Shown here: in pieces, positions 1-64,000 of the stretch | Layout: each line of letters begins with the position of its first letter | How positions within the stretch are numbered: the stretch's first letter is position 1 | DNA from: Streptomyces globisporus | GTDB taxonomy: Bacteria > Actinomycetota > Actinomycetes > Streptomycetales > Streptomycetaceae | Assembly: GCA_014649555.1 (NCBI GenBank) | Contig: BMTG01000005.1 | Location: 417,704 to 481,703 of the forward strand | DNA: 64,000 nt | Direction: 5' to 3' | Notes under the pieces: generated by a model | What the model was told of the DNA's origin: nothing | The model's database searches: none | What the model saw: only the letters and a program-made list of their open reading frames with translations | Position numbers and translations under genes: made by a program

Positions 1-773
1 CGGAGCCCGATCCGGTCACCCGGCACGCGCTGGGGCGGATCGAGTCGGAGGCGGACCGGATGACGGGCCTGGTGGAGGATCTGCTGCTGCTGGCCCGGCT
101 GGACGCCGGACGTCCGCTCTCGTACGGCACCACCGATCTGCTGCCGCTGGTCGTGGACGCGGTGAGCGACGCACGGGCGGCGGACGGGACGGGAGCGGAG
201 GGGCCGGATACCGGCCCCGGCGACGCCCGCCACCACTGGCGGCTCGAACTGCCCGAGGCCGCCGAGCCCGTGACCGTACGCGCCGATCCCGACCGGCTCC
301 AGCAGGTGCTGGTCAACCTGCTCGCCAACGCCCGCACGCACACCCCGCCGGGGACCACCGTCACGGTCTCCGTACAGCCGTCCGTACGCGCCGGGGGACC
401 GGTCACGCTGGAGGTGCGCGACGACGGCCCCGGCATCCCGGCGGAGCTGCTGCCGCACGTCTTCGAACGGTTCGCGCGCGGGGACGCCTCCCGGGCGCGG
501 GGTGCGGACGGTGGCGGAGCGACCGGTTCCACCGGGCTCGGCCTCGCCATCGTGCAGGCCGTCGTCTCCGCGCACGGCGGCCGCGTAAGGGTGGAGTCCG
601 CGCCGGGCCGGACGGTCTTCGCGGTCGAGCTGCCGGCGGACGCCGTACCGATGGACGCCGTACCGATGGACGGCGTGTCGACGGACGCCGTGTCGACGAA
701 CGGCGTACCGGCGGGCCACGGAATGATCCGCGTGGACTCACAGGCCGGGGACAGGCTCACCACACCGGTGTGA
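1..773 (+). CDS. Sensor histidine kinase, C-terminal part (5' end outside window)
   Basis: This is the cytoplasmic end of a two-component sensor kinase, which autophosphorylates on a His lying upstream of the window and passes the phosphate to a response regulator. The frame is open from base 3, so the gene begins outside the window. The first visible residues are the end of the HisKA dimerisation helix (RIESEADRM, then a leucine-rich stretch and ARLDAGRPL). The HATPase domain follows: N box around nt 300-350 (QQVLVNLLANA), G1 box DDGPGIP near nt 420, and G2 box TGLGLAIV near nt 535. After the catalytic domain comes a tail of five near-identical pentapeptides (DAVPM/DGVST type), encoded by a perfect-period 15-bp repeat. 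The partner regulator is probably just upstream. The downstream glycosyltransferases start 25 bp later in the same direction. Confidence 0.93.
   Translation, partial: EPDPVTRHALGRIESEADRMTGLVEDLLLLARLDAGRPLSYGTTDLLPLVVDAVSDARAADGTGAEGPDTGPGDARHHWRLELPEAAEPVTVRADPDRLQQVLVNLLANARTHTPPGTTVTVSVQPSVRAGGPVTLEVRDDGPGIPAELLPHVFERFARGDASRARGADGGGATGSTGLGLAIVQAVVSAHGGRVRVESAPGRTVFAVELPADAVPMDAVPMDGVSTDAVSTNGVPAGHGMIRVDSQAGDRLTTPV
639..713 (+). repeat. Five 15-bp tandem repeats inside the kinase gene
   Basis: Five consecutive 15-bp units (consensus GACGCCGTACCGATG) begin at 639, 654, 669, 684 and 699. The first two are identical and the others differ at a few bases. In frame they add five pentapeptides to the C-terminus of the kinase. 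The array is likely to vary in copy number by replication slippage. Confidence 0.9.
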
Positions 774-798
774 CAGCGCGGTTGGCGAATGTCGGAGC

Positions 799-2145
799 AT
801 GACCACCGACAGCAGCCTCCGGAGCGGCCCCGGAACGACCGGCCGCCGCAGTAGCAGCAGGGACGGCGCGGCCGGCAGGGATCACGGCCGGCTGCCGGGC
901 CGGGACCACCTTCCGGCCCGGCAGCCGGTCGCCACGGCCTCCGCCGCCCCCGTGCTCGACGTCGTCGTCCCCGTGTACAACGAGGAGAAGGACCTCCACC
1001 CCTGCGTGGTCCGCCTCCACGGCCATCTCGCGCGGACCTTCCCGTACCCGTTCCGGATCACCGTCGCCGACAACGCCAGCACGGACGCCACCCCGGCCGT
1101 GGCCGCCGCGCTCGCCGCCGAGCTGCCCGGGGTGCGGTACGTCCGGCTGGCGGAGAAGGGGCGCGGACGGGCCCTGCGGACGGTGTGGTCGGCCTCCGAC
1201 GCCCCGGTCCTCGCCTATATGGACGTCGACCTCTCCACCGACCTCAACGCGCTCCTCCCGCTGGTCGCCCCGCTGATCTCCGGCCACTCCGACCTGGCCA
1301 TCGGCTCGCGGCTGGCGCGGAGTTCGCGGGTGGTGCGCGGAACGAAGAGGGAGTTCATCTCGCGCGCCTACAACCTGATCCTGCGCTCGTCCCTCGCCGC
1401 CGGGTTCAGCGACGCCCAGTGCGGGTTCAAGGCGATCCGGCGCGAGGTCGCCGAGCGGCTGCTGCCGATGGTGGAGGACAGCGGCTGGTTCTTCGACACC
1501 GAGCTCCTCGTCCTCGCCGAGCGGGCCGGGCTGCGCATCCACGAGGTGCCCGTCGACTGGATCGACGACCCCGACTCGACCGTCCACATCGTGCGGACGG
1601 CCACCGAGGACCTGAAAGGCGTGTGGCGGGTGGGGCGGGCGCTGGCCGTCGGCGCGCTGCCGCTGGACCGGCTCGCCCGGCCCTTCGGGGACGATCCGCG
1701 CGACCGGGCGCTGACCGGGGTGGAGCGCGGGCTGGCCCGCCAGCTCATCGGATTCTGTGCCGTGGGCGTCCTGTCCACCCTCTTCTACCTCGTCCTCTAC
1801 TCCCTCTTCCGGCTCGGCGTCGGCCCGCAGGTCGCCAACGGCGGCGCGCTGCTCGTCTCCGCCGTCGCCAACACCGCCGCCAACCGCCGGCTCACCTTCG
1901 GGGTACGCGGCCGGAGCGGAGCCGTCCGCCATCAGGCCCAGGGCCTGGTCGTCTTCGCGATCGGCCTCGCGCTGACCAGCGGCTCCCTGGCGGCGCTCGG
2001 CGCGGCCTCCGGTTCGCCCTCGCACTCCACCGAGCTGGCCGTCCTGATCACCGCGAACCTCGCCGCCACCGTGCTGCGCTTCCTGCTCCTGCGCGCCTGG
2101 GTCTTCCCGGCCCGCGCCTGCCCCGAACCCGAGGATCTCCGATGA
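799..2145 (+). CDS. Family 2 glycosyltransferase fused to a GtrA-like membrane domain
   Basis: Probably transfers a sugar from a nucleotide donor to a polyprenyl phosphate on the cytoplasmic face, like dolichyl-phosphate mannose synthases. Residues 53-290 form a GT-A fold: VPVYNEE at 57-63, DNASTDAT at 91-98 and the metal-binding DVDLSTD at 142-148. Residues 309-437 hold about four hydrophobic helices of the GtrA type, which in such fusions anchor or flip the lipid-linked sugar. The first ~50 residues are basic and low-complexity, so the true start could be internal. The stop overlaps the start of the next gene (ATGA). The two genes are therefore translationally coupled: this enzyme would make the lipid-linked donor that the downstream GT39 enzyme uses outside the membrane. 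The actual sugar is not visible from sequence. Confidence 0.9.
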   Translation: MTTDSSLRSGPGTTGRRSSSRDGAAGRDHGRLPGRDHLPARQPVATASAAPVLDVVVPVYNEEKDLHPCVVRLHGHLARTFPYPFRITVADNASTDATPAVAAALAAELPGVRYVRLAEKGRGRALRTVWSASDAPVLAYMDVDLSTDLNALLPLVAPLISGHSDLAIGSRLARSSRVVRGTKREFISRAYNLILRSSLAAGFSDAQCGFKAIRREVAERLLPMVEDSGWFFDTELLVLAERAGLRIHEVPVDWIDDPDSTVHIVRTATEDLKGVWRVGRALAVGALPLDRLARPFGDDPRDRALTGVERGLARQLIGFCAVGVLSTLFYLVLYSLFRLGVGPQVANGGALLVSAVANTAANRRLTFGVRGRSGAVRHQAQGLVVFAIGLALTSGSLAALGAASGSPSHSTELAVLITANLAATVLRFLLLRAWVFPARACPEPEDLR

Positions 2146-4313
2146 CCACGGCCACGACCACGATCACCACCACCGCCCCGCCTCCGGAACCCGATCGCGG
2201 TTCCGGCCCGAGCCCCCGCTGGGCGCGCCCCGCGCTGTACGGGCTGCTGCTCGCCGTCGGCCTCGCGTACGTCTACAACCTCAGCGCCTCCGGTTACGCC
2301 AACTCCTTCTACTCCGCCGCCGTTCAGGCGGGCAGCCAGAGCTGGAAAGCCCTCTTCTTCGGCTCGCTGGACTCCGCGAACGCGATCACCGTCGACAAGC
2401 CCCCGGCCGCCCTCTGGCCGATGGCCCTCTCCGTACGCCTCTTCGGGCTCAACTCCTGGGCGATCCTGGCCCCTCAGGTCCTGATGGCCCTCGCCACGGC
2501 GGCCGTCCTCAACTCCGCCGTACGCCGTCGCTTCGGGCCGGCCGCCGGGCTGATCGCGGTCGCGGTCTTCGCACTGACGCCGGTCGCCGCGCTGATGTTC
2601 CGCTTCAACAACCCGGACGCGCTGCTGGCGTTGCTGATGACCGTCACCGTGTGGTGCGTGCTGCGGGCGTTGGAGCAGGGCCGGACGAGGTGGCTGCTGT
2701 GGGCGGGGGCGGCGGTCGGGTTCGCGTTTCTGACGAAGACCCTCCAGGCGTTCCTGATCCTGCCGCCGCTGGCCGTGCTGTACGCGGTGTGCGCCCCCGT
2801 TCCCGTACGGAAGCGGATCGGCCAACTCGCCCTCTCAGCACTGACGATGGTGGTCGCCGGTGGCTGGTGGGTCGCGATCGTGGAGCTGATGCCGGCGTCC
2901 TCGCGGCCGTACGTCGGTGGCTCGCAGAACAACTCGTTCCTGGAGCTGACCTTCGGCTACAACGGGCTCGGCCGGATCAACGGCGAGGAGACCGGAAGCG
3001 TCGGCGGGGGCGGCGGTGGCCGTGGGGGCGGCGGTGGCTGGGGCGAGACCGGCATCGGGCGGATGTTCAACACCGAGGTCGGCGGCCAGATCGCCTGGCT
3101 GCTGCCGGCCGCGCTGATCCTGCTGGTGGCCGGTCTCTGGCTGACCCGGAAGGCCGCCCGGACGGACTCCGCCCGGGCGGCGTTCATCGCCTGGGGCGGT
3201 GCGCTGGTCATGACCGCTGCGGTGTTCAGCTTCATGGCCGGGATCTTCCACCAGTACTACACGGTGGCCCTCGCCCCGTACATCGCGGCGCTCGTCGCCA
3301 TGGGGGTCACGGTGCTGTGGGAGGAGCGGGGCGCGTGGTGGCCGCGCGCGGTGCTCGCGGGCACGGTCCTCGCGACGGTGCTCTGGGCGTACGTCCTGCT
3401 GGGCCGCACCCCGGACTACCTGCCGTGGCTGCGGTGGGCGGTGCTCGCGGGCGGGATCGCCGGCGCGCTCGGGCTGCTGGTCGTCGGGCGGATCGCCGGC
3501 CGGGGCCTGGCCGTCGCCGTGGTGGGGCTGAGCTGCGCGGCGTCGCTGGCGGGGCCGACGGCGTACACCGTCTCCACCCTGAACAGCGGCCACCAGGGCT
3601 CGATCGTGACCGCCGGTCCTTCGGCGGGCGGGTTCGGTATGGGGGGCGGGCCTGGTGGCGGTGGTGGCCGACCCGGTGGGCCCGGCGGCGGTGACGGCGG
3701 GCAGCGCGGCGGTATGCAGCAGCCTCCCGGCCAGGGCCAGGCCCAGGGCCAGGGGCAGGGCAACCAGCAGGGCAACGCGCCGGGCGGCATGCCCACTCTG
3801 CCGGGCGCCGGCACCGCACCCGGCGGTACCGGTACGGCCTTCGGCGAAGGCATGAGGGGCGGTGGTGGCGGCGGAGGCGGCGGCATGGGCGGCCTGCTCA
3901 ACGGCGCGACCGTCGACGCCGAGGCCAAGGCCCTCCTGACGAAGGACGCGGACGACTACACCTGGGTCGCCGCAGCCGTCGGCGCGCAGAACGCCGCCAG
4001 CTACCAACTCGCGACCGGCGAACCGGTGATGGCGATCGGCGGTTTCAACGGGAGCGACCCGTCGCCGACGCTCGCCCAGTTCAAGAAGTACGTGGCGGAA
4101 GGAAAGATCCACTACTTCGTCTCGGGCGGCGGAATGGGCGGCGGCATGCGCGGAGGCACGGCCGGCGAAGGCGGAGGCGGCATGGGCGGCGGCCCCGGCG
4201 GCATGGGCTCCTCCGGCACCTCCTCCCAGATCTCCTCCTGGGTGACGGAGAACTTCACCGAGGTCACCGTCGGCAGCGCCACGTTCTACGACCTGACGCA
4301 GCCGGTGAGTTGA
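2142..4313 (+). CDS. GT39/ArnT-like membrane glycosyltransferase with Gly-rich inserts
   Basis: A 723-residue polytopic enzyme of the protein-mannosyltransferase/ArnT superfamily, which uses polyprenyl-phosphate sugars at the outer face of the membrane. About 10-12 hydrophobic segments lie between residues 30 and 480. The conserved acidic motif of the first extracytoplasmic loop is visible as ITVDKPP, with Asp85. A soluble domain of about 200 residues at the C-terminus contains long Gly/Gln/Met-rich stretches (nt 3600-3900 and 4125-4215), and another poly-Gly insert sits near nt 3005-3045. The start at the ATGA overlap with the previous gene is chosen because longer in-frame starts run through that gene. 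Glycine-rich versions of this enzyme are common in Streptomyces; the acceptor is unknown. Confidence 0.9.
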   Translation: MTTATTTITTTAPPPEPDRGSGPSPRWARPALYGLLLAVGLAYVYNLSASGYANSFYSAAVQAGSQSWKALFFGSLDSANAITVDKPPAALWPMALSVRLFGLNSWAILAPQVLMALATAAVLNSAVRRRFGPAAGLIAVAVFALTPVAALMFRFNNPDALLALLMTVTVWCVLRALEQGRTRWLLWAGAAVGFAFLTKTLQAFLILPPLAVLYAVCAPVPVRKRIGQLALSALTMVVAGGWWVAIVELMPASSRPYVGGSQNNSFLELTFGYNGLGRINGEETGSVGGGGGGRGGGGGWGETGIGRMFNTEVGGQIAWLLPAALILLVAGLWLTRKAARTDSARAAFIAWGGALVMTAAVFSFMAGIFHQYYTVALAPYIAALVAMGVTVLWEERGAWWPRAVLAGTVLATVLWAYVLLGRTPDYLPWLRWAVLAGGIAGALGLLVVGRIAGRGLAVAVVGLSCAASLAGPTAYTVSTLNSGHQGSIVTAGPSAGGFGMGGGPGGGGGRPGGPGGGDGGQRGGMQQPPGQGQAQGQGQGNQQGNAPGGMPTLPGAGTAPGGTGTAFGEGMRGGGGGGGGGMGGLLNGATVDAEAKALLTKDADDYTWVAAAVGAQNAASYQLATGEPVMAIGGFNGSDPSPTLAQFKKYVAEGKIHYFVSGGGMGGGMRGGTAGEGGGGMGGGPGGMGSSGTSSQISSWVTENFTEVTVGSATFYDLTQPVS

Positions 4314-4337
4314 CGGCGTGGGCGTACGCGGTAGGGA

Positions 4338-5522
4338 TCAGAACCCGGCCGCGTACGTCCAGAAGTCCCGCATCACCTCGGGCGCGGCCGGTCCGCCCAT
4401 CTCCATCTGGGTGAGCAGGACGGCGACCGTGCCCGTGGCCGGGATGACATGGGCCGTGGTGCCGGTGCCGCCGACCCAGCCGTAGCGGCCGAGCACGTTC
4501 CAGGGGGCGGCGATCTCGACGTCAACGGCCCCGCCGAACCCCCAGCCCTGGCCCTCCGTGAACAGCCCGCTCGCGGCGCGCTGCTCCGGCGTCAGGTGGT
4601 CGGTGATCATCTGGCGGACGGACTCGCCGGCCAGCACCCGGTCACCGGCGTCGTTCAGGCCCTCGGTGAGCAGCATCCGGCCGAAGGCGTACCAGTCGTC
4701 GACGGTCGAGACGAGCCCTCCGGCGCCGGACGGGAACGGGGGCGGGCTGCTCCACTGCCCGTCCGGGGCGTCGATCAGCTCGGGCTCGCCACCGCCCCCG
4801 TCCTCGGCCCCGCCCGCCCCGGCCCGGTAGGAACAGGTGAACCGGTCCAGCGCGGCGGGCTCCACCCAGAACCCGGTGTCCTTCATGCCGAGGGGCTCGA
4901 AGATCCGTTCCGCCAGATACGCGGGCAGCGGGCGGTCGGCGACCCGGGAGATGAGCACGCCGAGGATGTCGGAGCATGTGTTGTAGAGCCACCCGTCGCC
5001 CGGCTGGTGGAGCAGCGGGATACGGGACAGCTCGGCCATCCAGGCGTCCGGTGCGAGACCGGTCTGCGGCTGCGGCGGCCCCTGCTTCAGCTTCTCGAAC
5101 AGCGGGGCGACGGCCGGGAGCGAGAAGTCGGACGGGAAGCCGTAGCCGGCCCGGAAGGTCAGCAGGTCGAGGAGGGTGATCGGGCGGACGGCCGACACCA
5201 CGTCGTCGACCGGGCTCTGCGGGGTCCGGACGACCAGGGGCGAGGCCAGCTCGGGCAGCCACGCCGCGACCGGGTCGGCGGGGGCGATCAGGCCGTCCTC
5301 GACGAGCGTCATGGCTGCCGCCGCGACGATCGGTTTGGTGATCGAGGCGATGCGGAACAGTGAGTCCCGCCGCATCGGCGCGGACCCGGCGAGGCCGGCC
5401 GTACCGGCCGACACGACCTCGACCCGCTCGCCCCGGGCGACCAGCGCCATCGCGCCCGGCATCGACCCCCTGGCGATGTGGCTGTCCAGCAGTTCGTGCA
5501 GGGTGGTGGTGGTCATGACCAT
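4338..5522 (-). CDS. Serine hydrolase of the beta-lactamase/class C esterase family
   Basis: A 394-residue member of the penicillin-recognising serine hydrolases (esterase or D-Ala-D-Ala peptidase-like). The nucleophile motif S-x-x-K is Ser60-Ile-Thr-Lys63 in FRIASITKPI. A Tyr-Asn pair at 180-181 (WLYNTC) fits the second motif, and WVGGTGTT near residue 355 is in the place of the KTG-type third motif. There is no signal peptide, so it probably acts in the cytoplasm, as EstB-like esterases do. It stands alone and is convergent with the glycosyltransferase upstream. Starts at the first and third codons (both ATG) are possible. The natural substrate cannot be told from sequence. Confidence 0.88.
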   Translation of the reverse strand: MVMTTTTLHELLDSHIARGSMPGAMALVARGERVEVVSAGTAGLAGSAPMRRDSLFRIASITKPIVAAAAMTLVEDGLIAPADPVAAWLPELASPLVVRTPQSPVDDVVSAVRPITLLDLLTFRAGYGFPSDFSLPAVAPLFEKLKQGPPQPQTGLAPDAWMAELSRIPLLHQPGDGWLYNTCSDILGVLISRVADRPLPAYLAERIFEPLGMKDTGFWVEPAALDRFTCSYRAGAGGAEDGGGGEPELIDAPDGQWSSPPPFPSGAGGLVSTVDDWYAFGRMLLTEGLNDAGDRVLAGESVRQMITDHLTPEQRAASGLFTEGQGWGFGGAVDVEIAAPWNVLGRYGWVGGTGTTAHVIPATGTVAVLLTQMEMGGPAAPEVMRDFWTYAAGF

Positions 5523-5636
5523 CCTTCGTCCGTCCGGTACCGCGTGGTCTTTCGCGGCCGCCCTCGGTAAGGAGGACGCGTTCCCACCGCAAAAGGAAGC
5601 ATTCGAGCCGACAACGGAGACTGCGGGAGCGCCCAG

Positions 5637-5730
5637 GATTCATCGCCCCGGGCACATCGCCCCCGGCTGGCCCAGGCTCATCAGCCCCGGCTCATCGGCC
5701 CTGGCTCATCAGCCCCGGCTCTGTCGCCCC
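5637..5730. repeat. Degenerate 14-bp minisatellite in an intergenic region
   Basis: Four adjacent 14-bp units (GGCTCATCAGCCCC type) start at 5675, 5689, 5703 and 5717; the first and third are identical. Two more degenerate units lie at 5637-5664, with a 10-bp shortened unit between. The array sits just past the 3' end of the leftward endonuclease/phosphatase gene and holds no open frame that I would call. Confidence 0.8.
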
Positions 5731-5752
5731 CGCACCTGTCTCCGCCCCGCCG

Positions 5753-6646
5753 TCACCCCCGTAACAGCAGGTCCGCCACCACGGCCCGGTGGTCGGAGGC
5801 GAGGCTCTGCGGCACCCAGGCCCTCCGCACGCCGATCCTGTTCTTCGACACCGTCACGAAGTCGATCCGCTTGACCGGGTCCTGCGCCGGAAACGTGGGC
5901 GCGCCCGGGTCCGCGTCCGCCAGCTCCCGCCACAGCGGGGCCAGTTCGGGGGCGGCGGGCTCGGCGTTGAAGTCGCCGAGCAGGATCTTCGGGCCCCGGT
6001 CCTCGGCCATGATCCGCCGGGTGTCGGCGACCTGGGCGACGCGGACGGCGGGGTCCGGGCGGTAGTCGAGGTGGGTCACGTACACGTGCACCGGCAGCCC
6101 CCGCACCCGTACGACGGCCTCGCCGAACCCCGGGGCGGGTGCGGGCACCGGGTTCGGGTCCTGGGTCGAGAGGCGGGTGATCTCGTGGTTCTCGGCGCTC
6201 ACGATCGGGTGCCGCGACAGCACGGCCACCCCGTACTCGGCCCGGGGCCCGCCCGGTTCGGCCGGGTCGAGGCTGTAGATCGGCGCGAAGGAGACGTGCA
6301 TCCGCAGCCGCCGGGCCAGTTCGCCCGCGAGATCCCGCCATGCGCTGCGGGAGGCCCAGTGCCGGTCGACCTCCTGAAGCCCGATCACATCGGCCCGGAG
6401 CGAACGGAGTTCGGCCGTCTGGCGGTCCAGGTCGAAGACACCGTCCATGCCCGCACCGGCATGGATGTTGTACGTGGCGACCCGCAGCGGCAGGCCCCGG
6501 CCCCCGGTCCCGCCGGTCCCGCCCGGTTCACCGGAAGGGGAGCGGTGGGCCGACGCGGCCGCGGCGGGCGGTGCGAGGAGCGCCCCCAGGAGGGAGGCGG
6601 CGAGGAGCAGTTGAGGGACACGGGACGAACGGCGACGCAGCGACAT
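5753..6646 (-). CDS. Secreted endonuclease/exonuclease/phosphatase family protein
   Basis: A 297-residue metal-dependent phosphodiesterase fold (DNase I/sphingomyelinase/inositol phosphatase superfamily). An Arg-rich start followed by a hydrophobic stretch and an AAAASA cleavage region forms a signal peptide of about 32 residues. The fold's catalytic signatures are in order: ATYNIHAG, GLQEVDRHW (metal-binding Glu), LLGDFNAEP (Asp/Asn) and SDHRAVVADL at the C-terminus (Asp-His). The length fits a single-domain enzyme. It is divergent from the drug exporter gene and may share its intergenic control region. Substrate is unknown; nucleic acid, phospholipid or phosphoinositide are all possible. 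Confidence 0.9.
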   Translation of the reverse strand: MSLRRRSSRVPQLLLAASLLGALLAPPAAAASAHRSPSGEPGGTGGTGGRGLPLRVATYNIHAGAGMDGVFDLDRQTAELRSLRADVIGLQEVDRHWASRSAWRDLAGELARRLRMHVSFAPIYSLDPAEPGGPRAEYGVAVLSRHPIVSAENHEITRLSTQDPNPVPAPAPGFGEAVVRVRGLPVHVYVTHLDYRPDPAVRVAQVADTRRIMAEDRGPKILLGDFNAEPAAPELAPLWRELADADPGAPTFPAQDPVKRIDFVTVSKNRIGVRRAWVPQSLASDHRAVVADLLLRG

Positions 6647-6772
6647 GGCTCTCCCAAGGGCCGGGAATCGCGCACTTTGTCAGAAAACTTGTCAGGTAAG
6701 CGTCGAGAACGGTACCGCCGGGCCACCCCTCGGGTCCCGGCGACGCGACCGTTCCGGCTCGGAAGAATCGAC

Positions 6773-6808
6773 TTGTACGTCGTACAGGACTGACTTACGG
6801 TGTACAAG
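6773..6808 (+). promoter_or_regulatory. Probable promoter and operator of the MFS exporter gene
   Basis: A -35 box TTGTAC (6773-6778) and a -10 box TACGGT (6796-6801) are 17 bp apart. A perfect palindrome TGTACG-T-CGTACA (6774-6786) covers the -35 box, and a second TGTACA half-site follows at 6801-6806, with two more GTAC cores downstream. This is the usual arrangement for repression by a dyad-binding regulator. The TetR-type protein encoded downstream at 8629 is the natural candidate. Confidence 0.55.
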
Positions 6809-6883
6809 ACGGAGTCCCGTACGCCGTACAACCACCGGCCGCACCACCACGGGCCACCCACCCATGGAGCCCAAGGAGCCCGC

Positions 6884-8503
6884 ATGACGGCGCCCGCAGC
6901 AGAGCGACCCGACCTCTCCCACCAGGGACATCCGCAACGCTGGCTGATCCTCGGCGTCATCTGCCTGGCCCAGCTCGTGGTGCTGCTCGACAACACCGTC
7001 CTCAACGTCGCGATCCCCTCCCTCACCTCGGAGCTGAACGCGTCCACCGCCGACGTGCAGTGGATGATCAACGCCTACTCGCTCGTCCAGGCGGGCCTGC
7101 TGCTCACCGCGGGCAGCTCGGCGGACCGCTACGGGCGGAAGAAGATGCTGATGGTGGGCCTCGCCCTGTTCGGCGTCGGCTCGCTCGTGGCCGGGCTCGC
7201 CGAGTCCTCCGGCCAGCTCATCGCGGCTCGTGCCGGGATGGGCGTCGGCGGTGCGCTGCTGCTCACGACGACGCTCGCCGTCGTGGTCCAGATCTTCGAC
7301 GAGACCGAGCGGGTGAAGGCGATCGGCATCTGGTCCACCGTCGCCTCCCTCGGTTTCGCGGCGGGCCCGCTGTTCGGCGGGTTCGTCCTCGACCACTTCT
7401 GGTGGGGCGCGATCTTCCTCATCAACATCCCGGTCGCCCTGATCGGTCTCGTCGCCGTCGCCCGGCTCGTACCGGAGTCCAAGGTCGCGCAGGGCGACCG
7501 GCCCGACCTGCTGGGCGCGCTGCTCTCCACGATCGGTATGACCGCCGCCGTCTTCGCGATCATCTCCGGGCCCGAGCACGGCTGGGGCTCCGGCCGGGTG
7601 CTGCTGACGGCGTTCCTCGGCATCGCCGTGCTGGCCGGATTCGTGCTGTGGGAGCTGCACATCCCGAACCCGATGCTCGACATGCACTTCTTCCGGAACC
7701 AGAAGTTCGTCGGCGCGGTGGCGGGCGCGATCCTGGTCGCCTTCGGGATGACCGGCTCGCTCTTCCTGCTCACCCAGCACCTCCAGTTCGTCCTCGGGTA
7801 CGGCCCGTTGGAGGCGGGTCTGCGGACGGCCCCGATGGCGCTCACCGTGGTCGCCCTCAACCTCACGGGCGTCGGCGCGCGAATGGTCCGGAAGTTCGGC
7901 ACGCCCGCCGTCATCGCGGCGGGGATGAGCTGCCTGGCGGCCGGTCTCGTCGCCATCGCGGTGCTCGGCGGGGGCGACGGCGGGTACGGCGGCATGCTGT
8001 TCGGCCTGATCGTGATGGGTGCGGGCGTCGCCCTCGCGATGCCCGCGATGGCCAACGCCATCATGAGCGCCATCCCGCCGGAGAAGGCCGGGGTCGGCGC
8101 GGGCGTCAACGGCATGCTCGCGGAGTTCGGCAACGGTCTCGGGGTCGCGGTCCTCGGCGCGGTCCTCAACGCCCGGTTCGCCGCGCTCGTCCCGGCCGCC
8201 GTCGGCGCCGCCTCACTGCCCGCGGCCCTGGCCGCCGCCGACGGGCCCGCCGCCCGGGAGCAGATCAAGGACGCGTTCGCCGCGGGGCTGGAGACCAGCC
8301 AGCTCGTCGGCGCGGTGGCGGTGCTGGCGGGCGGGCTGCTCGCCGCGCTGCTGCTGCGCCGGGCCGAGCGGGTGGAGGCGGCAGGCGGGTCGGCTCGGGC
8401 GGGGACGAAGGGGCAGGAGGCCGGGAAACCGGGGGCTGAGGAACCGGAGGCCGACGAGTCGTCGGCGGGGGACCGGGCAGACGCGACGGGACCGGCGGCA
8501 TAG
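6884..8503 (+). CDS. MFS drug exporter, DHA2 (EmrB/QacA, 14-helix) family
   Basis: A 539-residue proton-driven exporter with about 14 hydrophobic segments. Conserved features are the early VLLDNTVLNVAIPSL helix (motif D1 of DHA2 pumps), motif A SSADRYGRKKM in the first cytoplasmic loop and the Arg-containing LIAARAGMGVGGA helix. The C-terminal ~45 residues are hydrophilic and Glu/Ala-rich. The ATG is preceded by AAGGAG with a 5-nt gap, which decides the start over upstream in-frame codons. The next gene encodes a TetR-type regulator, an arrangement typical of inducible efflux units. The substrates are not predictable. Confidence 0.93.
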   Translation: MTAPAAERPDLSHQGHPQRWLILGVICLAQLVVLLDNTVLNVAIPSLTSELNASTADVQWMINAYSLVQAGLLLTAGSSADRYGRKKMLMVGLALFGVGSLVAGLAESSGQLIAARAGMGVGGALLLTTTLAVVVQIFDETERVKAIGIWSTVASLGFAAGPLFGGFVLDHFWWGAIFLINIPVALIGLVAVARLVPESKVAQGDRPDLLGALLSTIGMTAAVFAIISGPEHGWGSGRVLLTAFLGIAVLAGFVLWELHIPNPMLDMHFFRNQKFVGAVAGAILVAFGMTGSLFLLTQHLQFVLGYGPLEAGLRTAPMALTVVALNLTGVGARMVRKFGTPAVIAAGMSCLAAGLVAIAVLGGGDGGYGGMLFGLIVMGAGVALAMPAMANAIMSAIPPEKAGVGAGVNGMLAEFGNGLGVAVLGAVLNARFAALVPAAVGAASLPAALAAADGPAAREQIKDAFAAGLETSQLVGAVAVLAGGLLAALLLRRAERVEAAGGSARAGTKGQEAGKPGAEEPEADESSAGDRADATGPAA

Positions 8504-8517
8504 CATCGGAGATGACG

Positions 8518-8548
8518 CGCGTACCGGACCGTCAGCGTCCGGTACGCG
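8518..8548. terminator. 12-bp perfect hairpin between exporter and regulator
   Basis: Perfect 12-bp arms (CGCGTACCGGAC and its complement) with a 7-nt loop, 15 bp after the exporter stop codon. There is no T-tract, as is common for actinomycete terminators. The arms contain the same CGTAC core as the exporter operator, so the element could instead be a binding site for the regulator. Confidence 0.55.
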
Positions 8549-8628
8549 GTCTTCCGGCGGGCCCGCACGGCCCGGCGTTCGGCAGGACCGCTCGGTGGCC
8601 GATCCGAGCACGACGAGGAGAGTGCGCC

Positions 8629-9501
8629 ATGGTGTCCGGGCCCGGTTCCGAACCCGATTCCGCGTCTGAGCCGACGTCAGACGCTGCGCCCGCGCCCGCA
8701 TCAGCTCCTGCTGCCCATCCCGCTTCCGCGTCGTCCGTCGGCTTGAAGGACGCCGCCGTGCGGACCAGCGTCTGGCTGGGCCGCACGGCCCCTTCCCGCT
8801 CGCGCCGCACCGAGTCCCCGGCGGGCCTGGACCGCAACCGGATCACCGAGGCGTCGGTGCGGTTGCTGGACGCCGACGGACTCGCCAAGTTCTCGATGCG
8901 CCGGCTCGCCGCCGAGCTGGACGTCACCGCGATGTCCCTCTACTGGTACGTCGACACCAAGGACGACCTCCTGGAGCTGGCCCTCGACTCGGTGTACGCC
9001 GAGATCGACCGGCCCCGCGAGGACGCCGACTGGCGGGACCGGCTGCGGGAACTGGCCCGCAGCTACCGCGAACTCCTCGTCCGCCACATCTGGATCTCGC
9101 CGCTCGCCGGGACGTTCCTCAACATCGGCCCGAACTCCATGCTGTTCTCGTACGCCGTCCAGGACATCGTCCGGGACACCGGCCTGCCCCTGGAACGGCA
9201 GACGGGCGCGCTCTCGGCGGTCTTCCAGTTCGTGTACGGATTCGGCACCGTCGAGGGCCACTTCAAGGCACGGTGCGACGCGACCGGGCTCACCCAGGAC
9301 GAGTACCACCGCCAGGCGATGGGCACGATCCGGGCGCAGCCGCACCTGCGGCAGATCGCCGAGGCCTCCGAGGACCTGATGGCGGCCCGGGGCGGCGAGA
9401 CGGTCGAGGAGATGCGCGAGCGGGACTTCGTGTTCGCGCTGGACCTGCTGATCGCGGGCATCGAGGCGGTACGCGACCGGACCGGATCCCCGGCGCAGTA
9501 G
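8629..9501 (+). CDS. TetR family transcriptional regulator
   Basis: A 290-residue repressor. After an unusual Ser/Ala/Pro-rich N-terminal extension of about 65 residues, the DNA-binding domain spans about 68-115 (DRNRITEASVRLLDADG, then RRLAAELDVTAMSLYWYVDTKDDL, the HTH). The rest is a helical ligand-binding domain of the TetR_C type. The start is the ATG preceded by GAGGAGAG; a longer frame begins earlier but lacks such a site. It lies 125 bp downstream of the DHA2 exporter in the same direction and probably represses it, and perhaps itself, responding to an exported drug. The extension may be disordered. Confidence 0.9.
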   Translation: MVSGPGSEPDSASEPTSDAAPAPASAPAAHPASASSVGLKDAAVRTSVWLGRTAPSRSRRTESPAGLDRNRITEASVRLLDADGLAKFSMRRLAAELDVTAMSLYWYVDTKDDLLELALDSVYAEIDRPREDADWRDRLRELARSYRELLVRHIWISPLAGTFLNIGPNSMLFSYAVQDIVRDTGLPLERQTGALSAVFQFVYGFGTVEGHFKARCDATGLTQDEYHRQAMGTIRAQPHLRQIAEASEDLMAARGGETVEEMRERDFVFALDLLIAGIEAVRDRTGSPAQ

Positions 9502-9565
9502 CTCCGTGCCCGGCCGGGCAGCCGCTTCCCGGCGCAGAGTCGCCCGGGTGCCTGAGAGCCCCGGC

Positions 9566-10600
9566 TCAGTAGCCGCGTCCCGTGTCCACCGTCAGCCCGG
9601 GGCGGCGGCCCGCCGTCACGTCCGCCCAGCAGGCGGCGAAGTCCACGGCGATGTCCTCGTCGGTGGTGATCCCCGAGGAGTGCGAGGTGATGACCGTACG
9701 GGGCAGCTGCCACACGGGGTCTTCCGGCGCGGCCGGTTCGGTCGGCAGCACGTCCAGCACCGCCCGCCGCACCCGGCCGTCCCGCAGGGCGGTCTCCAGC
9801 GCCCCCATGTCCACGGTCGCGCCCCGCCCCACGTTGAGGAACGTCGCCCCGCGCACCGCCGCGAACCGGTCGGCCCCGAAGAAGCCCTCCGTGGCCGCCG
9901 TCAACGGCAGGGTGGAGATCACCCAGCGGGCCTCACCCAGTGCGCCGGTGTCCTCGGCGGCCCCGATCACCCGGTCGAATCCCGGCGGCACCGCACGCTC
10001 GGTGCCGGGCTCCGGCCCGTACCGCGTGGTGCGGGCGACGCCGACGGTCCGCACCCCGCAGGCCGTCAGCAGCCGCCCCACCGCCGCGCCGATGCGGCCG
10101 GTGCCGTAGATCAGGGCGGTCTGCCCGGCGACGAGCTCCGAGGGGAGGCGCTCCCAGTGAGCGCGGGCGTGCTGCTCGGCGAACTCCGGTACGGACTGGG
10201 CCTCGGCGAGCATCCAGCCCAGGACGTACTGGGCCATCCGCTCGCCCATCCGGCCCACGGTCCGGGTCAGCAGCGCCTGGCCGGGCCAGAGGCCCCCGGA
10301 GAGCAGCCTGTCCGACCCCGCGGTGATGCTGTGGAACCAGAGCAGCCGGTCCGCCCGCAGGGCGTCCGGCAGTGCGTCGCCCACGCAGAGGAGGGGCGCG
10401 TCGGACAGCGGCGGAACGTCCGCCAGGGGCTCCGCGCCGCGCCCGGCGATCCGCTCCAACTCCCGTACGAGGCAGGAGTCCAGCGAGGGCGCGACGAGCA
10501 GCCTGGCCCGTGCCAGGGAATCGGGCGCGGGCAGCGGCGGGGGCGGAACGGGCAGCCCGCACGCGAGGAGGGAGTGGGGCGTCCCACTGCTCTCACTCAT
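9566..10600 (-). CDS. D-isomer-specific 2-hydroxyacid dehydrogenase family protein
   Basis: A 344-residue NAD(P)-dependent oxidoreductase. The nucleotide-binding Rossmann motif is GTGRIGAAVGRLL near residue 150. The family signature NVGRGATVD, with the catalytic Arg equivalent, lies near 235. A late SHSSG carries the putative catalytic His. The N-terminal ~100 residues of the substrate domain are diverged and Pro-rich. It starts 7 bp after the stop of the PPOX-type gene, so the two are probably cotranscribed. The reaction would be reversible reduction of a 2-keto acid; the substrate is unknown. Confidence 0.86.
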   Translation of the reverse strand: MSESSGTPHSLLACGLPVPPPPLPAPDSLARARLLVAPSLDSCLVRELERIAGRGAEPLADVPPLSDAPLLCVGDALPDALRADRLLWFHSITAGSDRLLSGGLWPGQALLTRTVGRMGERMAQYVLGWMLAEAQSVPEFAEQHARAHWERLPSELVAGQTALIYGTGRIGAAVGRLLTACGVRTVGVARTTRYGPEPGTERAVPPGFDRVIGAAEDTGALGEARWVISTLPLTAATEGFFGADRFAAVRGATFLNVGRGATVDMGALETALRDGRVRRAVLDVLPTEPAAPEDPVWQLPRTVITSHSSGITTDEDIAVDFAACWADVTAGRRPGLTVDTGRGY

Positions 10601-10607
10601 CGCGCGA

Positions 10608-11078
10608 TCAGCTCCCCGGGGCCAGGTGGGCCGGGAAGCCGCCGGTGGCGACGGGGCCCCAGCGCTCCGGGGTGACCCGGATGATCGACTTGCCCTGCTT
10701 CAGCATCGCCGCCCGGTACTCGTCCCAGTCCGGATGCTCCCCCGAGATGTTCCGGAAGTACTCCACCAGCGGCTCGACCGAGTCCGGGGCGTCGATGACC
10801 TCCGCCGCGCCGTCGACCTGCACCCACGGCCCGTCCCACTCGTCCGACAGCACGATCACGCTGACCCGCTCGTCACGCCGGGCGTTGCGGGTCTTGGCGC
10901 GCTCGGGGTACGTCGACATGACGATCCGCCCCGCGTCGTCCACGCCGCAGGTCAGCGGGGAGCCCTGGGGGCGGCCGTCGGCCCGGGTGGTGAGCAGGAC
11001 CGCCCGGTGCCGGGGGCGTACGAACGCCAGCAACTCGTCGAGCTCCACGGCGGTGTTGGTCGCGATGTTCGGTGCCAT
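10608..11078 (-). CDS. PPOX-class (pyridoxamine 5'-phosphate oxidase-fold) protein
   Basis: A 156-residue split-barrel flavin or F420-binding protein. The N-terminal HRAVLLTTRADGRPQGSPLTCGVDDAGRI is typical of F420/FMN-dependent oxidoreductases of actinobacteria, followed by TYPERAKTRNARRDERVSV and a VQVDGAAEVID strand. The start at MAPNIATN is chosen because the frame extends much further upstream only as antisense to the YceI gene. It is immediately upstream of the hydroxyacid dehydrogenase gene in an operon-like pair. The cofactor (FMN or F420) cannot be fixed from sequence. Confidence 0.87.
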   Translation of the reverse strand: MAPNIATNTAVELDELLAFVRPRHRAVLLTTRADGRPQGSPLTCGVDDAGRIVMSTYPERAKTRNARRDERVSVIVLSDEWDGPWVQVDGAAEVIDAPDSVEPLVEYFRNISGEHPDWDEYRAAMLKQGKSIIRVTPERWGPVATGGFPAHLAPGS

Positions 11079-11118
11079 GCCCACCACCCTACGACCGGCC
11101 CGTGCGGCCGCCCGGGAA

Positions 11119-11147
11119 GCGCCTCGCCCACGACCGGCGCGAGGCGC
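11119..11147. terminator. Hairpin between the YceI gene and the PPOX gene
   Basis: Perfect 9-bp arms (GCGCCTCGC and its complement) with an 11-nt loop, just downstream of the leftward YceI gene. There is no T-tract. It probably separates the YceI transcript from the following gene pair. Confidence 0.5.
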
Positions 11148-11155
11148 GCCCCGGG

Positions 11156-11974
11156 TCACGCCATGGGCAGCGCCTCGCCCTGCACCGCCTGGATGTCCAG
11201 CTCCACGCGCAGGGTCGTGCCGATCGCGGAGATGCCCGCCTGGACGACCTGGTTGTAGTTCATCGCGAAGTCGTCGCGGCGCAGTTCGGCGGTGGCGTGG
11301 AAGGCCGCGCGCACCCCGCCCCACGGGTCGGGCCCGGTGCCGAGGTAGGTGAGGTCCAGGTCGACGGGGCGCGAGACGCCGTGCATGGTCAGCTCGCCGT
11401 GGACGGTCCAGCGGTCGGGGCCCGCCGGGGCCAGGCCGCTGGAGCTGTAGGCGATCTCCGGGTACCGGTCGACGTCCAGGAAGTCCGGCGAGCGCAGGTG
11501 CTTGTCCCGCATGCCGTTGCCGGTGTCGATGCTGGCCGCCCGGATCACCGCGTCGACCCGGGAGCTCCCGACCTCCTCGGCGATCTCGATCCGGCCGCCG
11601 AAGTCGGTGAACCGGCCGTGCACGCTGGAGATCCCCAGGTGCTGGGCGACCGCGCCGACCGAGGAGTGCGCGGGGTCCAGCGACCAGGCGCCCGGCGGCG
11701 GCAGCTCCACCCCGCCCTGCCGTGCCAGCACGATCTGCCCGGCCTCGATCCGGCCGCTCGCGGTGACGAGGGCGGTGGAGGCGGCGGGGGCGTACCCGAC
11801 CGCCGTGACGATCACCGTGTACGCGCCGGCCGTCAGGGAGCCGTCCGTGCGGACGGTCCCGTCCTCGTCGGCCGCGGCCCGCAGCACCTGGGCGCCGGTC
11901 ATGTCGGTGACCGTCACGACGGCGTGCTGGACCGCCCAGCCGTCCCGCGTCCGTACCTGTGCGCGAAGTCCCAT
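11156..11974 (-). CDS. YceI family protein with an N-terminal carboxypeptidase-regulatory-like domain
   Basis: A 272-residue protein of two parts. Residues 1-88 are a small beta-sandwich of the carboxypeptidase regulatory-like type (VVTVTDMTGAQVL, then GAYTVIVTAVGYAPA). Residues 94-272 are a YceI lipocalin-like barrel that in other members binds a polyisoprenoid: WSLDPAHSSVGAVAQH, GRFTDFGG, SIDTGNGMRDKHLRSPDFLD and the MHGVSRPVDLDL strand. No signal peptide is visible, so a cytoplasmic place is likely. The same small beta domain occurs three times at the end of the neighbouring MFS exporter, which suggests a functional tie. A terminator-like hairpin separates this gene from the exporter. Confidence 0.9.
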   Translation of the reverse strand: MGLRAQVRTRDGWAVQHAVVTVTDMTGAQVLRAAADEDGTVRTDGSLTAGAYTVIVTAVGYAPAASTALVTASGRIEAGQIVLARQGGVELPPPGAWSLDPAHSSVGAVAQHLGISSVHGRFTDFGGRIEIAEEVGSSRVDAVIRAASIDTGNGMRDKHLRSPDFLDVDRYPEIAYSSSGLAPAGPDRWTVHGELTMHGVSRPVDLDLTYLGTGPDPWGGVRAAFHATAELRRDDFAMNYNQVVQAGISAIGTTLRVELDIQAVQGEALPMA

Positions 11975-12215
11975 CCGTATCTCTCCCAGAAGCCCTAGCT
12001 CGATGACTCGATGACCCGCGTGCGACGCCCCGGCGACCCGGCGTCCCGTCGGAGGACGACGGAACCTGACGGAACGTGGGGGTCACATGAGTCGGGCCCC
12101 GGGGCGGTCACGGCCGGCCGTCCCCTGCCTGCCGTACCCGCCACCGGGACCCCTTTCCACCCGGTCGCGACAGCCTCTCCGCTTGAAGTGCCGCCCGACC
12201 AGGGGTCTTCGCGAT

Positions 12216-12272
12216 CCCTTCACGTGAGCCCGTGCTCTTCACGTGCACAGGAGCACGTGCTCACGTGAGGGG
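12216..12272 (-). terminator. Long hairpin with four CACGTG motifs at the 3' end of the exporter gene
   Basis: Arms of 22 bp match at 20 positions (12216-12237 and 12251-12272) around a 13-nt loop. The stem ends 3 bp after the exporter stop codon. The palindrome CACGTG occurs four times: 12221, 12240, 12254 and 12262. It most probably ends the leftward exporter mRNA. The rest of the 300-bp gap down to the YceI gene shows nothing else I can name. Confidence 0.7.
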
Positions 12273-12275
12273 CCG

Positions 12276-14807
12276 TCACTCGCCCGGGTGGGCGAGCTCG
12301 ATGTCGTGCCCGTCGACTCCCGTACCGCTGACGGTGAGGGAGCCCGCCACCGGCGGGTAGCCGGTCGCGATGACCGCGTACTCGCCCGCGTCCAGGTCGG
12401 TGAAGGCGTACGCGCCGTCCTCGCCGGTCGTCGCGGTGGCGACCACGTTGCCCGCCGCGTCGATCAGGGTGACGCGGGCGTCGGCCAGCGGACCCCGGGC
12501 GGACCCGGCCCGCACGGTGCCCCGGACCAGCGCACCGGACCGCAGCGCGGCCTCGACGCGGGTGACGCCCTGGCCGCCGATCTCCACCGGCAGCGCCAGC
12601 GGACGGAAGCCGGCCGCGTTGACCGCGACGGTCACGGAGCCCGGGATCAGCTCGCCGAAGGCGAACTCACCGGTCGGGCCGGACGCGCCGGTGGCCAGCA
12701 CGTCGCCCCGGACGTCGGTCACGATGACCATCGCGCCGTCGACGGGGGCGCCGGACTCGGCGGCCCGGACGGTCCCGGCCAGTCCGCTCGTACCGGACAG
12801 CAGGATGTCGAAGGCCAGTGCCTCGTCGCCGACGACCACCGTGGACGCCTGCGGCTGGAAACCGTCGGCGGAGGCGATCAGGACGTAGCTGCCGGAGCCG
12901 GGGGCGTCCAGGGTGTAGCCGCCGTCGGTCCGGGCCACGGAGCGCCCGAGCTGCCGCCCGCCCAGCGAGATCAGGGTGACGGCCGCGCGGGCGACCGGAG
13001 CGCCCTCGGCGCCGCGCACGACACCGTGGACGGGGGTGCCCTGGACGGTGTCGTGAGGGGCTTCCGCCATGTCGACCGAGGTGACCCCGGCCGCGCCCTC
13101 GGAGACCAGGCCGGCCGCGCCGACGGTGGCGGGTACGGGAAGCTCGGCCGTCTCGACGGCGGCCGGAGCCGGAGCCTGGTCCGACGCCTCGGTGGGGGCG
13201 TCGTTCGCCGCGCTGGTCTTCAGGGCGACCTCCTTGATGAAGATCGTCACGATGAAGGCGATGAGCGCGCACGGAGCGGCGTACAGGAAGACGTCGCCGA
13301 CGCCGTGCCCGTAAGCGGACTCCATGACCAGGCGGAACGGCTCGGGCAGCTTGTCCAGGTCGGGGATGCCCCCGCCGCCGGTGCCGCCGTGGCCGAGCTC
13401 GGCGCCCTCAGGGCCGAGCGCGGCGAGGCCGTCCTTGACGTACTGGGTGACCCGGTTGCCGAGGACCGCGCCGAGCGCCGAGACGCCGATCGCACCGCCG
13501 AGGGAGCGGAAGAAGGTGACGACGGAGCTGGCGGAACCGAGGTCCTCGGGAGCGACCTGGTTCTGCGTGGCGAGGACCAGGTTCTGCATCATCATGCCGA
13601 TGCCGAGACCCATGACGAACATGAAGACCGCGACGTGCCAGTACGGGGTGTCGTACCGGATCGTGCCCAGCAGTCCGAGCCCGGCCGTGACCAGGAAGCC
13701 ACCGGTGACCAGCCACGCCTTCCAGCGCCCGGTCTTGGTGATGACCTGGCCGGAGATGGTCGAGGAGAGGAAGAGACCCGCGATCATCGGGATGGTCATG
13801 ACGCCGGACATCGTCGGCGACTTGCCGCGCGCCAGCTGGAAGTACTGGCTGAAGAAGACCGTGCCCGCGAACATCGCGATGCCGACGAACAGCGAGGCGA
13901 TCGAGGCCAGCGTGATGGTGCGGTTACGGAAGAGGCGCAGCGGGATGATGGGTTCCTTGGCCCGCGACTCGATGAGCACGAAGATCAGGCCGAGCAGGAC
14001 CGAGCCCGCGACCATCACGTACGTCTGCCACGACAGCCAGTCGTACTTGTCGCCCGCGAAGGTCACCCAGACCAGCAGCAGGGAGACAGCGGCGCTGATG
14101 AAGAACGCGCCGGACCAGTCGACCTTGACGCCCTCGCGCTTCACGACGGGGAGCTTCAGGGTCTTCTGGAGCACGATCAGCGCGATGATCGCGAAGGGCA
14201 CGCCGACGTAGAAGCACCAGCGCCAGCCCATCCAGCTGGTGTCGGTGATGACGCCGCCGAGCAGCGGACCGCCGACGGTGGCGACCGCGAAGACGGCGCC
14301 GAGGTAGCCGCTGTAGCGGCCGCGCTCGCGCGGGGCGATCATCGCGGCCATGACGATCTGCGCGAGGGCGGAGAGACCGCCGACGCCGATGCCCTGGACG
14401 ACGCGGCAGGCGATGAGCATGCCGCTGCTGGTCGACAGACCGGCGACGACCGAGCCCAGGACGTAGATGATCAGGGCTATCTGGACCAGCAGCTTCTTGC
14501 TGAAGAGGTCCGAGAGCTTGCCCCAGAGCGGGGTGGTGGCGGTCATGGCCAGCAGCGAGGCCGTCACGACCCAGGTGTAGGCGCTCTGGCCGCCGCCGAG
14601 GTCGGAGATGATCTCGGGCAGGGCGTTGGAGACGACCGTCGACGACAGGATCGCGACGAACATGCCGAGCAGCAGCCCGGTCAGTGCCTCCATGATCTGC
14701 CGGTGTGTCATCGGCGTGCCGTCGGGGGCGCCGGAGACGTTGCCTCCGCCGTGCCCTCCGTGCTTGGCGTGGCCGCCCCGCACACCGGTGGGTGTGGTCG
14801 TAGCCAT
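12276..14807 (-). CDS. DHA2-family MFS exporter fused to three carboxypeptidase-regulatory-like repeats
   Basis: At 843 residues it is far longer than an ordinary 14-helix pump (about 500-550). Residues 35-545 are the transporter: MFVAILSSTVVSNALPEII, motif A GKLSDLFSKKLLV, RVVQGIGVGGLSAL. Residues ~546-600 form an Ala/Pro-rich linker. Residues ~600-843 hold three beta-sandwich repeats of the CarboxypepD_reg/Cna-B-like type, each with a GxV.G..GAPV start and a DGGYTL or GEDGAYAF strand. Given the pump topology the tail could face either side of the membrane. The MarR-type gene lies 31 bp upstream in the same direction, so the pump is probably controlled by it. Efflux of a toxic compound is the likely role; what the tail binds is unknown. 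Confidence 0.92.
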   Translation of the reverse strand: MATTTPTGVRGGHAKHGGHGGGNVSGAPDGTPMTHRQIMEALTGLLLGMFVAILSSTVVSNALPEIISDLGGGQSAYTWVVTASLLAMTATTPLWGKLSDLFSKKLLVQIALIIYVLGSVVAGLSTSSGMLIACRVVQGIGVGGLSALAQIVMAAMIAPRERGRYSGYLGAVFAVATVGGPLLGGVITDTSWMGWRWCFYVGVPFAIIALIVLQKTLKLPVVKREGVKVDWSGAFFISAAVSLLLVWVTFAGDKYDWLSWQTYVMVAGSVLLGLIFVLIESRAKEPIIPLRLFRNRTITLASIASLFVGIAMFAGTVFFSQYFQLARGKSPTMSGVMTIPMIAGLFLSSTISGQVITKTGRWKAWLVTGGFLVTAGLGLLGTIRYDTPYWHVAVFMFVMGLGIGMMMQNLVLATQNQVAPEDLGSASSVVTFFRSLGGAIGVSALGAVLGNRVTQYVKDGLAALGPEGAELGHGGTGGGGIPDLDKLPEPFRLVMESAYGHGVGDVFLYAAPCALIAFIVTIFIKEVALKTSAANDAPTEASDQAPAPAAVETAELPVPATVGAAGLVSEGAAGVTSVDMAEAPHDTVQGTPVHGVVRGAEGAPVARAAVTLISLGGRQLGRSVARTDGGYTLDAPGSGSYVLIASADGFQPQASTVVVGDEALAFDILLSGTSGLAGTVRAAESGAPVDGAMVIVTDVRGDVLATGASGPTGEFAFGELIPGSVTVAVNAAGFRPLALPVEIGGQGVTRVEAALRSGALVRGTVRAGSARGPLADARVTLIDAAGNVVATATTGEDGAYAFTDLDAGEYAVIATGYPPVAGSLTVSGTGVDGHDIELAHPGE

Positions 14808-14838
14808 TGAGTTCCTTATCCGTGCGTATTTGCTTCTG

Positions 14839-15372
14839 TTACACAGGTGTACGGGCGTGAGCCTCGTCGCCGAGGCCGGTCCTGCACTCGCCGGTGTGAC
14901 GTCCGGGGGCGCAGCCGCCGGATCCGCGACAGGCGAAGCTGTCGCGCAGCCGGGACAGCAGCGCGATGAGCAGGCCGACGTCGTCGTCGGACCAGTCCTG
15001 GAGGTTGTGGGCGAACACCTCGGTGGTCCGCCGGGTCAGTTCGTCGAGCTGCGCGTGTCCGCCGGGGGTCAGCCGCAGGATGCGGGACCGCTTGTCCGCC
15101 GGGTCCGGGGACCGTTCGATCCAGCCGCGGTCGGCCACATGGGCCACGTGGCGACTGGTCACCGACATGTCCACGGACAGCAGCTCGGCGAGCCGGCTGA
15201 TCCGCATCTCGCCGTGCCGGTCCAGGAGGGTCAGTACGGCGGCGGATCCCGCGGGGCACTCGGGGGGCAGCGCTCGGGCGAGCCCCCTTTTGACGGCCCC
15301 GACGGCGCTGAGCTGTCGGGCCAGTTCCTCGTAACTACTCCGTGCGGCCACGGGAACCCCCAGCACACTCAC
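14839..15372 (-). CDS. MarR family transcriptional regulator
   Basis: A 177-residue winged-helix repressor: SAAVLTLLDRHGEMRISRLAELLSVDMSVTSRHVAHVADRGWI is the HTH and wing, followed by PDPADKRSRILRLTPGG. The C-terminal tail holds three Cys in a short stretch (ACRGSGGCAPG, then GECRTG), unusual for the family and perhaps a redox or metal site. The GTG start has no clear ribosome site; an internal GTG eight codons later is an alternative. It is the first gene of a two-gene operon with the MFS pump, and two inverted repeats just upstream are its likely autoregulatory operators. Confidence 0.9.
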   Translation of the reverse strand: MSVLGVPVAARSSYEELARQLSAVGAVKRGLARALPPECPAGSAAVLTLLDRHGEMRISRLAELLSVDMSVTSRHVAHVADRGWIERSPDPADKRSRILRLTPGGHAQLDELTRRTTEVFAHNLQDWSDDDVGLLIALLSRLRDSFACRGSGGCAPGRHTGECRTGLGDEAHARTPV

Positions 15373-15381
15373 GACTATGTT

Positions 15382-15424
15382 GTTGCTTAGGGCAACGATA
15401 GAAGCCGTTGGTTGCTGCAGGCAA
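15382..15424. promoter_or_regulatory. Two TTGC-N5-GCAA inverted repeats upstream of the MarR gene
   Basis: Site one is GTTGC-TTAGG-GCAAC (15382-15396) and site two is TTGC-TGCAG-GCAA (15412-15424). The half-site and 5-bp spacer are the same and the centres are 29 bp apart. On the minus strand they cover a plausible TTGCCT/TATCGT promoter. Autoregulatory MarR operators usually look like this. The remainder of the gap up to 15600 shows nothing else. Confidence 0.65.
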
Positions 15425-15607
15425 ACGAAAACGGCCTTGCAGAAGTAAAGGAACGCAAAAGCCTCCGTAGGGTCGAGGTCAAGCGCGTGCGCTGCCGTTC
15501 TGCCGCCCCGTTGTCCGTGCGATTTTCGGACGATCTTCAGATGAGCCGCCGCAGGTAGGGCGGGGTGCCCGGTGGCCCCGGGGGTTGGGCCGGGGGCCCG
15601 AGTTCGC

Positions 15608-15613
15608 TAGGGT
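15608..15613 (+). promoter_or_regulatory. -10 box placed for a leaderless mRNA
   Basis: TAGGGT ends 8 nt before the ATG at 15622, and no Shine-Dalgarno sequence lies between. The transcript would start at or next to the A of the start codon. No convincing -35 box was seen. Confidence 0.45.
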
Positions 15614-15621
15614 CCTGCCCC

Positions 15622-15837
15622 ATGGCACACAACCCCCACGCCCCTCAGCCGGGCCCCGAGGGCAACCAGGACCCGGCGGGCAGCACGCAGATGTTCCGCG
15701 CCTTCGTCGACGAGGGCGAGCCGCAGCGCCGGCAGCAGCCCGCGGCGACCTCGTCCGGGCCGAAGGCCGGGGTGATCGCGGCCGTGATCGCGGTCGTCGT
15801 CGTCCTCGGCGCGGTGGCCTGGCTCGCACTGGGCTGA
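15622..15837 (+). CDS. Small Pro-rich protein with a C-terminal membrane helix
   Basis: A 71-residue protein with a hydrophilic Pro/Gln-rich front (MAHNPHAPQPGPEG) and a single C-terminal hydrophobic helix (VIAAVIAVVVVLGAVAWLAL), so it should be tail-anchored with the N-terminus in the cytoplasm. The start is set by the -10 box 8 nt upstream, which suggests a leaderless mRNA. Small proteins of this build are widespread in Streptomyces; I do not know the function of this one. It is convergent with the lipoprotein gene. Confidence 0.7.
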   Translation: MAHNPHAPQPGPEGNQDPAGSTQMFRAFVDEGEPQRRQQPAATSSGPKAGVIAAVIAVVVVLGAVAWLALG

Positions 15838-15921
15838 CGAGGCCCGCACTGAGCTCGCGCACTGAGCTGACGAGCGGCCGTACGAGAGTGCTGCCGTAGG
15901 GCGGCACGCTGATACGACACC

Positions 15922-15952
15922 CCGCCGTGTGGGGGTCACTCCCACACGGCGG
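15922..15952 (-). terminator. Perfect 12-bp hairpin overlapping the lipoprotein stop codon
   Basis: Arms at 15922-15933 and 15941-15952 are fully complementary (CCGCCGTGTGGG and its complement) with a 7-nt loop that contains the stop codon of the leftward lipoprotein gene. Half the stem is thus coding sequence. It can also act on the convergent small gene. Confidence 0.6.
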
Positions 15953-16811
15953 AGACGTCCTGCGTCTCGACGCGCATCCCCAGCGGGACCCGCCAGGACT
16001 CCACACAGACGGTGTACGTCTTCGAGCGCGTGGAGCGCGCGTCGATCGGGGCGGGCAGGGGCTGGGACGAGGTGATCGTCGCCCAGTCGACGCCGAGCGC
16101 GCCGATGATGTGCGTGGCGAAGGTGACGGTCCCCGAGCGCGCCGGGGAGCCTCCGGTGTTCCGGAACTCCACGGTCACCTTCTCGCACCACCGCTTGTCC
16201 GCCGCCGCCCGCTGCGGGGCGCTCAGCGTCAGCGCGGCCGGGGTCGCGGGCGGAGCGGGAGGCTTCGGGCTGCTGGGGGTGCCGGGGCGGCCGGGTCCCG
16301 GAGGTGACTGGTTGCCGGGGCTGCCGCCCGGTGGGGACCCGGGTCCGCCGCTGCCGCCCGGCTTCGAGGGCGCGGAGGGGTCCGCGGGCTGCGAGGGGGC
16401 TTCCCCCGGCCCGCCGGACGAACCGGCTGCCTGATGCCCGCCGGGCGCCCCCGTACGCGCCCCGCCGGACCCGTCCTGGGCGTCGCCGGACCGGCCGGCA
16501 CCCGAGGACCCGGCGCTCGGCGACGTACCGCCGCTCGGTGACGTACCACCGCCACCACGCCCCCTGCCCCCAGCGCCCCCACTCCCGCTCCCGTTTCCGT
16601 TCCCGTCGAGCGGGGTGAGCGTCACGCCGCCCGAGGGCGCCGCGTCCGAGGGAGGCTTCGAGCTTCCTGCGGCCGCGCCCACGGCCGTGTACCCGTCGTC
16701 CGGCCCGCTGCCGCAGCCGGACAGCAGGCCGGTGCCCAGGCACAGCGCGGCCGCCGAGGCGGCGATGGCGGTGCCTCGGCGGCCGGTGGAGCCGTATGTC
16801 TGACGTCGCAT
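15936..16811 (-). CDS. Secreted Pro/Gly-rich lipoprotein of unknown function
   Basis: A 291-residue exported protein. A basic start and hydrophobic core lead to a lipobox LLSGC with the lipidated Cys at about residue 33. Residues ~35-190 are a low-complexity Gly/Ser/Pro linker that could span the peptidoglycan. Residues ~190-291 are a compact domain (WCEKVTVEFRNTGGSPARSGTVTFATHIIG, with Cys residues near 205 and 272 that could pair) resembling an immunoglobulin-like or CARDB-type beta sandwich. It is probably a surface adaptor. I cannot assign a partner. The hairpin at its 3' end overlaps the stop codon. Confidence 0.78.
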   Translation of the reverse strand: MRRQTYGSTGRRGTAIAASAAALCLGTGLLSGCGSGPDDGYTAVGAAAGSSKPPSDAAPSGGVTLTPLDGNGNGSGSGGAGGRGRGGGGTSPSGGTSPSAGSSGAGRSGDAQDGSGGARTGAPGGHQAAGSSGGPGEAPSQPADPSAPSKPGGSGGPGSPPGGSPGNQSPPGPGRPGTPSSPKPPAPPATPAALTLSAPQRAAADKRWCEKVTVEFRNTGGSPARSGTVTFATHIIGALGVDWATITSSQPLPAPIDARSTRSKTYTVCVESWRVPLGMRVETQDVSAVWE

Positions 16812-16901
16812 CGCGTCAGTGTGTCTGACGCCTCGTCACATATGAACCCTCGTGAACCACTTTTCCGACGCTCCGGACCTGAGGTTCGGCGGCTCTTCGG
16901 T

Positions 16902-17768
16902 TCAGTCGGCGATGAGCCCTTCCCTGAGCTGCGCGAGCGTGCGGGTCAGCAGCCGGGAGACGTGCATCTGGGAGATGCCGACCTCCTCGCCGATCTGCGA
17001 CTGGGTCATGTTCGCGAAGAAGCGGAGCATGATGATCTGGCGTTCGCGCGGGGCGAGTTTGGCCAGCAGCGGCTTGAGGGACTCGCGGTATTCGACGCCC
17101 TCCAGCGCCGTGTCCTCGTACCCGAGGCGGTCGGCGAGGGAGCCCTCGCCGCCGTCGTCCTCGGGGGACGGGGAGTCGAGCGAGGAGGCGGTGTAGGCGT
17201 TACCGACGGCGAGGCCGTCGACCACGTCCTCCTCGGAGACCCCGAGCGCGCGGGCCAGCTCCGGGACGGTCGGCGAGCGGTCGAGCTTCTGCGCGAGCTC
17301 GTCGCTGGTCTTGGTCAGGGCGAGCCGCAGCTCCTGGAGGCGGCGGGGGACCCGCACGGACCAGGAGGTGTCGCGGAAGAAGCGTTTGATCTCGCCGACG
17401 ACGGTGGGCATGGCGAACGTCGGGAACTCGACGCCGCGTTCGCAGTCGAACCGGTCGATCGCCTTGATCAGGCCGATCGTGCCGACCTGGACGATGTCCT
17501 CCATCGGCTCGTTGCGGCTGCGGAACCGCGCCGCGGCGTACCGCACCAGCGGGAGGTTCAGTTCGATCAGTGTGTCCCGCACATAGGTCCGCTCCGGACT
17601 GTCCGTTCCCTCGGGGCCCGAGGCGGGGCCGAGCGCGGCGAGCCGCAGGAACAGGGAGCGGGACAGCGTGCGGGTGTCGATGGCTTCCGGCGAGCTGGTG
17701 AGCACGGCGGGTGCCGGCACGCTCTTCGTGAGCGTGAGCACCTTCGAGCTGCCCTGTTCTTCGGACAT
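16902..17768 (-). CDS. sigN: RNA polymerase sigma factor, SigB/SigF family (SigN-like)
   Basis: A 288-residue group 3 sigma factor. Region 2 is [33 protein letters not shown] with [19 protein letters not shown]. Region 3 follows around VPELARALGVSEEDVV, and region 4 ends with [32 protein letters not shown], the -35-binding helix. It lies directly downstream of a SigF-like gene in the same direction, the arrangement of sigN and sigF in S. coelicolor, which is the basis for the name. Such factors govern late development or stress and are usually held by anti-sigma factors; none is encoded in this window. The 234-bp gap upstream suggests its own promoter. Confidence 0.85.
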   Translation of the reverse strand: MSEEQGSSKVLTLTKSVPAPAVLTSSPEAIDTRTLSRSLFLRLAALGPASGPEGTDSPERTYVRDTLIELNLPLVRYAAARFRSRNEPMEDIVQVGTIGLIKAIDRFDCERGVEFPTFAMPTVVGEIKRFFRDTSWSVRVPRRLQELRLALTKTSDELAQKLDRSPTVPELARALGVSEEDVVDGLAVGNAYTASSLDSPSPEDDGGEGSLADRLGYEDTALEGVEYRESLKPLLAKLAPRERQIIMLRFFANMTQSQIGEEVGISQMHVSRLLTRTLAQLREGLIAD

Positions 17769-17791
17769 GCCACCCCCTTGAGGTCGCGGAC

Positions 17792-17810
17792 GGTCGCGGT
17801 GGCCGCGACC
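17792..17810. other. Small perfect inverted repeat upstream of the SigN-like gene
   Basis: GGTCGCGG-TGG-CCGCGACC, 8-bp arms, about 25 bp before the start codon, in the presumed leader of the gene. It could be a leader hairpin or an operator. The rest of the gap to the SigF gene shows no clear promoter to my eye. Confidence 0.35.
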
Positions 17811-18002
17811 ATCGGAGGAACGCAGCCTCCACCTGAATACCGGAGGTGGGGCTGCGGCAAACGCGCTTCGAGCAGAATGTCACATGTCGGCAACACGCTG
17901 TAGTGACATGTCGACAAGTCAGCGCCGAATCCGCCCTGGAAACAGGGGGTGTAGCCCTTTTATGCCGTCAGAACTGCTCTGGGGACGGTCTACCCGTTCC
18001 GG

Positions 18003-18890
18003 TTACGCCTCGATCCTGTTTGCGGATCTCAGTCGGGCGAAACTTCGGGCGAGGAGCCTTGACACATGCATCTGGGAGACGCCCAGCTCGGCGCTGATCT
18101 GAGACTGGGTCAAGTTGCTGTAGTAGCGCAGCAGAAGGATGCGCTGTTCGCGCTCGGGAAGCTGGACGAGGAGGTGCCGGACGAGGTCGCGGTGCTCGAC
18201 ACCGGCGAGCGCCGGGTCTTCATAGCCGAGCCGGTCCAGCAGCCCGGGCAGCCCATCGCCCTCCTGAGCGGCCTCCAGCGAGGTCGCGTGGTACGAGCGC
18301 CCGGCTTCGATGCAGGCCAGGACCTCGTCCTCGGAGATCTTCAGCCGCTCGGCGATCTCGCCGGTGGTGGGGGACCGCCCGTGAGCCGTCGTCAGGTCCT
18401 CCGTGGCGCCGGTGACCTGGACCCAGAGTTCGTGCAGCCGGCGGGGGACGTGGACGGTGCGCACGTTGTCGCGAAAGTAACGTTTGATCTCGCCGACGAC
18501 GGTAGGCATCGCGAACGTGGGGAACTGGACGCCGCGCTCCGGGTCGAACCGGTCGATGGCGTTGATCAGGCCGATCGTGCCGACCTGGACGACGTCCTCC
18601 ATCGGCTCGTTACGGCTGCGGAAGCGCGCGGCGGCGTACCGGACGAGGGGGAGGTTCGCCTCGATGAGGGCGGCCCGGACCCGGCGGTGCTCCGGAGTGC
18701 CCGGCTCCAGGTTCTTGAGCTGACCGAAGAGGACCTGCGTGAGCGCCCGGGTGTCGGCGCCGCGGGCCCGGGCGGGCCGGGCCGAGGGGTCGGGGGTCTC
18801 GGTCTGGATGTCCTCGGCCGGGAGGGCCGGGACGGTCGGGGGGGCTTGGACGGACTGGGGAGGCACTTGAGGCGCTGTACTGGCCGGCAC
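18003..18890 (-). CDS. sigF: RNA polymerase sigma factor SigF (late sporulation)
   Basis: A 295-residue SigB-family sigma factor whose N-terminus (MPASTAPQ) and core ([66 protein letters not shown]) match my memory of Streptomyces SigF. SigF acts in spore maturation and pigmentation. Region 4 is [32 protein letters not shown]. The first ~55 residues are a variable Pro-rich extension. The start is GTG, preceded by AAAGGGG. Four GTCAAC/GTCAAA direct repeats lie just upstream. It is about 55-60% identical by eye to the SigN-like protein encoded next, so the pair looks like an old duplication. Confidence 0.9.
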
Positions 18891-18910
18891 GGTGACGCCA
18901 CCCCTTTGCG

Positions 18911-18946
18911 GTCAACTAGTCAACTACGGTCAACTCATCCGTCAAA
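18911..18946. promoter_or_regulatory. Cluster of GTCAAC direct repeats upstream of sigF
   Basis: GTCAAC at 18911, 18919 and 18929 and GTCAAA at 18941 lie 8, 10 and 12 bp apart. On the sigF strand they read as repeated GTTGAC, each also a -35-like TTGAC. They sit 20-55 bp before the start codon, where a direct-repeat-binding regulator could act. Confidence 0.45.
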
Positions 18947-19021
18947 AGCGGTCATAGCATCACAAGACATGTCCACTGTGTGCAAGCACCTCATAGTGCC
19001 GTGTTGACGGCATAAGGGTTT

Positions 19022-19061
19022 AAAAAGCAATAAAGAAACCCCCCGCCTGAACGGCGAGGGG
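19022..19061 (-). terminator. Intrinsic terminator of the Dabb gene
   Basis: Arms at 19039-19047 and 19053-19061 form a 9-bp GC-rich stem with one mismatch and a 5-nt loop. On the minus strand it is followed by TTTCTTTATT and a further T5. It lies 38 nt after the Dabb stop codon and is one of the few canonical T-tract terminators in the window. Confidence 0.85.
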
Positions 19062-19098
19062 TCGATGGAACCGGACGTACCGGTCCCCGTCGGCACGA

Positions 19099-19392
19099 TC
19101 AGAAGGGGTAGTCCGCGATCACCCAAGTGGCGAATTCGCGCCACTGTCCGGCGGCGGCCTGGTGGGCGGGGTGCTCGATGTACCGCTTGAGCGCGTCCTC
19201 GTCGGCGACGGCGGAGTTGATGGCGTAGTCGTACGCGATCGGCCGGTCGGTGATGTTCCAGGCGCACTCCCAGAACTCCAGCTCCGGAACCTGCCCCGCC
19301 AGTTCCCGGAAGGCCCGGTCCCCGGCGACGACCCGCGGGTCGTCGCGCTCGACGCCGTCGTTCAGCTTGAAGAGGACCAGGTGGCGGATCAT
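19099..19392 (-). CDS. Dabb-family (stress-responsive alpha/beta barrel) protein
   Basis: A 97-residue dimeric ferredoxin-like barrel: MIRHLVLFKLNDGV at the start, a middle YDYAINSAVADEDALKRYIEHPAHQAAAGQW and a final WVIADYPF strand, the standard order for this family. Members include stress proteins and small cyclases or monooxygenase-like enzymes; no catalytic function can be given. It starts 10 bp after the stop of a 56-codon membrane-protein gene and ends before an intrinsic terminator, so these two genes form a small operon. Confidence 0.9.
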   Translation of the reverse strand: MIRHLVLFKLNDGVERDDPRVVAGDRAFRELAGQVPELEFWECAWNITDRPIAYDYAINSAVADEDALKRYIEHPAHQAAAGQWREFATWVIADYPF

Positions 19393-19402
19393 CGGGCGGC
19401 TC

Positions 19403-19573
19403 CTACTTCACCAGTTCTGACATGAAGTCACCGACGCTCTGGGCGGCGGTGGAAATGCCTTCGAACCCTACCTGGACCAGTTCGGCGGCCCGCTGGGGAG
19501 ACATGATGATCGTGTACAGCACGAAGACCACCAGCATGTAGATGATGATCGTCTTTGCCTTGGCCACAACCAT
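19403..19573 (-). CDS. Small single-pass membrane protein (about 56 aa)
   Basis: A 56-codon gene: MVVAKAKTIIIYMLVVFVLY forms a basic start and one strong transmembrane helix, then SPQRAAELVQVGFEGISTAAQSVGDFMSELVK forms an amphipathic tail. GGGGAGG lies only 1 nt from the ATG but 7 nt from an in-frame GTG two codons later (19567), so the GTG may be the real start (54 aa). It is cotranscribed with the Dabb gene 10 bp downstream. I know no function for it; the lysine-flanked helix and helical tail suggest a small membrane-associated regulator. Confidence 0.75.
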   Translation of the reverse strand: MVVAKAKTIIIYMLVVFVLYTIIMSPQRAAELVQVGFEGISTAAQSVGDFMSELVK

Positions 19574-19771
19574 GCCTCCCCGTCGACCTCACGTGCGATC
19601 GGGCGATTGTATCCGCACGAATGGCCGTATCCGGTGGCCGTTTTTGATCACTGATGCGCCTTTTAAGGACCTACGACCCAGCTATCAAGGCCTTTCGCCG
19701 GGCCTCACGAGCCTCGCCGCCCGGCACGATGGATGACGAGCCCGACGGGACCAGGCAGGACCCGGAAGGCC

Positions 19772-19954
19772 GGAACAGGGCCTCTCTGTGGGGCCGGCCG
19801 CCGCGCGATTTCCCCCCTGACCGCGACGGACGACCAGCAGGCCCTGTTCCCACCGGGGGAAGCGGCTTGTCCCCCCGATGCCGCTTCCCCCGACCTGACT
19901 GCTGGACCGGAGCGCCCGGTCGCCGTACTTCCTCTGTACCGGCGACCGGGCGCT
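19772..19954. other. Three consecutive large inverted repeats in a gene-free stretch
   Basis: The 426-bp gap from 19574 to 19999 has no credible gene but three perfect dyads in series. The first has 12-bp arms at 19772-19783 and 19839-19850. The second has 12-bp arms at 19855-19866 and 19880-19891 with a 13-nt loop. The third has 15-bp arms at 19911-19925 and 19940-19954 with a 14-nt loop. They lie past the 3' end of the leftward wHTH gene. They may be a complex terminator or a structured RNA. Confidence 0.75.
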
Positions 19955-19999
19955 CTGCTGTCCGCATGTCCGCGTGTTCGCGCCCCGACGGGCTGCTGA

Positions 20000-20323
20000 T
20001 CAGGAGGCTGCGGGATCCGCCGGCTCCACGATCGCGCGCAGCGCGGCGAGGTGCCCCTGATAGGCGTCGCGCCCCGCCCGGGTCAGGCGAAGCCATACGC
20101 GCTGCCGGGTATCGCGGACGGCCTTGCGCTGCTCGACGTAACCGGCGTCCATGAGCACGGTGGCGTGCTTGCTGAGCACGGACGCGGAGAGTCTGAGCTG
20201 CTTCTGTACGAGCCCGAACTCGGCTTCGCCCGCCGTGTCCAGCAGGGCGCAGATGCGCAGGCGATTCGGGGCGTGGATGGTGGCGTCGAACCCTGCGGGC
20301 ATGTCGTGGGCTTCGGGGCTCAC
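20000..20323 (-). CDS. Small winged-helix transcriptional regulator (MarR/ArsR type)
   Basis: A 107-residue DNA-binding protein: HAPNRLRICALLDTAGEAEFGLVQKQLRLSASVLSKHATVLMDAGYVEQRKAVRDTRQRVWLRLTRAG is a complete winged helix. Its GTG start overlaps the stop of the membrane-protein gene upstream (GTGA), so translation is coupled. Proteins of this class paired with a small membrane protein usually repress their own operon. Three TTTCC-N5-GGAAA dyads in front of the operon are the likely target. No metal-binding Cys pattern of classical ArsR proteins is present. Confidence 0.85.
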   Translation of the reverse strand: MSPEAHDMPAGFDATIHAPNRLRICALLDTAGEAEFGLVQKQLRLSASVLSKHATVLMDAGYVEQRKAVRDTRQRVWLRLTRAGRDAYQGHLAALRAIVEPADPAAS

Positions 20324-20811
20324 GCGGACGCCCGGTGCAGCCGTACGAAGGCGAGATGGAAGCCGACGGACGCGGCGGCCCCGATCAGGGAGGCGGCGAA
20401 CAGCCACACCGGCGACCCCGTGAAACGGAACACGAACGCCGAGCCCACCAGGATCGAGGGCAGCCCGATCGCGAGCGGCACGGTAGCCCGCTTGGGCAGC
20501 ACGTCCAGTCGCAGAGCCACGCCGGTCTTCTCCCGCCATGTCTTGGCCGCGAGGGCGAAGAGGCCCAGGTGCAGCGCGGTGATCGCCATCATGATGCCGG
20601 TCCAGGATGGGCCCGGCAGCAGCCAGTCCTCGTCGGCCATGACGCCGCCGTAGGCGATCGGGAGCGCGGCGATGTAGAGCGTGAGCGCGGCGAAGAACCA
20701 GTTCGGCCAAGGCGTCGCGGAGAGCGCTGCGGCGGAGGCCTGGATCTGCTCGGCCTCGGCCAGGGCCGATTGGGCCTGCTCGGGTGTCGGTCGTCCCCCG
20801 TTAGTTTCCAT
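20320..20811 (-). CDS. Four-helix membrane protein paired with a wHTH regulator
   Basis: A 163-residue protein with a hydrophilic Glu/Gln-rich N-terminus (PEQAQSALAEAEQIQASAAAL) and four hydrophobic segments at about 36-55, 70-90, 108-128 and 133-155. No enzyme motif is visible. The gene heads the two-gene operon with the regulator. The ATG sits inside the first of three TTTCC-N5-GGAAA repeats, so a bound repressor would block both transcription start and early elongation. Function is unknown; membrane-stress sensing is a guess from the arrangement. Confidence 0.82.
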   Translation of the reverse strand: METNGGRPTPEQAQSALAEAEQIQASAAALSATPWPNWFFAALTLYIAALPIAYGGVMADEDWLLPGPSWTGIMMAITALHLGLFALAAKTWREKTGVALRLDVLPKRATVPLAIGLPSILVGSAFVFRFTGSPVWLFAASLIGAAASVGFHLAFVRLHRASA

Positions 20812-20870
20812 GATGGAAAGAGTAACGGAGAGTTTCCGATACGGAAAGAGAAGAGTTTCCGGAGAGGAAA
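20805..20870. promoter_or_regulatory. Three TTTCC-N5-GGAAA operators upstream of the membrane protein/wHTH operon
   Basis: Three dyads with identical 5-bp arms and 5-bp spacers lie at 20805-20819, 20833-20847 and 20856-20870 (spacers ATGAT, GATAC, GGAGA). Their starts are 28 and 23 bp apart. The region is A-rich against the local GC background. It is the probable autoregulatory site of the small winged-helix regulator. Confidence 0.75.
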
Positions 20871-20889
20871 ATGGAGCCTGGGCGGGCCC

Positions 20890-21913
20890 TCAGACGGGTT
20901 TGGGGAGGTCGCGGAGGTTGGCCATGTGGGCTTTGACGGCGGCGATCTGGGTGGGGTCGGGTGAGGGCGGGCCGCCTGCGGAGTGGGTGGTGTGGCAGGG
21001 GTGGCAGAGGCCGTCGGGGAGGGCTTCGGGTGGGCCGGGGCGGCCGCAGTCGGTGCATTCGACGAGGAGGCGGCGGGTGGGGGCCGGGGTGTCGGCTGGG
21101 GTGCTTGGGGTGGCCGGCAGCCGGGGTGGCAGTTTGTCGATGAGGCGGCGGCGGAGGAGTCCGACGGGGGAGTCGATCTGGGCGGGGAGTCCTGCGGTGA
21201 GGGTGCTGGTGAGGTAGTCGGTGGTGACGCCTCGGTCGAGCCATTGGGCTGCGAGGGGTTCGAGGGTGGTGCAGTCGTGGGCGGAGAGGCCCAGGCGGTG
21301 GTCGTCGCGGCCGAGGCGGGCGAGGGCGAGGTAGGCGGGGGAGGGGCCGGTGGTCTGCGTGGGCTCGGCGTCCGGGGCCTGGGGTGGAGTGCGTTGGGGA
21401 GGTGCGGCGATGGGTTCGGGGGCCGGTCCTGCCACGGCCGGGCCTTCTGGCCGCGCGGGCGGCGGGGCGGGCGCTTCCGGCGTGGGGGGCGGGCGCTGCG
21501 GCCTGGGAGGCGGTCTCGGTAGCGAGGTAGGTGGTCCACCACTCGTTGTCGCGTGCGGTACGGGACCAGAAGGTCCGGAAGACCCAGCGGGTTTCGTCGC
21601 CTGTGCCGACAGGGCACCGTACGCGCCGCAGGTGCCCGGCGACGGACAGGGCGTTCAGGGCGGTGGAGATGGCCTGCTGCCCGTAGAGCGGGAGCTGCTT
21701 GGCGAGCTGCTTCACGCTCATCGAGGCGCCGTCGGGGAGGTGGTCGACGAATCCGGCGACGTACCGCTCACGCGTCGGGAGCAGGGCGAAGTCGTCGGGG
21801 GTACGTGCCTGTTGGCCGGGCGCGGAGCGTTTGCCGTAGCCGGGCTTGGCCATCGGGTACGCGGCGGAGGCTGCGGGGGCGTGCGGGGCGGAGCTATGGT
21901 GCTGGGTAACCAT
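20890..21913 (-). pseudogene. Frameshifted gene: N-terminal winged helix plus C-terminal zinc ribbon
   Basis: Two open frames must be joined to give one sensible protein of about 340 residues. From 21913 the N-terminal part reads MVTQHHSSAPHAP, then LPTRERYVAGFVDHLPDG and MSVKQLAKQLPLYGQQAISTALNALSVAGHLRRV, a winged-helix domain, to WWTTYLATETASQ. The rest lies in another frame (TPEAPAP..., LALARLGRDDHRLGLSAHD...) and ends at 20890 with a CTDCG/CHPCH zinc ribbon. The change of frame falls at a run of six G (21484-21489, plus strand); five would restore the frame. It may be a real mutation or a base-calling error in the homopolymer. Function is presumably DNA binding. Confidence 0.7.
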
Positions 21914-21949
21914 GGGATCGGCTTTCTAAGGGGTTCGATCTTGTGGTGA

Positions 21950-21986
21950 GACCCCGGCCTGGTGCTTCCAACACCGCGTCGGGGTC
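21950..21986 (-). other. Bipartite hairpin in the leader of the HTH/zinc-ribbon gene
   Basis: GACCCCG (21950-21956) pairs with CGGGGTC (21980-21986), and GGTG with CACC inside it, giving a two-part stem about 36 nt before the start codon. The 554-bp gap 21914-22467 otherwise holds only a perfect 16-bp palindrome and a possible start-proximal TATACG box. Confidence 0.45.
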
Positions 21987-22352
21987 GCTTAGTTCTCGCA
22001 CCGTAAACGGCCGTCACGCTGCGCCGCAAGCTGTCACGATTAGTCATACTGGCTGGCCGTGACGGGGTGGGGAGGGAGGGAAGGTTTTCCCCAACCCCCC
22101 TTCTCTACCTACCGGTTAAAGAAGGCACTCGAACCCCGGGTCCCGCATCCCGACGCCCGAGTCTCGACACCCGAGCTTCGGGCCGAAGCCCCGTCCACGT
22201 ACCTCCGGAAGAGTGACCCGACCACCCCCGAAGCCCGAGGCTTGCGGCCCGGGACCCAAGCTTCGGGGCAGCTGATGGCACGCTCCGCTGGACCTGTTGG
22301 CGCCTGCCCACTCGTTGCCGGCGATGGTGAGCGGCAGGATCATCGGCGCCTT

Positions 22353-22368
22353 CAGTTGCGCGCAACTG
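22353..22368. promoter_or_regulatory. Perfect 16-bp palindrome upstream of the DUF6879-like pseudogene
   Basis: CAGTTGCGCGCAACTG is its own reverse complement and lies 100 bp before the gene. It looks like the operator of a dimeric HTH protein. The HTH gene that normally accompanies this module is reduced to 12 codons here, so the site may be orphaned. Confidence 0.5.
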
Positions 22369-22467
22369 CTCCACCTCGATGACGATCTGCAATTCTGCGC
22401 AATCGGTCGGCGGCCCTGGGCTATTCGCCGCATCCTGGATGCTCACTCGGCGTATACGGAGGGCACT

Positions 22468-23211
22468 ATGGCACGCCTCAGGTTCCTCGGTACGACCAGC
22501 GACGACGGAGACTGCCCCACGCTCTACGAGGTCGAGGGCACCACCGACATTCTTGTTCAGGGCGATCGCGTGACCGACCCCGAACAGCTCGCTCAGCTTC
22601 GCGATGTTAAGGACAGCGAGACGTTCGTGGTGGTGCCACGTGACCTCCTGGTCCGCTTCGCCCCACGCGCCACGGCTACCGAGACGGTGCCGTTCTCCGA
22701 GATCGCCTCGCTGTTCCGCGAGTTCAGGCACACTGCCTTCCGGCTGGAGACCCGGCGCGGATATGCCTCCGACCGGAACAGCCCGAAGTGGGAACGGTGG
22801 AAGAGCGGCGCGGACATCGCGACCGAGCCGCACAACGCATGACGCGAGAGCGTCCGGGTGCAGACGGCTGAGGGCAAGCGGTTCGAGCGTGTCCGGCTCG
22901 TCGACCAGCCCCTCACCGAGGGGCAGCAGTTCCTGCTGGACGGCGGCCATAGCAACGTGGCGGCCGGTGAGGACATCCGTAACCTGCCACGGACTCAGGC
23001 GGACCGACTCGGCCTGCCGGAGCACGACTTCTGGCTGTTCGACTCCCGGCTGGTCGCCCGGTTCGTCTTCGACGAGGACGACACGACCCTCGGCGTCGTC
23101 CTGAGTGAGGACCCGGCCGAGGTAGCCCTCGCCTGCCAGGCACGAGACGCGGCCTGGCACCACGCGACGCGCACCGCAGACTTCGCGAAGGCGGTAACTT
23201 CGACCGGGTGA
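22468..23211 (+). pseudogene. DUF6879-like protein interrupted by an in-frame TGA
   Basis: One reading frame runs from ATG 22468 (GGAGGG 4 nt before it) to TGA 23211 with a single internal stop, TGA at 22840-22842. The first part (MARLRFLGTTSDDGDCPTLYEVE, then VVVPRDLLVRFAPR) is a short N-terminal domain. FREFRHTAFRLETRRGYASD begins the DUF6879-like domain, and after the stop, in the same frame, it goes on as RESVRVQTAEGKRFERVRLVDQPL and NVAAGEDIRNLP to WLFDSRLVARFVF. Relatives as I recall them have Trp at this place, so a TGG to TGA change is the simplest explanation. Such proteins sit next to XRE-type regulators in Streptomyces and their function is unknown. Confidence 0.72.
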
Positions 23212-23246
23212 GCACCGACTCCCCGACCGGTGCGCGCCGGTCGTGA
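23208..23246 (+). pseudogene. 12-codon remnant of a coupled downstream gene
   Basis: GTG at 23208 overlaps the stop of the preceding frame (GTGA) and reads MSTDSPTGARRS before a TGA. In related modules an XRE-type HTH gene begins at this overlap. Here only its first codons remain, joined to unrelated sequence. The identity as an HTH remnant is inferred from position, not from the residues. Confidence 0.4.
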
Positions 23247-23261
23247 CGAAGGCATCCAGGT

Positions 23262-23483
23262 ATGGGTGACCCGCGACAACGGGAGCGCCGCAACGGCGCC
23301 ACCGGCGAAGAGGTGTGGCAGTACGGTCCCGGGTTCCTGTGGGAGGAGATCGAGCAGACCTGGTGGGAGTACGAAACGGCCGGGCGGCCCGACGCCGAGC
23401 AGTTCGGGCTGACCGTCACCGACCGGGGCCAGCAGGTATGGCTCCGCGACCCGAGCGAGATCATCCGGCCTGGCAGGACGTAA
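23262..23483 (+). CDS. Short open frame, probably the C-terminal remnant of a larger gene
   Basis: A 73-codon frame containing TGEEVWQYGPGFLWEEIEQTWWEYETAGRPD and LTVTDRGQQVWLRDP, which look like a genuine protein C-terminus rather than random sequence. There is no good ribosome site. The preceding bases in another frame (DEGIQVWVTRDNG) seem to belong to the same lost protein, suggesting a frameshift or deletion junction near 23250. I have a weak impression of the tail of a methyltransferase, which should not be relied on. Confidence 0.35.
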   Translation: MGDPRQRERRNGATGEEVWQYGPGFLWEEIEQTWWEYETAGRPDAEQFGLTVTDRGQQVWLRDPSEIIRPGRT

Positions 23484-23516
23484 CCCAATGGTCGGCCGCA
23501 ACGTCCACGGCTGGCT

Positions 23517-23765
23517 TCAACCGTCGGTCGGACCAGTTCGACGTACGATCAACGCCGATATCCACTGCCCTGCGATCGCGGTGACGACCACGATCAGTGC
23601 CGCGGTGAACGAGTCTTCCCAGGACCGCTCCAGCACCACATGCCAGAACACGGTGCACAGCCCGATGACGACGCTTGAGAAGACCAGTAGGGCGAGCCAA
23701 CGTCGCCATCCACGCCGACGCCACGGCAAAGCTGGTCTTCTGCCGCTCTGCTGAGGTTCCGTCAT
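23517..23765 (-). CDS. Small two-helix membrane protein of unknown function
   Basis: An 82-residue frame with a basic front (RRPALPWRRRGWRRW) and two hydrophobic stretches (LALLVFSSVVIGLCTVFWHVV and FTAALIVVVTAIAGQWISALIV). The positive-inside rule puts both ends in the cytoplasm. ATG at 23765 has GGTAGGTG about 6 nt upstream; an in-frame GTG three codons earlier is possible. It is isolated inside the decayed stretch before tRNA-Ser, so it may belong to the same accessory remnant. Confidence 0.5.
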   Translation of the reverse strand: MTEPQQSGRRPALPWRRRGWRRWLALLVFSSVVIGLCTVFWHVVLERSWEDSFTAALIVVVTAIAGQWISALIVRRTGPTDG

Positions 23766-23884
23766 GTGAGGCACCTACCCCAGCTCTGTAGAGCAGATGC
23801 CGTCGGGCATCGAGGCGTACCGGAGGGAAGACCGGCTCGCCGGCCGGCTCAGCGCTCACGCCGCCTGAGCGCCGGAGCTCGGGT

Positions 23885-23965
23885 TCACCCCATGCCCAGC
23901 CAGTGCAAGAAGCCGGTCACGTCGGCGACAGCCCACACCAGGACGAATCCAGCAGCGACGAACAT
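23885..23965 (-). CDS. Possible 26-residue hydrophobic peptide
   Basis: MFVAAGFVLVWAVADVTGF followed by LHWLGMG and a stop. One membrane helix is evident, but there is no clear ribosome site. It is the only thing resembling coding sequence in the 340-bp stretch 23766-24105, which otherwise appears empty. It may be the end of a truncated gene. Confidence 0.22.
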   Translation of the reverse strand: MFVAAGFVLVWAVADVTGFLHWLGMG

Positions 23966-24105
23966 GCTGTCGCGCCCGATGTGCGCTCTCCCCGATCCGC
24001 GTCCACCAACACCCACGAGACCCCCACCCGCGTTCCGATCCGACCCCGAAGCCACCGGGCCCGGTGGCTTCGGCAGGGTCCGGCCGCCCAGCTCCTACAG
24101 CCACG

Positions 24106-24140
24106 ACGAAGGGCCCGGCTCATCGAGCCGGGCCCTTCGT
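24106..24140. terminator. 16-bp perfect hairpin downstream of tRNA-Ser
   Basis: Fully complementary 16-bp arms (ACGAAGGGCCCGGCTC and its complement) with a 3-nt loop, 7 bp past the 3' end of the leftward tRNA gene. There is no T-tract, but the stem is very stable. It is the probable terminator of the tRNA transcript. Confidence 0.8.
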
Positions 24141-24147
24141 TCTCAAG

Positions 24148-24235
24148 CGGTAGCGGTGGGATTTGAACCCACGGTGACGGGTTACGCCACACTCGCTTTC
24201 GAGGCGAGCTCCTTCGGCCGCTCGGACACGCTACC
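24148..24235 (-). tRNA. tRNA-Ser (anticodon CGA)
   Basis: An 88-nt tRNA with a long variable arm. The acceptor stem is GGTAGCG/CGCTACC with discriminator G, the anticodon stem CTCGC/GCGAG encloses CTCGAAA with anticodon CGA (reads UCG), and the T arm is GTGGG-TTCAAAT-CCCAC. CCA is not encoded. The class II variable loop confirms serine. The degraded genes just beyond its 3' end suggest that an element once used this gene as an attachment site, though no duplicated 3' end was found by eye. Confidence 0.95.
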
Positions 24236-24325
24236 GAGAGAGAGCTTAGACCATCCCGGGCCGTGGACAGAAATCGGTTCTCGGGGCAGGAGCCCAACGT
24301 GGCCGGGCGTCCAGGTCTCACCTGG

Positions 24326-24850
24326 TCAGAGGGTGCGGAAGAACGCCGTCAGCTGCTCCGCGCACTCCCGCTCCAGGACGCCGGCGATGACCTCCGGGCG
24401 GTGGTTCAGGCGGCGGTCGCGGATCACGTCCCAGAGGGAGCCCGCGGCGCCGGCCTTCTCGTCGCGGGCGCCGTAGACGACGCGGGTTACGCGGGACTGG
24501 ACCAGGGCGCCCGCGCACATCGTGCAGGGCTCCAGGGTGACCACCAGGGTGCAGTCGGTCAGACGCCACTCGCCCATCGTCTCGGCCGCCCGGCGCAGGG
24601 CCAGGATCTCGGCGTGCGCCGTCGGGTCGCCGGTCGCCTCGCGTTCGTTGTGGCCGGTCGCCAGCTCGGTGCCGTCGGGACCGAGCACGACGGCGCCGAC
24701 CGGCACGTCGCCGGCCGACGCCGCCCGCGCGGCCTCGGCCAGCGCGCGGCGCATCGGGGCCTGCCAGGGATCGCGTACCGGATCGGGCTCCGGTACGCGT
24801 ACGGGATCCGGGGCGGGCTCGGGTGAGGGGTCCGGTGGTCGTGCGGTCAC
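24326..24850 (-). CDS. tadA: tRNA-specific adenosine deaminase
   Basis: Converts A34 to inosine in tRNA-Arg(ACG), allowing one tRNA to read CGN codons. The zinc-binding signatures of the cytidine-deaminase fold are both present: HAEILALRRA (His ligand and catalytic Glu) and PCTMCAGAL (two Cys ligands). Residues 1-30 are a variable Pro-rich extension before WQAPMRRALAEAARAA, so the true N-terminus could be later. On the minus strand TAGGGT lies 6 nt before the GTG, suggesting a leaderless mRNA from this start. Its associated protein is encoded just upstream, 104 bp away in the same direction. Confidence 0.95.
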   Translation of the reverse strand: MTARPPDPSPEPAPDPVRVPEPDPVRDPWQAPMRRALAEAARAASAGDVPVGAVVLGPDGTELATGHNEREATGDPTAHAEILALRRAAETMGEWRLTDCTLVVTLEPCTMCAGALVQSRVTRVVYGARDEKAGAAGSLWDVIRDRRLNHRPEVIAGVLERECAEQLTAFFRTL

Positions 24851-24954
24851 TCGCGGACCCTAACGGACGGGGGTGGGGTGGAGCGGTTTGTGGGAGGGAG
24901 AGGGGATGGATGAGGGGGTGGGTGCTCGGGGGCCTGGCAGGGGTCCGCGGCCCG

Positions 24955-25527
24955 CTAGCGGACCGACTCCAGGACCTCCGCCGCTCCCACGGCCTCCGCG
25001 ATCTCCGCGAGCGCGTCGGTCTGCAGGGTCAGCAGCTCCTTCTCGGACATCCCGAGGTCCGCCAGGACCCCGAGCTCGCCGATCGGGCCCGCCGGGACGG
25101 CGTCCGGGTCGGGGGCGTCGTCGTCCGTGTCGGCCGCGGGGGCGGGCCGTTCCGGTTCGCCGTCCTCCGTGCCGTCGAGGTCGACGAGCTCCTCCAGGGC
25201 GGCGATCTCGTCCTCGGCCCCTGGTTCGCGGCCGAGCATTTCGTCGGTGAGCAGGATCTCCCCGTAGGAGGAGCGGGCGGCGGCGGACGCGTCCGAGACG
25301 TAGATTCGGGGGTCCTCCTCACCGTCCACCCGGACGACGCCGAACCAGGCGTCCTCCTGCTCGATGTAGACCAGGACCGTGTCCTCGTCCACCGAGGCCT
25401 CCCGGGCCAGGTCCGTCAGATCGGACAGGGTCTCCACGTCGTCGAGCTCTGTATCGCTCGCTTCCCACCCGTCTTCGGTGCGCGCGAGCAGTGCGGCGAA
25501 GTACACCGTGACTCTCCCACTGGTCAT
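24955..25527 (-). CDS. tRNA adenosine deaminase-associated protein
   Basis: A 190-residue acidic protein found next to tadA in actinobacteria and named after that linkage (TIGR03941 type). TVYFAALLARTEDGWEASDTELDDVETLSDLTDLAREAS and VYIEQEDAWFGVVRVDGEEDPRIYVSDASAAARSSYGEIL are the conserved core. A Glu/Asp/Pro-rich linker follows and then a helical C-terminus (SEKELLTLQTDALAEIAEAVGAAEVLE). Its biochemical role is not known. The ATG used gives MTSGRVTVYF; the frame is open further upstream and a GTG at Val7 is also possible. Confidence 0.85.
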   Translation of the reverse strand: MTSGRVTVYFAALLARTEDGWEASDTELDDVETLSDLTDLAREASVDEDTVLVYIEQEDAWFGVVRVDGEEDPRIYVSDASAAARSSYGEILLTDEMLGREPGAEDEIAALEELVDLDGTEDGEPERPAPAADTDDDAPDPDAVPAGPIGELGVLADLGMSEKELLTLQTDALAEIAEAVGAAEVLESVR

Positions 25528-25781
25528 AGGCGAATCGGTCCGACGGGAGGGCGAACGGTGATCCGTCCGTCCTGGGCCCCGCCCAATCGGCATCGTGGCA
25601 GAAACAAGCGCCGTGCGAGACCTCTTCGACCGTTGCGTCGGCCATCAGTTCCAGGAGTGCCTGGTCGGCCCTCACCCTGACGCGCCGATCGGTGGGGGAG
25701 TGCGCCGGTGGTACGCGGAGGGCTCGTCGGGGGGTTCACCAGGGGATACGTCAGGTGATCCGCCCGTTCCCCTCCGTCGGC

Positions 25782-26033
25782 TCACCAGCGGAACGTGCGC
25801 ATCCGCATCTGTTGCCGCATTCGGGCGGCCCGGGCCCGGCGCGGCTGTACCCGGTCCCGCAACTGCTTGGCCTCATGGAGCTCACGGAGGAACTGGGCGC
25901 GTCGGCGGCGGCGGGCCGCGTCACTCTCCTGCGCGTCCTCGACATCGCCCACCGCGCCCGCCATACCCTCGGCGTCGCGCCCCTCGCGCGGTCCGCGCGC
26001 GGCCGGGTTGTCCCGCAGATCCCCGTCAGCCAT
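25782..26033 (-). CDS. Small Arg-rich protein of unknown function
   Basis: An 83-residue, very basic protein: MADGDLRDNPAARG at the start, then AARRRRRAQFLRELHEAKQLRDRVQPRRARAARMRQQMRMRTFRW, which should form one long amphipathic helix. It lies between the tadA-associated gene and upp and diverges from upp. The strongly basic helix suggests RNA, DNA or membrane-surface binding; no family was recognised. The 254 bp below it, down to the tadA-associated gene, hold no certain gene. Confidence 0.65.
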   Translation of the reverse strand: MADGDLRDNPAARGPREGRDAEGMAGAVGDVEDAQESDAARRRRRAQFLRELHEAKQLRDRVQPRRARAARMRQQMRMRTFRW

Positions 26034-26123
26034 CGACACACCACCCCAGTGCTGGGTCCGTATGCCCCCACCTTCCCCCCGAACAGGTGGTTGATGCCAG
26101 CGCAGAGTGCCGGGCGGCGCGGT

Positions 26124-26129
26124 TACTGT
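26124..26129 (+). promoter_or_regulatory. -10 box for a leaderless upp mRNA
   Basis: TACTGT ends exactly 6 nt before the ATG of upp, with no ribosome site between. Transcription would begin at the start codon. No convincing -35 box at 17-18 bp was seen. Confidence 0.5.
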
Positions 26130-26135
26130 TGACGC

Positions 26136-26771
26136 ATGCGGATCCACGTCGTCGACCACCCGCTGGTGGCGCACAAACTCACCACGCTGCGCGACAAGCG
26201 CACCGACTCCCCGACCTTCCGGCGGCTCGCCGACGAGCTGGTCACCCTCCTCGCCTACGAGGCCACCAGGGATGTGCGTACCGAGCAGGTCGACATCGAG
26301 ACCCCGGTGACGCCCACGACGGGCGTCAAGCTCTCGCACCCCCGGCCCCTCGTCGTGCCGATCCTGCGCGCCGGTCTGGGCATGCTGGACGGCATGGTGA
26401 GGCTGCTGCCGACCGCCGAAGTGGGCTTCCTCGGCATGATCCGCAACGAGGAGACGCTCCAGGCGGAGACGTACGCGACCCGGATGCCCGAGGACCTCTC
26501 CGGCCGCCAGGTCTACGTCCTCGACCCGATGCTGGCCACCGGCGGCACCCTCGTCGCGGCCATCCAGGAGCTGATCAAGCGCGGCGCCGACGATGTCACC
26601 GCCGTCGTCCTCCTCGCGGCGCCCGAGGGCGTCGAGGTCATGGAGCGCGAGCTGGCCGGGACCCCGGTCACCGTCGTCACCGCCTCCGTCGACGAGCGGC
26701 TCAACGAGCACGGCTACATCGTGCCGGGCCTCGGCGACGCGGGCGACCGGATGTACGGGACGGCCGAGTAG
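26136..26771 (+). CDS. upp: Uracil phosphoribosyltransferase
   Basis: Salvages uracil with PRPP to give UMP in the cytoplasm. The 211-residue length is standard. [23 protein letters not shown] is the usual start, [16 protein letters not shown] the central strand, [16 protein letters not shown] the PRPP-binding loop and [17 protein letters not shown] the C-terminal uracil-binding region. A -10 box 6 nt upstream indicates leaderless translation. It is convergent with the LytR_C-type gene across a strong shared terminator. Confidence 0.97.
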
Positions 26772-26805
26772 AGGGACCGGTCCCGGAACCTTCTCTCACG
26801 ACTTC

Positions 26806-26861
26806 GCGCCCCGTTCCGGTGCGTACGTACGGTCTCGTGCGTACGCGCCGGAGCGGGGCGC
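26806..26861. terminator. Bidirectional terminator between upp and the LytR_C gene
   Basis: Arms of 26 nt (26806-26831 and 26836-26861) match at all but three positions around a 4-nt loop. The dyad lies midway between two convergent stop codons (26771 and 26899), the expected place for a two-way terminator. Confidence 0.85.
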
Positions 26862-26898
26862 TTCCGTGTGCGCCGGGGTGCGCCCCCAGCAGCAGGCT

Positions 26899-27525
26899 TC
26901 AGCAGGAGGGGGACGGGGCCGGAGCCGGCTTCGTCAGGGCCGTCATCGCCGCCGTGGCTTCCTTCGGCGTGCTGAACGCCTTGAACTTCGCCCCGAGGAT
27001 CAGGTCGACCTCGCCCGTCTTCCGGGTGTCCGTCTTCTGTACCGTGCCCGCCAGCTGGGTGCCGAGCACGGTGAAGCTGCCGTTCTTCGCGGCCGGGGCC
27101 CCGAGCAGCACGCCCGCGCCCGGCACCTTCTTGTCGTACTCCTTCGGCGCGTTGCCCACGTCGCCGATGGCGAAGCCGCGCTTCTTGAGCTCCTCGGCGG
27201 CGGCCTTGGCCAGCCCGGTGCGCGTGGTCGCGTTGTAGACGTTCACCTTGATCGCGGCCGGTTTCGGCAGCGCCTTTGCGGGGGCCACCGACGGTTTCGC
27301 GGTCGGGCAGTCCCGCTTGCGGTCGGCCGCGTTCGCCGTCTTGTCGCCGCCGGTGAACACGTCGATGAGCTGCAGACTGCCCCAGCCGACGAGACCGAGG
27401 ACGACGACGGCTCCGATGCCTGCGAGGACCAGCCTGCGGCGGTGCCGGGGGCGGCGCATCCGGGGATAGGTGTCGCCCGTGATGCGGTACTTTCCGCCCA
27501 TGCCGGGGGGAGTGAGCATGCTCAT
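26899..27525 (-). CDS. Membrane-anchored LytR_C (LytR/CpsA/Psr C-terminal) domain protein
   Basis: A 208-residue protein with a basic cytoplasmic segment (RMRRPRHRRR), one membrane helix (LVLAGIGAVVVLGLVGWGSLQ) and an extracytoplasmic domain. That domain, about residues 95-190, has the LytR_C pattern: VNVYNATTRTGLAKAAAEELKKRGFAIGDVGNAP. In full-length relatives this domain follows an enzyme that attaches polymers to peptidoglycan; here it stands alone, so it may be a wall-associated accessory. On its strand TACGCT lies 6 nt before the ATG, again suggesting a leaderless mRNA. Confidence 0.85.
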   Translation of the reverse strand: MSMLTPPGMGGKYRITGDTYPRMRRPRHRRRLVLAGIGAVVVLGLVGWGSLQLIDVFTGGDKTANAADRKRDCPTAKPSVAPAKALPKPAAIKVNVYNATTRTGLAKAAAEELKKRGFAIGDVGNAPKEYDKKVPGAGVLLGAPAAKNGSFTVLGTQLAGTVQKTDTRKTGEVDLILGAKFKAFSTPKEATAAMTALTKPAPAPSPSC

Positions 27526-27684
27526 GGAGGCAGCGTAGTGCGACCCGGTGATGATGCGTACTAAATGATCAACGTATGGCACCCGGATGAGCGGGAAAGC
27601 ACCCGAAAGCCCGAATCAGGGTCTCGGGGGGACGCCTCGAGATGCGTAAACCCCAAGGGGGTGCGTGGGTGCCGTGGGGCGATG

Positions 27685-27981
27685 TCAGCCCAGGTCGAGG
27701 ACGCGCGCGTGCAGGACCTGGCGCTGCTGCAGCGCGGCGCGGACCGCCCGGTGCAGTCCGTCCTCCAGGTAGAGGTCGCCCTGCCACTTCACGACGTGCG
27801 CGAACAGGTCCCCGTAGAACGTGGAGTCCTCGGCGAGGAGGGTCTCCAGGTCCAGCTGGCCCTTGGTGGTCACGAGCTGGTCCAGGCGAACCGGACGCGG
27901 CGCGACATCCGCCCACTGGCGGGTGGATTCCCGGCCGTGGTCGGGGTACGGCTTCCCATTTCCGATGCGCTTGAAGATCAC
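27685..27981 (-). CDS. Small conserved protein with a DGxHR motif
   Basis: A 98-residue protein: MIFKRIGNGKPYPDHGRESTRQWADVAPRPVRLDQLVTTKGQLDLETLL, then FAHVVKWQGDLYLEDGLHRAVRAALQQRQVLHARVLDL. The LEDGLHRAVRA stretch resembles the DGxHR nucleotide-binding loop of ParB/sulfiredoxin-like folds. I recall relatives labelled as VapB-type antitoxins, but no toxin gene lies beside it, so I do not adopt that name. A TAGGCT box 6 nt before the GTG suggests leaderless translation. Function unknown. Confidence 0.78.
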   Translation of the reverse strand: MIFKRIGNGKPYPDHGRESTRQWADVAPRPVRLDQLVTTKGQLDLETLLAEDSTFYGDLFAHVVKWQGDLYLEDGLHRAVRAALQQRQVLHARVLDLG

Positions 27982-28105
27982 ACGGAAAGCCTACCGGTCA
28001 AGAGCCACCGGGCGCAGCCACGGAAGCTCGCCGCTATGCCGGTGCAAAGGGCGTATAGCGCTGGATAGGGCGGGATACCGGGGCAGGGGACCTCTCTGCG
28101 GTGCC

Positions 28106-28144
28106 TACGGGCTCCGGTTCGGGTGCCGGGTGCCGGAGCCCGTA
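28106..28144. terminator. Hairpin at the 3' end of the M28 peptidase gene
   Basis: Perfect 12-bp arms (TACGGGCTCCGG and its complement) with a 15-nt loop, 9 bp past the leftward stop codon. No T-tract. Confidence 0.7.
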
Positions 28145-28153
28145 AGGCCGTCG

Positions 28154-29710
28154 CTACTCCGTGACGCGGCCGTGGCCCTCGCGCAGGCCGCCTCCGCTGC
28201 CGCCGCTGCCGGGCGTCCCGGTGCCGGTGTCGGGGTCGACCGGGCGGGTCAGCGAGCGCAGGTCGTGCGCGTACGTCCCGACGGCGTTGGCGATCACGTC
28301 GATGTTGGTGTCGAAGTGACCCATGTCGATGTTGTCCAGGTCGTCGCAGGCCGCGTGGTAGCAGGGGTCGTACGCGATGCCCGCCTCGCCGCCGAACACG
28401 TCGGCCTGGGCCGCCGTCTTGATGCCCTCCGCCCCGGTGTCCGTACCGCCGGACGGGATACCGACCTCGATGAACGGGCCGTAGTCCGAGCGTCCTGTGA
28501 AGTCCGTGCCCTCGTGCGGCTTGCCCTTGCCGTCGAGGAACTCGTTGATGTCCCGCTCCAGTTGGGCCGAGCCCTCCGGTCCTGGGCCCTCTCCGACCTG
28601 GTCGGAGTTGTCGCCGTCGAAGACGAACTGGACGCCGTTCGGCGAGGCGATCATGTCGAAGTTCAGGTAGAGCTTGATCTGCTCGCGCTGCTTCTCGGTG
28701 AGCGCCGCGACGTACTTCTCCGAGCCGATCAGGCCGTTCTCCTCGGCCGACCACCAGGCGAACCGCACCTTGTTGGCCGGCTTGCTCTTCGACTTCGCCA
28801 GCTTCAGGGCGACGTCGAGCAGACCCGCGGAGCCGGAGCCGTTGTCGTTGATGCCGGGGCCCTCGGTGACCGAGTCGAGGTGGGCGCCGAGCATCACGGT
28901 CTTCGCCGCGCTGCCGCCGGGCGTCTCGGCGATGACGTTGCGGGTGGGGCGGTCCTCCTGGAGCTCACGGATCTCGAAGGAGACCGTGACCTCGCCGGCC
29001 GCGAGGTCGGCGACGAGCTTCTCGCCCTCCGCCTGGGTGAGCCCGCCGGTGGGGATCTTCCCGGCGGCGACCTCGCCGAGCGTGCCGGACAGCGCGCCCT
29101 CGGTGTTGTTGTAGATGGCGGCTCCGGCCGCGCCCGCGGTGGCCGCGGCCGCCTGCTTCTCGGCGAAGGAGCAGCCGCCGCGCTTGATCAGTGCGATCTT
29201 TCCGGTGAAGGTCGCGGCGGCGTAGTCGGTGGCCTCACAGCCGGTCGTGTCGTCGACGGGTACGGCGACGAGCTGTGCCGTCAGGCCGCCTTCCTTCGTC
29301 GACGGCGTGTACGTCATGGCCTTGATCGTCACGTCGCGCGGCGTCGGCGACACCACGGCGAGCTTTTCGGCCAGGGTCTCCGTGTAGGTGAAGCGGAAGC
29401 TCTCGTACGAGACCTTGTACCCGGCGCGCTGGAGCTGCCGGTAGACGTACGCGGCCGAGGCGTCGTGACCGAGCGAGCCGGCGGCGCGGTGGCCCTCGGT
29501 GGAGTCGGCTATCGCCTGGAACTGCTGGAGGTGTTTGTAGGCGTCGCGTGCGGACGCGTTCCTCACCAACTCCCGCGACAGCTTGGCCGCTTCCTTCCCG
29601 GGGTCGTGCGAGGCGGTGCGTCCGGGGTGCGGGGACGCGGCCAGGAGGAGCGGTGTGGCCAGGGCGGTGGCGGCCACGACAGCCATGGCTCTGCGACGTG
29701 TTGCGTGCAC
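28154..29710 (-). CDS. Secreted M28 family aminopeptidase with a PA domain
   Basis: A 518-residue zinc exopeptidase. A signal peptide (MHATRRRAMAVVAATALATPLLLAAS) is followed by a lid region and a protease-associated domain at about 150-260 (FTGKIALIKRGGCSFAEKQAAAATAGA). The M28 catalytic domain carries the metal ligands in order: GAHLDSV (His, Asp), NDNGSGS (bridging Asp), SAEENG (catalytic Glu and ligand Glu), NFDM (Asp) and DPCYHAACDD (His). The C-terminus is a Gly/Thr-rich tail. It removes N-terminal residues from peptides outside the cell. The start is GTG with AAGGA upstream. It resembles the Streptomyces leucine aminopeptidases, with a longer C-terminus. Confidence 0.94.
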   Translation of the reverse strand: MHATRRRAMAVVAATALATPLLLAASPHPGRTASHDPGKEAAKLSRELVRNASARDAYKHLQQFQAIADSTEGHRAAGSLGHDASAAYVYRQLQRAGYKVSYESFRFTYTETLAEKLAVVSPTPRDVTIKAMTYTPSTKEGGLTAQLVAVPVDDTTGCEATDYAAATFTGKIALIKRGGCSFAEKQAAAATAGAAGAAIYNNTEGALSGTLGEVAAGKIPTGGLTQAEGEKLVADLAAGEVTVSFEIRELQEDRPTRNVIAETPGGSAAKTVMLGAHLDSVTEGPGINDNGSGSAGLLDVALKLAKSKSKPANKVRFAWWSAEENGLIGSEKYVAALTEKQREQIKLYLNFDMIASPNGVQFVFDGDNSDQVGEGPGPEGSAQLERDINEFLDGKGKPHEGTDFTGRSDYGPFIEVGIPSGGTDTGAEGIKTAAQADVFGGEAGIAYDPCYHAACDDLDNIDMGHFDTNIDVIANAVGTYAHDLRSLTRPVDPDTGTGTPGSGGSGGGLREGHGRVTE

Positions 29711-29773
29711 AGGAGTCCTTCCGGTCTGAACGGCTGGTGCCCCGAGCCGCTGGTACGTCGAACGGCTCGGTGA

Positions 29774-29805
29774 CTGAACGGCTGAACGGCTGAACGGCTG
29801 AACGA
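29774..29805. repeat. Four 8-bp tandem repeats (CTGAACGG)
   Basis: CTGAACGG occurs at 29774, 29782, 29790 and, with the last base changed, 29798; another single copy is at 29726. The array lies 60-100 bp upstream of the M28 peptidase start. The gap 29711-29970 shows nothing else beyond a possible promoter for that gene. Confidence 0.8.
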
Positions 29806-29970
29806 ATGTGCTGCGAAAGCTAGCGAGTGGGGTGACGCCTGTGAACCGGTGTGGCTGATTCTGATCGGTGGGGCGGGGGCGTCGGCCGGTTCCGGTGCAT
29901 GGTCATGTCACTTTCGCGCCCGGGGGTGCCCGGGGGGGCGTCTGCTCCCGTGTTCCTTCTCCGCGACGTC

Positions 29971-30648
29971 CTACTTCTTGCGTGGCGTCCCGGGCTTCTT
30001 CGCCGCCTTGGCCGCCTTCGCCGCCGCCTTGGCCTCCTGCTTGTACGCACGCACCTCGACCAGCGACTCCGGGCCCGTGATGTCGGCGACCGACCGGTGC
30101 GATCCGGCCTCCCCGTACGGGCCCGCCGCCTCCCGCCACCCCGGTGGACGTACGCCCAACTGCTTGCCGAGGAGCGCCAGGAAGATCTGGGCCTTCTGCG
30201 CGCCGAAACCGGGCAGGGCCTTGAGGCGTTCCAGCAGGTCGTCGCCGGTCGCGGCGTCCCGCCACACCGCGCTCGCGTCGCCGCCGTACTCCGCGACCAG
30301 GTACTGGCACAGCTGCTGCACCCGCTTCGCCATCGAGCCGGGGTAGCGGTGCAGGGCCGGTTTGGTGGTGAACAGCTCGGTGAAGGCGTCCGGGTCGTAG
30401 GCGGCGATCCGTCCCGCGTCCAGGTCGTCGGAGCCCATACGCTCCGCGAGGGTGTACGGGCCCGTGAACGCCCACTCCATCGGGACCTGTTGGTCCAGCA
30501 GCATGCCGACCAGAGCGGCCAGCGGGCTGCGGCCGAGGAGCTCGTCCGCCTCCGGGTTCTGGGCGATGTGCAGGGTGGTGCCCGCGCCCTCGCCCTTGCC
30601 CGTCCCCTTGCCGCTGCTGCTGTCGCTGCTGTTGCCGCTCGTGGTCAT
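29971..30648 (-). CDS. HhH-GPD-type base excision DNA repair protein
   Basis: A 225-residue DNA glycosylase-like protein. AALVGMLLDQQVPMEWAFTGPYTLAERM begins the helical domain and LLERLKALPGFGAQKAQIFLALLGKQLG is the helix-hairpin-helix that grips the DNA backbone. The usual catalytic Lys/Asp pair was not confidently located. The first ~30 residues are Ser/Gly-rich, and the C-terminus ends in a lysine-alanine tail (KQEAKAAAKAAKAAKK), which may bind DNA non-specifically. The ATG at MTTSGN is preferred over one four codons earlier; neither has a strong ribosome site. Confidence 0.85.
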   Translation of the reverse strand: MTTSGNSSDSSSGKGTGKGEGAGTTLHIAQNPEADELLGRSPLAALVGMLLDQQVPMEWAFTGPYTLAERMGSDDLDAGRIAAYDPDAFTELFTTKPALHRYPGSMAKRVQQLCQYLVAEYGGDASAVWRDAATGDDLLERLKALPGFGAQKAQIFLALLGKQLGVRPPGWREAAGPYGEAGSHRSVADITGPESLVEVRAYKQEAKAAAKAAKAAKKPGTPRKK

Positions 30649-30734
30649 GCCGCCGATCATCGCGAGCGCGGCGGGTGGTGGCGAGCGGGGCTGCGCCGAT
30701 GGCCTCTTCCCTGTCGGCCGAAGGGAGTAACCCC

Positions 30735-32021
30735 CTATCCGTCCGGCCGGTCCAGCCGGTCCGCGCGCCGGCGCAGGTAGCGGGCCTCGGGCTCGCTGAG
30801 GGTGGCGTCGGCGGCCGCGCGGTAGGCGGTACGGGCGGTGTCGGGCTCCCCGGCGCGCTCCAGGAGGTGGCCGCGCACGGCGTCGAGCCGGTAGTTCCGC
30901 TGCCTCGAGGCCCCGGCGGTCTTCGCCAGCGCGTCGACCTCCGCCAGCCCCGCCCGGGGCCCGTGCACCATGGCCACGGCGACCGCCCGGCCCAGCGCGG
31001 CCGCGGGGTCGGGGGAGCGGCGCACGAGGAGGTCGTACAGGGCGAGGATCTGCGGCCAATCGGTGTCCTCGGCGCGCTCCGCCTCGTCGTGCAGGGCGGC
31101 GATCGCGGCCTGGAGCTGGTAGTCGCCGGCCGGTCCGTGGGCGAGCGCCTCCTCGGCCAGGGCGGTGCCTTCGGCGACGGCCGTACGGTCCCAGAGGGCC
31201 CGGTCCTGTTCGTCGAGGGGGATCAGCTCACCGTCCGGGCCGGTGCGCGCCGGGGTGCGCGCCTCGGTGAGGACCATCAGCGCCAGCAGCCCGGTGACCC
31301 GCCCCTCCCGGGGGAGGAGCCGGCGGACGGCGCGGGTCAGCCGGATCGCCTCGCGGGCCAGGTCCGTGCGGTGGAGATCGGGGCCCGCGGTGGCGGTGTA
31401 GCCCTCGTTGAAGATCAGGTAGAGGACCTGGAGCACGGCGGCGAGCCGCTGGTCGCGGTCCCGGGCGTCCGGCTGCCGGAACTGCGTACCGCGCACCGCC
31501 CGCTTGGCCCGGCTGATCCGCTGCGCCATCGTCGCCTCCGGCACCAGGTGGGCACGGGCGATCTCGGCCGTGGTGAGGCCGCCGACCGCCCGGAGGGTCA
31601 GCGCGATCTGGCCGGCGGGGGAGAGCGCGGGGTGGCAGCAGAGGAAGAGCAGGGTGAGCGTGTCGTCCTCGGAGGGGGCCCGGCCCAGGCCGGAGGGATC
31701 TCTCCCGGCGGGCCCTTCCCCGGGCGGCGGGGTGACGAACGCGTCCGCCGGGGTGAGCGCCGCCGCCGTCTCCTCGCGCCGGCGGCGGGCCTCGTCGCTG
31801 CGCAGCCGGTCGGTGAGGCGGCGGGACGCGACCCGGATGAGCCAGCCGCGCGGGTTGTCGGGGATCCCGTCGCCGGGCCACTGCTCGGCGGCCGCGATCA
31901 GGGCCTCCTGGACGGAGTCCTCGGCCGGGTCGAAGTGCCCGTACCGGCGTACGAGTGCGCCGAGGACCTGCGGCGCGTGGCGGCGCAGCAGGTCCTCGAT
32001 GTCGTCGGTCGCTCGGCCCAC
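30735..32021 (-). CDS. ECF-type RNA polymerase sigma factor with a long C-terminal extension (ECF42-like)
   Basis: A 428-residue sigma factor, about twice the usual ECF length. Region 2 is around EDSVQEALIAAAEQWP with NPRGWLIRVASRRLTDRLR, and region 4 is ALTLRAVGGLTTAEIARAHLVPEATMAQRISRAKRAV. Residues ~190-428 are a helical, TPR-like extension (VLYLIFNEGYTA, DLAREAIRLTR, GDYQLQAAIAALH, YDLLVRRSPDPAAALGRAVAVAM). In this group no anti-sigma factor is found; the extension and a linked YCII/DGPF protein are thought to control activity. The gene for such a protein lies 18 bp upstream in the same operon. The start is GTG. Confidence 0.92.
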   Translation of the reverse strand: MGRATDDIEDLLRRHAPQVLGALVRRYGHFDPAEDSVQEALIAAAEQWPGDGIPDNPRGWLIRVASRRLTDRLRSDEARRRREETAAALTPADAFVTPPPGEGPAGRDPSGLGRAPSEDDTLTLLFLCCHPALSPAGQIALTLRAVGGLTTAEIARAHLVPEATMAQRISRAKRAVRGTQFRQPDARDRDQRLAAVLQVLYLIFNEGYTATAGPDLHRTDLAREAIRLTRAVRRLLPREGRVTGLLALMVLTEARTPARTGPDGELIPLDEQDRALWDRTAVAEGTALAEEALAHGPAGDYQLQAAIAALHDEAERAEDTDWPQILALYDLLVRRSPDPAAALGRAVAVAMVHGPRAGLAEVDALAKTAGASRQRNYRLDAVRGHLLERAGEPDTARTAYRAAADATLSEPEARYLRRRADRLDRPDG

Positions 32022-32039
32022 CTGGACCTTTCGGCTCGG

Positions 32040-32450
32040 TCAGTCGTCGAGCCCGCCGTCGACGGGCCGGATGAGGACCGGGTACTCGGGCGCCCCGGCC
32101 GGCTGCGGACAGCGTGCCACGCGGGCGGCGATCTCGGTCACCCTTTCCAGGCTCTCGCAGTCGAGGACCCAGAACCCGGCGAGCAGTTCCTTGGTCTCGC
32201 TGTACGGCCCGTCCGAGACGACCGGGCGACCCTCGGCGTCGACGCCGACGGCCCGTCCCGACGCGGGCTCGCGCAGCCCGTAGCCGGTGACCAGCTCGCC
32301 CGATTCCGAGAGGTCGTCGTTGATGCTGCCCATGTGGGCGTACATCGCCTGCACGGCCTTCTCGTCCCAGACCGGGCTGTCGGCGCTCCCCTTGCCGCTC
32401 TGCGCGTCGTAGTCCGCCTGGCTGCCCTGGACCATCACCAGATACTTCAT
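32040..32450 (-). CDS. YCII/DGPF-domain protein paired with the ECF sigma factor
   Basis: A 136-residue alpha/beta barrel protein: MKYLVMVQGSQADYDAQSG at the start, SESGELVTGYGLREPASGRAVG, then DGPYSETKELLAGFWVLDCESLERVTEIA, which contains the DGPF-type motif (here DGPYSETKE). The ATG has GGAGG 8 nt upstream; the frame is open further but without such a site. It is the first gene of an operon with the ECF42-like sigma factor and is presumed to act in the same signalling unit; its ligand is unknown. Confidence 0.9.
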   Translation of the reverse strand: MKYLVMVQGSQADYDAQSGKGSADSPVWDEKAVQAMYAHMGSINDDLSESGELVTGYGLREPASGRAVGVDAEGRPVVSDGPYSETKELLAGFWVLDCESLERVTEIAARVARCPQPAGAPEYPVLIRPVDGGLDD

Positions 32451-32680
32451 GACTGTCGCCTCCGTGGTGGCTTCGTTCGTGGTGCGGTTTCTTCCTCCTG
32501 CACAGGGGACGTCGGGGCCGATGGGGGCTTCTCGACACCACGCGCGAAGTTTTTTCGGATTCACCCGGCGGGGTGGCGTTCCCCCGGCGGGGTGGGCGGA
32601 ACGGGGCGTTCAGTAAAGTTCGGCTGCGCTTCGTTGCCGCTTGCTGCGCTTTGTTTCCGCTCCTTTCCCCTTCCAGCTAC

Positions 32681-33970
32681 ATGACGAGGTCCCGGCCCGT
32701 GCCCGCATCCCCCGCCCCGCGTCCGTACCCCGTCGCCGTCGTCGGCATCGGCGCGGACGGCTGGTCCGGGCTGTCCGGCACGGCACGGGAGGCGCTGCGC
32801 GGGGCGGAAGTGCTGATCGGCGGGGCGCGCCAGCTGGATCTGCTGCCACCGGAGTGCGCCGGGGTACGGGTGGCCTGGCCGTCCCCGCTGCGGCCGGCCG
32901 TCCCCCGGCTGCTGGCCGAACACGGGGAGCAGCGGATCGCGGTGCTGGCGAGCGGGGACCCGATGTTCTACGGGATCGGGCGGGCGCTCGCGGAGGAGCT
33001 GGGGCCGCAGGGGCTGAGCGTGTTCCCCCACCCGTCCTCCGTCTCGTACGCGTGCGCACGGCTGGGCTGGCCGCTGGAGGACACGGAGGTCGTGACGCTG
33101 GTGGGGCGCCCGGCGGCGCGTCTGGCCGCGTCCCTGTACGAGGGGCGGCGGTTGCTCGTCCTGAGCGCGGACGCGAGCACTCCGGCGACGGTCGCGGCAC
33201 TGCTGACGGACCGGGGGTTCGGCCCGAGCAGGGTGCGGGTGCTGGAGCAGCTGGGCGGCGAGGCCGAGGCGTATGCCGAGGGCGTCGCGGAGGCCTGGAC
33301 GCACGAGCCCGGGGACCGGCTGAACGTCGTCGCGATCGAGTGCCGGGCGTCGGCGGAGGCGCTGCGGCTCGGCACGGTGCCCGGTCTGCCGGACGAGGCG
33401 TACGAGCACGACGGCCAGCTCACCAAGCGGCACATCCGGGCCGCCACGCTGGGCACGCTGGCGCCCGCGCCGGGGGAGCTGCTCTGGGACGTGGGCGGCG
33501 GATCGGGCTCGATCGCGATCGAGTGGCTGCGGGCCCACCGGTCCTGCCGCGCGGTGAGCGTGGAGCGGGACCCGGTGCGTGCCGAGCGGATCACCCGTAA
33601 CGCGGAGCGCCTGGGCGTCCCCGGCCTGCGGGTCGTCACGGGCCCGGCGCCTGCGGCCCTGGCCGAACTCGACACCCCGGACGCGGTGTTCATCGGCGGC
33701 GGGCTGACCGCGCCGGGCCTGCTGGACGCGTGCTGGGAGGCGCTGCGGCCGGGGGGCAGGCTGGTCGCGAACACGGTGACGCTGGAGTCGGAGGCGCTGC
33801 TGGCCGAACGGCACAAGGCGTACGGCGGCGAGCTGGTGCGGCTGTCGGTCGCGCACGCCGTTCCGGTCGGTGGGTTCACCGGGTGGCGGCAGGCGATGCC
33901 GGTGACGCAGTGGTCGGTGACCAAACCCTCATCCTCAGAAGTAAGTTCGCACATGGGAGACAGACGATGA
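32681..33970 (+). CDS. cobL: Precorrin-6Y C5,15-methyltransferase (decarboxylating), CbiE-CbiT fusion
   Basis: A cobalamin (corrin ring) enzyme that methylates C5 and C15 and removes the C12 acetate carboxyl. Residues ~15-215 are a CbiE-type SAM methyltransferase (VVGIGADGWSGL, ASGDPMFYGIGR, HPSSVSYACARLGWPLED). Residues ~235-410 are a CbiT-type Rossmann methyltransferase (LWDVGGGSGSIAIEWLR, the SAM motif, and IGGGLTAPGLLDACWEALRPGGRLVANTVTLES). Its stop overlaps the cobM start (ATGA). No cobalamin riboswitch was recognised in the 230 bp upstream, which are unusually pyrimidine-rich just before the ATG. Confidence 0.93.
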   Translation: MTRSRPVPASPAPRPYPVAVVGIGADGWSGLSGTAREALRGAEVLIGGARQLDLLPPECAGVRVAWPSPLRPAVPRLLAEHGEQRIAVLASGDPMFYGIGRALAEELGPQGLSVFPHPSSVSYACARLGWPLEDTEVVTLVGRPAARLAASLYEGRRLLVLSADASTPATVAALLTDRGFGPSRVRVLEQLGGEAEAYAEGVAEAWTHEPGDRLNVVAIECRASAEALRLGTVPGLPDEAYEHDGQLTKRHIRAATLGTLAPAPGELLWDVGGGSGSIAIEWLRAHRSCRAVSVERDPVRAERITRNAERLGVPGLRVVTGPAPAALAELDTPDAVFIGGGLTAPGLLDACWEALRPGGRLVANTVTLESEALLAERHKAYGGELVRLSVAHAVPVGGFTGWRQAMPVTQWSVTKPSSSEVSSHMGDRR

Positions 33971-34716
33971 CCGTGTACTTCATCGGCGCGGGCCCCGGCG
34001 CCGCCGACCTGATCACGGTGCGCGGCGCCCGGATCCTCGCCGCCAGCCCGGTCTGCCTGTACGCGGGCAGCCTGGTCCCCGTGGAACTGCTGGCCGAGTG
34101 CCCGGAGGGCGCCCGCTTGATCGACACGGCGAACCTGGACATCGACCGGATCACCGCCGAGCTGGTCCGGGCCCACGCGGACGGCGACGACGTGGCGCGG
34201 CTGCATTCGGGGGACCCGTCGGTGTTCAGCGCGGTGAACGAGCAGATGAAGCGCCTGGACGAGGCGGGCGTACCGTACGAGGTCGTCCCCGGCGTCCCCG
34301 CGTTCGCCGCTGCCGCCGCCGCCCTGAAGCGCGAGCTGACGGTCCCGACGGTCGGCCAGACGGTGATCCTGACCCGCATCGCCCAGCGCGCCACGGCGAT
34401 GCCGGAGGGCGAGGACCTGGCCACGCTGGGCCGCAGCGGCGCGCTGATCGTGCTGCACCTGGCGGCCCGGTACGTGGACCGCGTGGTCGACGAACTGCTC
34501 CCGCACTACGGGGCGGACTGCCCGACGGCGGTGGTGGCGATGGCGTCCCGCCCGGACGAGATCATCCTGCGCGGCACCCTGGACTCGATCGCGGAACAGG
34601 TGAAGGCGGCGGGGGTGATCCGGACGGCGGTCATCATGGTGGGCCGCACGCTGGGCGCGGAGCAGTTCCGGGACAGCCACCTGTACTCCCCGGAGCGGGA
34701 CCGGCACGTGTGCTGA
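33967..34716 (+). CDS. cobM: Precorrin-4 C11-methyltransferase
   Basis: A 249-residue SAM-dependent tetrapyrrole methylase that methylates C11 of precorrin-4. MTVYFIGAGPGAADLITVRGARIL is the N-terminal glycine loop, VARLHSGDPSVFSAVNEQM the DP(S)-containing active-site loop, and PYEVVPGVPAFAAAAAALKRELT and VILTRIAQRA the SAM site. Translation is coupled to cobL by a 4-bp overlap. Other cob genes are not in the window, so these two belong to a dispersed pathway or the next part of it lies elsewhere. Confidence 0.95.
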   Translation: MTVYFIGAGPGAADLITVRGARILAASPVCLYAGSLVPVELLAECPEGARLIDTANLDIDRITAELVRAHADGDDVARLHSGDPSVFSAVNEQMKRLDEAGVPYEVVPGVPAFAAAAAALKRELTVPTVGQTVILTRIAQRATAMPEGEDLATLGRSGALIVLHLAARYVDRVVDELLPHYGADCPTAVVAMASRPDEIILRGTLDSIAEQVKAAGVIRTAVIMVGRTLGAEQFRDSHLYSPERDRHVC

Positions 34717-34837
34717 CGGGGGCAGGGGAGGGGGCGGCCGGGCTCCGACCCCACTCCGGAAGAGATCGTCGACCGGGCACTGACCTACCGGCCGCTAGCG
34801 CTCTGACACGAGAGCCGGGTCGGGGAAGATCGGCGGC

Positions 34838-35488
34838 ATGAGCGTGGAGGAGGCCCGCATCGAGGGCCCGGCCCGGTTCCTTGGTCAGAGTGGCCTCTTC
34901 CACCTCGACGTGCCGCAGGCCTTGGAACGCTTCCTGCGGATCCTTGGTGCGATGGCACGCTGGTGGGCCGAACTGGCCTACAGCGCAAGGGAATTGAACT
35001 GGTGTCCGGAGCCGGCAGTGCCCGTCGCCGGAGACAACTCGGCCTCAGTCCGTTCCGGGGGACTCGGGAGTGTTCACGGCGAGCGCGAAGTCGGCGAGGG
35101 TACGGAAGTCGTTCTCGCGCAGGCCCAGTCGTGGGTTGACATGGTGGAGGAGACCGGGACCTTCATGGTGGGTGGCCACGTAGGCGTGGTCCGGTTCGCT
35201 CTGTTCGTCGTCCACCCAGGCGAAAGGCCGACCGGCCGCGTAGTCGACGAGGGGGCCCGTCTTCCAGTGGACTCCGTCGGGGCGTTCCCGGAACAGGGCG
35301 TCGCCGAAGTCCACGAAGGGGAGTTCGGGCAGGCCGAGCACCGGGGCGATCCAGCGGTTGGCCTCGGCCATCCATGTGGTGGCCCAGCACAACTCGAAGC
35401 CGAGCCCGAGCAGAGCCGGTCCGTGCTCCGGGTTGAGCCAGACCCGCAGCGTCCGTCGTCGCGCCGAGAGACCTCCGCGGTCTGCTGA
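34838..35488 (+). CDS. Uncertain open frame overlapping the HAD-like gene
   Basis: The first ~68 codons (MSVEEARIEGPARFLGQSGLFHLDVPQALERFLRILGAMARWWAELAYSARELNWCPE) look like a real helical protein and lie outside any other gene. From 35045 on the frame is antisense to the leftward HAD-like gene and looks like a shadow. I think this is a gene that has lost its proper end, or a convergent overlap. Just before it, 34743-34804 in another frame reads like a protein C-terminus (PTPEEIVDRALTYRPLAL). No family recognised. The 328-bp gap 34717-35044 holds nothing else. Confidence 0.3.
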   Translation: MSVEEARIEGPARFLGQSGLFHLDVPQALERFLRILGAMARWWAELAYSARELNWCPEPAVPVAGDNSASVRSGGLGSVHGEREVGEGTEVVLAQAQSWVDMVEETGTFMVGGHVGVVRFALFVVHPGERPTGRVVDEGARLPVDSVGAFPEQGVAEVHEGEFGQAEHRGDPAVGLGHPCGGPAQLEAEPEQSRSVLRVEPDPQRPSSRRETSAVC

Positions 35489-35608
35489 CATCCCGCTGTC
35501 CGTGGGCACCCTGAGCGTGGTGTAGCCGTCGGGGCGCCGTTCCGGCTGCGCGGCGTAGGGGTTGAGCGGACCGTCCACGTCGAGGAACAGCAGCGGTGGT
35601 CGGCTCAT
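35045..35608 (-). CDS. HAD-like domain protein of unknown substrate
   Basis: A 187-residue protein beginning RPPLLFLDVDGPLNPYAAQP, the DxDG nucleophile motif of haloacid dehalogenase-type phosphatases. It continues VWLNPEHGPALLGLGFELCWATTWMAEANRWI (with the Thr of motif II) and FAWVDDEQSEPDHAY (the DD motif). It resembles the HAD domains found in RNA-repair proteins and in many single-domain Streptomyces proteins. GGGGGAAACC precedes the ATG. A phosphatase role is likely; the substrate is unknown. Confidence 0.83.
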   Translation of the reverse strand: MSRPPLLFLDVDGPLNPYAAQPERRPDGYTTLRVPTDSGMSADRGGLSARRRTLRVWLNPEHGPALLGLGFELCWATTWMAEANRWIAPVLGLPELPFVDFGDALFRERPDGVHWKTGPLVDYAAGRPFAWVDDEQSEPDHAYVATHHEGPGLLHHVNPRLGLRENDFRTLADFALAVNTPESPGTD

Positions 35609-35713
35609 GGTTTCCCCCGGAGTTCTGCTGCCTGTGGACTGCGCCGGTCAGCGTAGCTTCGGGACGGACTCGGCGGTGGTCGTGCCTGAGGGGGTTGGGC
35701 GGACAATGGCGTC

Positions 35714-36130
35714 GTGACGTTGACGATCTGGGTCGATGAGTGGCAGATGCAGTGCTGCGGAGAGAACTTCGCGTCCGGGGGCGTCGTTTCCTGGTCACTG
35801 ATGGAGGCCGATCCGGAGGATTACGGCGACATCGTCGGTGAAGAACGTGCGGCTGAACTCGACTTCCACGAGGAGCACCACGGCCAGGAGGAGCAGGGCC
35901 CCACGTTGCTGGAGGTGCTCTCGATCGCTGAGGTGCACTGCCGTTACGCGATGCCTCCGGGTTCCGTGGACAAGATGCACTGCCCGGTTCCGGGCACGGC
36001 CGTGCTGATTCCGGTCGACCGGGCGACCGGCTGGGCAAAGACTCAGCCGGACGTCCAGTTCGCGGGCTACCTGGTGACGGCCCGACGTGTCGCGGACCCG
36101 TCCGAAGGCGCGGTTGCTCGCGGGCAGTGA
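35714..36130 (+). CDS. DUF6578-like protein of unknown function
   Basis: A 138-residue acidic protein: MTLTIWVDEWQMQCCGENFASGG at the start, VVSWSLMEADPEDY, FHEEHHGQEEQGPTL and a C-terminal strand GWAKTQPDVQFAGYLVTARRV. I recall the WVDxWQMQCCG opening as the mark of DUF6578, common in Streptomyces. No catalytic motif is evident; the two adjacent Cys and clustered His/Glu could bind metal. The start is GTG, with GACAAT 6 nt upstream, which would allow a leaderless mRNA. It is divergent from the HAD-like gene. Confidence 0.75.
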   Translation: MTLTIWVDEWQMQCCGENFASGGVVSWSLMEADPEDYGDIVGEERAAELDFHEEHHGQEEQGPTLLEVLSIAEVHCRYAMPPGSVDKMHCPVPGTAVLIPVDRATGWAKTQPDVQFAGYLVTARRVADPSEGAVARGQ

Positions 36131-36212
36131 GGGAGCTGGTCCCGGCGGACACGGGTGTGCCCGGCGGCGAACTGGTCGCTGCCGGGCACCGGTGCGCGCG
36201 TCGTGCTGCGCG

Positions 36213-37652
36213 TCAGCCCTTGATCTCGATCTCGCCGTTCGCCGCGGACGTGTCCGGGGCCGTGGTCGGGGCCGGGACCGTCGTCGTGCGGTTCTTCAGG
36301 TTCTCCAGGAGGGACGCGAGGTCCACGCCCGTCGTCGAGCTGAGCAGTTCCATGCCCTGCGAGACGTTGTCGGTGACCGTGCGGGCCAGCTGGCTCGCGC
36401 CGTCCGTGGAGATGACCGTCATCTTGTCGATGGCGCTCAGCGGCTCCGAGGCCTTCGCGACGACGCTCGGGAGGACCTCGACGAGCATCTGGAGGACGGC
36501 CGCGTCGCCGTACTGGGCGAACGCGTCGGCCTTCTTCTGCATGGCCTCGGCCTCGGCCGCACCCTTGGCTGCGATGGACGCGGCCTCCGCCTCGCCCTCG
36601 ATGCGGACCGCGTCGGCCAGCGCCGAACGGTGCAGCTTCTCGCCCTGACCGGTCAGGCGCGAGCGCTCCGCGTCGGCCTCGGCCTCCTTGACCTGGGCGA
36701 TGCGGCGGGCCTCCGCCTCCTGTTCGGCCTGGTAGCGGGCGGCGTCGGCGGGCTTACGGACCTTCGTGTCCAGCTCGCGGTCGGTCAGGGCCGCCTGGCG
36801 CTCGGCGACCTTCTCCTGCTCGGCGAGGACCTCCTGCTGGCGGGCCGCCTCGGCGAGCGGGCCCGCGGCGTTGGCCTTGGCGGCCGCGGCTTCCGTCTCG
36901 GCCTTGATCTCGGCCTGCTTCAGGTAGTACGTCCGCTCGGCGATGGCGATCTCCTCGGCCGCCTTCAGCCGGGCCTGCTCGGAGGCCCGCTTGGCGATGG
37001 CCTCGGCGATGTCCGCCTCCTGCTTGGCGCGGGCGGCCTCCGGGCGGCCGAGGTCTTCCAGGTAGGAGCCCTCGGTGGTGATGTCCTGGATCTGGAAGGC
37101 GTCCAGGATCAGGCCCTGGCCGGAGAGGCTGGCCTCGGCCTCCTCCGCGACCTGGCCGGCGAACGCGGCCCGGTCCCGGATGATGTCCTCGACCGACATA
37201 CGGCCGACGATCGCGCGCAGCGCGCCGGACAGCACTTCCTGGGTGAAGCCGACGATGCCGTCCTGCTGCTGGAGGAAGCGCTGGGCCGCGGCGCGGATCG
37301 CGTCCTCGCTGCCGCCGACCTTGACGATCGCGACGCCTTCGAGGTTCGACTTGACGCCGCGCAGCGTCACCGCGCCGCGCACGGAGATCGGGATGTGCCG
37401 GCTGGAGAGGTCCAGGGTGAACTTCTGCTGGACGAACGGCACGACGAAGACGCCGCCGCCCACGACGACCTTCTGGCCGCTGTTGTCGATGCTGGTGCGT
37501 CCGGTGACCGGGTCCGTCGACTTCTTGCCGCGGCGGCCGGTGATGATGAACGCCTCGCTGGGCCCGGCCACCTTGTAGCGCGTGATGACGACGAGGCCGA
37601 GCAGAACGAGGAGTACGACGATGCCGATGACGGCGATGACTACTGGACTCAT
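36213..37652 (-). CDS. Flotillin-like SPFH-domain membrane protein
   Basis: A 479-residue scaffold of membrane microdomains. A single N-terminal helix (VVIAVIGIVVLLVLLGLVVI) is followed by the SPFH/band-7 domain (YKVAGPSEAFIITG, then KFTLDLSSRHIPISVRGAVTLRGVKSNLEGVAIVKVGG). A long Ala/Glu/Arg coiled coil (about 205-385) follows, and then a C-terminal region that in flotillins drives oligomerisation. The size and order fit the FloT/YuaG/YqiK group. The NfeD-like gene lies 122 bp upstream on the same strand, the classical partner that anchors or assembles flotillins. Confidence 0.93.
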   Translation of the reverse strand: MSPVVIAVIGIVVLLVLLGLVVITRYKVAGPSEAFIITGRRGKKSTDPVTGRTSIDNSGQKVVVGGGVFVVPFVQQKFTLDLSSRHIPISVRGAVTLRGVKSNLEGVAIVKVGGSEDAIRAAAQRFLQQQDGIVGFTQEVLSGALRAIVGRMSVEDIIRDRAAFAGQVAEEAEASLSGQGLILDAFQIQDITTEGSYLEDLGRPEAARAKQEADIAEAIAKRASEQARLKAAEEIAIAERTYYLKQAEIKAETEAAAAKANAAGPLAEAARQQEVLAEQEKVAERQAALTDRELDTKVRKPADAARYQAEQEAEARRIAQVKEAEADAERSRLTGQGEKLHRSALADAVRIEGEAEAASIAAKGAAEAEAMQKKADAFAQYGDAAVLQMLVEVLPSVVAKASEPLSAIDKMTVISTDGASQLARTVTDNVSQGMELLSSTTGVDLASLLENLKNRTTTVPAPTTAPDTSAANGEIEIKG

Positions 37653-37774
37653 GAGGTTTGTCCCCCCTGCCTCCCTGGAGGGACGGCAGATCGTTGTGGA
37701 GCGGGCCTTGCTGTGGAGAGGGAGATGGAGGTGGCCGGGGCGGGGCGGTCAGGTGGTGGAGCCGGTGTGCGTGG

Positions 37775-38284
37775 TCAGCGCTCCACCGGGCGTACCGCGA
37801 CCGACGTGGTCGACAGTGCCTCTTCCACCCAGATCTCGGTCCCGCGCGGGACGGGCGTGGCCGATTTGGCCGCGTACTTCACCGGCTGGCCGCCCAGGCG
37901 CAGCAGCACCTCGCCGTAGCCCTGGGCCGGGATGGCCGTCACCACGGAACCCGAGGTGCCGACCAGGTCGGAGTCGCGGGGCGTGGCGTGCGTCTGGTCG
38001 CGCATCAGGGCGCTGCTGAGCTTCCAGGTCAGCCAGCCCGCGACCAGGCCGGCGGCGACGCCGACGACCGTGGCCACGAGCGTCCCCGCGCCGGTCGCGC
38101 CGAGCACGATCGCGCCGCCGAAGCCCAGCATCGAGAGGAAGCCGGCGATCACCGGAAGCGAGAGCAGCCCGTCGAAGAGGCCGTCCACCACGCCGTCGAA
38201 GAGCCCTTCGAGGACCCCGTCGAAGATCAGGGAGAGGGCCAGCAGGACGATTCCCGCAATGCCGAGACCGAGAAAGAAGGTCAC
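37775..38284 (-). CDS. NfeD-like membrane protein, partner of the flotillin
   Basis: A 169-residue protein with an N-terminal membrane segment (VTFFLGLGIAGIVLLALSLIF), a curious repeat FDGVLEGLFDGVVDGLFDGLLSLP, two more hydrophobic segments (residues ~45-95) and a C-terminal OB-like domain. That domain reads LVGTSGSVVTAIPAQGYGEVLLRLGGQPVKYAAKSATPVPRGTEIWVEEAL, the NfeD pattern. The GTG start has GGGGGAG about 7 nt upstream; the longer in-frame reading has no such site. It heads the operon with the flotillin gene. Confidence 0.86.
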   Translation of the reverse strand: MTFFLGLGIAGIVLLALSLIFDGVLEGLFDGVVDGLFDGLLSLPVIAGFLSMLGFGGAIVLGATGAGTLVATVVGVAAGLVAGWLTWKLSSALMRDQTHATPRDSDLVGTSGSVVTAIPAQGYGEVLLRLGGQPVKYAAKSATPVPRGTEIWVEEALSTTSVAVRPVER

Positions 38285-38389
38285 GCGATCACTCCCCCAC
38301 CTGTCGACTTCCCCCGAGTGTTTTTCGTCGATCTGGCTGGATGGTCCCATACGCGACGCACTTCGGTCACTGCCGGGATCCGGCAATCT

Positions 38390-38875
38390 TTACGCGCCTT
38401 TGATGCCGGACAGATGGTTCGTGAGGGTGTCGAGTGACTGGAAGGTCGCTCCGAGCAACGCCACGTGCTTCCAGCGCAGGACCCCGTCCGGGCCGATGAG
38501 GAAGACCGCCCGCCGCACTCCGATGCCCGGCGCGGAGACTCCGTACGCCTTGGCGATCTCCCGGCCTTCGTCGGCCAGCAGCGGCATGCGCAGGCCGAAG
38601 GCGCGGGCGAACGACTCATGGCTGTCCACACCCTGTGGACTGATTCCCCAGACGTCGGCGTCGAGCCCCTCGAAGGCCTCCATGCCCGAGGAGTACGAGC
38701 ACAGCTGCTTCGTGCAGACCGAGGTGTTGTCCCCCGGGTAGAACGCGAGGACCACGGATCGGCCACGGGCCGCGGAGAGGCGGTAGTCGGAGCGGTCGAA
38801 GGTCTCGCCCGACAGGACTCCGCCCGGGAGGGTGAAGTCGGGTACCTCGGTGTTGAGTTGGGGGCCTGATGCCAT
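38390..38875 (-). CDS. Peroxiredoxin, BCP/PrxQ type
   Basis: A 161-residue thiol peroxidase that reduces H2O2 and organic peroxides. The active-site stretch FYPGDNTSVCTKQLCSY contains the peroxidatic Cys54 in P-x(3)-T-x(2)-C and a second Cys59 five residues later, the resolving Cys typical of the BCP alpha-type. Thr51 and Arg130 region (PGIGVRRAVFLIG) complete the site. AAGGAG 7 nt before the ATG decides the start. It is cytoplasmic and stands alone between the NfeD gene and a divergent hydrolase. Confidence 0.92.
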   Translation of the reverse strand: MASGPQLNTEVPDFTLPGGVLSGETFDRSDYRLSAARGRSVVLAFYPGDNTSVCTKQLCSYSSGMEAFEGLDADVWGISPQGVDSHESFARAFGLRMPLLADEGREIAKAYGVSAPGIGVRRAVFLIGPDGVLRWKHVALLGATFQSLDTLTNHLSGIKGA

Positions 38876-39106
38876 GGGAATGCTCCTTCTGTGTCTCGTA
38901 CACGGACGCTCCGTGGTCGTGACCGTACCGGGGGCGGCACTTTCCGGGTCCGGCGAGTCGTTGATCCGGGGGATCCCATCGGGTTCCGTCGGGACCTCTG
39001 GGGATCCGTCGGGATCCGTCGAGCCGTTTCGCCCATCCGGGGCGGCCTCGGCGCCGAATACGGGGAGAGGGGCGCCCGCGCCCCGCACCCGGACCTGGAG
39101 GTACGC

Positions 39107-39850
39107 GTGGCCCAACGACCGCCGTCGGCAGCGGTTCTCGTCCTGCACGGAGGGCGTGAGACCGGGACGGAGCCCCCGCCGCCGGGTCTCCTCAATCTGC
39201 CCGGCACCCGCATGCGCCCCTTCGCCCGGGCCGTCGACCGGGCCGCCCGCGCCACCGGTGGGAACGTGCTCGTGACGCAGGTGCGGTACGGCCACCGGGG
39301 CTGGAACGGCGACCGTGCGCACCCCTTCCACGACGCCGTGGCCGCCCTCGACGCGTTGCGGGAGGAAGCGGGCGACGAGCTGCCGGTGGTGCTCCTGGGC
39401 CACTCCATGGGGGCGCGCGCCGCCCTCCGCGCCGCCGGGCACCCCCTCGTGCGGGGCGTCGTCGGGCTCGCCCCCTGGTGTCCGCCGGGGGACCCGGTCA
39501 CCCAGCTCGCCGGCCGTGACATCGTCCTCGTCCACAGCAACCGGGACCGGATGACCAGCCCCCAGGCCACCCAGTCCCTCACCGCCCGGGCCCGTCGCGC
39601 CGGCGCCCGTACGTGCATGGTCACCGTCCGGGGCGGCGACCACGCCATGATCCGGCGGGCCTCCGCCTGGCACCGGCTCACCACCGGACTGGTCACCGGA
39701 CTGCTGGGTTCCGGCAGTCTGCCGGGCCCGGTCGGCGAGGCCCTCGCCCTGCCGCCCACCGCCGAGGCCACCGAGGGCACCCTCGATCTGGACCTCGACC
39801 TCGACCCGGGCCCGGATCCCGGGCGGTTCCGGGCCCGGACGCGCGCCTAG
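39107..39850 (+). CDS. Alpha/beta hydrolase
   Basis: A 247-residue single-domain hydrolase: AAVLVLHGGRETG carries the oxyanion HGG, VVLLGHSMGARAALRAAG the nucleophile Ser elbow, IVLVHSNRDRMTSP the Asp strand and VRGGDHAMIRRA the catalytic His. The C-terminus is an acidic Asp/Leu repeat tail (TLDLDLDLDPGPDPG). The GTG start has GGAGG 5 nt upstream; the longer frame lacks a ribosome site. The substrate cannot be told. The 231 bp upstream, shared with the peroxiredoxin gene, show no clear operator. Confidence 0.88.
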   Translation: MAQRPPSAAVLVLHGGRETGTEPPPPGLLNLPGTRMRPFARAVDRAARATGGNVLVTQVRYGHRGWNGDRAHPFHDAVAALDALREEAGDELPVVLLGHSMGARAALRAAGHPLVRGVVGLAPWCPPGDPVTQLAGRDIVLVHSNRDRMTSPQATQSLTARARRAGARTCMVTVRGGDHAMIRRASAWHRLTTGLVTGLLGSGSLPGPVGEALALPPTAEATEGTLDLDLDLDPGPDPGRFRARTRA

Positions 39851-40008
39851 TCCTGTCGTCACACGGCCTCCTGCCGCGCGTCGCCGGCCCTGAGGCCCCT
39901 CGCCCGGCCCGGACGGGAGCACCCTGGACCCGCCTGCCCCCCTGCGGATGCGCTACCGGAAGCCGCGGCCGACGATGGAGGCTCGGGAGCCGACGAGCGG
40001 TGGGAGGC

Positions 40009-41757
40009 ATGCTCTTGCAGGCCGACACGTGCGACGACGGCATGCCGTCGTTCTTCGACCCGAAGACCGTCGCGGCCCTGTTCGACGGCAATCCCGCCGC
40101 CGTCGCGGTGCTCGACCACGATCTCCGCTACACCTACGTCAACCCGGCACTCGAACGGCTCAACGGCCTCCCCGCCCGCTCCCACATCGGGCGGACCTTC
40201 TCGCAGGTGCTGCCCGGGCTGCACGGCCAGGCCGCCGCCCTGCGCGACGTGCTGGCCGACGGCACCCCCCGGGAAGTGACGATCAGCGGGCGGACCTGGG
40301 CGCCGACCGAGGAGGAGCAGCAGCTCTGGCGGGCCACGTACCACCGGCTCGACGCGGACGGGGAGGGCTGCGGGCTGATGGCGATCGTCGTCGAGATCAC
40401 CGACATCGCCCGGCAGCGCGAGGAGCTGGAGCAGGCCCGCGGCCATGTCGCCCTGCTCTCCACCGCCGCCGTCCGGATCGGCACCACGCTCGACATGGAC
40501 ACCACCTGCCGGGAGCTGGCCGACTTCGTGGTGCCCGACTTCGCCGACGTCGCGGCGGTCGACGTGTTCCCGGCCGATGTGGGGCACTCCGTACGCCGCC
40601 CGGAGCCCGGCGTCGTACGGCTGCGGCGGGCCGCGCTGCGGGGCGACGGCGAACTCGACGCGCAGGTCCAGCGGTTCGGCCACCCCGGGGAGTACGTCGA
40701 CTTCGCCGCGGACTCCGCGGTGACCCGCTGTCTGCTGGAGAACGAGCCGGTCGTCGACGACTGGGAGAACCACGAGCGCGGGCGCAGCACCGTCACCTCC
40801 GACCGGATCACCGCCTCCCTGGCGCTCGGGCTGCGCCAGGCGCTCGTCGTTCCGCTGACCGCCCGCAGCCGGCCGCTCGGCACGCTCACCCTGGTCCGGG
40901 CCGAGGGCTCACCCCTCTTCGGCGACCAGGACGTGGCCGTCGCCCGCGAGCTCGCCGTGCGCGCGGGCGTGGCCCTCGACCACGCCCGCCGTTACGACCA
41001 CGAGCACAGCATCGCCCGCGAACTCCAGCGCTCCCTGCTCTCCGAGCCGTGGGGCCCCCACCCCCACGTCGAGGTCGCCACCCGTTACCGCCCCGCCGAC
41101 GAGGGCGTCCTGGTCGGCGGCGACTGGTTCGACGTCGTCCCGCTCCAGGACGGCCGGCACCTCAAGGCGATGGGCGACGTGATGGGGCACGGGGTGGAGG
41201 CGGCGGTCGCGATGAGCCAGTACCGCTCGCTGCTGCGGCTGCTGGCGCAGGAGGACCTGCCGCCGCACCGGATCCTGGAGCAGCTCGACACCATGGTGGA
41301 GCGGTCCGGACTGGACCGGGCGGCGACCTGTCTGCTCGCCGTCGTCGACCGGTTCGGCGGGGTGTGCGAGGTGGCCAGCGCGGGCCATCTGCCGCCGGTC
41401 TTCATCGACCCGGGCGCCGCCGGGGCCCGGGTCGTGCCGGTGCCGGTGGGGCCGCCGCTCGGCACCGGGTTCGGCGGCTACCGGACCGCGTCCGTGCCCT
41501 GCGGCCCGGGGACCGTGCTGTTCATGTACACCGACGGTCTGGTGGAGCGCCGGGGCGAGGACATCGACGTGTCCGTGCAGCGGCTGGCCTCGCTGACCAT
41601 GCCGCAGGGCGGGCGCCTGGAGGACCTGCTGGACCGGGTACTGGACCGGTTCGGCGAGGACGCCGAGGACGACATCGCCGTGCTCGCGTCCCGGATCCGC
41701 GAGGGCCCGCCGGTGGTGCGGCCGACCCCGGCGGAGGGACGGCCGCTGTTTCCATGA
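40009..41757 (+). CDS. PAS-GAF-PP2C (SpoIIE-type) serine phosphatase
   Basis: A 582-residue cytoplasmic signalling phosphatase. Residues ~18-135 form a PAS domain (VAALFDGNPAAVAVLDHDLRYTYVNPALERLNGLPA). Residues ~150-315 form a GAF domain (LSTAAVRIGTTLDMDTTCRELADFVVPDFADVAAVDVF). Residues ~330-570 form the PP2C/SpoIIE domain with its metal-binding Asp motifs: VLVGGDWFDVVPLQDGRHLKAMGDVMGHG, and GTVLFMYTDGLVERRG. Proteins of this type dephosphorylate anti-sigma factor antagonists and so release SigB/SigF-type sigma factors; sigF and sigN lie 22 kb away, but linkage is only a guess. GGGAGG is 1 nt from the ATG, so a TTG at 40015 may be the real start. Confidence 0.9.
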   Translation: MLLQADTCDDGMPSFFDPKTVAALFDGNPAAVAVLDHDLRYTYVNPALERLNGLPARSHIGRTFSQVLPGLHGQAAALRDVLADGTPREVTISGRTWAPTEEEQQLWRATYHRLDADGEGCGLMAIVVEITDIARQREELEQARGHVALLSTAAVRIGTTLDMDTTCRELADFVVPDFADVAAVDVFPADVGHSVRRPEPGVVRLRRAALRGDGELDAQVQRFGHPGEYVDFAADSAVTRCLLENEPVVDDWENHERGRSTVTSDRITASLALGLRQALVVPLTARSRPLGTLTLVRAEGSPLFGDQDVAVARELAVRAGVALDHARRYDHEHSIARELQRSLLSEPWGPHPHVEVATRYRPADEGVLVGGDWFDVVPLQDGRHLKAMGDVMGHGVEAAVAMSQYRSLLRLLAQEDLPPHRILEQLDTMVERSGLDRAATCLLAVVDRFGGVCEVASAGHLPPVFIDPGAAGARVVPVPVGPPLGTGFGGYRTASVPCGPGTVLFMYTDGLVERRGEDIDVSVQRLASLTMPQGGRLEDLLDRVLDRFGEDAEDDIAVLASRIREGPPVVRPTPAEGRPLFP

Positions 41758-41764
41758 GCCCAGG

Positions 41765-42616
41765 TCAGCCCAGTTCCAGGCTCGTGATGCCGTACAGGCC
41801 CGGCCGGTCGATCACCGGTTCCGGGCCGCTGTACATCCGCGCCGTGCCGAACGACGGGGTCAGGCCCAGCTCCCCGGCCAGCCGCACCGCCGCCGGATTG
41901 ATGTCGGGTACGTCGACGGCGACCGGGGTGTCCGGTGCGGTGGCCGCGACCGCGCTGACCAGGGCCGCCGCCACGGCGGGGGATTCGGCGTACAACGGGC
42001 CGATCCGGGACGCGGCCCGGCAGGCCCGCAGCACCGCGAGCCCCTGGATCCCGCCGTCCCCGACCGCCGCGAGGGCCGTGCGGGCCGGGGCGGTGATCCA
42101 GGCCGCCAGAAAGGTGTCCCGGGCGGCCGGGAAGTACCGCCGGTCGTAGGCGGCGAGCAGGTCGAACGGCACGCTGCGGGCGTCGACCAGGGTGGTCCCC
42201 GGCGGCGGTGCGATGTCCGGCGGGGGCGTTCCCTCGTACCGTGCGTTGCTCCAGCAGGTGCGGAAGCCGGAGCGGCGGTAGTTGTCCTGTTGCGCGGGCA
42301 CCCCGTCGAGGCCGACGGTGCGCCCGGCGAGGCGGGCCGTGCCGGCCTGCCAGGTCCGCAGCCCGTAACCCTGTCCGCGCAGATGCGGGCGGGTCAGATA
42401 GAAGCCCAGGAAGCCGTACGCATCGCCGTAGCGGACGACGGAGACGGAGGTGACCGGTTCACCGTCCAGCCGGCCGAACAGGAAGCCGCCGGGGTCGGTC
42501 GCGAAGAACACCCCGCCGTCGTGCAGGCCCGGGTTCCAGCTCTCCTCGTGGGCCCACGCGCCCAGCGTCACGATGTCCTCGGCGCGGGCCGCGGTGATCT
42601 CGAAAGGGTTCGGCAC
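41765..42616 (-). CDS. GNAT family N-acetyltransferase
   Basis: A 283-residue protein with an N-terminal GNAT domain (TSVSVVRYGDAYGFLGFYLTRPHLRGQGYGLRTWQAGTARL, the acetyl-CoA loop RGQGYG) and a second C-terminal domain of the Acetyltransf_18 type (LAGELGLTPSFGTARMYSGP). Two-domain members of this kind are common in actinomycetes. The GTG start gives MPNPFEITAARAED. It is convergent with the phosphatase gene. The acceptor is unknown. Confidence 0.9.
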   Translation of the reverse strand: MPNPFEITAARAEDIVTLGAWAHEESWNPGLHDGGVFFATDPGGFLFGRLDGEPVTSVSVVRYGDAYGFLGFYLTRPHLRGQGYGLRTWQAGTARLAGRTVGLDGVPAQQDNYRRSGFRTCWSNARYEGTPPPDIAPPPGTTLVDARSVPFDLLAAYDRRYFPAARDTFLAAWITAPARTALAAVGDGGIQGLAVLRACRAASRIGPLYAESPAVAAALVSAVAATAPDTPVAVDVPDINPAAVRLAGELGLTPSFGTARMYSGPEPVIDRPGLYGITSLELG

Positions 42617-42703
42617 GGCACAGTCGTACCCCGGCCGGGCACCGTTCAGTGACCGGAAGCGGGGCGATTTCCGGCCTTTCGGGCGGGCCGGGGAGCGGCT
42701 CGT

Positions 42704-42952
42704 TCAGGCCGCTTCCGGGTTCTCCCGCTTCCGGCCGCGCAGCTGCCGCAGGACGAGGGCGGCCGAGGTGATCAGCGGCAGCATCCCCGCCACCGCGTCG
42801 GCGGTGTTCAGCTTGTCGTGCGTGCCCTTGGCCCGGCGGACCTGCTTGGACGCCCTGATGACCGCGAGCGCGCTGCTGCCCAGGCTCAGGACGAGCCCGG
42901 CCTTGCTGCCGCGCAGGCCCTGGGCGGGTTTGGCGGACCGATTCTTCGCCAT
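42704..42952 (-). CDS. Small basic membrane-associated protein of unknown function
   Basis: An 82-residue Lys/Arg-rich protein (MAKNRSAKPAQGLRGSKAG) with two weakly hydrophobic stretches (LVLSLGSSALAVIRAS and AVAGMLPLITSAALVLRQL) and a basic end. GGAGG 8 nt before the ATG sets the start rather than a GTG three codons upstream. It lies just below the PAP2-like gene of the XRE operon but 141 bp apart, so it may be separate. No family recognised. Confidence 0.65.
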   Translation of the reverse strand: MAKNRSAKPAQGLRGSKAGLVLSLGSSALAVIRASKQVRRAKGTHDKLNTADAVAGMLPLITSAALVLRQLRGRKRENPEAA

Positions 42953-43102
42953 CGGGGACACCTCCAGCCGGTGGGGCCCGTCCGTTCGCGGGCGCGCCCT
43001 CCCCGTCCACGTAACCGGGTGTCCGACGCCCCCGCAAACGCGGGGGCGGCGGACACGGCGCGCCGCGAGGCGGAAGCGGGACCGTCCCGACGCGGCGCGC
43101 CC

Positions 43103-43756
43103 TCAGACGAACACGTACGCCACCGTCGTCGCCGCCCCCAGGCCCGCGCCCGCCAGGGTCTGGGCGACGGTGTGGTAGCCGAGGGCGACCCGGGACCAGC
43201 AGACCGCCGCGGTCAGCGCGTACGCGGCGATCCACCAGGGGGAGTGCACGACGGCGAGGAGCGAGACGGCCGCCGAAGCCACCGCCGAGTCGACCGAGAT
43301 CTTCCACACCGTGTTGACGGCCAGCAGACCTATCGTCATCACCCACAGCGCGAGCATCGCGACGAGGATCCCGGTCGGCGCGCTCCCCAGCACCATCACC
43401 ACCGAGCCGGTGCCGATCGAGCCCAGGATCACGAAGAAGATCGGCGCCCGTTTCGTACGGTCCACGACGTGGCGGTCGCCCCAGGTGCCGCGTCCGCGCT
43501 CCCACTCGATGTACCCGGCCGGGATGAGCCCGGCGCAGAGCGCCCCGAGGAAGCCCCAGAGCAGCCCGGTCCAGTCGCCGCCCGCCGCCGCGAGGCCGAT
43601 GCCGAGCATGCCCGCCAGCAGCACGTTGCGCGGCTGGAGGACGTCGGTGACGGTGCGCGCCACGGAGGCCGTGCGGGCGGAGGTGGTGGGGATCCCCTCG
43701 CCGGTCGTCCCCCGGCCCGGGGCGCCGTCGGTCGTGGGGGCCGTGGTGCCGGTCAT
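43103..43756 (-). CDS. PAP2-like membrane protein, last gene of the XRE/ImmA operon
   Basis: A 217-residue protein with a Thr/Gly-rich start and about six hydrophobic segments. VVDRTKRAPIFFVILG and SRVALGYHTVAQTLAGAGLGAA recall the first and last motifs of PAP2-type phosphatases (the SRxxxGxH pattern with a conserved His), so a lipid phosphatase acting on polyprenyl or phospholipid phosphates is plausible. The motifs are degenerate, so activity is not certain. Its ATG overlaps the stop of the upstream membrane-protein gene (ATGA), showing translational coupling within the operon. Confidence 0.8.
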   Translation of the reverse strand: MTGTTAPTTDGAPGRGTTGEGIPTTSARTASVARTVTDVLQPRNVLLAGMLGIGLAAAGGDWTGLLWGFLGALCAGLIPAGYIEWERGRGTWGDRHVVDRTKRAPIFFVILGSIGTGSVVMVLGSAPTGILVAMLALWVMTIGLLAVNTVWKISVDSAVASAAVSLLAVVHSPWWIAAYALTAAVCWSRVALGYHTVAQTLAGAGLGAATTVAYVFV

Positions 43757-45024
43757 GCGCTCGTCTCCGTCGTGCGGGCCGTGTCGGCCGTGGCTGTGGC
43801 GAGGACGGCGCGGGCGCGCTCCTCGTCGACCGTCCGGTACGCGGCGGCGACCCGGACCAGCCGGGCCACCTCGCCGTCCTGGTCCGCGGCGTGCTGGGAG
43901 GCGACCGTCGCGGCCCCTCCGGCGGGTGCGCCGGACTCCTTCGCGAGCAGGGCGGCCCGGATCCAGTAGGCGTCGGTGAGGGACGCGGCGCGGCGCGGGT
44001 CGTCCGTGTCGCGGGCGGCGGCCCGTCCGGCGGCGTCGAGCAGCCCGTCGGGCACGTAGTGGCGCAGCTTCTCGGCGGCGTCCGCGATGTCGGCGGCCCA
44101 GCGGTCCACCCGCAGGTCGGCCGGGACGTTGAACCGGGTCAGCTCGCGGGGGAGGGACGCGGGCGGGTCGAACGGCTGCTCCGGGAACGCGGTCATCAAC
44201 TCGTACCAGAGGGCGTGCAGCCGGACCTGGGCCCGCCACAGCCTGGCCCGGCGCGCCCCGGCCGCGAACGCGGGGATGGACGCGCCGAGGGCGAAGAAGG
44301 CGAACAGCACCAGCTGCGCGGCCTCGGTGATCTGGTCGAAGCGCAGGGCGAACGCCTCGCTCGGCTCGTCGACCACGCTGATCCACAGGAAGAGCGTGCG
44401 GCTGACGGTGTAGCCGACGCCGATGAACATCGCGAACGTCATCATCCCGAGCCCGATGCGCAGATGGCGGCGGCGGGCGTCGAGGGTGGCCAGCGCCCAC
44501 TGGAAGGCGCAGACGGCGGACGCGGCCCCGAGGTAGAGGTAGAAGACGCTCATGTAGAGCGTGGCGCCCCACTCCCCGGCGTGGTCGGAGACGAAGCGGT
44601 CCGAGGGCTCGGAGCGGTCGACGACGGTGAAGAACAGGACGGTCAGCAGGATCAGCGTGGCGACGGAGGCCTTGGCCGCCAGCTTCTGCACGAGCCGTGC
44701 GAACCGTACGTGGCGGGGGACCGCGCCCTCTTCGGGGTAGCTGCCGTAGATGGCCACGATGTAGCTGAGGATGGCCAGAATTGCCACCGTGGCGGTGTAG
44801 TGCTTGATGAGGACGGCGAGGTCGGTGACGGCGCTGTTGTTGAGGCCGATGCGGACCGCCTCGGTCTTCGTCCACAGGGCGATGGCGAATCCGGCGTAGC
44901 AGCCCCACAGCGCCCGGCGTCTGCGGTCCTCCTCGTCGCCCCAGAGGGCAGCGGGCATACGCCACAGGGCAACGGCCGTCATCAGGCCCGCTATGAGGTA
45001 GCCGGCGAGATCGAGCGGGGTCAC
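43753..45024 (-). CDS. Seven-helix membrane protein, MAB_1171c-like putative transporter
   Basis: A 423-residue protein. Residues 1-265 hold about seven hydrophobic helices (LAGYLIAGLMTAVALWRMP, then YTATVAILAILSYIVAIYG, ASVATLILLTVLFFTVV, LYMSVFYLYLGAASAVCAF and others). The rest is a cytoplasmic domain (LHALWYELMTAFPEQPFDPP, LRVDRWAADIADAAEKLRHYVPDGL, LTDAYWIRAALLA). I recall this order as the MAB_1171c family, which is found beside XRE regulators in actinomycetes; transport has not been shown to my knowledge, and the cytoplasmic domain looks more like a sensor. The GTG start has GAGGA upstream. It is coupled to the PAP2-like gene. Confidence 0.82.
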   Translation of the reverse strand: MTPLDLAGYLIAGLMTAVALWRMPAALWGDEEDRRRRALWGCYAGFAIALWTKTEAVRIGLNNSAVTDLAVLIKHYTATVAILAILSYIVAIYGSYPEEGAVPRHVRFARLVQKLAAKASVATLILLTVLFFTVVDRSEPSDRFVSDHAGEWGATLYMSVFYLYLGAASAVCAFQWALATLDARRRHLRIGLGMMTFAMFIGVGYTVSRTLFLWISVVDEPSEAFALRFDQITEAAQLVLFAFFALGASIPAFAAGARRARLWRAQVRLHALWYELMTAFPEQPFDPPASLPRELTRFNVPADLRVDRWAADIADAAEKLRHYVPDGLLDAAGRAAARDTDDPRRAASLTDAYWIRAALLAKESGAPAGGAATVASQHAADQDGEVARLVRVAAAYRTVDEERARAVLATATADTARTTETSA

Positions 45025-45090
45025 GGCGGTGTTCGTCCTCGGGGTCGGGGTGCGGGGGTGGGGCCCGCGGGCGGAGACCGGTGGCACGTG

Positions 45091-45678
45091 TCAGGTGTCG
45101 CCGGACCGTCTTCCGGGGAAGAGGCCGCGCCTCCGGTGGGCCACCGGGCGGGACAGGGAGTTGTCCAGCCGCCCCACCATGTCATCGGTGGTGAGGTCCC
45201 GCGCCATCCGGGGGATCAGGGAGGCACCGAATTCGGCCATGCGTTCGTCGTGGGTGTCGTACTGGGCACGGGCCTGGACGATGCCGCCGCCGGAGGCGAA
45301 GGACTCGGCGGCGGCCGGAGAGATCATCCGGGCGATCAGCGAGGTGTCGAAGACCGGCAGGAGCGTGCGCAGTTGCTCCGCGTCGAGCGTCGTCCCGTGG
45401 TCGAACCACTCGTGGCACAGCTCGTGCAGGATCACGTGCTGGGTCTGGTACGCGGTCGGCCTGCGGCGGTAGAGGACCAGGCTGGTACCGCCCGCCTTCA
45501 GGCGCAGCCCGCAGGCGGCGTTGACGCGGGCGAGGCGGTCCGGCATCTCGTGCAGCCGGATCGTGCGCCCGCCGGCCTCCTCCATGTTCGCGACGAGCCC
45601 GTCCAGCGTGAAGGGAACCGGGAGGGGCAGGTCGGCGAGCCCGGCCTCGCACTCTTTCCGCAGTTTCCGCAGGGACAT
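45091..45678 (-). CDS. ImmA/IrrE family metallo-endopeptidase
   Basis: A 195-residue zinc peptidase. The HExxH motif is His85-Glu-Leu-Cys-His89, followed by Glu90 and a further Asp-His (HVILHELCHEWFDH). The upstream strand TSLVLYRRRPTAYQTQ is the usual substrate-side strand of the family. ImmA and IrrE cleave a partner HTH repressor on a stress signal and so derepress genes. The XRE-like gene ends 10 bp upstream, which makes its product the likely target. No ribosome site precedes the ATG, so translation may be coupled or begin from an internal leaderless transcript (TAGCGT lies 7 nt upstream). Confidence 0.9.
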   Translation of the reverse strand: MSLRKLRKECEAGLADLPLPVPFTLDGLVANMEEAGGRTIRLHEMPDRLARVNAACGLRLKAGGTSLVLYRRRPTAYQTQHVILHELCHEWFDHGTTLDAEQLRTLLPVFDTSLIARMISPAAAESFASGGGIVQARAQYDTHDERMAEFGASLIPRMARDLTTDDMVGRLDNSLSRPVAHRRRGLFPGRRSGDT

Positions 45679-45688
45679 GACGAAGACG

Positions 45689-46219
45689 CTACGCTGCCGG
45701 GCCCCCGGGGCGGTGGTTCGCGGCGGAATCTTTGCCACCGCTCTCCCCGGCGGGGCCCTCCCGCTCCCGGGCGGCATCCTCCAGCAGGGCCAGGGCGAAC
45801 CGCAGCAGTTCCGGCGGGAGGCCTTCGTCGTCCAGGCCCCGGCCGGCCACGCCGCTGATCTCCCCGGTGCGGCGCTTGGCCAGGAACTGGAGTCCGGCGA
45901 CGACGTCGTCGACGACCTCGGACTCCTCCTTGAAGAAGCGCCAGTCCACGCCGAACCCCAGCCCGAGGGCCTTGAGGATGTCCTCGGAGGGCTGGGTGAC
46001 CTTGCCGGCCAGGATGTTGGAGAAGTAGCTGTGCGACAGCGAGCCGCCGCGGTCGCGGACCAGTTCGGCGAAGACCCGGCCCGAGATCTTCTGGCCGGGG
46101 AAGGTCTTCTCGACCATGTACTCGACTTTTTCCCGCAGCGAGTCGAGGCGGGGCAGCTCGTCGGGGCCGGGGGCGTCGACGGGTTCCGGACCGCGTTCGT
46201 CGCCGTCGTCCATGGCCAT
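45689..46219 (-). CDS. XRE-like helix-turn-helix regulator
   Basis: A 176-residue protein. After an acidic N-terminus, residues ~30-95 form a lambda-repressor-type domain (MVEKTFPGQKISGRVFAELVRDRG, then LSHSYFSNILAGKVTQPSEDILKALGLGFGVDWRFF). A helical part follows (EVVDDVVAGLQFLAKRR, PPELLRFALALLEDA). The ATG is chosen because GGAGG lies 5 nt upstream. It is the first gene of the operon, lies 10 bp before the ImmA/IrrE gene and is the expected substrate of that peptidase. The gene is preceded by the structured leader and intrinsic terminator at 46289-46473. Confidence 0.87.
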   Translation of the reverse strand: MAMDDGDERGPEPVDAPGPDELPRLDSLREKVEYMVEKTFPGQKISGRVFAELVRDRGGSLSHSYFSNILAGKVTQPSEDILKALGLGFGVDWRFFKEESEVVDDVVAGLQFLAKRRTGEISGVAGRGLDDEGLPPELLRFALALLEDAAREREGPAGESGGKDSAANHRPGGPAA

Positions 46220-46288
46220 CCGGGCCTCCACGATCACCTCGGAGTCGGAACTGAGCTTGCGCAAACACTCTACGTCACTGTTAACTCG

Positions 46289-46509
46289 AAAAAACACGGG
46301 CAGGGGACCACGAGGGGAGTCCCTTGCCCGTGAATGACCCTGTGCCCCGCCCTGCCCGGAACAGGCCTCGTGCGGGGCCTGGAGCAGGCTCCGGACCGCC
46401 CGCCGGACCCTGCTGCGAACCGGCTCCGGACAGGGGTGTAGCCCTTCACGACGGGGGATGCGTGAAGGGCTACGCGTGCATTATGGCCCCGCGGTCCTCC
46501 CGACGACAA
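46289..46509 (-). ncRNA. Structured leader or small RNA with its own promoter and intrinsic terminator
   Basis: On the minus strand a -35 TTGTCG (46504-46509) and -10 CATAAT (46480-46485) are 18 bp apart, predicting a start near 46473. There a perfect 13-bp hairpin begins (46438-46450 with 46461-46473). The next ~95 nt contain several nested stems closed by ACAGGG/CCCTGT (46430-46435 and 46338-46343). The end is a 14-bp stem with one mismatch (46295-46308 and 46319-46332) followed by six T (46289-46294). The RNA of about 185 nt ends 70 nt before the XRE start codon. It may be a free sRNA or an attenuator for the operon. Confidence 0.6.
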
Positions 46510-46526
46510 CTGACCGGTCGGTCAGT
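46509..46526. promoter_or_regulatory. TetR-type palindrome next to the leader promoter
   Basis: ACTGACCG-GT-CGGTCAGT, perfect 8-bp arms with a 2-bp centre, touches the -35 box of the leftward leader promoter. The GACCG/CGGTC half-sites are typical of TetR-family operators. No TetR gene lies nearby; the one at 8629 seems tied to a different site. Confidence 0.5.
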
Positions 46527-46597
46527 GATCTGCGGGAGGGCCGCGAGGGCGGATCCGTGCGGCCCTTCGCGGCCACCCGAATCTGATCCGGTCGCGA

Positions 46598-46626
46598 TAG
46601 ACATGCCCTTGCCGGGCGATTAGGGT
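46598..46626 (+). promoter_or_regulatory. Promoter of the MerR-type gene
   Basis: TAGACA (46598-46603) and TAGGGT (46621-46626) are separated by 17 bp, a good sigma-70 (HrdB) match. The leader would be about 95 nt. Confidence 0.55.
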
Positions 46627-46726
46627 TTCTTGTGCAGTCACGGAAAACAGTGGTACGCAGCAGAGGTGCACCCCGCAGGCGTACGGCGCCCGGCTCCTCC
46701 GGGCGCGCGTGAGGGAAGAGGTGCAG

Positions 46727-47047
46727 ATGCCCCCGGAGACCCCCTCGCACGCCGCCGGCCGGCTCGACGACGACGACTACCCCGCGTACACGATGGGGCG
46801 AGCCGCGGAGATGATCGGTGCGACGCCGGGGTTCCTCCGAGCGATCGGCGAGGCCCGCCTGATCACCCCGCTGCGGTCCGAGGGCGGCCACCGCCGCTAC
46901 TCCCGCTATCAGTTGCGCATCGCCGCCCGCGCCCGCGAGCTGGTCGACGGCGGCACACCCGTCGAGGCCGCCTGCCGCATCGTCATCCTGGAGGACCAGC
47001 TGGAGGAGGCGCTGCGCCTCAACGAGGAGCTGCGCCGCGCCGACTGA
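46727..47047 (+). CDS. MerR-type helix-turn-helix regulator
   Basis: A 106-residue DNA-binding protein: AYTMGRAAEMIGATPGFLRAIGEARLITPLRSEGGHRRYSRYQLRIAARARELVDGG is a complete MerR winged helix. A short helix (AACRIVILEDQLEEALRLNEEL) for dimerisation follows; there is no metal or drug-binding domain. The ATG has GAGG 5 nt upstream. In Streptomyces such small MerR proteins occur beside cold-shock genes, as here, and may control them. Function otherwise unknown. Confidence 0.87.
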   Translation: MPPETPSHAAGRLDDDDYPAYTMGRAAEMIGATPGFLRAIGEARLITPLRSEGGHRRYSRYQLRIAARARELVDGGTPVEAACRIVILEDQLEEALRLNEELRRAD

Positions 47048-47152
47048 ATATCTGTATTCGGCAGCACAGAATTTCGCGCAATGCCCGATGAGGCTTTTTA
47101 TGGTCCGGCCCGGCCGATGATATTGGGCACTGCCTCTCCCTGGTCGTCGTGC

Positions 47153-47338
47153 TAGTGTTGATCTCAGTTGCAGTTGTGGTTCCCAAAAACTTCAAATGCC
47201 TCTGCCGACCGGATGTCGGCAGGTGCATTTTTGTCTTTCCGGTGTTCATGTGTTCTTCCGGACGGGGTAATCATCGCGGCGACGTGGGGTCCGCACAGGG
47301 CGGGCCCACGGGCTCTGCGCCCTTAAAGGAGATATGAC
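47153..47338 (+). promoter_or_regulatory. Long 5' leader of the cold-shock gene
   Basis: A TAGTGT box (47153-47158) would start an RNA near 47165, giving a leader of about 175 nt before the csp ATG; no strong -35 was seen. The leader is AT-richer than its surroundings, contains an intrinsic terminator at 47196-47232 and ends with a strong AAAGGAG site. Long structured leaders are characteristic of cspA-type genes. The 105 bp before it, after the MerR gene, show nothing certain. Confidence 0.5.
47196..47232 (+). terminator. Intrinsic terminator inside the csp leader
   Basis: Arms at 47196-47209 and 47215-47228 pair at 12 of 14 positions (8-bp CTGCCGAC stem plus 4-bp ATGC, with a 2-nt internal loop), loop CGGAT, followed by T5-G-TCTTT. 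It is a textbook terminator located upstream of a coding gene on the same strand. Confidence 0.75.
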
Positions 47339-47542
47339 ATGGCTACTGGCACCGTGAAGTGGTTCAACTCGGAAAAGGGCTTCGGCTTCATCGAGCAGGA
47401 CGGCGGCGGCGCCGACGTCTTCGCCCACTACAGCAACATCGCTGCCTCCGGCTTCCGTGAGCTGCAGGAGGGCCAGAAGGTCTCCTTCGACGTCACGCAG
47501 GGCCAGAAGGGCCCGCAGGCCGAGAACATCGTCCCCGCCTGA
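47339..47542 (+). CDS. Cold-shock protein (CspA family)
   Basis: A 67-residue single OB-fold RNA chaperone: [19 protein letters not shown] (RNP1 motif KGFGFI) and DVFAHYSNI (RNP2-like motif), ending QAENIVPA. It binds single-stranded RNA and keeps mRNA unfolded. AAAGGAG lies upstream of the ATG, a far stronger ribosome site than those of most genes here, which predicts high expression. A 12-bp terminator hairpin follows the stop. The DEAD-box helicase gene is next on the same strand, a natural partner in RNA remodelling. Confidence 0.97.
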
Positions 47543-47566
47543 TCATTCAGGCAGCACGGCGCAGCT

Positions 47567-47594
47567 GGGGCCCGCACCATGGGGTGCGGGCCCC
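47567..47594 (+). terminator. Terminator of the cold-shock gene
   Basis: Perfect 12-bp arms (GGGGCCCGCACC and its complement) with a 4-nt loop, 24 bp after the stop codon. GGCTCGTTGTCGTTT follows, weakly T-rich. Confidence 0.8.
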
Positions 47595-47735
47595 GGCTCG
47601 TTGTCGTTTCCGGGGTCCGAAACCCGTTTTCTTTTGTCATTTCATCGGCTCGTTCTTGCGATTCCGGGTGCCGTTCATGTGGCCGCTTCCCCGAAAAGAA
47701 TCCCTCGATACGCGCCCATCGAGGAAAGGTTCTGC

Positions 47736-49313
47736 ATGAATCGCGAACGCACCCCCCGCTCGAATGATCGTTTCTCCCGGACCCGTTCCGGCGGCGCCTC
47801 CCGCTACTCCGGCGGTGGCGGCGAGCGCCGGGCCGCCGGCTTCGGCGGCGGCCCCAGGCGGTCCGGCGGCACGGGCGGCTCCGGCAGGTCCGGTGGGTAC
47901 GGCCGCCGTTCCGCCTCCGGCGTCAAGGGCGAGTTCGCCCTGCCGGTGACGCTCACCCCGGCCCTCCCCGCCGTCGAGACCTTCGGCGAGCTGGAGATGC
48001 CCGCCCCGCTGAAGGCGGCGCTGACCGCCGAGGGCATGACCGTGCCCTTCCCGATTCAGGCGGCCACCCTGCCCAACTCGCTGGCGGGCCGGGACGTCCT
48101 GGGCCGCGGCCGCACCGGATCCGGCAAGACCCTCGCCTTCGGCCTCGCGCTGCTGGCCCGTACGGCCGGCCGCCGCGCCGACGCCAAGCGCCCGCTCGCC
48201 CTGGTCCTCGTCCCCACCCGGGAACTGGCCCAGCAGGTCACCGACGCGCTCACCCCGTACGCCCGGTCGCTGAAGCTGCGCATCGCCACCGTGGTCGGCG
48301 GCATGTCCATCGGCCGCCAGGCGAGCGCGCTGCGCGGCGGGGCCGAGGTCGTCGTCGCCACGCCGGGCCGCCTCAAGGACCTCATCGAGCGCGGCGACTG
48401 CCGGCTGGACCGGGTCACCATCACCGTCCTCGACGAGGCCGACCAGATGGCCGACATGGGCTTCATGCCGCAGGTCACCGAGCTGCTCGACCAGGTGAAC
48501 CCGGACGGGCAGCGGATGCTCTTCTCGGCCACCCTGGACCGCAACGTCGACCTGCTGGTGCGCACGTACCTGAAGGACCCGGTCGTGCACTCCGTCGACC
48601 CGGCCGCCGGCGCGGTCACGACGATGGAGCACCACGTGCTGTACGTCCAGGGCGCCGACAAGTACGCCACCACGACGGAGATCGCGGCCCGCGACGGCCG
48701 GGTGATCATGTTCCTGGACACCAAGCACGCGGTGGACAAGCTCACCGACCACCTGCTGCACAGCGGGGTCCGGGCGGCGGCGCTGCACGGCGGCAAGTCC
48801 CAGCCGCAGCGCACCCGCACCCTGGACCGGTTCAAGACCGGGCACGTCTCGGTGCTGGTCGCCACCAACGTCGCGGCGCGGGGCATCCACGTCGACAACC
48901 TCGACCTGGTCGTCAACGTGGACCCGCCGACCGACCACAAGGACTACCTGCACCGCGGCGGCCGTACCGCCCGCGCGGGAGAGTCCGGCAGCGTCGTCAC
49001 GCTGGTGCTGCCGAACCAGCGCCGTGAGATGACCCGGCTGATGGCGGACGCCGGGATCACCCCGCAGATCGCCCAGGTCCGCTCCGGCGAGGCCGAGCTG
49101 AGCCGGATCACCGGTGCGCAGGCGCCCTCCGGTGTCCCGGTCGTCGTCACCGCCCCGCCCAAGGAGCGCTCCGGCCGCGGGGGCGGCGGCGCGTTCATGG
49201 GCCGCGGTACCCAGCGCGGTGGCGGGGCCCCGGCCCGGCGCGGCCGTCCCGGAGTGCCGACGCCCGAGGAGCGGGCAGCCGCCGCGCAGCGCCGGAAGAA
49301 CCGCGCGGCGTGA
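47736..49313 (+). CDS. DEAD-box RNA helicase
   Basis: A 525-residue ATP-dependent RNA helicase. Motifs in order: Q motif region (PFPIQAATLPNSLAGRDVL), motif I GRTGSGKT, Ia PTRELAQQV, Ib TPGRL, motif II DEAD in VLDEADQMADMGF, motif III SAT, then the second RecA domain with VATNVAARGIHVDNLDLV and motif VI HRGGRTARAGESG. Both termini are Arg/Gly/Ser-rich (RRSGGTGGSGRSGGYGRR and an RGGGGAF/RGG tail), typical RNA-binding extensions. GAGGAAAGG precedes the ATG. It lies downstream of the csp gene but behind a terminator, so it probably has its own promoter. Confidence 0.96.
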   Translation: MNRERTPRSNDRFSRTRSGGASRYSGGGGERRAAGFGGGPRRSGGTGGSGRSGGYGRRSASGVKGEFALPVTLTPALPAVETFGELEMPAPLKAALTAEGMTVPFPIQAATLPNSLAGRDVLGRGRTGSGKTLAFGLALLARTAGRRADAKRPLALVLVPTRELAQQVTDALTPYARSLKLRIATVVGGMSIGRQASALRGGAEVVVATPGRLKDLIERGDCRLDRVTITVLDEADQMADMGFMPQVTELLDQVNPDGQRMLFSATLDRNVDLLVRTYLKDPVVHSVDPAAGAVTTMEHHVLYVQGADKYATTTEIAARDGRVIMFLDTKHAVDKLTDHLLHSGVRAAALHGGKSQPQRTRTLDRFKTGHVSVLVATNVAARGIHVDNLDLVVNVDPPTDHKDYLHRGGRTARAGESGSVVTLVLPNQRREMTRLMADAGITPQIAQVRSGEAELSRITGAQAPSGVPVVVTAPPKERSGRGGGGAFMGRGTQRGGGAPARRGRPGVPTPEERAAAAQRRKNRAA

Positions 49314-49319
49314 CCGTAC

Positions 49320-49369
49320 GGCCCCGGCGTCCGCGGTCAGGTGACTGTCTGTAACAAGGTGCCGGGGCC
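49320..49369 (+). terminator. Hairpin after the helicase gene
   Basis: GGCCCCGGC (49320-49328) and its complement (49361-49369) close a 32-nt loop, 7 bp after the helicase stop. No T-tract. Moderate support only. Confidence 0.45.
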
Positions 49370-49417
49370 GGGCGTCGCTCCCCGCACCGCGGCTTGGCCG
49401 GCCCCAGGATCGGCGCC

Positions 49418-49627
49418 ATGAAGAGGAAGCTGACCGCGTTAGGCGTGACGGTGGTGGCGTCCGTGCTGCCCGCCACCGCCACCGCTGCCCACGCCGACGA
49501 GTCGCACACCGACTCCCACAACGGCCCGCAGGTGGCCCTGATCGCGACGGGCCAGATCGACGATCCGCTGGAGGACGTCCTGGAGCATGTCGCGGTGCTC
49601 GGCCGGACCGTCGTCGCGGATCACTGA
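49418..49627 (+). CDS. Small secreted protein of unknown function
   Basis: A 69-residue precursor: MKRKLTALGVTVVASVLPATATAAHA is a clear signal peptide, leaving about 43 residues (DESHTDSHNGPQVALIATGQIDDPLEDVLEHVAVLGRT). The mature part has one hydrophobic helix and no Cys. The start is the ATG before the lysines; the longer in-frame reading would bury the signal. Streptomyces produce many such small exported proteins; a surface or development role is possible, but I recognise no family. Confidence 0.7.
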   Translation: MKRKLTALGVTVVASVLPATATAAHADESHTDSHNGPQVALIATGQIDDPLEDVLEHVAVLGRTVVADH

Positions 49628-49661
49628 ATCCCCGTCCCCGGCCCGGCCGTTCGGTGGCGTC

Positions 49662-50747
49662 TCAGGACGCCCGGGCGGCCGGTGGCTTCTGCCGGGCCCA
49701 CGTCATCCGCGGCTCCAGCAGCGGGCGCAGCAGCCGCCGGACCGGGGGCGTGCAGAGCAGCGTGATGACGGCGATCGCGCCCAGGGTGACGGCGACCGTG
49801 CCCAGCGTGGTGTCGAAGAACGGGTCCTCGTAGAAACCGTCGTACTTCAGGCTCCGGACGACGAAGCCGTGGAGCAGATACCCGTACAGCGTGCAGGTGC
49901 CGAGCGTGGTCATCCAGCTCCTGCCCCTGGGTACCCAGGCGAGGAAGCAGGCGCCCAGCACGAGCGCGGCCAGGAACAGCAGGAGCGTGGTCATGGGACC
50001 CGTCCACTCGGCGATGCTCATCTCCTGGGCGCTGTTCTTGCGGAAGAACAGGGAGGTCGAGGTCCGGGGGACCATCCAGTACGCCAGCAGCATCCCGGCC
50101 ACGAACACCGGCACCGAGACGACCCGCACCCAGGTGGACCGGACGAACGCGAAGTGCTCCGGGCGCATCCGCAGGCCGAGCACGTAGAACGGCAGGAACT
50201 GGAGCATGCGCTGGATCTGGAGGCTCCCGTCGGCGGCCGGTGACACCGTCGCGAGGGCCGCGACGGCGAGGGAGACCAGCACGGGGAAGCGCACGGACTG
50301 CCAGACCGGGGTGGACAGCCGCCAGAAGAACAGGGCGGGCAGGAACCACAGCAGCCAGTAGGGCTCCAGCATCGACAGGGGGAAGTCCGGCTTGTCGGCG
50401 GCCCGCTCGAAGAGCGTGTAGAGCATCTCGAACAGGATGTAGGGCACCAGCAGGCTGGTGACCAGCTTCCACACCCGGTCCGGACGCAGTTCGAAGTTCC
50501 GCGAGAAGTAGCCGGCGATCAGGATGAACACCGGCATGTGGAACGTGTAGATGAAGGTGTAGGCGGCCTCCACGAGCCGCCCGGGCGGCAGGGGCTCCCA
50601 GGCGTGCCCGACGGCCACCAGCACGATCGCCAGATATTTCACGTTGTCGAAGAACGGGTCCCGGCCGTCGGCCGGCGGCTTTCCGGTCTCCGGGGCGCCG
50701 GCAGCGGCGGTGGGGCGCGGCTGCTCGGAGGTGAGGGGGGAAGGCAT
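49662..50747 (-). CDS. Membrane acyltransferase, acyltransferase-3 family
   Basis: A 361-residue protein with about ten hydrophobic segments. RDPFFDNVKYLAIVLVAVGHAWEP carries the family's early helix with its conserved His, and the next helices FIYTFHMPVFILIAGYFSRNF are typical (FHMPVFxxxSG-type). Such enzymes O-acylate sugars or wall polymers using acyl-CoA from the cytoplasm. The MMPL gene upstream on the same strand ends 50 bp before it and may be in the same transcript. The acceptor is unknown. Confidence 0.88.
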   Translation of the reverse strand: MPSPLTSEQPRPTAAAGAPETGKPPADGRDPFFDNVKYLAIVLVAVGHAWEPLPPGRLVEAAYTFIYTFHMPVFILIAGYFSRNFELRPDRVWKLVTSLLVPYILFEMLYTLFERAADKPDFPLSMLEPYWLLWFLPALFFWRLSTPVWQSVRFPVLVSLAVAALATVSPAADGSLQIQRMLQFLPFYVLGLRMRPEHFAFVRSTWVRVVSVPVFVAGMLLAYWMVPRTSTSLFFRKNSAQEMSIAEWTGPMTTLLLFLAALVLGACFLAWVPRGRSWMTTLGTCTLYGYLLHGFVVRSLKYDGFYEDPFFDTTLGTVAVTLGAIAVITLLCTPPVRRLLRPLLEPRMTWARQKPPAARAS

Positions 50748-50797
50748 CCTGACACCCTAGAACGCGGAGGCGCTCCCTCCACCCGCTGTGTCCTCCA

Positions 50798-53065
50798 TCA
50801 CTTCTGGGCGGTCCGTGCGGGCGGCTCCGCGCTTCCCTCGGCGTCCAGGTGCGGCAGGGTCCGGTCCAGCGGGCCGGGGATCCACCAGGCGGCCCGGCCC
50901 AGCAGGGTCATCACCGCCGGGACCAGCAGCAGCCGTACGACGGTGGCGTCGATGAGCACACTGGCGGCGAGCCCCAGGCCCAGCATCTTCACCACGATGT
51001 TGTCGCTGATGACGAACGCGGCGAAGACGCTCACCATGATCAGCGCCGCGCACGTGATGACCCGGGCGGTGATCTCCAGCGCGTGTGCCACGCTCGCGCG
51101 CGGGTCCCCGGTGCGTACCCACGCCTCGTGGATGCGGGAGAGCAGGAAGATCTCGTAGTCCATGCTCAGCCCGAAGACGATCGCGAACATCATCATCGGG
51201 ACATAGCTCTCGATCGGGACGTCTCCCGACACCCCGAGCGCCGGGCCGCCCCAGCCCCACTGGAAGACCGCCACCACGACCCCGTACGAGGCGGCGATCG
51301 ACAGGACGTTGAGCACGGCGGCCTTCACCGCGACGAGCAGGCCCCGGAAGACGGCCAGGATCACCAGGAACGCCAGGCCCACGACGACCGCGATGATCAG
51401 CGGGAGCCGGCTGGAGACGATGTCCAGGAAGTCGACCTGGGCGGCGGTCGTGCCGGTGACGTACGTGCTCGCGTCGTAGCCGGAGACGGCCTGGGGCAGG
51501 ACGTCGTCGGTGAGCCGGTTCGTCAGGGAGGTCGTCCGCTCGTCCTGCGGGGCGGCCACCGAGTAGGCGGTGGCGGTCAGCACGTCGCCGTCCGAGGTGG
51601 CGGTCAGCTGGGTGATCACCTCGGCGTCGGGCACCCCGGTCAGCGCCTTCTGCGCCTGGTCGGCGAGGGCGGACCGGTCGCCGGAGGACACCTTGCTCTG
51701 GTCGATGACCACGGTCAGCGGGCCGTTGGAGCCGGGGCCGAAGGCGCTCGACATCAGGTCGTAGGCGCGCCGGTCCGTGAACGACTTCGGGTCGGCGCCG
51801 TCGCCGATGTGGCCGAGCTGGATGAAGAAGACCGGGAAGGACAGGACGGCCAGCAGCACCACCCCGCCGGCCAGGAACCACCAGGGCCGCCGCTCCACCC
51901 GCTGCGCGTACCGGTGCCAGCCGCCGGGCTCCGCGCCCTCCGGGGCCGGTACGGTCTCGGCCACCGGTTTCCGTACCCGTACGCGGTCGATGCGGCGGCC
52001 GATCAGACCGAGGACCGCCGGTACGAGGGTGAGGGCGCCCGCCACCGCGGTGACGACGGTGACCGCGGCGGCCAGGCCGAGTTTGCCGATGAACCCGATC
52101 CCGGAGACCCACAGCCCCGACAGCGCGATGATCACCGTGCAGCCGGAGAGCAGCACGGCGTGCCCACTGGTGGCGGCGGCGTTCCCGGCGGCGGTCACCG
52201 GGTCCTGGCCGTCGACGAGGTTCTGCCGGTGCCGGGTGACCAGGAAGAGGGCGTAGTCGATGCCGACGCCGATGCCGATCATCGTGGCGAGCGTCGGGGA
52301 GACGGTTGCGAAGGTCGCGGCGGCGGCGAAGAGGCCGAGCAGCGCCAGCCCGCACAGGGCGCAGACCAGCGCGGTGACCAGCGGCAGCACGGCGGCCAGC
52401 AGACTGCCGAAGCCGATCAGCAGGACCACGATCGCCACCCCGAAGCCGATCGCCTCGCTGGTGCGGTCGCTCGGCTCGGGCCGGGCCAGCTCGCCGAGCG
52501 ACCCGCCGTACTCCACCGTCACCCCGGCCGACCGCAGCGGCTGCACCGCGTCGTCGACCCCGTCCAGATAGGACGCGTCGAGCGTGGAGGGCTGCACGCT
52601 GAACCGGACGGTGATGTAGGCGGTCTTCTGGTCCGTGGAGAGCGGCCCGGTGTTCGGGTCGGGTGGCGGCGGCGGGGCGGAACCGTCCGACGGCAGCGGG
52701 CTCTGCGCGGAGAGCACGTCCGGGAGCTCCTGGAGGTCGGTGACGGCGGTCGCGACCTGGTCGGAGACGGAGGTGAGCGGCTTGTCCGGGTCGTGCAGGA
52801 CGACTTGGGCGCTGTAGCCGCCCGCCTGCGGGGCGTGCGCCTTGAGGACGTCGAGGCCGTCCTGGGACTGGGTGCCGGGGAGCGAGAAGTCGTCGGAGTA
52901 GTCGCCGCCGTACGCGTGCTGGAGGACCTGGAGGCCGGCGAGCGCGGCCACCCACAGGACGAGGACGGTCACGAAGTGCCGGGCGCACCACTCGCCGGTG
53001 CGGCGCAGCGCACCCCGGCGGCGCGGGGCGGCTTCCGGCCCCGTGCGGGTCTGTGACGACGGCAT
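50798..53065 (-). CDS. MMPL family (RND-type) membrane transporter
   Basis: A 755-residue transporter built from two repeats, each with one leading helix, a large extracytoplasmic domain and five to six helices. The repeat signatures are MIGIGVGIDYALFLVTRHR in the first half and GLSMDYEIFLLSRIHE in the second; the Asp-Tyr pairs form the proton relay. MMPL proteins export lipids or lipid-linked metabolites. AGGAGAG 5 nt before the ATG sets the start; the longer frame is low-complexity and overlaps the divergent promoter region. It is divergent from the secreted hydrolase gene. Confidence 0.94.
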   Translation of the reverse strand: MPSSQTRTGPEAAPRRRGALRRTGEWCARHFVTVLVLWVAALAGLQVLQHAYGGDYSDDFSLPGTQSQDGLDVLKAHAPQAGGYSAQVVLHDPDKPLTSVSDQVATAVTDLQELPDVLSAQSPLPSDGSAPPPPPDPNTGPLSTDQKTAYITVRFSVQPSTLDASYLDGVDDAVQPLRSAGVTVEYGGSLGELARPEPSDRTSEAIGFGVAIVVLLIGFGSLLAAVLPLVTALVCALCGLALLGLFAAAATFATVSPTLATMIGIGVGIDYALFLVTRHRQNLVDGQDPVTAAGNAAATSGHAVLLSGCTVIIALSGLWVSGIGFIGKLGLAAAVTVVTAVAGALTLVPAVLGLIGRRIDRVRVRKPVAETVPAPEGAEPGGWHRYAQRVERRPWWFLAGGVVLLAVLSFPVFFIQLGHIGDGADPKSFTDRRAYDLMSSAFGPGSNGPLTVVIDQSKVSSGDRSALADQAQKALTGVPDAEVITQLTATSDGDVLTATAYSVAAPQDERTTSLTNRLTDDVLPQAVSGYDASTYVTGTTAAQVDFLDIVSSRLPLIIAVVVGLAFLVILAVFRGLLVAVKAAVLNVLSIAASYGVVVAVFQWGWGGPALGVSGDVPIESYVPMMMFAIVFGLSMDYEIFLLSRIHEAWVRTGDPRASVAHALEITARVITCAALIMVSVFAAFVISDNIVVKMLGLGLAASVLIDATVVRLLLVPAVMTLLGRAAWWIPGPLDRTLPHLDAEGSAEPPARTAQK

Positions 53066-53251
53066 GCGGTCTCTCCTGCCTCCCGCCCCGTTCGCGACCG
53101 TGCTCCCGGCAGGATGCCTTCGAGGGTTCGCTGACTTCGCATTCAACGGCCCCCGCCGCCGCCCGGCACGCCGGTGCGGGAGAACGGGTGACGGGTGCCG
53201 GTTCGGGGGCTCGGACGGGGGATCGCCCCGGGAGGCGTCGAGGCGGGGCGC

Positions 53252-53318
53252 GCCCGGGGGGTGGCCCGAGGAGGCGTCCGGGGGGTGGCCGAGGGGGGCG
53301 TCCTGGGGGTGTCCCCAC
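53252..53318. repeat. Imperfect 24-27 bp G-rich direct repeats
   Basis: Two units of the form CGGGGGGTGGCC-GAGG-GGCGTC (near 53255 and 53279) and a third, diverged unit (CTGGGGGTGTCC, near 53303) occupy the 310-bp gap between the MMPL and the secreted hydrolase genes. The gap is otherwise very G-rich with no clear promoter to my eye. Confidence 0.5.
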
Positions 53319-53375
53319 CCCGTTCCACCGGGCTCCCGGATGGGCGGCGGATCCCTGCCCGACCAGGCTGTGTCC

Positions 53376-54920
53376 ATGACGAACTGGACCCGCAAAGCCT
53401 TACTTCTCGCCGTCTCCGCCGCCACCGCGGCCGGGACCCTGACCGCCGTGGGCGCACCGGTCGCGCACAGCCGCCCGGCGGGACCCGCCGCGTCTCCGCT
53501 CGCCTGGGGTCCCTGCGCCCCGGTCCCGGGGACGCCCGTCCCGGCCGGGCAGCAGTGCGCGACCCTCCGCGTTCCCCTGGACTACCGCGCCCCCGGCGGG
53601 CGCACCGTCGAGGTGGCGGTGACCCGGCTGCGCACCGACCGGCCCGAAGCCCGGCGCGGCACCCTGCTGGCGCTCGCCGGCGGCCCCGGCGGCTCGGGGG
53701 TGCAGCGCCTCGCGCAGAAGGGCGAGGCGCTGCGGGCGGCGACCGAGGGGGCGTACGACCTGGTCAGCCTCGACCCGCGCGGGGTCGGCGGCTCCACCCG
53801 GGCCGGCTGCGGGATCCCCGAGGCGGACCGGCACCTGGTGACGCTGCGGTCCTGGCCCGCCGCGGACGGCTCGATCACGGAGAACGCCGGACGTTCCCGC
53901 CGCACGGCCCTGGCGTGCGCGCGCGACGGCGGCCCGGTGGTGCGGTCCTTCAGCTCCCGGAACCAGGTCCGTGACATCGACCGGCTGCGCGCCGCGCTGG
54001 GCGAGCGGAAGCTGTCGGTCTGGGGCCACTCGTACGGCAGTTACGTCGCGGCCGGATACGCGCAGGAGCACCCGGACCGCGTCGACCGGCTGGTCCTGGA
54101 CAGCACCGGCGACCCGGATCCGGCGCGCGTGGGGTACGGCTGGATGGCGAACGTGGGCCCAGCAGTCGCCCTCCGTTTCCCCGACTTCGCGGCCTGGGCG
54201 GCGGACCCCGCCCGGGAGGCCGAGGGGCTGCGGCTGGCCCGGCGCGCCGAGGACGTACAGCCGCTGTTCCTCGCGCTGGCCCGGGAGCTGGACCGCGAGC
54301 CGAAGGAGTCGGACGTCCCCGGCGTGCCGCTGACCGGGAACCGGCTGCGGCAGGCGCTCCACGGCAGCCTGAACAGCGATACGGGGTTCGCTCCGCTGGC
54401 CCGGCTGATCCGGTCGGCGGGGGATCCGCAGGGCCGCCCGGTGCTGCCGCCGGAGCTCGCGGGCGCGCTGCCGGACGAGGACGCGTCGCTGACCATGGCG
54501 GTGATCTGCAACGACGTGCGCTGGCCCGGACCGGACTCCGGGTACGCCCGCCGGGTCGCCGCCGACCGGGCGCGGTATCCGCTGACGGCCGGGCTTCCCG
54601 AGAACATCACCCCGTGCTCCTTCTGGAAGTACGAGGAGGAGCCGAGGCCCACCCGGATCACCGACGAGGGCCCCTCGAACGTCCTGATGATCCAGAGCCT
54701 GCGCGACCCCGCCACCCCGCTCGCCGGGGCCCTGAAGATGCGGGCGGCGCTCGGCGAGCGGGCCAGGATGGTGACCGTCGGGCAGGGCGGGCACGGGATG
54801 TATCTGGGCAACGGCAACGCCTGCGGTGACCGGGCCGTCAGCGACTTCCTCGTCACCGGGAAGCGCCCTCCCCGGGACACCCACTGCCCGAACCGAGCGG
54901 CCTCCCCGGGGGTGTCATAA
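53376..54920 (+). CDS. Secreted alpha/beta hydrolase, tripeptidyl-aminopeptidase type
   Basis: A 514-residue exported hydrolase. MTNWTRKALLLAVSAATAAGTLTAVGAPVAHS is the signal peptide. The mature part has LALAGGPGGSG (oxyanion hole), VSLDPRGVGGST, the nucleophile elbow WGHSYGSYVAAGYA, a helical cap at about 260-380, and the C-terminal LRDPATPLAGAL (Asp) and VGQGGHGMY (His). Order and length match Streptomyces tripeptidyl aminopeptidases and SlpD/SlpE-like proteins, which remove tripeptides from secreted pre-proteins. CAGGCT 6 nt before the ATG fits a leaderless start. Confidence 0.92.
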   Translation: MTNWTRKALLLAVSAATAAGTLTAVGAPVAHSRPAGPAASPLAWGPCAPVPGTPVPAGQQCATLRVPLDYRAPGGRTVEVAVTRLRTDRPEARRGTLLALAGGPGGSGVQRLAQKGEALRAATEGAYDLVSLDPRGVGGSTRAGCGIPEADRHLVTLRSWPAADGSITENAGRSRRTALACARDGGPVVRSFSSRNQVRDIDRLRAALGERKLSVWGHSYGSYVAAGYAQEHPDRVDRLVLDSTGDPDPARVGYGWMANVGPAVALRFPDFAAWAADPAREAEGLRLARRAEDVQPLFLALARELDREPKESDVPGVPLTGNRLRQALHGSLNSDTGFAPLARLIRSAGDPQGRPVLPPELAGALPDEDASLTMAVICNDVRWPGPDSGYARRVAADRARYPLTAGLPENITPCSFWKYEEEPRPTRITDEGPSNVLMIQSLRDPATPLAGALKMRAALGERARMVTVGQGGHGMYLGNGNACGDRAVSDFLVTGKRPPRDTHCPNRAASPGVS

Positions 54921-54945
54921 CGGCTGATTCCGGGATGCTCCTTGC

Positions 54946-54951
54946 TATACA
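54946..54951 (+). promoter_or_regulatory. -10 box for a leaderless antiporter mRNA
   Basis: TATACA ends 6 nt before the ATG at 54958, and no ribosome site is present. A weak CTGATT lies 16 bp upstream. Confidence 0.5.
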
Positions 54952-54957
54952 CGAGCG

Positions 54958-56187
54958 ATGGAGTACCCGGGCACCCTCGTCCTGATCATGGCCCTGGCGG
55001 TTCTCGCCCCGCTGCTCGGTCACGCCACCGGGCGGTGGCTTCCCGTCCCCGTCGTCATCTTCGAGATCGTGCTCGGGATCCTGGTCGGGCCCGATGTGCT
55101 CGGCTGGGCCCATCACGACCAGGTCATCGACACCCTGTCCGACCTCGGACTGTCGATGCTGATCTTCCTGGCGGGGTACGAGATCCGGTTCGCCGAGGTC
55201 CGCGGCGACACGCTGCGCCGGGCCGGCGGGGCCTGGGTGCTGTCGTTCGCCGCCGGGCTCGGCGTCGCCCTGCTGCTGAGCGGGGCGGACCTGGCGAAGA
55301 GCCTGGTCATCGGCACCGCGCTGACCAGCACCGCGCTGGGCGCCGTGCTGCCGATCCTGCGGGACTCGGGGCGTCTTGAGGGGCGGTTCGGGTCGGTGGT
55401 GATGGCGTTCGGGTCGGTGGGGGAGTTCGGGCCGATCATCGCGATGGCCCTGCTGTTCAGCGGGCGCAGCCCGGGGGCGGCGAGCGTGGTGCTGGCCGTG
55501 TTCGCCGTCGTCACGGCGGGCGCGGTGTTCTGGGCGATGCGGCCCAGGCCGCCGTGGTTCGCCCGGATCGTCGCCGCGACCCTGCACTCCAGCGGCCAGT
55601 TCGCCGTCCGCTTCGTGATGCTGCTGCTGGCCGGGATGCTGGGGCTCGCCCATGTCTTCGGCCTGGACACGCTGCTCGGCGCGTTCGCGGCGGGGATGCT
55701 GACCCGGCTCGTCCTCCAGGGGTCGGTGCCCGAGCGCAGCGACGCGATCCTGGAGCGGATCGAGGCCATCGGCTTCGGCTTCCTCGTGCCGTTCTTCTAC
55801 ATCGTCACGGGCATCGACTTCGACCTCGCGGCGCTCCTGGACGGCGGCCGCCCGCTGCTGCTCCTGCCGGTCTTCCTGCTGCTGTTCCTGCTGGTGCGCG
55901 GGGCTCCGGCGTATCTGCTGGCCCCGCGCGACCTGACCGGGCGGGCTCCGAGGGGCGCGCTCGGGCTCTTCGCCTCGACGTGTCTGCCGCTGGTGGTCGC
56001 GATCACCGCGATCGGCCTGGACGAGAAGGTGATCGGGGCGGGCGAGGCCGCGGCCCTGGTCGCCGCCGCGATGGTGTCGGTGCTGGTGTTCCCGCTGCTG
56101 GCATTCCGGCTGCTGCGCCGGGAGGAGGACGGCGGCGGGGGCCGGGCCGTTCCGGGGCGGGCGGCGGAGAGCGGGGAGGCGTGGTGA
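54958..56187 (+). CDS. Cation:proton antiporter, CPA2 family
   Basis: A 409-residue Na+ or K+/H+ exchanger with about 12 hydrophobic segments: VIFEIVLGILVGPDVLGW, DLGLSMLIFLAGYEI (the FLAGxE motif), GTALTSTALGAVLPIL (the unwound helix, here TSTALG in place of the two-Asp motif) and FFYIVTGIDFDL. The C-terminus is a short acidic/Gly-rich tail without KTN/RCK domains. The mRNA is probably leaderless. The ion cannot be decided from sequence. Confidence 0.9.
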   Translation: MEYPGTLVLIMALAVLAPLLGHATGRWLPVPVVIFEIVLGILVGPDVLGWAHHDQVIDTLSDLGLSMLIFLAGYEIRFAEVRGDTLRRAGGAWVLSFAAGLGVALLLSGADLAKSLVIGTALTSTALGAVLPILRDSGRLEGRFGSVVMAFGSVGEFGPIIAMALLFSGRSPGAASVVLAVFAVVTAGAVFWAMRPRPPWFARIVAATLHSSGQFAVRFVMLLLAGMLGLAHVFGLDTLLGAFAAGMLTRLVLQGSVPERSDAILERIEAIGFGFLVPFFYIVTGIDFDLAALLDGGRPLLLLPVFLLLFLLVRGAPAYLLAPRDLTGRAPRGALGLFASTCLPLVVAITAIGLDEKVIGAGEAAALVAAAMVSVLVFPLLAFRLLRREEDGGGGRAVPGRAAESGEAW

Positions 56188-56257
56188 CCTGCTCGCCTGC
56201 GGCTGCTCCGGCCCGTACGGCTCGGTGAGGCGTGGCGGATTGAGCCCGTACGGCCGC

Positions 56258-56698
56258 CTACGCCTGCGGCTGCTCCGGGCCCTCCTCCGTCGGTACGCAC
56301 AGCACCGGGACCGTCGACATGTGCAGCAGCTTGTGCGGGGTCGAGCCCAGCAGGGCCCCGCGCATCGGGCTCTCACCCCAGGTGCCGACCACGATGACCC
56401 GGGCCCCGTGCCGTTCGGCGGCGTCCAGCAGGGCCTGTGCGGGCTTCTCGTCCAGCACCTCGACCGAAGCGGGTACGCCCGCCTCCTCGGCGGAGGTGAG
56501 CGCGTGCTCCAGGCCGGTGCGCCCGGCCTGCCGGATCGCGTCGTAGTGGCTGCGGTACTCCGCGCCGTCGCGCAACCCGGGGGCGGCGGCCCCGTAGACC
56601 ATCACCAGCTCCTCCCCGTACGCGGCCGCCACCTCGATGGCGATGCGCAGGGCGCGGGCGGCGCCGGGGGACTCGTCGTAACCGAGGACGACCGACAT
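56258..56698 (-). CDS. Universal stress protein (UspA family)
   Basis: A 146-residue single UspA domain: SVVLGYDESPGAARALRIAIEVAAAYGEELVMVYG at the start, HGARVIVVGTWGESPMRGALLGSTPHKLLHMSTVPVLCVP at the end, which is the ATP-binding G-x2-G-x9-G-S/T pattern in slightly altered form. It starts 1 bp after the stop of the amino-acid permease gene, so the two are coexpressed. Permease-UspA pairs are frequent; the UspA protein often regulates the transporter. Confidence 0.93.
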   Translation of the reverse strand: MSVVLGYDESPGAARALRIAIEVAAAYGEELVMVYGAAAPGLRDGAEYRSHYDAIRQAGRTGLEHALTSAEEAGVPASVEVLDEKPAQALLDAAERHGARVIVVGTWGESPMRGALLGSTPHKLLHMSTVPVLCVPTEEGPEQPQA

Positions 56699-56699
56699 C

Positions 56700-58202
56700 T
56701 CACGGCCCCTTCCGGGTCGGGGCGTGCACCAGGTCCGGGTCCGCGACCCCCGGCCGCTCCTGCCAGAACGCCGCGTCGCGCAGCCGCCACACCACCATGA
56801 GGACCACGCCCACCAGGGCGATCACGATGCCGATGACGAGCGGCGGGCCGAGCCCGAACCAGGAGGTGCCGCTGTAGGAGTTGGCCGGGTCGGACATGTC
56901 GATGACCGAGCGCACCAGCAGCCAGGTCAGCAGGCCGGCGCCGACCACCGGGCCGAGCCCGATCAGCAGGAAGTTCCGCACGCTCTCGGTGAGATGGCGC
57001 CGGTAGTAGACGGCGCAGGCCACCCCGGTGAGCGCGTAGTAGAAGGCGATCAGCAGGGACAGCGCGGTCAGCGAGTCGAAGAGGGCGTTGGCGGAGATCT
57101 GGTTGACGATCAGATACCAGGCGATCGCGATCCCGGCGACCCACCACGTACTCACGTCCGGGGTACGGAACCGGGGGCTGATGTGCCCGAAGTGCCGCGG
57201 CAGCGCCTGCCGGCGGGCCATGGACAGAGCGGTCCGGGACGCCGGGATGATCGTCGTCTGTGTGGAGGCGATCGCGGACGTGGCCACCGCCAGCAGCAGG
57301 ATCCAGTCCCAGCCGCCCAGGACGTCCCCGGCGAGCTGGGCGAAGATGAACTCCTCCTCGCCCGCGTTCTCCGCCAGGAACGCCGTCCCCGCGAAGGCGA
57401 CGACCGCGATGGCGACCGACAGGTAGGTCACCAGGAGCACGACGGTGGACCACAGGCCCGCCCTGCCGGGCGCGCTGGCCGAGTCCTCGGTCTCCTCGGT
57501 GAGATTGACCGCGGACTCCCAGCCCCAGTAGATGAACACCCCGAGCAGCAGCCCGCCGGTCAGCGCGGCACCGCCCGCGCCGAAGGGGTTGAGCCAGCCG
57601 CCGGAGGGCTCGATTGAGTCGAATCCGGTCGTGCCCGCGTACACCCGGTAGAGCGCCACTGCGACGAAGACCAGCAGGAACGCGATCTGGAGGAGGATCA
57701 GGACGTTCTGCACCTTGGCCGACAGTTCGGTGCCGATGACGCAGAGGCCGGTCATCACGATGATGAGCAGCACGGTGAGCAGCTGGCGGACGAAGTCGTT
57801 CTCGACCCAGCCGTCCAGACCCACCGCCAGCAGCGTGAAGCTCACCGCCACATCGGCCAGCGAACCCACCACCAGGACACCGGTCATGGTGATCGCCCAG
57901 CCGCCCAGCCAGCCCGCCCACGGGCCCATCGCCCGGGTCACCCAGGAGAACGTCGTACCGCAGTCCTGGTCGACCTTGTTCAGGTAGTAGAACGCGGAGG
58001 CGATCAGCAGCATCGGCACGAACGAGGCGAACATGACGCCCGGGGCGTAGATCCCCACCAGGGCGACGATCGGACCGATGACGGCGGCCAGCGAGTACGC
58101 CGGAGAGGTCGCGTTCAGACCGATGACAAGGGCGTCGACGAACCCGATCGCATTCGGCTTGAGGCCGACATCCGGTTCGTCCCGCACACGGTCGTGGGCC
58201 AT
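56700..58202 (-). CDS. APC-family amino acid permease
   Basis: A 500-residue secondary transporter with about 12 helices: VGLKPNAIGFVDALVIGLNATSPAYSLAAVIG is the typical APC opening (unwound helix 1 with SPAYS). SAIASTQTTIIPASRTALSMARRQALPRHFGHI is the conserved loop, and VWRLRDAAFWQERPG begins the cytoplasmic end. The ATG with GAGGAA upstream is chosen over a longer frame. It is cotranscribed with the UspA gene. The substrate (amino acid or polyamine) is unknown. Confidence 0.92.
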   Translation of the reverse strand: MAHDRVRDEPDVGLKPNAIGFVDALVIGLNATSPAYSLAAVIGPIVALVGIYAPGVMFASFVPMLLIASAFYYLNKVDQDCGTTFSWVTRAMGPWAGWLGGWAITMTGVLVVGSLADVAVSFTLLAVGLDGWVENDFVRQLLTVLLIIVMTGLCVIGTELSAKVQNVLILLQIAFLLVFVAVALYRVYAGTTGFDSIEPSGGWLNPFGAGGAALTGGLLLGVFIYWGWESAVNLTEETEDSASAPGRAGLWSTVVLLVTYLSVAIAVVAFAGTAFLAENAGEEEFIFAQLAGDVLGGWDWILLLAVATSAIASTQTTIIPASRTALSMARRQALPRHFGHISPRFRTPDVSTWWVAGIAIAWYLIVNQISANALFDSLTALSLLIAFYYALTGVACAVYYRRHLTESVRNFLLIGLGPVVGAGLLTWLLVRSVIDMSDPANSYSGTSWFGLGPPLVIGIVIALVGVVLMVVWRLRDAAFWQERPGVADPDLVHAPTRKGP

Positions 58203-58396
58203 GGTTCCTCGCTCCGCCGGGCATCCCCGCCGGGAGCGGGCGATGATCCGGATCTCATCGTAAGGAGACCCGGCGAAACACGCATTCCGGACGGCGTGCC
58301 CGGGCTGCGGGGGAGGGCCCGCAGGGTCCGGCAGGAACGTCACCCGAACGGCCCGCTCCTCTGCGAACCCGGAGGTCAGGGCGCAGGGTGGAGTCC

Positions 58397-59167
58397 ATGT
58401 GGTCCCGCCGACTCGTCCTGGGCGTTCTGGTCCTGCCCCTGGCCCTCCTGGTGTTCGGGGACGGTCCGGCGTTCCGCGCGCCGGGGGCGGAGCTGGCCAC
58501 CGGACCCCGCCCGCCGCGCGGTCTCCCGCAGCCGGCCCTGGTCAGCCGCCGGGACTGGCACGCGGACGAGAAGCTGGTCCGGGAGGGCCCGCACTACACG
58601 GGCGCGGCGCGGGCGGTCTTCGTCCACCACACCGGAAACCCCAACGACTACGACTGCGCGGACGCCCCCGAGCTGATCCGGGCCGTCCAGCGCGACCACA
58701 TCCGGCAGGACGGCTGGGACGACATCGGCTACAACTTCCTCGTCGACCGCTGCGGCACCATCTACGAGGGCCGGGCCGGCGGCGTCGGCCGCTCGGTGCT
58801 CGGCGCGCACACCAAGGGGTTCAACGCCGACACGGTCGGCATCGCGGCGATCGGGAATTTCGGCGCGGGGGCGGAGGTGCCGAAGCCGATGATGGACGCG
58901 CTGGTGCGGCTCGCCGCCTGGAAGCTCCGCCCCGGGGCGGACCCGCTGGGCAGCGTCGACCTGGTCTCGACGAACGACGAGAGCCGCTTCGACGAGGGGC
59001 AGGTGGCCCGGCTGCACGTCATCTCCGGGCACCGCGACAGCTTCGAGACCCGCTGCCCCGGCGACGCGCTCTACGCGCTGCTGCCCGCACTGCGGGAGCG
59101 CGCCGCGAAGCTGCGCGCCGCCGTTCCCGGCCACTCGGCGGCGGCCCGGCTGCGCCCGTCCCTCTGA
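58397..59167 (+). CDS. Secreted N-acetylmuramoyl-L-alanine amidase (PGRP type)
   Basis: A 256-residue peptidoglycan hydrolase that cuts the MurNAc-L-Ala bond. An N-terminal hydrophobic segment (VLGVLVLPLALLVFG) exports or anchors it. The amidase_2/PGRP domain has RAVFVHHTGNPNDYDC (zinc ligand His), IGYNFLVDRCGTIYEGRAGG, TVGIAAIGNF and HVISGHRDSFETRCPGD (zinc ligands His and Cys). A GTG three codons upstream is also in frame; the ATG with GGTGGAG before it is preferred. It is divergent from the permease gene. Confidence 0.94.
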   Translation: MWSRRLVLGVLVLPLALLVFGDGPAFRAPGAELATGPRPPRGLPQPALVSRRDWHADEKLVREGPHYTGAARAVFVHHTGNPNDYDCADAPELIRAVQRDHIRQDGWDDIGYNFLVDRCGTIYEGRAGGVGRSVLGAHTKGFNADTVGIAAIGNFGAGAEVPKPMMDALVRLAAWKLRPGADPLGSVDLVSTNDESRFDEGQVARLHVISGHRDSFETRCPGDALYALLPALRERAAKLRAAVPGHSAAARLRPSL

Positions 59168-59190
59168 CCGAGGTCGGCCCCGGGGGGTGG

Positions 59191-59556
59191 CTAGCGGGCG
59201 ACGAACTGCGTGAGTATCGCCTGCACCTCGTAGATGTCGACGCCCTTGGTGAACGTCTTCTGGAGCGGGGTCGGGGTGCCCGAGATCCAGATCTTCAGCT
59301 CGGCGTCGAGGTCGAACGTCCCCGCCGTCTCGACGGCGAAGTGCGTGATGCTGCGGTACGGAACGGAGTGGTACTCGGTCTTCTTGCCGGTGATGCCCTG
59401 CTTGTCGACCAGGATGAGCCGCCGGTCCGTGAACAGGATGGTGTCGCGGATCAGCAGGAACGCGGCGTGCACCTGCTCGCCCTGCCCGAGCAGCTTCGCG
59501 TAGTCCTGCTGGGCGGTGGCCGGGTTGATCGTGTGGGCGTTGCCGAACAGTGCCAT
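59191..59556 (-). CDS. Bacterial PH-domain protein
   Basis: A 121-residue protein: HTINPATAQQDYAKLLGQGEQVHAAFLLIRDTILFTDRRLILVDKQGITGKKTEYHSVPYRSITHFAVETAGTFDLDAELKIW has the seven-strand pattern of bacterial PH domains (bPH_5), ending in a helix (YEVQAILTQFV). It is cytoplasmic, with no helix for membrane insertion. Members of this family form ring-like oligomers; the function here is unknown. It is convergent with the amidase gene. Confidence 0.9.
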   Translation of the reverse strand: MALFGNAHTINPATAQQDYAKLLGQGEQVHAAFLLIRDTILFTDRRLILVDKQGITGKKTEYHSVPYRSITHFAVETAGTFDLDAELKIWISGTPTPLQKTFTKGVDIYEVQAILTQFVAR

Positions 59557-59664
59557 GGGTCCCCGATTCTCCGAATGTGCGTCAAGAGTCGTAAGAAGTA
59601 CGTCCGCGGTGGTGTCTCTGGTTCCCGGGGCCGGCCTGCCGACACCTCCCCGACGCCCTCCCCG

Positions 59665-61620
59665 CTACAGCGGTACGACCGTCGCCTCCGTCGCCTTCAC
59701 GCTGGTCCAGACGGCGCTCCCGTCGGCGATGCCCAGCTCGGCCGCGGCCCCCGGGGTGATCTCCGCGACCAGGTCCGGGGCCTCGTCCGAGGTGATCAGC
59801 AGCCGCAGCCGGCTGCCCCCGGAGGTGATCTCGCGGACCGTGCCCGGCCAGACGTTGCGCGGGGACCCGGTGGGCCGCTCCCGGTGTACGGAGACGGCTT
59901 CCGGCGCGATGACCGCCAGCGCGTCCGTGCCCGCCGGGAGGGGCTCGGCGACCACGAGACGGCCGCCGCCCTCCAGCGCGAGCCCGTCGGCGGTGGCGGT
60001 GCCGGGCCAGGCGTTGCGGCCCAGCATCCGGGCCACCCAGGGCGAGCGCGGGTGCCGGGTGACCTCGGCGGGCGGCTCGTCCTGGAGCGCCCGGCCGTCC
60101 TCCAGCACCAGGACCCGGTCGGCCAGCGAGACCGCCTCGACCGGGTCGTGGGTGACGATCAGACAGACCCCGCCGAACTCCGCGAGGTGCCCGCGCAGGG
60201 TGTGCCGCACCCGGGCCCGGGTGGTCTGGTCGAGGGCGGCGAGCGGTTCGTCCAGCAGCAGCAGGCGCGGGCGGGCCGCCAGCGCGCGGGCCAGGGCGAC
60301 CCGCTGGGCCTGGCCGCCGGAGAGCTGGGCGGGCCTGCGGTGGGCGAGGTGGCCCACCCCGAGCCGGTCCAGCCAGTCCTGGGCCTCGCGGCGGGCCTCG
60401 GCGCGCGGCACGCCGTGGGCGCGGAGCCCGTACGCCGTGTTGGTCAGGGCGCTCAGGTGCGGGAAGAGAGCGCCGTCCTGGGGTACCCAGGCCACGCCCC
60501 GGCGGTGCGGGGGGAGGCCGGTGACGTCGTCGTCGCCGAGGCGGAGAACGGCGTGGGCGCGGGGGGTGAGGCCGAGGAGGGCCCGCAGGAGCGTCGTCTT
60601 GCCCGCGCCGTTGGGACCGACCACCGCGATGGTGGTGCCGGGTCCGGCGTCCAGGGTGAGGCGGGTGAAGCCGGTGACGTCGGCGTACAGCGGCCAGGGC
60701 TCGGGCGCGGACTTCTGCGGGAGGCCCGGGGGCGGTTCGGGCAGGGGGGCCTGGGCGGCCGGGTCCTCGGGGCGGGCCGCCGCCGCACGGCTCGCGGGGT
60801 CCCGGTGGTCGCCCGGGGTGCCGGTCCAGCGGCCCCGCAGCGCGATGAGCACGATCATCGCGATGGCCAGGAGCAGCAGCGATACGGAGGTGGCGGCCTC
60901 CGGCGAGTCCTGGAGCAGCAGATAGACCTGGAGCGGCAGGGTCTGGGTGGTGCCGGGGAGGTTCCCGGCGAAGGTGATCGTCGCGCCGAACTCGCCGAGC
61001 GCCCGCGCCCAGGTCAGGGCGGCCCCGGCGATCAGCCCGGGGGCGACCATCGGCAGCGTCACGGTGAGGAACACCCGGATCGGGGAGGCCCCGAGCGAGG
61101 CGGCGGTCTCCTCGTACCGGGGGCGGAGTCCGCCGAGCGCGCCCTCCAGCGAGATGACCAGGAACGGCATCGCGACGAACGTCGCCGCGAGCACGGCCCC
61201 CGAGGTGTGGAAGGGGAGCGTGATCCCGAAGGTGTCCTCCAGCCAGGGGCCGAGCAGCCCGCGCCGCCCGAACGCCAGCAGCAGCGCGACGCCGCCGACC
61301 GTGGGCGGCAGCACCATCGGCAGCAGCACCAGCGAGCGGACGAACGCCTTGCCGGGGAACGGCACCCGGGCCAGCAGCCAGGCCAGCGGCACCCCGAGCA
61401 GCAGGGAGAGCCCGAGCGCCCACAGCGAGACCAGTAGCGAGAGCCGCAGCGCCTCGGTGGTGGCCTCGGCGGTGAGGTGGTCGCCCAGCTCGCCCCAGGA
61501 GGTGCGCACCAGGATCCCGACGAGCGGCAGCATCAGGAAGGCCACGGCCAGCAGGGCGGGCACCGTCAGCAGCAGGGGCGCGCGGGCCCCGGGCGTACGG
61601 CGGAGTGCCGGTCGTTTCAT
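59665..61620 (-). CDS. Molybdate ABC transporter, permease-ATPase fusion (ModBC)
   Basis: A 651-residue fusion. Residues 1-285 are the ModB permease (about six helices and EETAASLGASPIRVFLTVTLPMVAPGL, the EAA loop). A Pro/Ala linker follows. Residues ~315-520 are the ATPase with Walker A GPNGAGKTT, signature LSGGQAQRV, Walker B LLLLDEPLAAL and the switch His in THD. The C-terminal ~70 residues are a TOBE/Mop molybdate-binding domain (GTVREITSGGSRLRLLI). Fused ModBC proteins are common in actinomycetes. ModA is encoded upstream on the same strand. Confidence 0.95.
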   Translation of the reverse strand: MKRPALRRTPGARAPLLLTVPALLAVAFLMLPLVGILVRTSWGELGDHLTAEATTEALRLSLLVSLWALGLSLLLGVPLAWLLARVPFPGKAFVRSLVLLPMVLPPTVGGVALLLAFGRRGLLGPWLEDTFGITLPFHTSGAVLAATFVAMPFLVISLEGALGGLRPRYEETAASLGASPIRVFLTVTLPMVAPGLIAGAALTWARALGEFGATITFAGNLPGTTQTLPLQVYLLLQDSPEAATSVSLLLLAIAMIVLIALRGRWTGTPGDHRDPASRAAAARPEDPAAQAPLPEPPPGLPQKSAPEPWPLYADVTGFTRLTLDAGPGTTIAVVGPNGAGKTTLLRALLGLTPRAHAVLRLGDDDVTGLPPHRRGVAWVPQDGALFPHLSALTNTAYGLRAHGVPRAEARREAQDWLDRLGVGHLAHRRPAQLSGGQAQRVALARALAARPRLLLLDEPLAALDQTTRARVRHTLRGHLAEFGGVCLIVTHDPVEAVSLADRVLVLEDGRALQDEPPAEVTRHPRSPWVARMLGRNAWPGTATADGLALEGGGRLVVAEPLPAGTDALAVIAPEAVSVHRERPTGSPRNVWPGTVREITSGGSRLRLLITSDEAPDLVAEITPGAAAELGIADGSAVWTSVKATEATVVPL

Positions 61621-61700
61621 GGTGACCTCGTCGTGCGGCGGCGGGGGACGGGCGGTGCCCGGCGGGCCCGTAGGACGGTACGGGCCCGCCGGGACGTACG

Positions 61701-61775
61701 GGGGGTGTCGGCCGCGTACGGGGGTGTCGGGCCGCGTACGGGTGTCGGCCGGGGGCGGGTGTCGGCCGCGCGCGG
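61701..61775. repeat. Tandem GTGTCGGCCG-type repeats between modA and modBC
   Basis: Four imperfect copies of GGGTGTCGGCCGCGTACG lie between 61701 and 61775 with a period near 18-20 bp. They fill much of the 193-bp gap between modA and the ModBC gene, after the modA stop. Confidence 0.65.
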
Positions 61776-61813
61776 GGCGGTCGGCGCGTGCGCGGCGGTC
61801 GGCCCGGGTGCGG

Positions 61814-62623
61814 TTACGGCTGCTGGAAGCCCGCGCCCTGGAGGATCTTCTGCGCCTCGGGCGTGGAGAGCCAGGCGACGAACGCGGCGGCCGCCTCGCT
61901 GTGCTTCGACGCCTTCAGGGTGGCGGCCGGATAGGAGGCGATGGCGTTCTCCGCGTCCGGGATCTCGATCGCGTCGACCTTGTCGGTGGCGGTCGCGGCG
62001 TCGGTCTTGTAGACGAGCCCGGCGTCCGCCTCGCCCAGCTCGACCTTGCTGAGGACAGCGCGGACGTTGGGCTCCTGGGAGACCGGCTTCACCTCGATCT
62101 TCTGCGCGTCGAGGATCTGCTGGCTGTAGCGGCCCACCGGCACCTCGGGGGCGGCCAGGACGACCTTCAGTTTCGGGTCGGCGAGGTCCTTGAGGTTCTT
62201 GACTTTCTTTGGGTTGCCCTCGCCGGTGGCGATGACCAGGCGGTTCTTGGCGATGACGGTGGGCTTGCCGGTGTCGCCGGAGAGGCCGTCCATCGTTTTG
62301 GTGTCGGCGGTGACCAGGGCGTCGGCGGGGGCGCCCTGCTTGACCTGGGCGGCCAGTTCCTGGGAGCCCGCGAAGGAGAACGTCACCTTCGTGCCGGGGT
62401 TCGCCTTCTCGTACGCGGCCCCCGCCTCCTTGAAGACGTCCGTCAGGGAGGACGCGGCCAGCACGGTCAGGTCGGCCTTCGGGGCGCCGGAGGCGGACGA
62501 GGTGGCCTCGGCGCCGCTGTCCGCGCCCTTCTTGTCGTCGTTGCCGCAGGCGGCGAGCGGGACGAGGAGCGCGGCGGTCAGGACGGCGGCGGCCGCGCGG
62601 CGGCGGGTGAGCCGGAGAGACAT
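61814..62623 (-). CDS. modA: Molybdate ABC transporter substrate-binding lipoprotein
   Basis: A 269-residue lipoprotein. [20 protein letters not shown] is the signal with lipobox LAAC (Cys ~26). The binding protein follows: [56 protein letters not shown] (the two Ser and the GS loop contact the oxyanion), [11 protein letters not shown] and [10 protein letters not shown]. It delivers molybdate or tungstate to ModBC. AAGGAG lies 10 nt before the ATG; a longer frame without such a site is ignored. Confidence 0.95.
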
Positions 62624-62716
62624 GAGGGTGAGGCTCCTTGGACGCGTGGGCGTGAGGCGTGAGGCGCGGGACATGGGCGTGCGCGCAGGGTGCGGTACGG
62701 GAGTACGGGGGCGGGC

Positions 62717-63112
62717 TCAGGTGCGGTCGATGTGCACGCTGGTCGACTTCACGCGGGCGATCGCCTGCATGCCGACCTCCAGGCCCAGCTCCTCCACCGC
62801 CTCCCGGGTCAGGAGCGAGACGAGCCGGTGCGGCCCGGCCTGGATCTCGACCTGGGCCGCGACGTCGCCGAGTTTCACCGCGGTGACGATGCCCGGGAAC
62901 GCGTTGCGGGCCGAGGTGTAGGGGGCCTCGTCCTCGCCGCCCGCGCTCTGGCCGACCTCGATCGAGAAGGCGGCCAGCGCGCGGCCGTCGATGAGACGGC
63001 GGCCGGCCTCGTCGCGATGGGTCGCGACCCGGCCGGCGTCCGCCCAGCGGCGGGCGGTGTCGGGGCTGACCCCGAGAAGTCGTGCTGCCTGGCCGATTGT
63101 GTAGGACTGCAT
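62717..63112 (-). CDS. HTH-TOBE molybdenum-responsive regulator or molbindin
   Basis: A 131-residue protein with an N-terminal MerR/excisionase-type HTH (SYTIGQAARLLGVSPDTARRWADAGRVATHRDEAGRRLIDGRALAAF) and a C-terminal TOBE/Mop domain (ARNAFPGIVTAVKLGDVAAQVEIQAGPHRLVSLLTREAVEELGLEVGMQAIARVKSTSVHI), which in other proteins binds molybdate. It lies 93 bp upstream of modA in the same direction and probably controls the transporter genes according to molybdate supply. TAGCGT 7 nt before the ATG suggests a leaderless mRNA. Confidence 0.9.
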   Translation of the reverse strand: MQSYTIGQAARLLGVSPDTARRWADAGRVATHRDEAGRRLIDGRALAAFSIEVGQSAGGEDEAPYTSARNAFPGIVTAVKLGDVAAQVEIQAGPHRLVSLLTREAVEELGLEVGMQAIARVKSTSVHIDRT

Positions 63113-63297
63113 GTGCAATACGCTAGGCCAATAGGGGTGGCATCTGCCATTCTCTGGACGATGTTCCATCGCAGATGCGAGGGGTGTCGGAGGAATCTAC
63201 GGAGACCGTGGAGCCCTCGGAGGAGTGCGCGGCGGGCAGGGAGACGGGCCGCGCCGGTCTCCCGGTCGCGGCCCGTCGGCGCGGCTGACGGCCCGGG

Positions 63298-63887
63298 TCA
63301 GGTCATCGGGCTCATGTGCGGCATCTCGCCCTGGGTGGTGGTCACGTCGATCACGGCGAACGCCGCGCCCTGCGGGTCGCCGAGCACCGCGAACCGGCCG
63401 AACGGGCTGTCCGTCGGTCCGAAGTGCAGCGCCCCGCCGCGCTCGGTCGTCCTCGCCACCGCCGCGTCGCAGTCGGGGACGGCGAAGTACACGTTGACGT
63501 AGGAGGGCACCTCGGGCGGGAAGTCGCTGTCCATCACCATCCGGCCGAGCACCGGCTGCCCCTGGACGTGAAACACGGCGAAGTCCATCGAGGCCTCGTC
63601 CATCTTCCGTTCCGTGTACGGGAAGACCGCCGGGTAGAACGCGTCCACCGCCTTCGCGTCCCGGGTGAAGACCTCGGCCCAGCAGTACCCGCCGGGCGCG
63701 CCCATCTCGGTGTCGAACCCCTCGTGGGCGTTCGCCTGCCAGATGCCGAACACGGCTCCGTCGGGGTCGCGGGCCAGCGCCATCGTGCCGAACACGCCGA
63801 CCTCCATCGGCTCCACCAGCACCTCGCCGCCGTTCTCGCGGACCTTCCCTCACGTCCCCGAGTCCTGCCCTCGGCCCCACCCGTCAT
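63298..63887 (-). pseudogene. VOC family protein gene with damaged 5' part
   Basis: From about 63840 the frame encodes RENGGEVLVEPMEVGVFGTMALARDPDGAVFGIWQANAH, then a complete second glyoxalase-like domain (YCWAEVFTRDAKAVDAFYPAVFPYTERKM to FAVLGDPQGAAFAVIDVTT). Family members have two such domains and about 255-265 residues; here the first is only its last ~35 residues, and an in-frame TGA stands right before it. A plausible original start (ATG 63887, after TAGCGT) encodes MTGGAEGRTRGREG in another frame. An internal deletion with a frame change explains this. A 174-residue product from the GTG at 63822 remains possible. Confidence 0.65.
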
Positions 63888-63902
63888 CGCCCACGCTAGT
63901 CA

Positions 63903-63943
63903 GCCGGGGGAGCGTCCGCGCTTCGGGCGGACCGGCCCCCGGC
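63903..63943 (-). terminator. Terminator hairpin at the right edge
   Basis: A two-part stem, GCCGGGGG with CCCCCGGC and inside it GTCCGC with GCGGAC, 11 bp after the stop of the partial leftward gene. No T-tract. Confidence 0.65.
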
Positions 63944-63953
63944 CGGGGGAGCC

Positions 63954-64000
63954 TCAGTGGCGTGAGCGGTGCCGGGAGTTCTGCTCCGTGGCGGCGGCGT
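63954..64000 (-). CDS. C-terminal end of an unidentified leftward gene (cut by window edge)
   Basis: The last visible codons read AATEQNSRHRSRH before a TGA, and a terminator-like hairpin follows at once. The basic, polar tail is compatible with a DNA- or RNA-binding protein, but there is too little to name it. The frame was chosen because its stop is placed properly before the hairpin. Confidence 0.35.
   Translation of the reverse strand, partial: AAATEQNSRHRSRH

What the first reader, a model, noticed from the sequence alone, without database searches (positions are those of the whole stretch)
46220..46509. Structured leader RNA with terminator in front of the XRE/ImmA operon
A good promoter (TTGTCG-N18-CATAAT, minus strand) predicts a start at about 46473, exactly where a perfect 13-bp hairpin begins. 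The next ~95 nt are packed with nested stems, and a strong stem with six T ends the RNA 70 nt before the XRE start codon. A terminator between a promoter and its gene means either an independent ~185-nt RNA or transcription attenuation of the operon. I recognise no known riboswitch or RNA family. This is the best candidate for something undescribed.
Basis: partly seen in the sequence, partly recalled or inferred. Interest (0 to 1): 0.75.

Follow-up and report, generated by a model that had tools for sequence, protein, structure and literature searches.

The report
Actinobacterial hairpin RNA with near-fixed loop
The stretch looks like a small RNA gene that belongs to a widespread, apparently uncatalogued family of actinobacterial RNAs, whose hairpin stems change sequence freely while a C-rich ten-letter loop stays almost fixed.

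Summary
Observation confirmed. A promoter (46509-46480, minus strand) is followed 7 nt later by a perfect 13-bp hairpin (46473-46438). A strong stem with six T (46332-46289) ends 70 nt before the downstream ATG. The nested stems between them exist but are not conserved.

The most likely reading is an independent ~185-nt small RNA, not an attenuator. In 80 of 80 named homologues the hairpin starts 6-8 nt after a -10 box; 16 of 80 lack the detected terminator block. Stem changes are compensatory or G-U. The loop CAUCCCCCGU recurs on unrelated stems: a covariance model finds it in 198 of 199 Streptomyces genomes and in other genera of the class. Of 19 hairpins counted outside Streptomyces, 17 have a TAnnnT box 5-9 nt upstream and 11 are followed by a T-rich stretch; 14 of their 18 loci lie beside DUF5926, GDPD, DUF4446 or pheA-type genes. 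Rfam 15 has no match.

Mechanism (inferred from 6C/B11 and LhrC): the C-rich loops pair with G-rich mRNA leaders. It is not a 6C RNA; this genome's 6C gene lies elsewhere. No transcript or target has been shown.

The parts
46509..46526 (.). Inverted repeat ACTGACC-GACC-GGTCAGT touching the -35 box; TetR-type operator-like (label recalled, untested)
   Evidence: one regular expression finds such a repeat upstream in 52 of 80 named homologues; only perfect site for the pattern used in the host genome
46504..46509 (-). -35 box TTGTCG
46480..46485 (-). -10 box CATAAT, 6 nt before the hairpin
   Evidence: spacing from -10 to stem is 6 nt in 75, 7 in 4, 8 in 1 of 80 named homologues
46438..46473 (-). 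5'-terminal hairpin (hp1), 13 bp, loop CATCCCCCGT; the family-defining element
46333..46437 (-). Variable linker, 105 nt here, 16-314 nt in 64 homologues; not conserved
46295..46332 (-). Terminator hairpin (hp2) with C-rich loop region UCCCCUCGUG; conserved, with compensatory changes
46289..46294 (-). T-tract TTTTTT; predicted RNA 3' end
   Evidence: invariant in 40 aligned rows, but the loci were picked by a regular expression that requires T6
46256..46288 (-). Conserved block CGAGTTAACAGTGACGTAGAGTGTTTGCGCAAG; candidate own promoter/operator of the downstream regulator gene (TAGAGT at 46272-46267 as -10; inferred, no good -35 box seen)
   Evidence: 22 of 199 Streptomyces genomes, up to 3 mismatches
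45689..46219 (-). EspR-like helix-turn-helix regulator gene (ATG start assumed)
   Evidence: best Foldseek PDB matches 3qf3 and 3r1f, E 2e-4 and above, TM-score 0.37 of the query
45091..45777 (-).
43753..45087 (-). MAB_1171c family putative transporter (DUF6545)
46709..47047 (+). Divergent MerR-family gene upstream of the RNA gene
   Evidence: divergent in 39 of 80 named homologues, not found in 33, too little sequence in 8

Best explanation
46473-46289 (minus strand) is a gene for an independent small noncoding RNA of about 185 nt. It starts at the foot of hairpin hp1 and ends at the U-tract after hairpin hp2. It is a Streptomyces paralogue of an RNA family of the class Actinomycetes, whose probably ancestral form is a ~45-50-nt transcript: a single hairpin beginning at +1, loop CAUCCCCCGU, in many cases followed by a U-rich stretch, beside DUF5926/DUF4446/pheA genes. 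Structure, strand, family and spread are supported by comparative data. Transcription itself is inferred from promoter and terminator anatomy. Mechanism (inferred): the stems hold one or two C-rich loops (CAUCCCCCGU; UCCCCUCGUG) that pair with G-rich ribosome-binding or leader sequences of several mRNAs and lower their translation, as C-rich-loop RNAs such as mycobacterial 6C/B11 and listerial LhrC do. The operator-like repeat at the promoter would switch this copy on under a condition of its own.
For: (1) Strand and RNA-level selection: over 52 distinct stems (nine inner pairs each) there are 418 Watson-Crick pairs, 46 G-U, 0 A-C, 4 others. G-U pairs exist only in RNA of this strand. (2) Covariation: 23 diverse hairpins, 95.7% of cells paired against 65.4% shuffled, double changes in 11 of 13 pairs, 0 of 500 shuffles reach the covariation score. 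(3) Start-site position: hairpin 6-8 nt after CATAAT/CATACT in 80 of 80 named loci; TAnnnT 5-9 nt upstream in 17 of 19 hairpins counted outside Streptomyces, against 0.9% of positions in the same loci. (4) All 3 of 3 occurrences of GCATCCCCCGTC in the host genome are hairpin loops, against 6 of 80 with stems of >=10 bp in viral contigs (that pattern already required one C-G pair). (5) Spread: 198 of 199 Streptomyces genomes at E<=0.02, best E in each 3.7e-7 or lower; 103 of 394 class genomes at E<=0.001, of which 40 are Streptomyces and 63 others, 23 of these with >=43 bits (my counts of the listing). (6) Synteny: 14 of the 18 non-Streptomyces loci counted have DUF5926, GDPD, DUF4446 or PDT genes adjacent (Pfam). 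(7) A second copy in the host genome has the same two-hairpin-plus-U layout with loops CAUCCCCCGU and UCCCCCCGUG, and one named homologue has the two hairpins only 7 nt apart (L103). (8) hp2 shows 6 of 14 pairs with double changes, 0 of 500 shuffles.
Against: No RNA-seq, northern or end-mapping was available. No target is known: no second perfect 12-nt complement exists in the host genome, since all three copies are the hairpins themselves. A near-fixed 10-nt loop is stricter than pairing with assorted G-rich sites requires, so a single conserved partner could fit better. 16 of 80 named loci lack the detected terminator block (one of them, L103, has a variant of it), so in some genomes hp1 would be an mRNA leader element. 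8 of the 19 hairpins counted outside Streptomyces have fewer than 5 T in the next 10 nt (in L381 the T run was counted into the stem), and several Streptomyces single-hairpin copies have weak U-tracts. Loop invariance is partly built in: patterns demanded it, and model R2 was trained on a fixed loop. R2 still found variants: UAUCCCCCGU (L392), CGUCCCCCGU (L397), CACCCCCCGU (L426, outside the class). In a slid-column control of alignment A1 one shift (+2) scored higher on covariation (0.075 against 0.056) though with only 52% of cells paired.
Confidence: 0.6

Rival explanations
1. Transcription attenuator: the leader terminates before the regulator operon unless a signal lets polymerase read through.
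For: A terminator lies between a promoter and the gene. In 21 of the 22 sampled genomes that have the T6 block, hp1 is there too.
Against: No conserved antiterminator: linker sequence and length are free (16-314 nt). 16 of 80 named loci keep promoter and hp1 without the detected terminator block. One genome (G010) has the block without hp1 in front of it. A conserved TAGAGT-bearing block after the T-tract could serve as the gene's own promoter, though it has no good -35 box.
Confidence: 0.15
2. hp1 is a 5'-terminal mRNA element (stability hairpin or protein-binding site) that is carried in front of whatever gene follows and is not a trans-acting RNA.
For: It sits at the predicted +1 in front of different genes (a PAP2-like gene or an 85-aa-protein homologue in cassette-less loci). 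The almost fixed loop suits a protein ligand.
Against: 11 of 19 hairpins counted outside Streptomyces, and the host copy near moaA, are followed by a T-rich stretch or terminator.
Confidence: 0.17
3. DNA-level element: an operator palindrome at +1 bound by a repressor.
For: Perfect inverted repeat at the start site; compensatory changes would also keep a palindrome.
Against: 46 G-U against 0 A-C mismatches and a nearly fixed asymmetric loop argue for RNA.
Confidence: 0.03
4. Chance GC-rich hairpins and ordinary terminators with look-alike loops.
For: Weaker model hits do include such cases: L395 (41 bits), L396 (40), L427 (37), L428 (35).
Against: Bimodal stem lengths, start-site spacing, synteny and strand-specific wobble pairs.
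Confidence: 0.02

Closest known systems
6C RNA (Rfam RF01066; mycobacterial B11)
   Same: Actinobacterial; small; two hairpins with C-rich loops; B11 loops were tested against a reporter with a six-G tract in its leader (passages of PMC10470900).
   Different: Different sequence and loops (5 C, or 4+1 C, rather than 6 or more). The window element does not match the model; the host genome's own 6C gene is on another contig (47.6 bits).
C-rich-loop sRNAs of Streptomyces, scr5583/sar2652/svr5279 and scr1434/sar6912/svr1031 (Moody 2013, PMC3765725: section 9 and part 1 of 2 of section 7 read)
   Same: Conserved Streptomyces sRNAs with C-rich loops, seen on northern blots.
   Different: Their sequences are not in the text that I could read, so whether they are members is open.
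LhrC of Listeria (PMC4132741, passages)
   Same: Multicopy sRNA with redundant UCCC motifs, including one in the terminator loop, that bind a G-rich site before a start codon.
   Different: Firmicute, no sequence kinship known to me, shown experimentally.
scr5239 of S. coelicolor (PMC4365011, passages)
   Same: Conserved Streptomyces trans-acting sRNA.
   Different: 159 nt, five stem-loops, core binding motif GCUGCGG.

Membership tests
6C RNA (RF01066) | Match to the Rfam model above its gathering score | tested here: not met
   no 6C match in the window; in the own genome the one match over the cut-off is at C14, and the two weaker ones (27 and 21.7 bits) are not the window element
6C RNA (RF01066) | Two stem-loops, each with six or more C in the loop (as worded in PMC8388888, passage) | tested here: not met
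   Two stem-loops, but loops CAUCCCCCGU and UCCCCUCGUG
C-rich-loop, anti-Shine-Dalgarno-type trans-acting sRNA (functional class) | C-rich motif in a hairpin loop, conserved while stems vary | tested here: met
C-rich-loop, anti-Shine-Dalgarno-type trans-acting sRNA (functional class) | Own promoter and intrinsic terminator | tested here: met
   By sequence only:
C-rich-loop, anti-Shine-Dalgarno-type trans-acting sRNA (functional class) | Base-pairs with mRNA ribosome-binding regions | not testable with these tools
   No target identified
Transcription attenuator / riboswitch | Conserved alternative (antiterminator) structure or ligand domain | tested here: not met
   Linker not conserved; no Rfam riboswitch
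Transcription attenuator / riboswitch | Terminator between promoter and regulated gene | tested here: met
   of 64 named loci with the T6 block 63 have the regulator gene downstream, 1 is too short to tell

The most novel reading that the evidence does not exclude
The family is an ancient class-wide regulatory RNA whose almost fixed loop CAUCCCCCGU is read by one dedicated partner (a conserved RNA site, the ribosome or a protein) rather than by assorted G-rich mRNA sites. Its ancestral form is a minimal RNA in which one hairpin at +1 is both the whole functional body and the terminator. Streptomyces multiplied it into locus-specific copies under different promoters, and copies also occur in virus-classified contigs.
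Probability: 0.3. Interest if true: 0.87.

Novelty: new variant of a known kind. Interest (0 to 1): 0.72.

Why it matters
As far as I know, few Streptomyces small RNAs have known targets, and deeply conserved actinobacterial RNAs are rare. A short, multicopy RNA with a near-fixed loop, found in 198 of 199 sampled Streptomyces genomes and beside the same genes in other genera of the class, gives a single testable sequence (the loop) for asking how actinobacteria regulate translation by RNA, and it is not in Rfam 15.

Tried and rejected
Rfam membership: no match at gathering for the window apart from a tRNA or for 20 family loci; relaxed searches of two short stretches gave nothing credible. 6C membership: rejected. 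Conserved structure of the linker: rejected. Riboswitch or attenuator as main reading: disfavoured. Plasmid copy: the PLSDB hit of L189 turned out, on reading, not to contain the loop, so no named plasmid copy is claimed. Named phage copy: one virus-contig copy (L258) was searched and gave no match; the other five were not searched. Hits outside the class (six genomes, 31-42 bits) were not counted: L427 and L428 look like chance, L429, L430 and L431 are undecided, and L426 (loop CACCCCCCGU, TAACGT upstream) may be a distant member. A dedicated TetR gene for the operator-like repeat was not looked for by protein; 3-mismatch sites in the window are no more than chance. 'ImmA': the single-sequence model was poor (pLDDT 46) and was not searched. 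phmmer of the regulator against the PDB gave only a weak superoxide dismutase match (E 0.0033), taken as chance. Papers: ten searches. Searches for the loop letters (913 papers, the 20 listed were not relevant, the rest unseen) and for scr39xx names (none) gave nothing; five sRNA names of Moody 2013 occur only in that paper. Supplementary tables could not be read.

Full report
What is there. On the minus strand a sigma-70-like promoter (TTGTCG, 18 nt, CATAAT) ends at 46480. Seven nucleotides on, at 46473, a perfect 13-bp hairpin with loop CATCCCCCGT begins. A 105-nt GC-rich linker follows, then a 14-pair terminator stem (46332-46295) and TTTTTT (46294-46289), 70 nt before the ATG of the next gene. 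The 184-nt RNA is far more stable than shuffles (z -5.96).

What is conserved. A BLAST search of 199 Streptomyces genomes and a pattern search of the same sample (30 of 199 with the hairpin) show that promoter, 36-nt hairpin, terminator and about 35 nt downstream are conserved, while the linker is not. In 9 of the 30 the terminator block is absent. A scan of named genomes gave 81 stretches, of which 80 were listed and read; the 80 titles name Streptomyces except one, [Kitasatospora] papulosa. Among these 80 the hairpin has seven versions; the pattern itself fixed the loop and the outer six pairs. The changes, at four pairs, are all compensatory or G-U. The -10 box lies 6 nt (75), 7 nt (4) or 8 nt (1) before the stem. 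In 64 of 80 the T6 block follows after 54-352 nt, and the regulator gene follows in 63 of these, the last being too short to tell. In 16 of 80 the detected block is absent; of these, L103 carries a slightly different terminator only 7 nt after the hairpin, and L106 has what looks like a decayed block. In several of the other cassette-less loci the hairpin lies before a PAP2-like gene (Pfam PAP2 below its cut-off, E 0.0063) or an 85-aa-protein homologue. The terminator stem also covaries (40 rows, 6 of 14 pairs with double changes, 93.8% of cells paired, 0 of 500 shuffles at the observed score); one of its pairs (22-35) is unpaired in 18 of 40 rows.

The loop recurs on other stems. A covariance model of promoter plus hairpin (R1) found 30 strong matches (72-94 bits) and, after a gap, weaker ones at 56 bits and below. 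I fetched 18 of the weaker ones, mostly the best scoring; all 18 have GCATCCCCCGTC between different stems, usually just after a -10-like box by eye. In the host genome the 12-mer occurs three times, and all three are loops of perfect stems of 6, 14 and 12 further pairs. In viral contigs 80 of 106 stretches were listed and held: 74 occurrences have stems of 5 pairs or fewer, and 6 have 10 or more, all six in stretches of 67-70% GC.

Structure-level evidence. Across 23 diverse hairpins 95.7% of cells pair (shuffled 65.4%), with double changes in 11 of 13 pairs. Within the window's own group (A1, 25 rows, 21 distinct) 100% of cells pair and 2 pairs have double changes (5 of 500 shuffles reach that); a control slid by two columns scored higher on covariation alone. 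Over 52 distinct stems the pairs that are not Watson-Crick are 46 G-U, 0 A-C and 4 others. The count rule treats G-U and A-C alike, but some loci came from models trained on this strand, and all were required to have the 10-nt loop. This fixes the RNA strand as the one downstream of the promoter.

How widespread. A hairpin model without promoter (R2) matches 198 of 199 Streptomyces genomes at E<=0.02, with a best E of 3.7e-7 or lower in each, and 103 of 394 genomes of the class (43 of 137 genera) at E<=0.001: 40 Streptomyces, 63 others, of which 23 score at least 43 bits by my count of the listing. In a phylum-wide sample 18 of 396 match: 12 Streptomyces and six outside the class at 31-42 bits. 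Of these six, L426 may be a distant member, L427 and L428 look like chance, and three are undecided. Infernal E-values here are rough. Of 22 non-Streptomyces class loci at hand (L363, L377-L397), L395 and L396 are not members; L391 (a mismatch next to the closing pair) and L397 (loop CGUCCCCCGU, TATGGT upstream, T-rich tail) look like members but were not counted; the other 18 loci gave 19 hairpins (L393 has two). 17 of 19 have TAnnnT 5-9 nt upstream (background 0.9% of positions), and 11 of 19 have five or more T in the next 10 nt (mean 4.5). 14 of the 18 loci have DUF5926, GDPD, DUF4446 or prephenate dehydratase genes adjacent, as the Streptomyces copy at G000:C5:365040 does for DUF5926 and GDPD. 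In one L393 hairpin the closing pair is A-U in place of G-C; in L392 the first loop base is U.

What it is. The best reading is a small-RNA gene belonging to this family. In the host genome the model finds three copies: beside DUF5926 (single hairpin), near a moaA gene (Radical_SAM and Mob_synth_C domains; two hairpins and a U-tract, loops CAUCCCCCGU and UCCCCCCGUG), and the window copy (two hairpins, loops CAUCCCCCGU and UCCCCUCGUG, with an expanded linker). The shared C-rich cores suggest one mode of action for both hairpins.

How it may work. C-rich loops are known to pair with G-rich leader sequences: in M. abscessus B11, repression of a reporter whose leader has six G persisted when either of the two C-rich loops was mutated alone (PMC10470900, passages); the reference list there names the M. 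tuberculosis 6C study (title only). Listerial LhrC uses UCCC motifs in loops and terminator (PMC4132741, passages). By analogy the window RNA would repress G-rich leaders. This is inference: no target was sought beyond the finding that no further perfect 12-nt complement exists in the host genome. The near-invariance of the loop keeps a dedicated partner in play.

Attenuation. The terminator is in the right place, but the linker carries no conserved alternative structure (mean z -0.8 over 63 homologues, 12 below -2). The regulator gene also has a conserved block with TAGAGT just after the T-tract that could be its own promoter, though without a good -35 box. I rate attenuation at 0.15.

Neighbouring genes. 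The 'XRE' protein has only a sub-threshold Pfam HTH match (E 0.038). Its model (pLDDT 70) matches PDB entries 3qf3 (EspR) and 3r1f best: the ten matches with E below 1e-3 are all chains of these two; that 3r1f is also EspR is recalled. The 'ImmA' protein carries HELCHEW but no above-threshold Pfam match. The third gene is a MAB_1171c-family putative transporter.

Literature. Part 1 of section 7 and section 9 of Moody 2013 (PMC3765725) report northern-confirmed Streptomyces sRNAs with C-rich loops (scr5583, scr1434 and homologues) and a 41-nt single-hairpin RNA (svr5535); membership could not be tested because sequences and supplements were not readable. The passages shown of PMC8388888 and PMC11678152 mention 6C and other Rfam sRNAs, nothing that I could tie to this family. 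The statement that the family is undescribed rests on Rfam 15 and ten searches of an open-licence library, chiefly; most subscription papers are not in that library.

Noticed in passing
window 46509-46526: Operator-like inverted repeat (TetR type by recall) overlaps the -35 box of the RNA promoter. By two regular expressions it is present in 52 of 80 named homologues, 10 of 80 have a different TTGAC..TGTCATAATG promoter, and 18 of 80 fit neither (some of these are near variants).
   Followed up: partly
L106, downstream of the hairpin: What looks like a decayed terminator/operator block between the hairpin and a PAP2-like gene suggests that the regulator cassette was lost from a locus that once had it.
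   Followed up: no
L226, L249, L250, L258, L206, L210 (viral-contig collection): Six virus-classified contigs carry the loop on stems of 10 or more pairs; they could be mobile copies or mimics of host RNAs.
   Followed up: partly
L010-L012, L014-L018, L020, L021, L024, about 100-200 nt after the T-tract: A second conserved block, close to GTTACAGTACGAGCCCGTTGACCGAATCGA, precedes the regulator gene in homologues with a longer leader; it is absent from the window's leader.
   Followed up: no
L393 1024-1187: Two family hairpins with A at the loop-closing position lie about 160 nt apart on the same strand in one genome.
   Followed up: no
   Followed up: partly
G000:C14:46339-46414: The host genome's own 6C RNA gene, 47.6 bits against a gathering score of 47.
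   Followed up: yes
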